Below, piece by piece: positions 1 through 20,725 of a DNA stretch of 20,725 nt. Source of the DNA: a virus; IMG/VR virus record IMGVR_UViG_3300021375_000207, positions 1 through 20,725 of that record; one strand, 5' to 3'. The notes below the pieces were generated by a model, which saw nothing but the letters and a program-made list of their open reading frames with translations, was not told where the DNA came from and did no database searches. Position numbers and translations under genes: made by a program. How positions within the stretch are numbered: position 1 is the stretch's first letter; every line of letters begins with the position of its first letter.

Positions 1-1
1 A

Positions 2-934
2 AATAGTAATGATGCAAGTCAATGGTCTAATGTAGGGGGTAGCCAATCAATAACAAAAACTGCAAATTATGCAACCGCACCTGATGGCTCATTAACAGCC
101 ACAAGATTACAAGCAACAGCAACAGGGAGTAATTATTCTTTAATATCTATATCTACAACTTCTTTTACAGGCGATTATGCAGGTTCTGTTTATCTAAAAA
201 GCAACACAGGTTCTACTGAAAACGTTATAGTTTACGGTCGAAATACGTCTGTAACTTCTTACCCAATAGGGAACGAATGGCAGAGAGTTGAAATTCAAGG
301 AAGCGGAACAAGTGGGCAAAATTTATATTTGTATTTAGGCTCATTCCCCAATAATGGTTCTGATGAAAGCATTGACATTTTAGTATGGGGCGGTCAATTA
401 GAACAAGGAACATACGCCTCAAGCTATATACAAACAGGAGCAAGTACTGTTACAAGATTAAAAGATGAATGTACAAATAGCGGTAATGCTGATTTATTTA
501 ATGATAGCGAGGGTACTTTATTTGTTGATTTAGAAAACTTTGACACAACAGCAACCGAATTAACTTTAAGTAATGGATTTGCTGATAAAAGAATAACATT
601 TTTATTTTATGGCAGTACGTTTGGTACTCCTAACAAAATACGTTTTTTTGTTGCAAACGGAACAACTCAAGTAGATAGTTCGTATTCGATATCATATACT
701 TTTAATCAGCGTAATAAAATAGCTTTTAGATACAAGCAAAACGACTTTAAAGCGTATATAAACGGCACACAAGTATTTTCAGACACAAGCGGAACTATAG
801 CCACAACACTTTCAAGATTTGATTTTGCTAATTTTAATGCAACAAGTGGCTTTATAGAGGGCAAAATAAACCAAGCAATGGTATTCAACGAAGCATTATC
901 TGATAGCGAATTACAAACTTTAACAACTTTATAA
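2..934 (+). CDS. Phage tail fibre/appendage protein with LamG-like C-terminal domain (5' truncated)
   Basis: The frame is open from the first bases of the window, so this is the 3' part of a longer gene; 310 residues are visible. The first ~130 residues are Ser/Thr/Asn/Gly-rich beta-type sequence ending in the pattern GGQLEQGTYASSYIQTGAS followed by TRLKDEC, which recurs in phage structural and adhesion proteins just before a concanavalin/LamG-like domain. The last ~150 residues fit that domain: alternating strands, KAYINGTQVF, and a closing MVFNEALSDSELQTL typical of LamG C-termini. A role in host-surface or glycan binding at the virion tip is inferred. It lies directly upstream of the lysis genes, as fibre genes often do. 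The internal ATG at 329 is not the real start, because coding sequence continues upstream of it. Confidence 0.8.
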   Translation, partial: NSNDASQWSNVGGSQSITKTANYATAPDGSLTATRLQATATGSNYSLISISTTSFTGDYAGSVYLKSNTGSTENVIVYGRNTSVTSYPIGNEWQRVEIQGSGTSGQNLYLYLGSFPNNGSDESIDILVWGGQLEQGTYASSYIQTGASTVTRLKDECTNSGNADLFNDSEGTLFVDLENFDTTATELTLSNGFADKRITFLFYGSTFGTPNKIRFFVANGTTQVDSSYSISYTFNQRNKIAFRYKQNDFKAYINGTQVFSDTSGTIATTLSRFDFANFNATSGFIEGKINQAMVFNEALSDSELQTLTTL

Positions 935-935
935 A

Positions 936-1271
936 ATGAAACTATTTAAAAAATACGAGTTTAACTCACAAGAACAAGCAGAGGAAAAAATCAAAGATTT
1001 AGGTACTTCTGTTGATGAATTAACAGAGCAAGAATACGCAAACCATAATCACGCTATTGTAAAGTTGGGATATTTAACAATTCAACAAGGTGTATATGAA
1101 GTTGATGAAAACGGAGAACCAATCGAAGTAGAAGCCCCTGTACTTTCTGATAAGTATTCAGTTGATGTTCTTTGGGATAATTTAGATGAAAGCCCTTATG
1201 GTTGGAAGTCTTACGAAATACAAGTAGAGGGTAACGGCTCTCATACGTTTTACGGCTATAAATTTAAATAA
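936..1271 (+). CDS. Conserved phage protein of unknown function, 111 aa
   Basis: The ATG lies one base after the fibre stop, so the two are translationally linked. The protein is acidic with no membrane segment. It has a charged helical start (KKYEFNSQEQAEEKIKDLG), a central HNHAIVKLG stretch, and an aromatic C-terminus (PYGWKSYEIQVEGNGSHTF) with beta character. I recognise this layout from other flavobacterial phages but know of no function. Its place between the fibre and the lysis genes would suit a fibre-associated or assembly protein; that is inference from position only. Confidence 0.75.
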   Translation: MKLFKKYEFNSQEQAEEKIKDLGTSVDELTEQEYANHNHAIVKLGYLTIQQGVYEVDENGEPIEVEAPVLSDKYSVDVLWDNLDESPYGWKSYEIQVEGNGSHTFYGYKFK

Positions 1272-1426
1272 TGAATTTAACTGACTTAAAAATATACGGA
1301 ATTAACTTTGGAGCGTTTGCAATTTCTTTGGCTGATATAGATGTAGTTTTGAAACTTACCTTGTTAGGTGTTTCTATTGGATATACTATTCAAAAATGGT
1401 ATATATTAAATGGAAAGAATAAGTAA
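1271..1426 (+). CDS. Small single-TM protein in the lysis cassette, 51 aa
   Basis: The ATG shares its A with the TAA of the preceding gene, and the 3' end overlaps the endopeptidase gene by 17 bases. The 51-residue product has one long hydrophobic stretch at about residues 14-40 (INFGAFAISLADIDVV then LKLTLLGVSIGYTI) and a basic tail (NGKNK). This tight placement before an M15 endopeptidase and a holin suggests a lysis accessory such as an antiholin or spanin-like protein. No lipobox cysteine is visible, so an outer-membrane spanin is not supported. The function is inferred from position and topology only. Confidence 0.65.
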   Translation: MNLTDLKIYGINFGAFAISLADIDVVLKLTLLGVSIGYTIQKWYILNGKNK

Positions 1427-1874
1427 ACATATAAGCTACAAAGAAGCAACTTGCTCAACTACTGCGATAAGGTTAGGAATAGACAACAAACCTTTTGAGT
1501 ATGAATTGGGCAATATGAAAGCTACCGCCGAAAATATATTTGAGCCTTTGCGGTTATGGGTTGGCGGTGCTATAAAAGTTACTTCATTTTTTAGGTCGGA
1601 AAAATTAAACCAAGCTATTGGAGGCTCGGTTTCTTCTCAACATTGTCAAGGTAGGGCAATAGATATTGATGATGTTTACGGTTACAAAACAAATGCCGAA
1701 ATGTTTCAATACATAAAAAACAACCTTGATTTTGATAATTTAATTTGGGAGTTTGGAACAGATGACAATCCCGATTGGGTTCACGTTTCTTATGTAAGCA
1801 ATGAAAGAAATAGAGGACAAGTTTTAAGGGCTATCAAAGAAAATGGCAAAACTAAATATCTAAACTATGAATAA
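1410..1874 (+). CDS. Endolysin: M15-family zinc D-Ala/L-Ala-D-Glu-type peptidase
   Basis: The 154-residue length is normal for a single-domain phage peptidase of the M15 (M15_3) type, which cuts peptidoglycan stem peptides at lysis. The zinc site is readable: S76-Q-H78-x6-D85 in SSQHCQGRAIDID and H125 in DWVHVSY. Glu114 in LIWEFG is the likely catalytic acid. The TSFFRSEKLNQAIGG stretch (58-72) is the usual substrate-cleft segment of this family. There is no signal peptide, so export would depend on the adjacent holin. The gene overlaps both the TM gene upstream and the holin gene downstream, forming one lysis operon. Confidence 0.9.
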   Translation: MERISKHISYKEATCSTTAIRLGIDNKPFEYELGNMKATAENIFEPLRLWVGGAIKVTSFFRSEKLNQAIGGSVSSQHCQGRAIDIDDVYGYKTNAEMFQYIKNNLDFDNLIWEFGTDDNPDWVHVSYVSNERNRGQVLRAIKENGKTKYLNYE

Positions 1875-2250
1875 GATTTTACAATGGCTTACAGGCGGTG
1901 TAATTAAAGAGGTTGGTTCTGTTATAGACAAACTTACTACAACTGATGAAGAACGCTTAGAAGCTAAACAAAAGATACAAGAGATATTGGAGAAAGCCGA
2001 TAGCGATGCACAGGAGCAAGTTACAAAGCGTTGGGAACTTGATATGAAGTCAGACAGTATATTAAGCAAAAACATTCGACCTATGGTGCTTATATACCTT
2101 ACAAGTGTGTTTACTATACTTGCATTTTTTGACGGCAATATAGGACAGTTTAAAGTACAAGAACAATATATACCAATTATTCAAAGTTTGCTGATAACTG
2201 TTTACGGTGCTTATTTTGTTGGTAGAACTTGGGAAAAAATAAAAAAGTAA
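1867..2250 (+). CDS. Holin, 3TM_holin/GTA-type family
   Basis: The 127-residue protein begins with an amphipathic segment (MNKILQWLTGGVIKEVGSVI), then a charged helical region (about 27-60), then ELDMKSDSILSKNIRPM and two clear hydrophobic segments at about 71-89 and 102-119. The W-LDM-SD...NIRP pattern followed by TM helices is characteristic of phage holins of the 3TM/gene-transfer-release type. It would form the inner-membrane hole releasing the M15 endopeptidase encoded by the overlapping gene upstream. Only two strongly hydrophobic helices are visible here; the N-terminal amphipathic segment may be the third. Confidence 0.82.
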   Translation: MNKILQWLTGGVIKEVGSVIDKLTTTDEERLEAKQKIQEILEKADSDAQEQVTKRWELDMKSDSILSKNIRPMVLIYLTSVFTILAFFDGNIGQFKVQEQYIPIIQSLLITVYGAYFVGRTWEKIKK

Positions 2251-2378
2251 TGGCAAAAAAAACTATATCTATTGCAATAATAGACAAACCAAAAAAGAAG
2301 CGTAAAGGAGTGCATTCAAAAAATGCTTCTAAAGGACAAACAGGGTTTAAGAAAAAATACAGAGGTCAAGGGAAATGA
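2250..2378 (+). CDS. Small highly basic conserved phage protein, 42 aa
   Basis: The ATG shares its A with the holin TAA, and the TGA overlaps the next ATG (ATGA). The product is 42 residues. After MAKKTISIAIID it is dominated by Lys/Arg, with the core KKKRKGVHSKNASKGQ and the end KKKYRGQGK. I recall very similar mini-proteins (RKGVHSK...YRGQG) in other Bacteroidetes phages, so this is a real short gene rather than noise. The charge suggests RNA or DNA binding, which is inference; the function is unknown. Confidence 0.7.
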   Translation: MAKKTISIAIIDKPKKKRKGVHSKNASKGQTGFKKKYRGQGK

Positions 2379-2785
2379 AAGAACTACTAAAGATTGAACT
2401 GGAAGAAGCTAAACAACTATTGGCAACAATTAAAGAAATAGTTAAAAAAGATAAAAGATATAAAAAAGGTCAATCAACAGAATTAGAATCATACTCCGAT
2501 TATCCTAAAGTGGTAAGTAATAACGCAAAAAGAGGTTTAGAATTAAACGAAAAGGTAAACAATAAATGCGCTACACAAGTAGGAAAAATAAGAGCGCAGC
2601 AATTAGCACAAGGTAAGCCTATTTCAAAAGACACTATTAAAAGAATGGTTTCTTATTTGTCAAGAGCAGAAGAATACTATAACCCAAACGATACAAAGGC
2701 TTGTGGAACTATTTCTTATTTGTTATGGGGTGGGTTAGCTGCTAAAAGGTGGGCTATATCTAAATTAAAAGAATTAGAAAAATAA
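2375..2785 (+). CDS. Conserved phage protein with NAKRG...CATxVGKxRAQQLA...SYLLWGG domain
   Basis: The 136-residue soluble protein starts with a charged coiled region (1-33). From about residue 40 it carries a strongly patterned domain: SDYPKVVSNNAKRGLELN, CATQVGKIRAQQLAQGKPIS, RMVSYLSRAEEYY, CGTISYLLWGGLAAKRWA. I know this pattern as a compact domain found in many phages, often appended to head-maturation or portal-associated proteins; here it stands alone. The biochemical role is not known to me. It is the last gene of the lysis transcription unit: 16 bases downstream the next promoter region begins. Confidence 0.75.
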   Translation: MKELLKIELEEAKQLLATIKEIVKKDKRYKKGQSTELESYSDYPKVVSNNAKRGLELNEKVNNKCATQVGKIRAQQLAQGKPISKDTIKRMVSYLSRAEEYYNPNDTKACGTISYLLWGGLAAKRWAISKLKELEK

Positions 2786-2801
2786 ATTGTTAATAACTTA
2801 C

Positions 2802-2832
2802 TTGACTTTTAAAAAAAAAAGTTGTAACTTTG
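2802..2832 (+). promoter_or_regulatory. Bacteroidetes-type promoter upstream of the NinG block
   Basis: A TTG (-33) at 2802-2804 and TAACTTTG (-7, consensus TAnnTTTG) at 2825-2832 are separated by 20 bases. The spacer contains an A10 tract flanked by ACTTTT/AAAAGT, a small inverted repeat that could also bind a regulator. Transcription would begin near 2839, giving a leader of about 70 bases before the ATG at 2911. Confidence 0.7.
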
Positions 2833-2846
2833 GCGGGTAAGTGGGA

Positions 2847-2888
2847 TATTTAGTCTTGTTTATTCTAAGTATTTAGTTAAATATTTAG
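2847..2888 (+). repeat. Three TATTTAG direct repeats in the leader before 2911
   Basis: Exact TATTTAG heptamers occur at 2847-2853, 2870-2876 and 2882-2888, within the leader downstream of the promoter. They could be operator half-sites, but in DNA this AT-rich chance is a serious alternative. Confidence 0.35.
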
Positions 2889-2910
2889 ATAATTAAAATT
2901 CTAAAAATAT

Positions 2911-3135
2911 ATGAATCCAAAAATCGAAAAAATTCTAAATTATAAGTCTATATCTATAAGACAAAAAATAGATAGATTACTAGAATTAGATGCTATTAAT
3001 TATACAAATTTAGGTTCTGAATCAACTAAAACTCAAAGAGAAGAAGTTAAAAAAGAATCAAGATTTATTTATAGGGCTATTAAAACACTAGATACCGATT
3101 TAGGTAATTTATTCCTACAGCATCAAGATAAATGA
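2911..3135 (+). CDS. Hypothetical 74-aa protein preceding NinG
   Basis: This is the first gene after the promoter at 2802-2832. It encodes a charged, mainly helical soluble protein (KIEKILNYKSISIRQKIDR, then ESRFIYRAIKTLDTDLGNLF) with no recognised motif. It overlaps the NinG gene by four bases (ATGA at 3132), indicating translational coupling and a possible shared role in recombination. I do not recognise the family. A small DNA-binding or regulatory protein is possible but not shown. Confidence 0.7.
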   Translation: MNPKIEKILNYKSISIRQKIDRLLELDAINYTNLGSESTKTQREEVKKESRFIYRAIKTLDTDLGNLFLQHQDK

Positions 3136-3524
3136 GCAGAAGTAAAGTTGTAAAGAGGTTAGATACAGTTTTTTCTGAATATATAAGATTAAGAAACGCT
3201 GATAATAACGGAAATGTAACTTGTTTCACTTGTGGCAAGGTAGATTACTGGAAAGGAAAAGGAATGCAATGCGGACACTTTCAAAGTCGCAGACACTATT
3301 CAACTAGGTGGGATGAAACTAATTGTCAAGTACAATGTTCAGCTTGTAATGTATTTAGAAGTGGAGAACAGTATAAATTTGGTTTAAACATAGACAAAGA
3401 ATTTGGAATGGGTACTGCGGAAGAACTATTTATAAAGTCAAATGAGGTAGTTAAAATATCAACAAAAGAATTAGAATCGTTAATAACTTACTATAAAAAT
3501 CAAATTGAACTATTAAATAAATAG
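3132..3524 (+). CDS. ninG: NinG/Rap-like recombination protein
   Basis: The 130-residue protein has the cysteine/histidine layout of lambda NinG (Rap), a Holliday-junction and D-loop recombination nuclease: C31-x2-C34 (CFTCG), C47-G-H49-F (QCGHFQSRRH), and C65-x3-C69-x2-C72-N (NCQVQCSACN), an HNH-like zinc-binding arrangement. The C-terminal ~40 residues are helical. It is somewhat shorter than lambda NinG. With the ERF protein at 3931 and the ssDNA-binding candidate at 4461 it forms a phage recombination module. The 3' end contains the promoter at 3505-3534. Confidence 0.88.
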   Translation: MSRSKVVKRLDTVFSEYIRLRNADNNGNVTCFTCGKVDYWKGKGMQCGHFQSRRHYSTRWDETNCQVQCSACNVFRSGEQYKFGLNIDKEFGMGTAEELFIKSNEVVKISTKELESLITYYKNQIELLNK

Positions 3525-3534
3525 CTTATATTTG
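3505..3534 (+). promoter_or_regulatory. Bacteroidetes-type promoter at the end of the NinG gene
   Basis: TTG at 3505-3507 and TATATTTG at 3527-3534 are separated by 19 bases, a good match to the TTG-N19-TAnnTTTG consensus. The predicted start is near 3541. It fires straight into the terminator at 3569-3604 with no ORF between, which raises the possibility of a small RNA or an attenuated leader. Confidence 0.6.
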
Positions 3535-3540
3535 TATTGT

Positions 3541-3604
3541 TCTGTTATCATTATTGTCTTGTTTTGAAAAGAGGGGTAAATTAATTTTTATCCCTTTTTT
3601 TGTT
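3541..3604 (+). ncRNA. Candidate ~60-base small RNA (promoter-to-terminator unit)
   Basis: The segment lies between the predicted start of the promoter at 3505-3534 and the end of an intrinsic terminator. It contains no ORF with a start codon. Its only evident structure is the terminator hairpin, with a single-stranded U-rich 5' part. It may instead be an attenuated leader for the genes from 3649, although those have their own promoter at 3600-3629. Confidence 0.25.
3569..3604 (+). terminator. Intrinsic terminator after the NinG gene
   Basis: GGGGTAAA (3573-3580) pairs with TTTATCCC (3587-3594), including one G-U pair, around the loop TTAATT. A/T pairs extend the base of the stem. A T7 run follows, then G and TTTT. 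It ends the transcripts from the 2802 and 3505 promoters. Confidence 0.8.
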
Positions 3605-3629
3605 TTATTAAAAAAATTGTTTATATTTG
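3600..3629 (+). promoter_or_regulatory. Bacteroidetes-type promoter for the ERF/SSB block
   Basis: TTG at 3600-3602, inside the terminator T-tract, and TATATTTG at 3622-3629 are separated by 19 bases. The ATG at 3649 lies 19 bases after the -7 element, so the leader would be only about a dozen bases. The terminator and this promoter are placed back to back, which insulates the recombination genes from upstream transcription. Confidence 0.7.
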
Positions 3630-3648
3630 TCAACTAAACATTTACAAT

Positions 3649-3816
3649 ATGATACATTTAAATTTAAGTTACGAACAGTTTGAGATTGTTCAACAAGCGT
3701 TAAGACATTCAGTTAGAACCTCCGACTGGTGTTTAGCTTCTGATGAAATTGCGGAGGATTTACTAAAAACTTTAAAGACAAAAAATGACACATTCAGACG
3801 ATTTATTGAGGCTTAA
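3649..3816 (+). CDS. Hypothetical 55-aa protein, first gene of the ERF operon
   Basis: The ATG follows the promoter at 3600-3629 directly. The 55-residue product (starting MIHLNLSYEQFEIVQQALRH) is acidic, helical and soluble, with one Cys and one Trp (SDWCLASDE) and no known motif. The first of two small genes before ERF, it overlaps the next by 32 bases. The good promoter, clean start and compact layout support a real gene. The function is unknown. Confidence 0.6.
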   Translation: MIHLNLSYEQFEIVQQALRHSVRTSDWCLASDEIAEDLLKTLKTKNDTFRRFIEA

Positions 3817-3934
3817 AAATTTGCGCATTGAAGCAATGGAAAAAGAAATGCAAAACCTTAAAGAACAGTTAATGCTTTCAGAAGCACAAGTTGAAATTTT
3901 ACAAGACACATTAAAAGACTATTTACAATTATGA
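3785..3934 (+). CDS. Small coiled-coil protein, 49 aa
   Basis: It encodes 49 residues, almost entirely a charged heptad-type helix (RLKNLRIEAMEKEMQNLKEQ, then AQVEILQDTL). Its TGA overlaps the ERF start codon as ATGA, so translation of ERF is probably coupled to it. It may form a homodimer or partner with ERF; this is inference. No family is recognised. Confidence 0.6.
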   Translation: MTHSDDLLRLKNLRIEAMEKEMQNLKEQLMLSEAQVEILQDTLKDYLQL

Positions 3935-4458
3935 AAGAATCACTAAACGAGAAATTAGCTTTAATACAAGCAGAACTCAAAACAAAGAAATCAAGGTACA
4001 ACTCATTTGGAAAGTATTACTTTAGAAGTGCAGAAGATATACTTGAAGCTATTAAACCATTTTTAGTAAAGTATGGAGTAACGGTTACAGTTAGCGAAGA
4101 ATTAATCGCTGACGGTGTTATTAAAACCTCCGCTTTAATTACAGACGGTTTGAACACTTATGGTGCAACAGCTATTGTTGGAGTAGATATGGAACAGAAA
4201 GGAATGCAAATGCCTCAAAGATATGGTAGCGCATCTAGTTATGGTAAAAAATATGCCTTAGGTAATTTGTTTCTTATTGACGATACGCAAGATTCAGATG
4301 CAACCAATACACACGACAAAAAACCATTCTTAAACAAAAACACGCCACAATTTAAAAAGGTGTTGGAAGCTATCGAAAATGGTTATACATTAGACAATGT
4401 AAAAAGCAAATATAATTTAAGTAAAGAAGTAGAATCATTATTAACTAAAAATCAATAA
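3931..4458 (+). CDS. ERF-family single-strand annealing recombinase
   Basis: The 175-residue protein has the signature segments of the ERF superfamily (phage P22 Erf relatives), which anneal complementary ssDNA in recombination and genome circularisation: KYYFRSAEDILEAIKPFL (about 28-45) and the core QRYGSASSYGKKYALGNLFL with the acidic DDTQDSDA tail of the motif (97-124). The C-terminal ~50 residues are a short helical extension. It pairs with the ssDNA-binding candidate two bases downstream and with NinG upstream, a standard recombination set. Confidence 0.9.
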   Translation: MKESLNEKLALIQAELKTKKSRYNSFGKYYFRSAEDILEAIKPFLVKYGVTVTVSEELIADGVIKTSALITDGLNTYGATAIVGVDMEQKGMQMPQRYGSASSYGKKYALGNLFLIDDTQDSDATNTHDKKPFLNKNTPQFKKVLEAIENGYTLDNVKSKYNLSKEVESLLTKNQ

Positions 4459-4460
4459 AA

Positions 4461-4763
4461 ATGAGTACACTAATTAATGCAAGTATCCGAGTTGACAAAT
4501 TACCAAAAGAAAAATTTGTAAAAGGAAAAGACAAAGCAGTTTATTACAATTTTACAATTTCTGTAAATGACGATACACGCTACGGAAACAATGTTGGTAT
4601 TTCTGATGCCCAAACTAAAGAAGAAAGAGAAGCAAAGAAACCAAAACTTTGGCTCGGTAATGGGAAAGTATTTTGGACTGACGGAAAGGTAACACTAGCC
4701 GAAAAAGAAGAACAAACTACAAATGAAGTTAATACAGTAGAAACTTCAGATTTACCATTCTAA
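4461..4763 (+). CDS. Probable phage single-stranded DNA-binding protein
   Basis: The 100-residue protein starts two bases after ERF. The first ~75 residues look like an OB-type beta protein (INASIRVDKLPKE, AVYYNFTISVNDD, KLWLGNGKVFWTDGKVTL). The C-terminus is a flexible acidic linker ending in TSDLPF, the same acidic tip (D-L/I-P-F) by which bacterial SSB recruits partner proteins. It is shorter than cellular SSB and lacks an obvious standard SSB sequence, so the call rests on the tail, the predicted fold and the ERF neighbour. A terminator follows six bases after the stop. Confidence 0.65.
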   Translation: MSTLINASIRVDKLPKEKFVKGKDKAVYYNFTISVNDDTRYGNNVGISDAQTKEEREAKKPKLWLGNGKVFWTDGKVTLAEKEEQTTNEVNTVETSDLPF

Positions 4764-4768
4764 CAATT

Positions 4769-4800
4769 AGGGGGTTTAATAGCCCCCTTTTTTATTTTTT
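4769..4800 (+). terminator. Intrinsic terminator/attenuator before the ATPase gene
   Basis: AGGGGGTT (4769-4776) pairs with AGCCCCCT (4781-4788), with one G-U pair, around the tetraloop TAAT, followed by T-rich DNA. It closes the ERF operon but lies within three bases of the next start codon (4803), so it may act as an attenuator with partial readthrough. Confidence 0.8.
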
Positions 4801-4802
4801 AT

Positions 4803-5651
4803 ATGCAAGACTTATTTACACAAAAACAGACAGAACAACAAATGTATTTAGAACTCCTTGAACAAGAGTGTAAGGTAAATACTGATGAAATTATAGAGTA
4901 TCCCCCTGTAGCATTATCAATGGGAGAAACACTTGTAAGAACAAAAAAAGGAGATATGCTTTTACCAACGCCAATAGGAACGTATGGGAATATAAGTTTT
5001 GTACAAGCACCTCCAAAAACCAAAAAGACATTTTTTATATCTTTATTGGCTTCTGTTTATTTAAGTGGTAAAAACAATTTTGGTGGAGATATTAAAGGAC
5101 ATCGAGAAGATAAATGTTTGGTTCACTTCGATACAGAGCAAGGACATTTCCACGCTCAACGAGTATTTAAAAGGGTGTTAGATATGAACTCAAATAACGA
5201 AGTAGGGTGTTATCACACGTATGCGCTTCGTACAATAGGCTTTAAAGAACGAATACAATTTATTGAATACATTATAGCTGAAAAATTAAAAGGTCAAGTA
5301 GGCGTTGTTATTATTGACGGTATTGCCGACCTTGTTTCAGATGTAAATAATTTAGAAGAATCAAATGCAATCATTCAGAAATTAATGGAATGGAGCGCAA
5401 AACATAAATGCCATATTATTACAGTAATACACAGTAATTTTGGAAGCGACAAGCCGACAGGACATTTGGGTTCGTTCCTTGAGAAGAAGTGCGAAACACA
5501 AATACAACTAGAAGCAAACACAGTAAATAAAGACTGGATAACGGTTAAATGTAAAAGAAGCAGAGGTTACCCTTTTGAAACATTTAGCTTTGAAGTAAAC
5601 GAGTTTGGACTTCCTGTAATTGTGGGAGATTTATATGACCCTTTAAAATAA
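4803..5651 (+). CDS. RepA/RecA-like ATPase (AAA_25 type), probable replication helicase or loader
   Basis: The 282-residue protein has a RecA-fold ATPase core. The P-loop (about 69-77) reads APPKTKKTF: the last Gly of GxxxxGKT is replaced by Lys, as I recall from related Bacteroidetes mobile-element ATPases. A DTEQ segment (110-113) follows, then Walker B VVIIDGIADL (168-177), the sensor-like VIHSN (208-212) and GHLGSFLEKK (220-229). Such proteins are RepA/DnaB-like and act in replication initiation or DNA unwinding; here the role is inferred. The start codon lies directly behind a terminator hairpin, so expression probably depends on readthrough or an unseen promoter. Confidence 0.8.
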   Translation: MQDLFTQKQTEQQMYLELLEQECKVNTDEIIEYPPVALSMGETLVRTKKGDMLLPTPIGTYGNISFVQAPPKTKKTFFISLLASVYLSGKNNFGGDIKGHREDKCLVHFDTEQGHFHAQRVFKRVLDMNSNNEVGCYHTYALRTIGFKERIQFIEYIIAEKLKGQVGVVIIDGIADLVSDVNNLEESNAIIQKLMEWSAKHKCHIITVIHSNFGSDKPTGHLGSFLEKKCETQIQLEANTVNKDWITVKCKRSRGYPFETFSFEVNEFGLPVIVGDLYDPLK

Positions 5652-5656
5652 AAAAA

Positions 5657-5830
5657 ATGACAAATGTAGATGTACAATTTATTCCAGTAAGAGGTTTTGC
5701 AGTAGGTTTATTATATTATAACCCTAGACAAGAACCCGATATTGATTTTGTGGATGATGATGATTATTATGAGCAATACACTTTAATGTTTTTCTTATTT
5801 GCGATTCATATTACAATATGGGAGAATTAG
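5657..5830 (+). CDS. Small conserved phage protein with acidic centre, 57 aa
   Basis: The ATG lies five bases after the ATPase stop, and the 3' end overlaps the sigma-like gene by 13 bases. The 57-residue product has a hydrophobic start (QFIPVRGFAVGLLYYN), an acidic middle (PDIDFVDDDDYYEQY) and a hydrophobic end (TLMFFLFAIHITIWEN). The same order is familiar from small proteins in other Bacteroidetes phages, which supports a real gene. It is too short and interrupted to call a clear membrane protein. The function is unknown. Confidence 0.6.
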   Translation: MTNVDVQFIPVRGFAVGLLYYNPRQEPDIDFVDDDDYYEQYTLMFFLFAIHITIWEN

Positions 5831-6300
5831 AGAATATATTTAAAAAGCACAAAGATTGGGTTGATATTGTTCAAACCTTTGGCTGCAATAGAGAAACCGC
5901 AGAAGACTTAGTACAGGAGATGTATATAAAGATTCAGCTTAAAATAAATGAGGGCTTGGATATATCTTTTGGGGATGATGACATAAATCATATTTATGTT
6001 TTTAAAACATTGCGCTCGTTGTTTTTAGACCTTAAAAGAAAGGAAAAAAATATATATTTAGAATCGGAGAATTTGTTGGAAGATGTTGAATCTGATTTTA
6101 GTTTAAATAATTTTGATAAGGTTTACGACCAAGTAAAAGAAGAACTAAATAAGATGTACTGGTATGATAAAAAAATATTTGAACTTATAGACAACGGCAA
6201 AAGTATAGCCAAACTATCAAGAGAAACAAATATATCTTATTATTCACTTTACAATACTTATAGAAAGGTTATAGAAAAATTAAAACAAAATTTATATTGA
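5818..6300 (+). CDS. Sigma-70-family-like protein (ECF-like regions 2 and 4)
   Basis: The 160-residue protein has the two-part layout of small sigma factors. Region 2-like sequence (about 25-75) includes ETAEDLVQEMYIKIQ, equivalent to the core-binding helix of ECF sigmas, and FKTLRSLFLDLKRKEKN. Region 4-like sequence (about 112-156) contains a helix-turn-helix: IFELIDNGKSIAKLSRETN followed by YYSLYNTYRKVIEKLKQ. It could redirect host RNA polymerase to phage promoters; the repeated element at 12193 and 14378 is a candidate target. Its stop overlaps the next gene's TTG start. An alternative is a sigma-like transcription regulator without full sigma activity. Confidence 0.72.
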   Translation: MGELENIFKKHKDWVDIVQTFGCNRETAEDLVQEMYIKIQLKINEGLDISFGDDDINHIYVFKTLRSLFLDLKRKEKNIYLESENLLEDVESDFSLNNFDKVYDQVKEELNKMYWYDKKIFELIDNGKSIAKLSRETNISYYSLYNTYRKVIEKLKQNLY

Positions 6301-6746
6301 AAGAAACATTTAATATTGATTTAAAAAGAGGGGAGCAAATTGAATTGTTTATACTTTCATTGATTCAAAAAAAATACCCTTTAGCTTATAAAGTCGAGGG
6401 ATATTTTAAAGATTATGATTTATATATACCCGAAACAAATAAAAGCGTTGAGGTTAAGTGCGATGAAAAATCAAAATATACTGGAAATTTAGTTGTTGAA
6501 GTTGAATTTAATAATAAGCCGTCTGCGTTGAGTACGACAAAGGCAGATTATTGGGTTTGGTATGACGGTCATTATATTTCTATATTTAAAACAGAATCAA
6601 TCCATAAATTTATTAAAGATTATAAACCAAAATTGTATAGTTTTATAGGCAAAGGAGATACTAAAGAAAAAAAAGCGTATCTTATTAAAAAAGATTTAAT
6701 TTATAAATACGCAGAAAAAAAAATAATTAAACCAAATATATTATGA
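6297..6746 (+). CDS. PD-(D/E)XK nuclease-like protein
   Basis: The 149-residue protein has a plausible PD-(D/E)XK core: an N-terminal helix (RGEQIELFILSLIQKKYP, with Glu13/Glu16), then D41 in KDYDLYIP, E52-V-K54 in KSVEVKCDEKSKYTGNL, and a following VVEVEF strand. ADYWVWYDG fits the later core strand. It may be a resolvase-like or DNA-end nuclease. The start is a TTG overlapping the sigma-like gene stop (TTGA); no ATG lies near the N-terminus and the core begins soon after, so TTG is the best start. Substrate unknown. Confidence 0.7.
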   Translation: MKETFNIDLKRGEQIELFILSLIQKKYPLAYKVEGYFKDYDLYIPETNKSVEVKCDEKSKYTGNLVVEVEFNNKPSALSTTKADYWVWYDGHYISIFKTESIHKFIKDYKPKLYSFIGKGDTKEKKAYLIKKDLIYKYAEKKIIKPNIL

Positions 6747-6880
6747 GATTAGGAGATTTGGTGTATTACTTCACAAAGTACACAGGAATACGTTATGTAT
6801 GGAAGAAAATAAATCCCGATTGCGGTTGTGATGAACGTAGGGAAAAATGGAATGAACTAAAAATAAAAAGAAATGGCTAA
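6743..6880 (+). CDS. Small conserved phage protein with CGC motif, 45 aa
   Basis: It starts with an ATGA overlap and ends overlapping the next gene by eight bases. The 45 residues contain LGDLVYYFTKYTGIRYVWKK, then NPDCGCDERREKWNEL. The order TGI...V, DCGCxxRxxxxN is familiar to me from many short phage proteins, where a CxC pair near the C-terminus may bind metal. The function is unknown. Confidence 0.65.
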   Translation: MRLGDLVYYFTKYTGIRYVWKKINPDCGCDERREKWNELKIKRNG

Positions 6881-7082
6881 ATTCAACCAAACCGATTATA
6901 ATAACTGGAAAGAGTTTAGAGAATCAAGTAAGTCAACAATAGTACAATCCGAAAAGGAATTGATTGCAAACCTTTATTCTCAATACTACAATAAGCCTTA
7001 CAGAATGCCTTGCACTTGTAATGGTAAGATATGGCAAAAAATGATAAACGATTTAAACCTAATATTTGATAATGGACTTTAA
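6873..7082 (+). CDS. Small conserved phage protein with PCTC motif, 69 aa
   Basis: The 69-residue helical protein has an acidic middle helix (SEKELIANLYSQYYNKPY), then MPCTCNGKIWQKMINDLNLI. The pattern LY..Y...PY..PCTC...W...I.DLN recurs in phage genomes as I recall. Together with the CGC protein just upstream, it gives two adjacent CxC mini-proteins, perhaps metal-binding partners. It overlaps the next gene by 11 bases. The function is unknown. Confidence 0.68.
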   Translation: MAKFNQTDYNNWKEFRESSKSTIVQSEKELIANLYSQYYNKPYRMPCTCNGKIWQKMINDLNLIFDNGL

Positions 7083-7485
7083 AGACGTAAACAAATTAGA
7101 GCAAACAGTTGTAGCGTTTTTAAACTTCGATGATTGGGATTTAGAATGGTGCGGAGGTGGTTACGACCATTACGATGCTAAAGGTAAAACTCCAAAAGGG
7201 GAAGATTGTGTTATTGAGATGAAGTTTAGACAAAAATACTATTCAGATAAAATGCTTGAAAAGTATAAATACGACAAACTTATGGAATTGCCCGATAATG
7301 TAGTCAAGTTGTATTTTGTAAATGACCCTAAAGGAAATTATTTATATTGGCTTAATACGATTAAACTTCCAAAAACAAAAGACTTGTATTGCCCCGATAC
7401 TACGTTATGGACTAAAAAGAAATTAATGAAGCCAGTTTACTTGTTGGAAGAAAATCAAGCCACACTTATAAACTTAAACAAATGA
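7072..7485 (+). CDS. Second PD-(D/E)XK nuclease-like protein
   Basis: The ATG at 7072 (MDFKDVNKLEQ) is preferred to the in-frame TTG two codons earlier; the product is 137 residues. The core reads DWDLEWCGGGYDHYDAKGKT, then E49-M-K51 in CVIEMKFRQKYYSDKML and a following helix (EKYKYDKLMEL), matching the D...ExK plus helix of PD-(D/E)XK enzymes; Asp35 is the likely metal ligand. KLYFVNDPKGNYLYWLN fits later strands. It is unrelated in sequence to the nuclease-like protein at 6297. The role is inferred as DNA processing in replication or host DNA degradation. Confidence 0.7.
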   Translation: MDFKDVNKLEQTVVAFLNFDDWDLEWCGGGYDHYDAKGKTPKGEDCVIEMKFRQKYYSDKMLEKYKYDKLMELPDNVVKLYFVNDPKGNYLYWLNTIKLPKTKDLYCPDTTLWTKKKLMKPVYLLEENQATLINLNK

Positions 7486-7664
7486 AAACAAAAAAATATA
7501 CCCTGCGCCAAGAGATGAAACAAATGCAGGATGTTTTAATACAATTATTTACAAGGTTAAACGACCAAAGTAAAGTAATTGCAGAACTAAAAAAAGAAGT
7601 TGAATCATTAAAACCAATAAAAGATGCCGTTACCGAAGCCGTTAAAGAGCGAAAAACAAAGTGA
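7482..7664 (+). CDS. Small coiled-coil protein, 60 aa
   Basis: It starts by ATGA overlap with the nuclease-like gene. The 60-residue product is basic at the start (KTKKYTLRQEMKQMQDVLI) and forms a likely coiled coil through QSKVIAELKKEVESLK, ending in a charged tail. It may be an oligomerising accessory protein. No family is recognised. Its 3' end overlaps the following 47-residue gene by 41 bases. Confidence 0.65.
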   Translation: MKTKKYTLRQEMKQMQDVLIQLFTRLNDQSKVIAELKKEVESLKPIKDAVTEAVKERKTK

Positions 7665-7767
7665 ATTTATTCAAAGATGTATGACCGATGATGTTATGGT
7701 AAAAGAATATCCTAACAAAAATCAAAGGTTAGCAATATGCGCTAATATTTACAGGAATGAACGATAG
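7624..7767 (+). CDS. Stand-alone FIxRCM...QRxAIC mini-protein, 47 aa
   Basis: The frame differs from the overlapping coiled-coil gene. The 47 residues read MPLPKPLKSEKQSEFIQRCM, then DDVMVKEYPNKNQRLAICAN. The pattern PxPxxxExxxxFIxRCM...E.P...QR.AIC is one I know as a short conserved domain near the N-terminus of phage head-maturation protease or portal-type proteins; here it is an independent mini-protein. Conserved Cys and Arg residues in the motif support a real gene despite the 41-base overlap. The biochemical role is unknown. Confidence 0.65.
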   Translation: MPLPKPLKSEKQSEFIQRCMTDDVMVKEYPNKNQRLAICANIYRNER

Positions 7768-7770
7768 AAA

Positions 7771-7860
7771 ATGAGAATAAATGAAAAAGGAATAACTTGG
7801 ATAGTTATAGGAATAATATCTTTAACAATTTGGTATAATATCTATAAAATATTTTTTTAA
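7771..7860 (+). CDS. Very small single-TM protein, 29 aa
   Basis: It starts three bases after the previous stop. The 29 residues have a short charged N-terminus (MRINEKG), one hydrophobic segment (ITWIVIGIISLTIWYNIY) and end KIFF. This suits a single membrane helix, but an ORF this short in AT-rich DNA may be chance; position and composition are the only support. The T-rich 3' end doubles as the upstream part of the promoter at 7853-7882. Confidence 0.4.
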   Translation: MRINEKGITWIVIGIISLTIWYNIYKIFF

Positions 7861-7882
7861 TCAACATAATTGTTTATATTTG
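7853..7882 (+). promoter_or_regulatory. Bacteroidetes-type promoter for the replication/modification block
   Basis: TATATTTG (-7) lies at 7875-7882, 18 bases before the ATG at 7901. The -33 region is only a T-run (TTT at 7853-7855) rather than TTG. The -7 match, its spacing to the ATG and the same TTTGTAAT context as the promoter at 13877 support the call. Confidence 0.6.
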
Positions 7883-7888
7883 TAATCC

Positions 7889-7903
7889 AAAACAGAACAA
7901 ATG
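7889..7903 (+). repeat. Shared leader AAAACAGAACAAATG, copy 1
   Basis: Fifteen bases ending in the start codon of the 7901 gene are identical to 13924-13938 before another gene. Both follow TAnnTTTG promoters with TTTGTAAT. The A-rich sequence without a Shine-Dalgarno motif is typical of Bacteroidetes initiation regions; the exact identity suggests a shared ancestral leader. Confidence 0.6.
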
Positions 7904-8143
7904 AGAAATTATTCAGAACTACAATACCACGCTGATGTAACAGAATCTTTAGAGATTATTCAAAGGTGGAGAAAAAAAAGCGACAACGAAGAACTTGTAA
8001 AGCTATCAAACGCAATACTTGGAATTTCTATATACGTTGCTAACTTACAAAACGAACGCAAAGCCTTTGACAGAATTGTCGATGAATTAAAGTCAGACAA
8101 ATGGAGGGCAATTAAACGAGCACAAAAAGCAGAAAAATTATGA
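7901..8143 (+). CDS. Conserved helical protein of unknown function, 80 aa
   Basis: This is the first gene after the promoter at 7853-7882. The 80-residue helical protein contains ELVKLSNAILGISIYVANLQ, ERKAFDRIVDELKSDKWRAI and the end KRAQKAEKL. The pattern (LS.A..GI.IY...LQ.ER...D....E..S.K.RAI.RA.KAE) is familiar from other flavobacterial phages. It overlaps the exonuclease gene by four bases (ATGA), so the two are probably co-translated; an accessory role in replication is possible but unproven. Confidence 0.7.
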   Translation: MRNYSELQYHADVTESLEIIQRWRKKSDNEELVKLSNAILGISIYVANLQNERKAFDRIVDELKSDKWRAIKRAQKAEKL

Positions 8144-8853
8144 TATTATTAGTAGATGCAGATTCATTGATATTTGCAAGTTGTTACAGAAAAAGAGAAA
8201 ACAAAGACGACTATCCTTATTATACTGATTTAGACGATGCGATTGCAAAGTTTGATGAACAGTTTATGAAGATAGTTAACGACCTTGAAGAAAAATACAA
8301 TATTGAAAAGGTTATAACATTTAGCGGTTCAAAGGGAAACTTTAGAAAACTAATAACGCCAAAGTACAAAGCCAACAGAAAAAAACAAGAACTCCCTCCT
8401 TTACTTGATGAGATGCACTCATACGTAAAAGAACAATACGAATCTATTTGGGGAATGGGAATTGAAACTGACGACCTTGTGGCTAGGTACTGGTATAACC
8501 TTAGTAAAGAACTAGGCAGGGATAACGTAATGATTGTATCAATAGACAAAGACTATAAACAATTCCCTTGCCTTATGTACAATTATCATTATAAGCATCA
8601 AACTATATTAGACATTACAGAGGATGAAGCCCTTTATAATTTCTATGAGCAAATGATTGTAGGAGATACCGCTGATAATGTAAACTACTTCAAAGGAAAA
8701 GGAAAACGGTTTGCTGAAAATTACTTTGAGGGTTGCACAACAAAATACCAATACACTAAAAAGCTATACCAATTATTTAAACAAGAGTACAAACAAAAGG
8801 CACGGCAAAAATATGCTGAGTGCTATCACTTATTAAAACTACGGACAGAATGA
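8140..8853 (+). CDS. FEN-type 5'-3' exonuclease (T7 gp6/T4 RNase H-like)
   Basis: The 237-residue protein carries the acidic motifs of the FEN/5'-nuclease superfamily in order: D6 and D8 (LLVDADSL), FRK...YKANR (68-80) for phosphate contacts, E109-x-D111-D112 (GIETDDLVA), D136 and D138 (VSIDKDYKQ), and GDTADNVNYFKG (175-186) leading to the helix-hairpin-helix-like GKGKRFAENYF. It would remove RNA primers or trim 5' ends during phage replication and recombination. Polymerase is not encoded beside it in this window. The stop overlaps the Mom-like gene start (ATGA). Confidence 0.85.
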   Translation: MILLVDADSLIFASCYRKRENKDDYPYYTDLDDAIAKFDEQFMKIVNDLEEKYNIEKVITFSGSKGNFRKLITPKYKANRKKQELPPLLDEMHSYVKEQYESIWGMGIETDDLVARYWYNLSKELGRDNVMIVSIDKDYKQFPCLMYNYHYKHQTILDITEDEALYNFYEQMIVGDTADNVNYFKGKGKRFAENYFEGCTTKYQYTKKLYQLFKQEYKQKARQKYAECYHLLKLRTE

Positions 8854-9569
8854 AAAAACAATACATATATTCAGAGCAATCGAGTTTGTGGGGAGATTCA
8901 GAATGTTTAGGGTTTGGAACAGATGATTTTTATGTAAAAGAAATAAATAGAAATTTAGCAATAGATATAATTACTAAAAACCATTATAGTAAAAGTTATG
9001 TTCAAAATTCATATATTCATTTGGGTGTTTTTGTAAATGGTGATTTAAAAGGATGTTTACAGTTTGGATATGCTATGAGGGTTAATAGTTGCTCAACATT
9101 AGTTACAGGAACTACAAATAAAGAGTATTTAGAATTGAATAGAATGTGGATAGATGATAATGCGGGGAAATATCCCGAAAGTAGGTCAATAGGTTATTCT
9201 ATTAAGTATATTAAACGTAAATACCCAAGAATAAAATGGATACAAAGTTTTGCTGATGAGAGATGCGGGGGGTTTGGAATTGTTTACCAAGCGGCTTCTT
9301 TTAGTTACTATGGCGAACATATAAGCCCTTTTTGGGAACTTGACGGAAAAACATACCAAAATCAAGCAATGACAAACAAAGGTAATGGATTAAGACCAGT
9401 ATCAAAAGAAGAAAAATTTTTACAAGAAAACAAGAGCAGAGCAAAAAAACACGAATTAAGACAATTTAGATATATTAAGTTTTTAGACCAAAGAGAAAAA
9501 AAGAAATGTACCCTTAAAGAGCAACCTTATCCAAAACATTATAAAGAAAACGTAGAACGAAACAAATAA
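8850..9569 (+). CDS. Mom-like DNA modification protein
   Basis: The start at 8850 (ATGA overlap with the exonuclease stop) is preferred to the in-frame GTG at 8820; the product is 239 residues. It resembles phage Mu Mom, a GNAT-fold enzyme that converts DNA adenine to a carbamoylmethyl form and so blocks restriction. Readable segments are TKNHYSKSYVQNSYIHLGVF (42-61), KGCLQFGYAM, YLELNRMWIDD (93-103), KWIQSFADERCGGFGIVYQA (129-148) and SPFWELDGKTYQNQ. The Asn-His-Tyr-Ser and SFAD stretches are family hallmarks. The Lys/Arg-rich C-terminal third (from ~190) probably binds DNA. Two DNA methyltransferases lie just downstream. Confidence 0.78.
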   Translation: MKKQYIYSEQSSLWGDSECLGFGTDDFYVKEINRNLAIDIITKNHYSKSYVQNSYIHLGVFVNGDLKGCLQFGYAMRVNSCSTLVTGTTNKEYLELNRMWIDDNAGKYPESRSIGYSIKYIKRKYPRIKWIQSFADERCGGFGIVYQAASFSYYGEHISPFWELDGKTYQNQAMTNKGNGLRPVSKEEKFLQENKSRAKKHELRQFRYIKFLDQREKKKCTLKEQPYPKHYKENVERNK

Positions 9570-9576
9570 TATAAAA

Positions 9577-10116
9577 ATGAACGAAATAGAAATTGCAAAA
9601 AAGATTGAAGAACTTACAGGAATTAACGTGTTTAAAAACACACGCAAAAGAGAATATGTAGAGATGCGCTCCTTGTATTGTTATATATTAAGAAAGAAAT
9701 ACAGAAAGACATTTGAATCAATAAGCGATATAATGCAAAAGAACGGTAAGAAGTCTGACCATTCGACCATTGTACACGCAGTTACTATGTATAAACAATA
9801 TGAAAAAAACAACAAAGACCTACAAATAATAAACGACCTTTTTTCAGTAAAGGGAATGCCAAAGATAGATGTATCAAACGCAATACATCAAATATCAATT
9901 ATAGAAGAACTAAGGGGCGAAGTAAAAACATTAAAATACAAACTAAAACAATATAAAGACAACGTAAAGCCACTTCATAAACTAATTGATAGTATTCCTA
10001 TAGAAAGACAAGAAGAAGCCTATAAGCGCATTGATTTAATGATTAAGGGGTGGACTTGGAAGTACGAAGACAAGTGCGAAGTAATAAGTGGATATAACTC
10101 AATAGAAGCATACTGA
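9577..10116 (+). CDS. DnaA domain IV-like DNA-binding protein
   Basis: The 179-residue protein has, in residues 1-90, the layout of the DnaA C-terminal DNA-binding domain: a helix (MNEIEIAKKIEELTGI), TRKREYVEMRSLYCYILRKK (basic helix), SISDIM, and the signature KSDHSTIVHAV (59-69), matching the DnaA R-DHSTV-HA motif. No AAA+ ATPase domain precedes it. The second half is a helical, coiled-coil-like region (IEELRGEVKTLKYKLKQYKD). It may bind a phage origin or a DnaA-box-like site, or regulate host initiation; this is inference. It ends exactly where the first methyltransferase begins (shared A). Confidence 0.75.
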   Translation: MNEIEIAKKIEELTGINVFKNTRKREYVEMRSLYCYILRKKYRKTFESISDIMQKNGKKSDHSTIVHAVTMYKQYEKNNKDLQIINDLFSVKGMPKIDVSNAIHQISIIEELRGEVKTLKYKLKQYKDNVKPLHKLIDSIPIERQEEAYKRIDLMIKGWTWKYEDKCEVISGYNSIEAY

Positions 10117-10760
10117 TGAAAATAACCAACGAGGATAATATGGATTTAATGTCAAGGTACGAGGATAACCATTTTGACTTGGCTATTGTTGACCCGCCGT
10201 ATGGGATTAATGCTGATAAAAAAAGAGGTGATACAGGTAAAAATTCTCACATAAAACAAAAAGATTATCATTTTGGTAATTGGGATAATGAAATACCTAA
10301 AAAAGAATACTTTGATGAACTTAAAAGGGTTAGTAAGCATCAAATAATATGGGGAGGAAATTATTTTTTAGATTATTTAAAAGCAACATCTTGTTTTGTT
10401 GTTTGGGATAAAAAAAATGGCGATAACCTTTATGCCGATTGCGAATTGGCTTGGTGTAGTTTTAAAACTGCTGTAAGAAAATTTGAATGGCGTTGGCACG
10501 GATTTTTGCAACAAAATATGAAAGATAAACAAGAAAGAATACACCCAACGGAAAAACCAATACAATTATACGAATGGTTACTAATGCACTACGCAAAAGA
10601 GGGCGATAAGATTTTAGACACCCATTTAGGAAGCGGAAGCATAGCCATTGCGTGTCATAATTTAGGCTTTGACCTTACCGCCTGTGAACTTGATAAAGAA
10701 TACTACGATGCAGCAATGAAAAGAATAAACGAACACAAACAACAAATAAGACTGTTTTAA
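10116..10760 (+). CDS. DNA methyltransferase, beta-class N6A/N4C type (copy 1)
   Basis: The 214-residue protein has motif IV DPPYG (26-30) near the N-terminus, HPTEKP (143-148), and the SAM-binding motif I LDTHLGSGS (167-175) near the C-terminus; this order defines beta-class amino-methyltransferases such as CcrM/HinfI relatives. The target-recognition region is expected between about 85 and 140 (including WDKKNGDNLYADCELAW and KFEWRWHGFLQQN). A paralogue lies at 11435 with near-identical ends and a different middle. No restriction endonuclease partner is adjacent, so this looks like a phage solitary methyltransferase protecting DNA, beside Mom. Confidence 0.9.
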   Translation: MKITNEDNMDLMSRYEDNHFDLAIVDPPYGINADKKRGDTGKNSHIKQKDYHFGNWDNEIPKKEYFDELKRVSKHQIIWGGNYFLDYLKATSCFVVWDKKNGDNLYADCELAWCSFKTAVRKFEWRWHGFLQQNMKDKQERIHPTEKPIQLYEWLLMHYAKEGDKILDTHLGSGSIAIACHNLGFDLTACELDKEYYDAAMKRINEHKQQIRLF

Positions 10761-11126
10761 ATGATAATAAGAGAAAACGAAGAACTAAAAGCAAACATCA
10801 AATCCGTTGCAGTATTTGGAGAAGCATTAACAGATGCAGAGATACAAAAATTTACAAGTATAGATAAAAAAATAGAAAAAATGAGTAAAGGTTTAAAGAA
10901 AGGATTTTGGGCAGGGTTATTGGCTTTTTTATTGGCAAAGATAAGTCATTTGTTAATTACGTTGGCACTCGGAATGTGGCTTGTTATTACATTTGGATAT
11001 ACTCAAACGGTAAGGCAAACAGCTACAATTATAGACAGTCCAATTATAGGGCTGATATATCTTATATTGGTTACTCGATTCATATATATAAAAATAACAA
11101 AAAATGAAAGAGAGAGCAATAAGTAG
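10761..11126 (+). CDS. Two-TM membrane protein with LamG-end-like N-terminus, 121 aa
   Basis: It begins immediately after the methyltransferase stop. Residues 1-40 are soluble and contain KSVAVFGEALTDAEIQKFTS, which resembles the closing strand of LamG domains (compare MVFNEALSDSELQTL in the fibre at the window start). From residue 41 (MSKGLKKG) there are two hydrophobic segments, about 49-80 and 92-112, and a charged tail. The in-frame ATG at 10881 would give an 81-residue pure membrane protein, so the real start is uncertain. Its position between two methyltransferase paralogues is odd. The function is unknown. Confidence 0.55.
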   Translation: MIIRENEELKANIKSVAVFGEALTDAEIQKFTSIDKKIEKMSKGLKKGFWAGLLAFLLAKISHLLITLALGMWLVITFGYTQTVRQTATIIDSPIIGLIYLILVTRFIYIKITKNERESNK

Positions 11127-11252
11127 TAAAATTACGGAATTGAAAAACTGAAATAATATGCAAAGAAAACGCTAAAATCTATACACGTTATAAAAACATA
11201 TATAGAAAATGGGAGAAAATAATACAAAAGGCGATAACTCATATAAATTGTA
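11127..11252 (+). other. Short non-coding gap with a remnant-like mini-ORF
   Basis: No convincing gene is seen. A 15-residue ORF starting at 11104 (MKERAISSKITELKN) runs into the gap and resembles the start of the next gene (MKDRAIN); the DNA at both starts reads ATGAAAGA-AGAGC-ATAA. This suggests a decayed duplicate. A second 14-residue ORF (11209-11253) ends in a TAATG overlap with the 11253 start and could be a tiny leader, or chance. Confidence 0.35.
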
Positions 11253-11438
11253 ATGAAAGATAGAGCGATAAATAAAATAAAAGCAAAAATAACACAAAAG
11301 GAGTTAGACTTAAAGCAATCCTTAAAAGACAAAAAAAACAAAATAGGATTCTTAAACGAAGAACAGCACGATTCTTTAATAAGACATAATCATAAAGAAA
11401 TAAAAATATATAAATACATTTTAAACAAGATACAATGA
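11253..11438 (+). CDS. Small basic helical protein, 61 aa
   Basis: The 61-residue Lys-rich helical protein (AINKIKAKITQKELDLKQSL, EEQHDSLIRHNHKEIK) shows no motif I recognise. Its TGA overlaps the start of the second methyltransferase (ATGA), so the two are translationally coupled. The first residues resemble the remnant ORF at 11104. The function is unknown; DNA binding is possible from its charge. Confidence 0.6.
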   Translation: MKDRAINKIKAKITQKELDLKQSLKDKKNKIGFLNEEQHDSLIRHNHKEIKIYKYILNKIQ

Positions 11439-12043
11439 ATATAACAAACGAGGACAATATGGAACTTATGGCGAGGTATGAAGATAACTACTTTGACCTT
11501 GCTATTGTTGACCCCCCTTATGGGATTGATGCGGGTAAAATGACAATGGGTAGCGGAAAGCACGAATTTGTTAAGGGTAAGGATTGGGATAGCGAAGTAC
11601 CCGATGACGAGTATTTTAAAGAATTATTTAGGGTAAGCAAGGAACAGATAATATGGGGCGGTAATTATTTTAAACTGCCCTTGAATAATAATTGGATAAT
11701 ATGGGATAAAAGAAACCCAAACTTAAGTTTTTCAGAAGCCGAGTTAGCTTGGTGTAGTATAAATAAAAACGTTAGAATATTTCAAAGACTATCAACGCTG
11801 CCCGATTATGACGGTAAAAAAAAACATCCAACACAGAAGTCTATAAAGCTATACGAATGGTTACTTATGAAATACGCCAAAGAAGGCGATAAGATACTTG
11901 ACACTCACTTAGGTAGTGGCTCAATAGCAATAGCCTGTCACAATTTAGGATTTGAACTTACAGCTTGTGAGTTAGACAAAGACTACTACGATGCAGCTAT
12001 GAAGCGAATAGAACAACATAAATCACAAATAAGACTATTTTAA
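11435..12043 (+). CDS. DNA methyltransferase, beta-class N6A/N4C type (copy 2)
   Basis: The 202-residue paralogue of the enzyme at 10116 has the same motif order: DPPYG (26-30), HPTQKS (131-136, with Ser where the family usually has Pro) and LDTHLGSGS (155-163). The first 30 residues differ from copy 1 at four positions, and the last 63 at six. The middle (about 31-135) is largely different, apart from QIIWGGNYF and ELAWCS, so a different recognition site is likely. It is probably also a solitary protective methyltransferase. The many synonymous differences argue against a recent duplication. Confidence 0.88.
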   Translation: MNITNEDNMELMARYEDNYFDLAIVDPPYGIDAGKMTMGSGKHEFVKGKDWDSEVPDDEYFKELFRVSKEQIIWGGNYFKLPLNNNWIIWDKRNPNLSFSEAELAWCSINKNVRIFQRLSTLPDYDGKKKHPTQKSIKLYEWLLMKYAKEGDKILDTHLGSGSIAIACHNLGFELTACELDKDYYDAAMKRIEQHKSQIRLF

Positions 12044-12044
12044 T

Positions 12045-12191
12045 ATGAACGCAGTATATTACAAAAAGGTATTAAACTACTTTTTAGGAGAATTGGAACG
12101 AAGAAGATTAGAAGACAATCAAAAACTAATCAACCACTATTTAGATGAAATAAACGCACTAGAAAAAAGATACCAGTACAAAAACGCTTAA
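12045..12191 (+). CDS. Small helical protein, 48 aa
   Basis: It starts one base after the methyltransferase stop. The 48 residues form a strongly charged helix (LNYFLGELERRRLEDNQKLI, NHYLDEINALEKRYQYKNA), probably a coiled coil. I do not recognise it. It is the last gene before the intergenic repeat element at 12193 and the terminase block, so it closes the replication/modification transcription unit; no terminator hairpin was found after it. Confidence 0.55.
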   Translation: MNAVYYKKVLNYFLGELERRRLEDNQKLINHYLDEINALEKRYQYKNA

Positions 12192-12192
12192 T

Positions 12193-12210
12193 AATTACGT
12201 TATATAAGTA
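12193..12210 (+). repeat. 18-base repeat AATTACGTTATATAAGTA, copy 1 (candidate late-gene element)
   Basis: It is identical to 14378-14395 and followed, as there, by GATTGAA. Similarity extends upstream with gaps (CAAAAA, CG, TTAA). It lies 27 bases before the small terminase ATG. No TAnnTTTG host-type promoter is near, so it is a candidate phage-specific promoter or operator for the packaging genes. Confidence 0.6.
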
Positions 12211-12237
12211 GATTGAATAAACAATATTTTTTCTATT

Positions 12238-12504
12238 ATGGATAAACGTAAAAATAACGGTGGCGCAAGAGATGGTGCAGGACGACCTAAAAAAGCTGAT
12301 GAATCTAAATTGATTGAGAAACTGGACAACTTAATTGATAGCGATGAGGTTATTAAAATGCTAGGTAAGAAAATAAAAGATGGCGACCAACGTGCTATGA
12401 CTTTGTATTTCAATTATAGGTACGGTAAGCCAAAAGAATCGGTTGACATAAATTCAAGCGAGGGTTTAAATATAAACTTCAAGGACTTGATTAAGTTCAA
12501 ATGA
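12238..12504 (+). CDS. Terminase small subunit (putative)
   Basis: The 88-residue protein lies directly before, and overlaps by four bases, the large terminase gene. It starts with the basic motif RKNNGGARDGAGRPKKA common at the N-terminus of phage small terminase-like DNA-binding proteins, then a helical body (ESKLIEKLDNLIDSDEV, GDQRAMTLYFNYRYGKPKE) resembling small-terminase oligomerisation segments. It is shorter than typical (140-180 residues). It would recognise the packaging site and load the large subunit. The assignment rests on the motif and synteny. Confidence 0.75.
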   Translation: MDKRKNNGGARDGAGRPKKADESKLIEKLDNLIDSDEVIKMLGKKIKDGDQRAMTLYFNYRYGKPKESVDINSSEGLNINFKDLIKFK

Positions 12505-13709
12505 TAGAGATACACAAAAAGTATTCTCCAATTACTGAATCCGATAGCCGTTATTTTATTGTTACTGGTGGACGTGGTTCTGGGAAATCTTTTACTTTAA
12601 CCTTATTACTTGTTTTGCTTACATACGAAGCAGGGCACGTTATATTGTTTACACGCTATACACTTACCTCCGCATATGTTTCTATTATACCAGAATTTAT
12701 AGAGAAGTTAGAATTGCTTAATATCTTTGGGCATTTTCATATTACTAAAGATGAAATTGTAAATAAGCGCACAGGAAGCAAGATAATCTTTAAAGGTATC
12801 AAAACCTCCAGTGGCGACCAAACAGCCAATCTAAAGTCCTTACAAGGCGTTACAACGTTTGTATTGGATGAAGCGGAAGAACTAACAAACGAAGATACAT
12901 TTGATAAGATAGATTTGTCTGTTCGTAATATGCTTAAACAAAACAGGGTTATTCTTATATTAAACCCAACTACAAAAGAGCATTGGATATACAATAGATT
13001 CTTTGAATCAAAAGGAATACAAGAGGGAAGCAATACAACTAAAGACAATGTTACTTACATACATACAACCTATGAAGATAATATTGAAAACCTATCCGAA
13101 AGTTTCTTACAACAAATAGAAACGATTAAAGAGCGCAGACCGAACAAGTATCAACATCAAATACTAGGTGGCTGGTTAAATAAAGCAGAGGGCGTTATCT
13201 TTAGTAATTGGAAGATAGGCGAGTTCAAAGAAGTAGGCGTTTCAGTTTACGGTCAAGATTATGGATTCAGTTCAGACCCTACAACACTTGTACAAACCAA
13301 TATAGACGTTTCAAACAAGATTATTTATTTAAAGGAATGCTTTTACTTACCCAGCCTTACAACAAGCGAAATAGCGCAATTAAATTTAAAACACGCAAAG
13401 TCAAATTTAATCATTGGCGATTCAGCAGAACCAAGATTGATAAACGAACTTAAAGGAAAAGGCTGCAACCTTACAGCAGCTATAAAAGGACAAGGAAGCA
13501 TAACGTATGGGATTAGCTTACTACAAGATTATGATTTAATAGTAAGCGAGGATAGTATAAACCTTATTAAAGAATTAAATAATTATAGTTGGTTAGAAAA
13601 AAAGTCAAACACTCCTGTGGATAAATTCAATCATATTATTGATGCGATTAGATACGCAATAACATACCAACTACAAAACCCCAATAGAGGACGTTACGCA
13701 ATACGATGA
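12501..13709 (+). CDS. terL: Terminase large subunit (PBSX/Terminase_3 type)
   Basis: The 402-residue protein has the full two-domain packaging motor. The ATPase has Walker A GGRGSGKS (23-30), Walker B FVLDEAEEL with catalytic Glu (120-128) and the coupling segment LILNPTT (152-158). The RNase H-like nuclease has acidic residues D253 (GQDYGFS), D307 (IIGDSAEP) and D381 (HIIDAIRYA). The length is normal for the PBSX XtmB-like group. It cuts and translocates phage DNA into the head. The portal gene expected next is absent; a 50-residue ORF follows by ATGA overlap. Confidence 0.95.
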   Translation: MIEIHKKYSPITESDSRYFIVTGGRGSGKSFTLTLLLVLLTYEAGHVILFTRYTLTSAYVSIIPEFIEKLELLNIFGHFHITKDEIVNKRTGSKIIFKGIKTSSGDQTANLKSLQGVTTFVLDEAEELTNEDTFDKIDLSVRNMLKQNRVILILNPTTKEHWIYNRFFESKGIQEGSNTTKDNVTYIHTTYEDNIENLSESFLQQIETIKERRPNKYQHQILGGWLNKAEGVIFSNWKIGEFKEVGVSVYGQDYGFSSDPTTLVQTNIDVSNKIIYLKECFYLPSLTTSEIAQLNLKHAKSNLIIGDSAEPRLINELKGKGCNLTAAIKGQGSITYGISLLQDYDLIVSEDSINLIKELNNYSWLEKKSNTPVDKFNHIIDAIRYAITYQLQNPNRGRYAIR

Positions 13710-13858
13710 CAAATCAAGAAATGATACATTTAGTTCAGCACTACGTTAAAGTTATGAAAGGCGTTAATGTAAGGATAAGCGAACCTAACACTCCAAGTCA
13801 GTTTTTAAAACTATCAAAAGCCTACGAGGTTGCATTGGCTTATTTTAAAAAAAACTAA
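13706..13858 (+). CDS. Hypothetical 50-aa protein after terminase
   Basis: ATGA overlap with the terminase stop supports translation. The 50 residues (MTNQEMIHLVQHYVKVMKG, SEPNTPSQFLKLSKAYEVAL) are helical and basic with no recognised motif. Its stop lies in A-rich DNA just before the promoter at 13877. The function is unknown. Confidence 0.6.
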   Translation: MTNQEMIHLVQHYVKVMKGVNVRISEPNTPSQFLKLSKAYEVALAYFKKN

Positions 13859-13876
13859 AAAAAGTTATTAAAAGTT

Positions 13877-13905
13877 TTGTTAATTAAAAAAAAGGTATAT
13901 CTTTG
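13877..13905 (+). promoter_or_regulatory. Bacteroidetes-type promoter before the 13936 gene
   Basis: TTTTG at 13875-13879 (TTG 13877-13879) and TATCTTTG at 13898-13905 are separated by 18 bases. It is followed by TTTGTAAT and the leader repeat at 13924. It serves the two small genes up to the terminator at 14330. Confidence 0.7.
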
Positions 13906-13923
13906 TAATTGAATTAACAATTT

Positions 13924-13938
13924 AAAACAGAACAAATG
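13924..13938 (+). repeat. Shared leader AAAACAGAACAAATG, copy 2
   Basis: Fifteen bases ending in the ATG at 13936 are identical to 7889-7903. Both copies are the immediate leader of a promoter-proximal gene, which points to a shared translation-initiation or regulatory segment. Confidence 0.6.
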
Positions 13939-14175
13939 GAAACAATATTTATAGAATTAGAAAAATACGATGATACAATAGTGGAGGTTGATTATATATT
14001 TAACGAAGCCGAAGAGTATGAACTCTATGATTACGATATGGCAGGATATGACGGACAAGGTGCGTTTTGTGAAATATATTCTGTAAGATTAGACGGGGCT
14101 TGTATATACAATGTTATGAGCCTAGAAGCTATTTCCGACTTAAATCAAAGAATAACTAAAATAATCGACAAATGA
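13936..14175 (+). CDS. Acidic protein of unknown function, 79 aa
   Basis: This is the first gene after the promoter at 13877-13905. The 79 residues are strongly acidic and tyrosine-rich (FNEAEEYELYDYDMAGYDGQ) with two cysteines (GAFCEIYSV, LDGACIYNV). The end is helical (EAISDLNQRITKIIDK). The promoter placed between terminase and tail genes suggests expression at a different time from its neighbours. A DNA mimic is one idea for such acidic small phage proteins, but nothing here shows it. The family is not recognised. Confidence 0.65.
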   Translation: METIFIELEKYDDTIVEVDYIFNEAEEYELYDYDMAGYDGQGAFCEIYSVRLDGACIYNVMSLEAISDLNQRITKIIDK

Positions 14176-14294
14176 TACGTAAATTTTTAAAGAAAGACAA
14201 AAACAATATTTACTGGTTAGCCAGTTTTTACGCAGCAGCGTTTTTATTAGTACAAACATTTTTATTATTAGCAGGGTTTATAGATAGCATATAA
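14172..14294 (+). CDS. Small single-TM protein, 40 aa
   Basis: ATGA overlap with the acidic protein gene. The 40 residues have a basic N-terminus (MIRKFLKKDKNN) and one hydrophobic helix (WLASFYAAAFLLVQTFLLLA), with basic residues on the probable cytoplasmic side. It shares the promoter at 13877 and is followed by the terminator at 14330, making a two-gene unit. It could be a superinfection or membrane accessory protein; the function is unknown. Confidence 0.6.
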   Translation: MIRKFLKKDKNNIYWLASFYAAAFLLVQTFLLLAGFIDSI

Positions 14295-14329
14295 GGTTTT
14301 TTTCATTATAGTTAATTGTTAGTTGAAAG

Positions 14330-14358
14330 AGGTAGTCGTAATTGGCTACCTTTTTTTT
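14330..14358 (+). terminator. Intrinsic terminator before the tail operon
   Basis: AGGTAGTC (14330-14337) pairs with GGCTACCT (14344-14351), with one G-U pair, around the loop GTAATT, then a run of seven more T. It ends the two-gene unit at 13936-14294. It also shows that the in-frame TTG at 14323 is not the tail chaperone start. Confidence 0.85.
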
Positions 14359-14377
14359 GTTTCAAAAATCGTGTTTA

Positions 14378-14395
14378 AATTACGTTATATAAGTA
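14378..14395 (+). repeat. 18-base repeat AATTACGTTATATAAGTA, copy 2 (candidate late-gene element)
   Basis: It is identical to 12193-12210. Here it sits between a strong terminator and the first tail gene, where a promoter is needed. It ends on the first base of the ATG at 14395, so if its TATATAAG acts as a -10, the mRNA would be leaderless or nearly so; an activator or operator site is the alternative. Confidence 0.6.
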
Positions 14396-15045
14396 TGAAG
14401 ATTGAAGTTATCATACCAAACGATTTGAGCGAAATTACTTTAGACCAGTACCAACGCTTTTTAAAGATTCAAGAGAACAATACAGATGAGAAATTTTTAA
14501 CTTCCAAAATGATTGAAATATTTTGCGGTATTAAATTACCCGAAGTATTAAAAATGAGGGTTAATGATGTTTCATTAATTACTAACATCCTATCTGAAAT
14601 GTTTGAGAATATACCTCAACTTGTTCAAAGGTTTAAAATGAACGGTGTTGAATATGGTTTCATTCCTGATTTAGATGATATGAGTTTGGGAGAATATATC
14701 GACCTTGATACCTATCTAGGCGACTGGGAGAATATGCACAGGGCTATGGCAGTTTTATATAGACCTATTAAAAACAAAAGCGGAAACAGATACAACATAA
14801 AAGAATATGACGGCAAAGGTTTTGAGGATATGAAAGATATGCCTTTAGATGCCGTTTTAAGTTCCATTGTTTTTTTTTACAATTTAGGGATAGAATTGTC
14901 GAAAGCTATGATGAACTATTTGGAAACAACGGAGGAGGAAGCCTTGACAGAGTTTCTCAATTCTCAACCAAATGGGGTTGGTATCAATCAATTTACGCAC
15001 TCGCTATCGGAGATATTACAAGATTTGAAAATATCACTAAACTAG
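14395..15045 (+). CDS. Tail assembly chaperone, zero-frame product (gpG-like)
   Basis: The start at ATG 14395 (MKIEVIIPNDLSEITLDQYQ) is chosen because the upstream in-frame TTG lies before the terminator. The 216-residue protein has the helical body I recall from the corresponding gene in flavobacterial phages (YGFIPDLDDMSLGEYIDLDT, GDWENMHRAMAVLYRPI, DMPLDAVLSSIVFFYNLG) and ends NGVGINQFTHSLSEIL...ISLN. Its location at the head of the tail genes and the second overlapping frame suggest the tail assembly chaperone that coats the tape measure protein during tail building. Direct sequence proof of that function is lacking. Confidence 0.7.
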   Translation: MKIEVIIPNDLSEITLDQYQRFLKIQENNTDEKFLTSKMIEIFCGIKLPEVLKMRVNDVSLITNILSEMFENIPQLVQRFKMNGVEYGFIPDLDDMSLGEYIDLDTYLGDWENMHRAMAVLYRPIKNKSGNRYNIKEYDGKGFEDMKDMPLDAVLSSIVFFYNLGIELSKAMMNYLETTEEEALTEFLNSQPNGVGINQFTHSLSEILQDLKISLN

Positions 15046-15131
15046 GGGTGCATAATTGTTTTATGATGTTATCATTTATGAAAGAAAAAAACGAAATAGA
15101 ATCAAAAGAAATTAAAAACAAGTTCAAATGA
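14395..15131 (+). CDS. Tail assembly chaperone, -1 frameshift product (gpGT-like, 245 aa if slip is at 14871-14877)
   Basis: Zero-frame residues 1-161 (14395-14877) would be joined to 84 residues read in the -1 frame from 14877 to 15128, stop at 15129-15131. The -1 part contains FGNNGGGSLDRVSQFSTKWG, WYQSIYALAIGDITRFENIT and LGVHNCFMMLSFMKEKNEIE, clearly protein-like. Its frame has no ATG, GTG or TTG from its opening (14826) to the GTG after 15034, so separate initiation for the WGWY region is unlikely. Its stop forms an ATGA overlap with the next gene at 15128, as real genes do throughout this window. Confidence 0.6.
14871..14877 (+). promoter_or_regulatory. Candidate -1 ribosomal slippery heptamer T TTT TTT
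   Basis: A nine-T run (14870-14878) in zero-frame context GTT TTT TTT TAC provides an ideal X XXX XXX slip site. It lies 47 bases after the last stop in the -1 frame (14823-14825), so the -1 frame is open from there to 15128. No downstream pseudoknot was identified by eye. Confidence 0.45.
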
Positions 15132-15598
15132 GCCAACAAGGAGTAAGGGGTTTTTACCAAGTTACGCAAAAGATAAAAGACCAACTGTTGTTAGATGAAA
15201 ATGTTACTACGGTTACTACTGGAGATATTACTGATGTAGATTTATCAAAGCAAACTATATTTCCATTGTCGCATTTAATTATAAACAACGCAACTCAGGA
15301 AGACGGTGTATGGCGTTTTAATATGTCAATACTTGCAATGGATATTGTGGATGTATCTAAAGAACCAACGACCGATATATTTATAGGAAACAACAACGAA
15401 CAAGATATACTTAACACACAATTAGCGGTATTAAATAAACTATTCCAAGTATTAAGAGGCGGTACATTACATTTTGATTTATACCAAATAGACGGCAATC
15501 CAAGTTGTGAACCTTTTTATGATAGGTTTGAAAATCAAGTCGCAGGTTGGGCTGCTTCTTTTGATGTGTTAATTGCAAACGATTTACTTATTTGCTAA
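15128..15598 (+). CDS. Tail terminator/completion-like protein
   Basis: The 156-residue soluble alpha/beta protein follows the -1 frame stop by ATGA overlap. Features include VRGFYQVTQKIKDQLLLDEN, TIFPLSHLIINNATQEDG, MSILAMDIVDVSKE, and an end DRFENQVAGWAASFDVLI with a final Cys. This order resembles the small alpha/beta proteins that cap phage tails (terminator or completion type), and the next gene is a gp10-like neck/tail protein. The assignment is by context and general fold only; I recall it as a conserved but unnamed protein of flavobacterial phages. Confidence 0.6.
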   Translation: MSQQGVRGFYQVTQKIKDQLLLDENVTTVTTGDITDVDLSKQTIFPLSHLIINNATQEDGVWRFNMSILAMDIVDVSKEPTTDIFIGNNNEQDILNTQLAVLNKLFQVLRGGTLHFDLYQIDGNPSCEPFYDRFENQVAGWAASFDVLIANDLLIC

Positions 15599-16101
15599 TG
15601 ACTTTAAAGGAAACAAATAAAGCCCTTAATAACTTTGCTAAATACGTTATACAACAATCAAGAACGAATTTAACAAAAGGAAAAAAGAATGTTACTAGCG
15701 ACCTATACGGTTCTTTAGGATATGACCTTAAAACGCATCCTAACAGCTTTTCTTTAGAGTTTTATATGTTAGACTATGGCGAGTTCCAAGACAAGGGAGT
15801 AAGTGGAACTAAACGCAAATATAATACTATATACGAATACACAAATAAAAGACCTCCTGCGGAAGTATTCAGCAAGTGGGCTAAAGCAAAAGGAATAAGA
15901 TTAAGAGATGAAAAAGGTAGATTTAAAAAAGGCAGTTACAAAACACTTGGTTTCATTTTAGCAAATAGCGTATTTGAGAAAGGTATAAAGCCTAGCTTAT
16001 TTTTTACCAAACCTTTTGAGAAAGCATTTGATAGATTGCCCGATGAACTTATAGAAAGATTTGCCCTTGACCTAGACCAATTTTTAGATACAACAACATA
16101 A
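15598..16101 (+). CDS. HK97-gp10-like neck/tail completion protein
   Basis: The ATG at 15598 shares its A with the upstream TAA (TAATG) and is preferred to the in-frame TTG at 15592; 167 residues. The gp10-like layout: an N-terminal helix (LKETNKALNNFAKYVIQQSR), LYGSLGYDL with a beta region (SFSLEFYMLDYGEFQDKG), a Lys-rich loop (RLRDEKGRFKKGS), a hydrophobic helix (LGFILANSVFEKGIKPSLFF), and a final helix after FTKPFEKAFDRLPDEL. YGEFQDKGVSGT and the F-T-K-P-F segment are typical of the family. It would act at head-tail joining or tail completion. Confidence 0.72.
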   Translation: MTLKETNKALNNFAKYVIQQSRTNLTKGKKNVTSDLYGSLGYDLKTHPNSFSLEFYMLDYGEFQDKGVSGTKRKYNTIYEYTNKRPPAEVFSKWAKAKGIRLRDEKGRFKKGSYKTLGFILANSVFEKGIKPSLFFTKPFEKAFDRLPDELIERFALDLDQFLDTTT

Positions 16102-17243
16102 TGACAAAACTAAACGCAAGAAGCCCTTATTATATAAAAGTAGATGACGTAAATTTAAGTTATGCTACTTTGCAACTATACGTATATACAGGAGTATTCA
16201 CAACTGACAAACCAGTTACGGCACAGTACACGATAACTAAAAGCGAGATTGCATCAAATAACTTTGTAATATTTGAAATTGCTGAGCTTGTAAGAGATTA
16301 TTTAGATATATCTTTTAATCAAGAATTTACAGAAGATTTATACAAAGCAAGAGTACTCGCTGACGGCGGTACTTTTGAGGGTTCTAGTTGTTTAAGCGCA
16401 ATATTAGATACTTTAGATGATGACTTTAGAAGTCAAACAGTTTGGGTTGAGGCTGATATAACTTTATACAATTCTTCTGATGCAAGTATTGGAACAAGTA
16501 ATACTGATTATTTAGCCTTTGACGGTTATGCTTATTTCACAGACGGAACAAATGCTGAACTTAGTAGAACGCTTTTACAATCCAATACCGATATATATGT
16601 AGAGAATGGAGAAAGGGTACAAGTTCCAGTTTATACCGATGAGGTTACTTCTGTTCAATTTTATAACGGTGGCGTATTACATACAACCGAAACAATTACA
16701 AGCTCCACAAACTCGAATGCACAAATAAAATATGCAGGAAGTTCTTTAGCTACTGATGAAATTAGAGTAATATCAAGTGCAGGAACAGAAACAATAAATG
16801 TTTATCAAATTGATGAATGTAGATACACGCCTTATAGGGTTACTTTTGTAAACAAGTTTGGAGCATTACAAAATTTATATTTCTTTAAAAAGTCAATAGA
16901 AAATATAAACACTACAACAGAAAACTACAAAGCCAATACGTTTAATCAAAATACTTTAGATTACGACATACAAAGCCACCAGTATAAACAGTTTCAAAAA
17001 GCAGGTAGGGAAAGTATTACAATGAATACAGGATATGTTTCAGAAGAATACAACGAGGTTATGAAACAACTCCTTTTGAGTGAGCAAGTATGGATGACAA
17101 AAACAATAGATACAAGACCTACTATTTTGCCTGTAAACGTTAAAACTCAATCACTACAATACAAAACAAGTGTAAACGATAAGCTGATTAATTACACTAT
17201 TGACTTTGACTATGCGTTTGACAAAATAAACAATATTAGATAA
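16101..17243 (+). CDS. Tail structural protein, 380 aa
   Basis: Coupled to the gp10-like gene by TAATG overlap, and followed without a gap by the next ATG. The 380 residues are beta-rich and Thr/Ser/Asp-rich. The N-terminal half has repeated strand-type segments (LSYATLQLYVYTGVF, NNFVIFEIAELVRDYLD). The C-terminal ~140 residues are more conserved in my memory of flavobacterial phages: DECRYTPYRVTFVNKFGALQ, NLYFFKKSIENINTTTENYK, and the end IDFDYAFDKINNIR. No enzymatic motif. Probably a tail tube or tail-tip associated structural protein; which of these cannot be read from sequence. Confidence 0.75.
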   Translation: MTKLNARSPYYIKVDDVNLSYATLQLYVYTGVFTTDKPVTAQYTITKSEIASNNFVIFEIAELVRDYLDISFNQEFTEDLYKARVLADGGTFEGSSCLSAILDTLDDDFRSQTVWVEADITLYNSSDASIGTSNTDYLAFDGYAYFTDGTNAELSRTLLQSNTDIYVENGERVQVPVYTDEVTSVQFYNGGVLHTTETITSSTNSNAQIKYAGSSLATDEIRVISSAGTETINVYQIDECRYTPYRVTFVNKFGALQNLYFFKKSIENINTTTENYKANTFNQNTLDYDIQSHQYKQFQKAGRESITMNTGYVSEEYNEVMKQLLLSEQVWMTKTIDTRPTILPVNVKTQSLQYKTSVNDKLINYTIDFDYAFDKINNIR

Positions 17244-19328
17244 ATGCAGGAAATCCAATTATACATACAAGGGGAACAAGTAGAACTGTTCAAAGATGAA
17301 TCGGTAAGCATCACTCAATCAATACAAAATGTAAAAGATATTGCAAAAGTGTTTACAGAATTTACAAAGTCTTTTACCGTTCCTGCTTCAAAAAAAAATA
17401 ATAGGATTTTTAAACATTATTATAATTATGATATTGTAGGAGGTTTTGATGCAAGACAAAAAGTAGCTTCAACAATAGAACTTAATTACTTACCTTTCAA
17501 AAATGGGTTTATAAAATTAGAGGGGGTAGATTTAAAAAACAACAGCCCTTATGCGTATAGACTTACTTTCTTTGGTGCAACCGTAAACCTTAAAGACTTA
17601 TTAGGAGAAGATAAACTTGATGCATTAAGTTGGTTGGATAATTTTGTGGTTGATTATAGCCTTGTAGATATAAAGGCATATTTTCAAAGTGGTGCTGATA
17701 TTACGGTAGATTCAACAACATATACAGACGCTATTTTAGCACCTTTAATTTCACACACTAAAAGACTTTATTACGATTCAGCCATTACAACTGCTGAAAG
17801 TGGTAATTTACATTATTCTAGTTCCGAAACAACGCAGGGGGTTTATTGGAAGGATTTAAAATATAGTATTAGAGTACATTTAATTGTTTTAGCTATTCAA
17901 GAGGCTTATCCCGAAATACAATTTAGTACTGATTTTTTTAATACTAGCAATTCAGCTTATTACGATTTGTATATGTGGATGCATCGTAAAAAGGGAGATG
18001 TACAGGCGTCGGCTACTGGAGTACAAACATACACGCAAATAGTAGATAGCTTCCCTACAAATAGTATATTGACTGATGCGGGGGGTTCAATTTTAAACGG
18101 AACTACACTTGTAATACCTACATATCAATCGGGTGGTTGTTGGGCGATAAATTCAACAAGTTATTTTATAACCACAACTTCAACAAATTCTTATAATGCA
18201 ATATTTAAAAGAAACGGAGCAATAATAGGAGAACTTATTAACGTAACAGGAAACCAATCTTTTAGCTTACCCCAAGATTCATACGGTAAAACGTTAAACG
18301 GAAATTATACCGTTACTTTAGAATCTTCTGTATCAATTACGTTTAATTATGTAAGGATAAATTTTTTAATAAATGACGATTGCGATATTCCTCCTCAAAC
18401 ATATAACACTTCAAGTACAAGTTCAAGTGTTACAATTAACGAGGTATTTCAGTTTTATCCTACACAGCAGTTACCCGAAATGAAAATCATTGATTTTCTA
18501 ACAGGACTATTCAAGACGTTTAATTTAACCGCATACGAACAAGACGGAATAATAAAAGTAGAAACTTTAGACAGTTATTATTCAAGTTTTGATACCTATG
18601 ATATTAGTGAATTTGTAGATGTAAATACAAGTGCGGTAAATGTAGGGTTACCGTATAAAGAAATAAGTTTTGTAAATAAAGGTACTGATAGTTTTTTTGC
18701 TTCAGTATTCAATCAATTAAATAACAGAGAGTACGGACAGTTAGACTATAAAGGAGAAGAAAGTTTAAACTGGGAGGGTTCAATATACAAAGTAGAACTT
18801 CCTTTTGAGCATTTGTTATACGAGAGATTATATGACGGAGATACTTCAACCTTAACTTCTGTACAATGGGGTTGGATGGCTGACGACAATCAAGAATCAT
18901 ATATTGGTGCACCTTTGATTCATTATGTAGATAGACAATCATTTGTACCCTCTCCTAGTTCAACTCTTATAAGTTTTAGGGATACCGAAACAACAAGAAT
19001 CGGTTTATACAATTATTATATTCCTTTAAATTCAAATAACACTTCGGGTACAGGACAATCTTTAAATTTCTTTGCGGAGATTGACTCCTATTCTTTAACA
19101 GTAAACAACCAAACTTTGTTCGCTAATTATTATGTGAATTATATAAAAGATGTTTTTAACATCAAAAGAAGATTAACAAAATTAAAAGCCTTTTTGCCTT
19201 TAAGAATATTATTAAATTTTAAATTGTCAGATAGGTTTGATATTAACGGACAAAGATATAAAATTAACTCAATCACTACTAACTTAAAAACAGGGGAAAG
19301 TGATATAGAATTATTGAACGAAGTATGA
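17244..19328 (+). CDS. Large tail/baseplate structural protein, 694 aa
   Basis: The ATG directly follows the previous stop. The 694-residue protein has an N-terminal ~120-residue region (ELFKDESVSITQSIQNVKDI, VFTEFTKSFTVPASKKNNRI, FKHYYNYDIVGGFDARQKVA, LTFFGATVNLKDLLGEDKLD) that I recognise as a conserved block in flavobacterial phage tail proteins. A Ser/Thr-rich beta region (~250-400) follows, then MKIIDFLTGLFKTFNLTAYE, a hub-like segment. The last ~130 residues include YINYIKDVFNIKRRLT-type helical and FDINGQRYKINSIT beta segments. Position before the tape measure gene supports a tail-tip or baseplate role. Confidence 0.75.
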   Translation: MQEIQLYIQGEQVELFKDESVSITQSIQNVKDIAKVFTEFTKSFTVPASKKNNRIFKHYYNYDIVGGFDARQKVASTIELNYLPFKNGFIKLEGVDLKNNSPYAYRLTFFGATVNLKDLLGEDKLDALSWLDNFVVDYSLVDIKAYFQSGADITVDSTTYTDAILAPLISHTKRLYYDSAITTAESGNLHYSSSETTQGVYWKDLKYSIRVHLIVLAIQEAYPEIQFSTDFFNTSNSAYYDLYMWMHRKKGDVQASATGVQTYTQIVDSFPTNSILTDAGGSILNGTTLVIPTYQSGGCWAINSTSYFITTTSTNSYNAIFKRNGAIIGELINVTGNQSFSLPQDSYGKTLNGNYTVTLESSVSITFNYVRINFLINDDCDIPPQTYNTSSTSSSVTINEVFQFYPTQQLPEMKIIDFLTGLFKTFNLTAYEQDGIIKVETLDSYYSSFDTYDISEFVDVNTSAVNVGLPYKEISFVNKGTDSFFASVFNQLNNREYGQLDYKGEESLNWEGSIYKVELPFEHLLYERLYDGDTSTLTSVQWGWMADDNQESYIGAPLIHYVDRQSFVPSPSSTLISFRDTETTRIGLYNYYIPLNSNNTSGTGQSLNFFAEIDSYSLTVNNQTLFANYYVNYIKDVFNIKRRLTKLKAFLPLRILLNFKLSDRFDINGQRYKINSITTNLKTGESDIELLNEV

Positions 19329-19471
19329 TGCAAAATATTTTAGAAATGCTAAAGATAGCAAACGGAGAAACGGAAAACATTCGTATTGCGCAGGGCAAAT
19401 ATAAGTTACCCGAAACATTAAAGGAAACATACAATCAAATCAAAACAGAGATAAAATGGCAAAAAAAATAA
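19325..19471 (+). CDS. Small conserved-position protein before the tape measure, 48 aa
   Basis: ATGA overlap with the structural gene stop (a second ATG at 19328 is the alternative start). The 48 residues (MLKIANGETENIRIAQGKYK, LPETLKETYNQIKTEIKWQKK) are helical and charged. It overlaps the tape measure gene by 16 bases, showing tight coupling. I do not recognise the family; the function is unknown. Confidence 0.6.
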   Translation: MMQNILEMLKIANGETENIRIAQGKYKLPETLKETYNQIKTEIKWQKK

Positions 19472-20725
19472 CAATAGACTTAGAAGCCAAAACGGATAAG
19501 GCAATAGGCGAAATTGAATCTTTAAAGGAACAGATTGTAGAACTTAATAAAAAAGTTGCAGAGGGAAACGACAATACTAAAAAAGGTTTAAGCGGTGTTG
19601 AGAAAGCGACAAAAGGTGCATTAGGCGGTGTTAAAAAAATAGGTAATGGGTTAAAGGCATTAACAAGTGGGGTTGGTGTTATATTTCTCTTGACTAAAGC
19701 ATTTGAGGTTTTTAAAGAGATAGGAATGAAAAATCAAAAGGTTGTAGACGCCCTTGACATTGCTATGGAATCTTTAAGTATTGTGTTTAATCAATTTTTT
19801 ACATACCTATCAAATAATATAGGCACTTTTACTGGGTTTTTTAAAGATTTATTTGAAAATCCACAAGTTAAAATAAAAGAACTCGGAAAAACAATATATG
19901 ACGGTGTAGTTGTAAGACTTGAGCAACTGCAAGAGTCTTTAAGTTTAGCTGGAAAAGCATTGTTTAAATTAGTAAAAGGAGATATAAGAGGAGCATTTGA
20001 CACAATAAAAGAAGCAGGAAAAGAAGTTGTTGATGTTGTTACAGGGGTTGACGGCAGCTTTGAGCAAGTTTCAGAAACCATTACTGATTATACCAAAAAG
20101 GTTGTTACTTCAGCAAAAGAAAATGTTAAACTTGCAAAACAAGCTGAACTTGCAGCGGTTAAAAATCAAGGTATAATTGAGCAGTTTGATAAACAAGCGG
20201 AACAATTAAGACAAATAAGAGATGACGAAAGTAAAAGTTTTGCTGAAAGGATAAAAGCAAACGAAGATTTGGCAAAGGTTCTTGATGAGCAAGAAATCCA
20301 AATGAAAGCTAATGCTGATTTAATGGTTGCTAGGGCAGCAACAGAACTTTCTAAAAACAAAGATAATATTGAACTTCAAAAAGAATATCAAGAAGCCCTT
20401 AATGAACAAGCAGGAATTGAAGCACAAATAACTGGTTTTAGAAGTGAGCAACAAACCAACACAAATTCCTTATTAAGAGAACAAAAAGACATACAAAACG
20501 AACTAGCTTTAATAGGTAAGTCTGAAAGAGAAATTGAACGGTTAGAGTTACAACAAGATTATGATGCTAAAAAGGCATTAATTGAAAAAGAAGTAACTGA
20601 CGAAATTAAAAGAAAAGAAACATTAAAAAATCTTGAGGCAGAATACAACGCTCAAATATCCAGTATAGACCAAGCGGCACTTGATGAAAAAATAGATAAA
20701 GCAAATCAAGAACACGAATTGGAAA
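19456..20725 (+). CDS. Tape measure protein (3' truncated by window end)
   Basis: The ATG lies inside the 48-residue gene. The frame is open to the last base, with 423 codons visible. Composition and layout fit a tail tape measure protein, which sets tail length and is ejected with the DNA. The N-terminus is a charged helix (AIGEIESLKEQIVELNKKVA), followed by a Gly-rich hydrophobic segment (~53-90, including GLKALTSGVGVIFLLTKAF). Long Lys/Glu/Gln-rich coiled-coil helices run from about residue 205 to the end (IIEQFDKQAEQLRQIRDDES, ELALIGKSEREIERLELQQD). A full-length phage tape measure is usually much longer, so most of the C-terminal part lies beyond the window. Confidence 0.85.
   Translation, partial: MAKKITIDLEAKTDKAIGEIESLKEQIVELNKKVAEGNDNTKKGLSGVEKATKGALGGVKKIGNGLKALTSGVGVIFLLTKAFEVFKEIGMKNQKVVDALDIAMESLSIVFNQFFTYLSNNIGTFTGFFKDLFENPQVKIKELGKTIYDGVVVRLEQLQESLSLAGKALFKLVKGDIRGAFDTIKEAGKEVVDVVTGVDGSFEQVSETITDYTKKVVTSAKENVKLAKQAELAAVKNQGIIEQFDKQAEQLRQIRDDESKSFAERIKANEDLAKVLDEQEIQMKANADLMVARAATELSKNKDNIELQKEYQEALNEQAGIEAQITGFRSEQQTNTNSLLREQKDIQNELALIGKSEREIERLELQQDYDAKKALIEKEVTDEIKRKETLKNLEAEYNAQISSIDQAALDEKIDKANQEHELE

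Follow-up and report, generated by a model that had tools for sequence, protein, structure and literature searches.

A conserved T9-10 run predicted to direct −1 recoding of a tail-region gene in a large group of Flavobacteriia phages

Results

A −1 extension behind a T9 run

Our analysis of a 20,725-base virus record (here called the window, that is, the whole stretch of DNA examined), which originates from a marine Flavobacteria phage, and of its homologues confirmed a conserved −1 recoding event with dual coding in a gene of the tail region, by which, as judged from sequence comparison, one gene is predicted to yield two proteins. The best explanation of the whole, which we somewhat favor, is that RNA polymerase slips on a run of nine or ten T residues and thereby makes a pair of tail proteins resembling G and GT of phage lambda. 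To the broader proposal of a G/GT-type family of tail genes, with a product ratio set by RNA polymerase slippage on T9-10 throughout a large set of phages and prophages of Flavobacteriia, we give an even chance.

The zero-frame gene (positions 14395 to 15045; this and all other features of the slip gene and its neighborhood lie on the plus strand) encodes 216 amino acids (aa), matches phrog_32199, of unknown function, and would constitute the G-like short product. The last −1 stop codon is located at 14823-14825, and the −1 frame is open from 14826 to a TGA at 15129-15131, exactly at the coordinates given in the original prediction, which had proposed a programmed −1 frameshift in a tail assembly chaperone gene. 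Near the beginning of this open stretch, as also predicted, lies a T9 run (14870 to 14878) that includes T TTT TTT (14871 to 14877) in the X_XXY_YYZ register of a −1 ribosomal slip, a heptamer implied by any T9. Beyond the slip, which lies 55 codons before the zero-frame stop, the −1 extension (14877 to 15131) comprises 84 residues and the TGA and carries a conserved WGWY..SIYALA.GDI motif; the GT-like long product would be a fusion of 161 + 84 = 245 aa, as opposed to 216 aa for the short one. The stretch read in both frames (14877 to 15045) measures 169 nucleotides (nt), close to the previous estimate of about 170 bases. The −1 stop overlaps the start codon of the next gene (ATGA, 15128 to 15131), and the first −1 start codon after the run is a late GTG at 15048, both as predicted, followed by an ATG at 15063.

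The upstream neighbor encodes the terminase large subunit (TerL; 12501 to 13709; Pfam Terminase_3, 8.6e-33) and is separated from the slip gene by a 79-codon open reading frame (ORF). Downstream follow genes for a 156-aa protein (15128 to 15598; phrog_30964), tail-terminator-like by appearance; a 169-aa protein (15592 to 16101; phrog_29822), HK97 gp10-like by appearance; a 380-aa protein (16101 to 17243; phrog_35281) of unknown function; a 694-aa protein (17244 to 19328; phrog_38559) that looks like a baseplate hub; and a tape-measure-like protein (19456 to 20724; phrog_21537, 9.5e-15) that runs off the end of the record. A terminator-like hairpin with a T8 tail (14325 to 14356) is located about 40 bases upstream of the slip gene, and in some relatives hairpins of other sequence with T8-T9 occupy the same place; the tail module may therefore be transcribed from its own promoter.

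Elsewhere, the window encodes a Mom-family protein (8820-9569; Pfam PF25680, 4e-66), which probably performs a Mu-like DNA modification shielding the phage from restriction. Two N6/N4 DNA methyltransferase genes (10116-10760 and 11435-12043), mutually 64% identical and with two small ORFs between them, likely represent a tandem duplication.

Conservation of the run and of the −1 frame

Homologues were collected from scans of IMG/VR (queried with the zero-frame protein, its homologue from phage P12024S, the −1 domain alone and divergent members), a Winogradskyella MAG contig and Flavobacteriaceae genomes. More than 280 homologous loci of the zero-frame gene were found, and 286 loci had a readable slip site; many of these repeat one contig, and clustering of the site region at 85% identity yielded 102 clusters. 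Locus L320, which ends before the site, and locus L321 were left out.

The T run was unbroken and exactly 9 or 10 residues long in all 286 loci (102 clusters). The zero-frame identity of the homologues to the window goes down to about 30%. Beyond the run, the −1 frame was open for 82-94 codons wherever the contig reached (178 distinct sequences), while the +1 frame was closed within 4-5 codons (145 distinct sequences); the zero-frame tail after the run varied from 15 to 83 codons in relatives. When synonymous codons were redrawn with the zero-frame protein kept, an open −1 frame persisted in 0.7% of the window's trials and in 0-10% of those for each of 11 relatives. Given this homology, a chance origin of the open −1 frame and the run is untenable, because the homologues keep both. 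An ATTTAGG downstream of the run, considered as a special nucleotide signal, is explained by dual coding (Leu-Gly versus Phe-Arg) and drifts in three loci (L194, L209 and L210).

T runs are prone to sequencing error, and a homopolymer error or a decayed gene could mimic recoding. However, the identical run is found in a cultured phage genome, in a 3.9-Mb chromosome and in hundreds of independent contigs, and the zero frame past the run is likewise open and conserved. The artefact reading is thus already refuted, and we assign it practically no weight.

The change of coding frame was further examined by phase diversity in a set of 46 relatives sharing less than 90% identity. Upstream of the run, diversity at zero-frame codon positions 1, 2 and 3 was 0.32/0.22/0.54, whereas in the overlap it was 0.21/0.26/0.28, and in the tail read only in −1 the values for −1 positions 1, 2 and 3 were 0.27, 0.20 and 0.46. 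From the run onward, the wobble position thus lies in the −1 frame and no longer in the zero frame. Diversity in the overlap was as low at −1 positions 1 and 2 (0.28 and 0.21) as in the −1-only region, so the −1 frame bears most of the constraint there and the dual-read stretch evolves mainly as −1 frame. In structure models, the last 40 or so residues of the zero-frame product were poorly structured (mean pLDDT, 43-50), and the −1 extension formed an all-helical domain (mean pLDDT, 78). Collectively, these alignments demonstrate, at the level of sequence, that both frames are conserved, as are the T run and its minimum length, and the predicted programmed recoding is borne out by the run and open −1 frame kept in homologues and by the wobble shift.

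Could the −1 frame instead constitute a small gene of its own, translated from an internal start or through termination-reinitiation? In phages P12024S and P12024L and two relatives, the −1 frame has an ATG just before WGWY; in P12024S this ATG, at codon 28, overlaps the zero-frame stop (TAATG) and is annotated as the start of gene 39. Nevertheless, P12024S retains both T9 and the conserved peptide preceding the ATG. Among 168 distinct sequences, 159 lacked an ATG between the run and WGWY, 143 lacked any ATG, GTG or TTG there, and none had an ATG in the open −1 stretch before the run; moreover, the −1 peptide is conserved directly from the run (FFLSFR.RL). We consequently rejected the separate gene as highly improbable. 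Stops or loss of the −1 frame ahead of WGWY, or an ATG-started separate gene, had been named as observations that would contradict recoding, and neither was encountered among the window's relatives; an own ATG just before WGWY is confined to the P12024S/P12024L lineage (4/168 sequences), which retains T9 as well as the upstream −1 frame. The annotated gene 39 of P12024S (L083:14528-14695), a separate 55-aa gene, corresponds to the C-terminal portion of this extension, and the P12024S record probably misses the fusion product.

RNA polymerase or ribosome as the slipping machine

Our inferences about the machinery that slips, the ratio of the products and their role in the tail are as follows. 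Two proteins with common first 161 residues would be made, one of 216 residues in the zero frame and one of 245 residues with the −1 C-terminus. The run has about the length of the RNA-DNA hybrid, which is 9-10 bp (PMC5009743), and RNA polymerase would slip on it, a fraction of the transcripts gaining one U. From a U10 made on T9, ordinary translation would enter the −1 frame, while transcripts losing one U would lead to a stop 4-5 codons further. The short and long products would then act as a chaperone pair at a fixed ratio, like gpG and gpGT of lambda.

On the evidence of the sequences, RNA polymerase slippage is the better fit and appears fairly likely, whereas ribosomal −1 slippage is possible but less probable. 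In the latter case, P- and A-site tRNA-Phe would re-pair on U UUU UUU to give the same two products with the same G/GT logic, and because both slips yield the same protein, the sequences bear only indirectly on the machine. T TTT TTT is present in phase in every sequence; all tail-chaperone frameshifts described in the literature consulted, a point against polymerase slippage, are of the ribosomal type, and low efficiency suffices for many of them (PMC5009743), with 6-7% frameshifting measured for two such genes (PMC3711429). However, the heptamer is not independent evidence because any T9 contains it in phase, and a ribosomal slip does not account for the lower limit of nine T's; none of the homologues had T7 or T8. 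Furthermore, U_UUU_UUU is far less shift-prone in E. coli than A_AAA_AAG (PMC5009743).

The evidence in favor of polymerase slippage includes the floor of nine T's in any register, the avoidance of T≥9 in host and phage genes, and the lack of RNA structure. As for the first, the residues flanking the run vary (VFFY, IFFLW, FFFWN, GFFLN and LFFWH), and nine or more consecutive T's are kept across four codon registers (102 clusters). In loci L367 and L368 the site reads GGT TTT TTT TTG, while their relative L369 has GTT TTT TTT TGG; the run is displaced by one base and both flanks are altered, but the length of nine is retained. The original emphasis on T TTT TTT as a ribosomal slip site was therefore probably misplaced, as the conserved unit is at least nine T's in any register.

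As for the second, we compared run counts in the ORFs of two Flavobacteriaceae genomes (G227 and G015), neither of which is a known host of the window phage, with synonymous shuffles. Runs of T≥9 were depleted in all phases (5 versus 21.4 expected in G227; 3 versus 19.4 in G015), whereas in-phase T7 was not avoided (90 versus 69.5 and 57 versus 56.3, respectively) and T8 hardly so (39 versus 49 and 43 versus 42). This tolerance of the in-phase heptamer counts against ribosomal slippage, for which a costly and hence avoided heptamer would be a supporting, though not strictly a defining, trait. The coding sequences of both genomes thus show a sharp break, with T8 about as frequent as expected and T≥9 underrepresented 4-6 fold. 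Among the remaining phage ORFs examined, T≥9 occurred 0 times versus 7.6 expected. Nine is also the length from which many bacteria avoid A/T runs, on account of transcriptional slippage (PMC1088944).

As for the third, the prediction had proposed folding the sequence downstream of the run in search of a stimulatory structure. Such a structure is common, but not obligatory, for −1 ribosomal frameshifting. None was found downstream of the run, either in 30 relatives (mean z, +0.1 to +0.2) or in the window (z, +1.24), and a search upstream of the run likewise detected none. Several considerations count against polymerase slippage: hydrophobic residues alone could maintain the flanking T's, the avoidance of long runs by hosts is possibly due to replication slippage, and the compensated change of register is clear in one lineage only.

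The slip gene opens a tail module

A chromosomal prophage (L325) has the same order of TerL, slip gene, 156-aa, 169-aa, 380-aa and 694-aa genes and tape measure, and the portal of P12024S is located elsewhere; the slip gene therefore opens a tail module. The prophage gene at the position of the tape-measure-like gene of the window matches tape-measure PHROGs (phrog_2854, 2.7e-7). This prophage, which lies in a 3.9-Mb Flavobacteriaceae chromosome (L325:8180-17398), encodes an XkdF-like head protease after the tape measure, along with a capsid-like protein, and thus displays an unusual tail-before-head arrangement.

The gene pair probably works like G/GT. It has the lambda-type trait of a zero-frame gene with a −1 extension that lacks its own start, conserved across homologues, and its short and long products with a common N-terminus would resemble gpG and gpGT (PMC5009743); the predicted identity as a lambda-type chaperone was not established. 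Neither in the window nor in L325 does the slip gene occupy the lambda-type position, after the major tail protein and directly upstream of the tape measure; it follows TerL, and four genes separate it from the tape measure. Searches of PDB by sequence and fold returned nothing usable, and sequence and fold searches yielded no convincing match to known tail-assembly-chaperone families. Flavobacterium phage 6H was rejected as an anchor, its fold match being too weak (TM about 0.3), and tblastn of the −1 domain against named phages gave no match because P12024S is too divergent. The position of the gene right after TerL and four genes ahead of the tape measure, together with the want of a convincing chaperone match, would suit a real recoding whose products serve another step near the terminase, such as head-tail joining or tube or baseplate assembly. 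We deem this unlikely, as genes of tailed phages that give two products by frameshifting typically encode tail chaperones, the slip gene heads a tail module, and the weak matches point to the tail: phrog_166 'tail protein' in 26/55 members (best, 3.7e-4) and a single BFVD model named 'Tail assembly chaperone' (E 0.019), ranked behind 37 strong phage matches without functional names.

Discussion

If RNA polymerase slippage sets the product ratio, the G/GT logic of lambda would have been reached by another machine, as with dnaX of Thermus versus that of E. coli. The ratio would then be governed by the polymerase of the host and not by the ribosome, and the gene would represent a conserved natural reporter of slippage in Flavobacteriia. 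In any case, the annotation of a large group of uncultured phages misses a conserved domain of 84 residues, which the P12024S annotation cuts into a wrong small gene. Within the open literature, we found no two-product tail gene ascribed to transcriptional slippage and no description of tail-gene recoding in Flavobacterium phages.

In phage lambda, the shift occurs near the 3′ end of gene G, on a G GGA AAG-type heptamer. The present gene differs in that the slip site is T9-10, lies 55 codons before the zero-frame stop and leaves the short product with its own C-terminal tail (15-83 codons in relatives), and in that the gene stands behind TerL and does not adjoin the tape measure. Like gpG/gpGT of lambda and the corresponding genes of HK97, P2 and others, it is a tail-region gene predicted to give two products with a common N-terminus, the −1 extension having no start of its own (PMC5009743). 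With Thermus dnaX (A9), Shigella mxiE, spa13 and spa33 and insertion sequence elements with A9/T9, it shares an unbroken A/T run of at least nine residues in a coding region with two products, and with such transcriptional-slippage genes it also shares the avoidance of these runs elsewhere by the hosts (PMC1088944, PMC5009743). Unlike them, it belongs to a phage tail module and has an alternative C-terminus of 84 residues that is both conserved and dual-coded, and slippage here is predicted. Another close system is that of the Nonlabens phages P12024S and P12024L (Inhavirus), which have a homologous gene 38, T9, the −1 extension and the same neighbors, but a zero-frame tail of 24 codons after the slip and the extra −1 ATG annotated as the start of gene 39. 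Tail genes that yield two products by a −1 shift are well known, whereas this instance, its slip run and its gene position are new.
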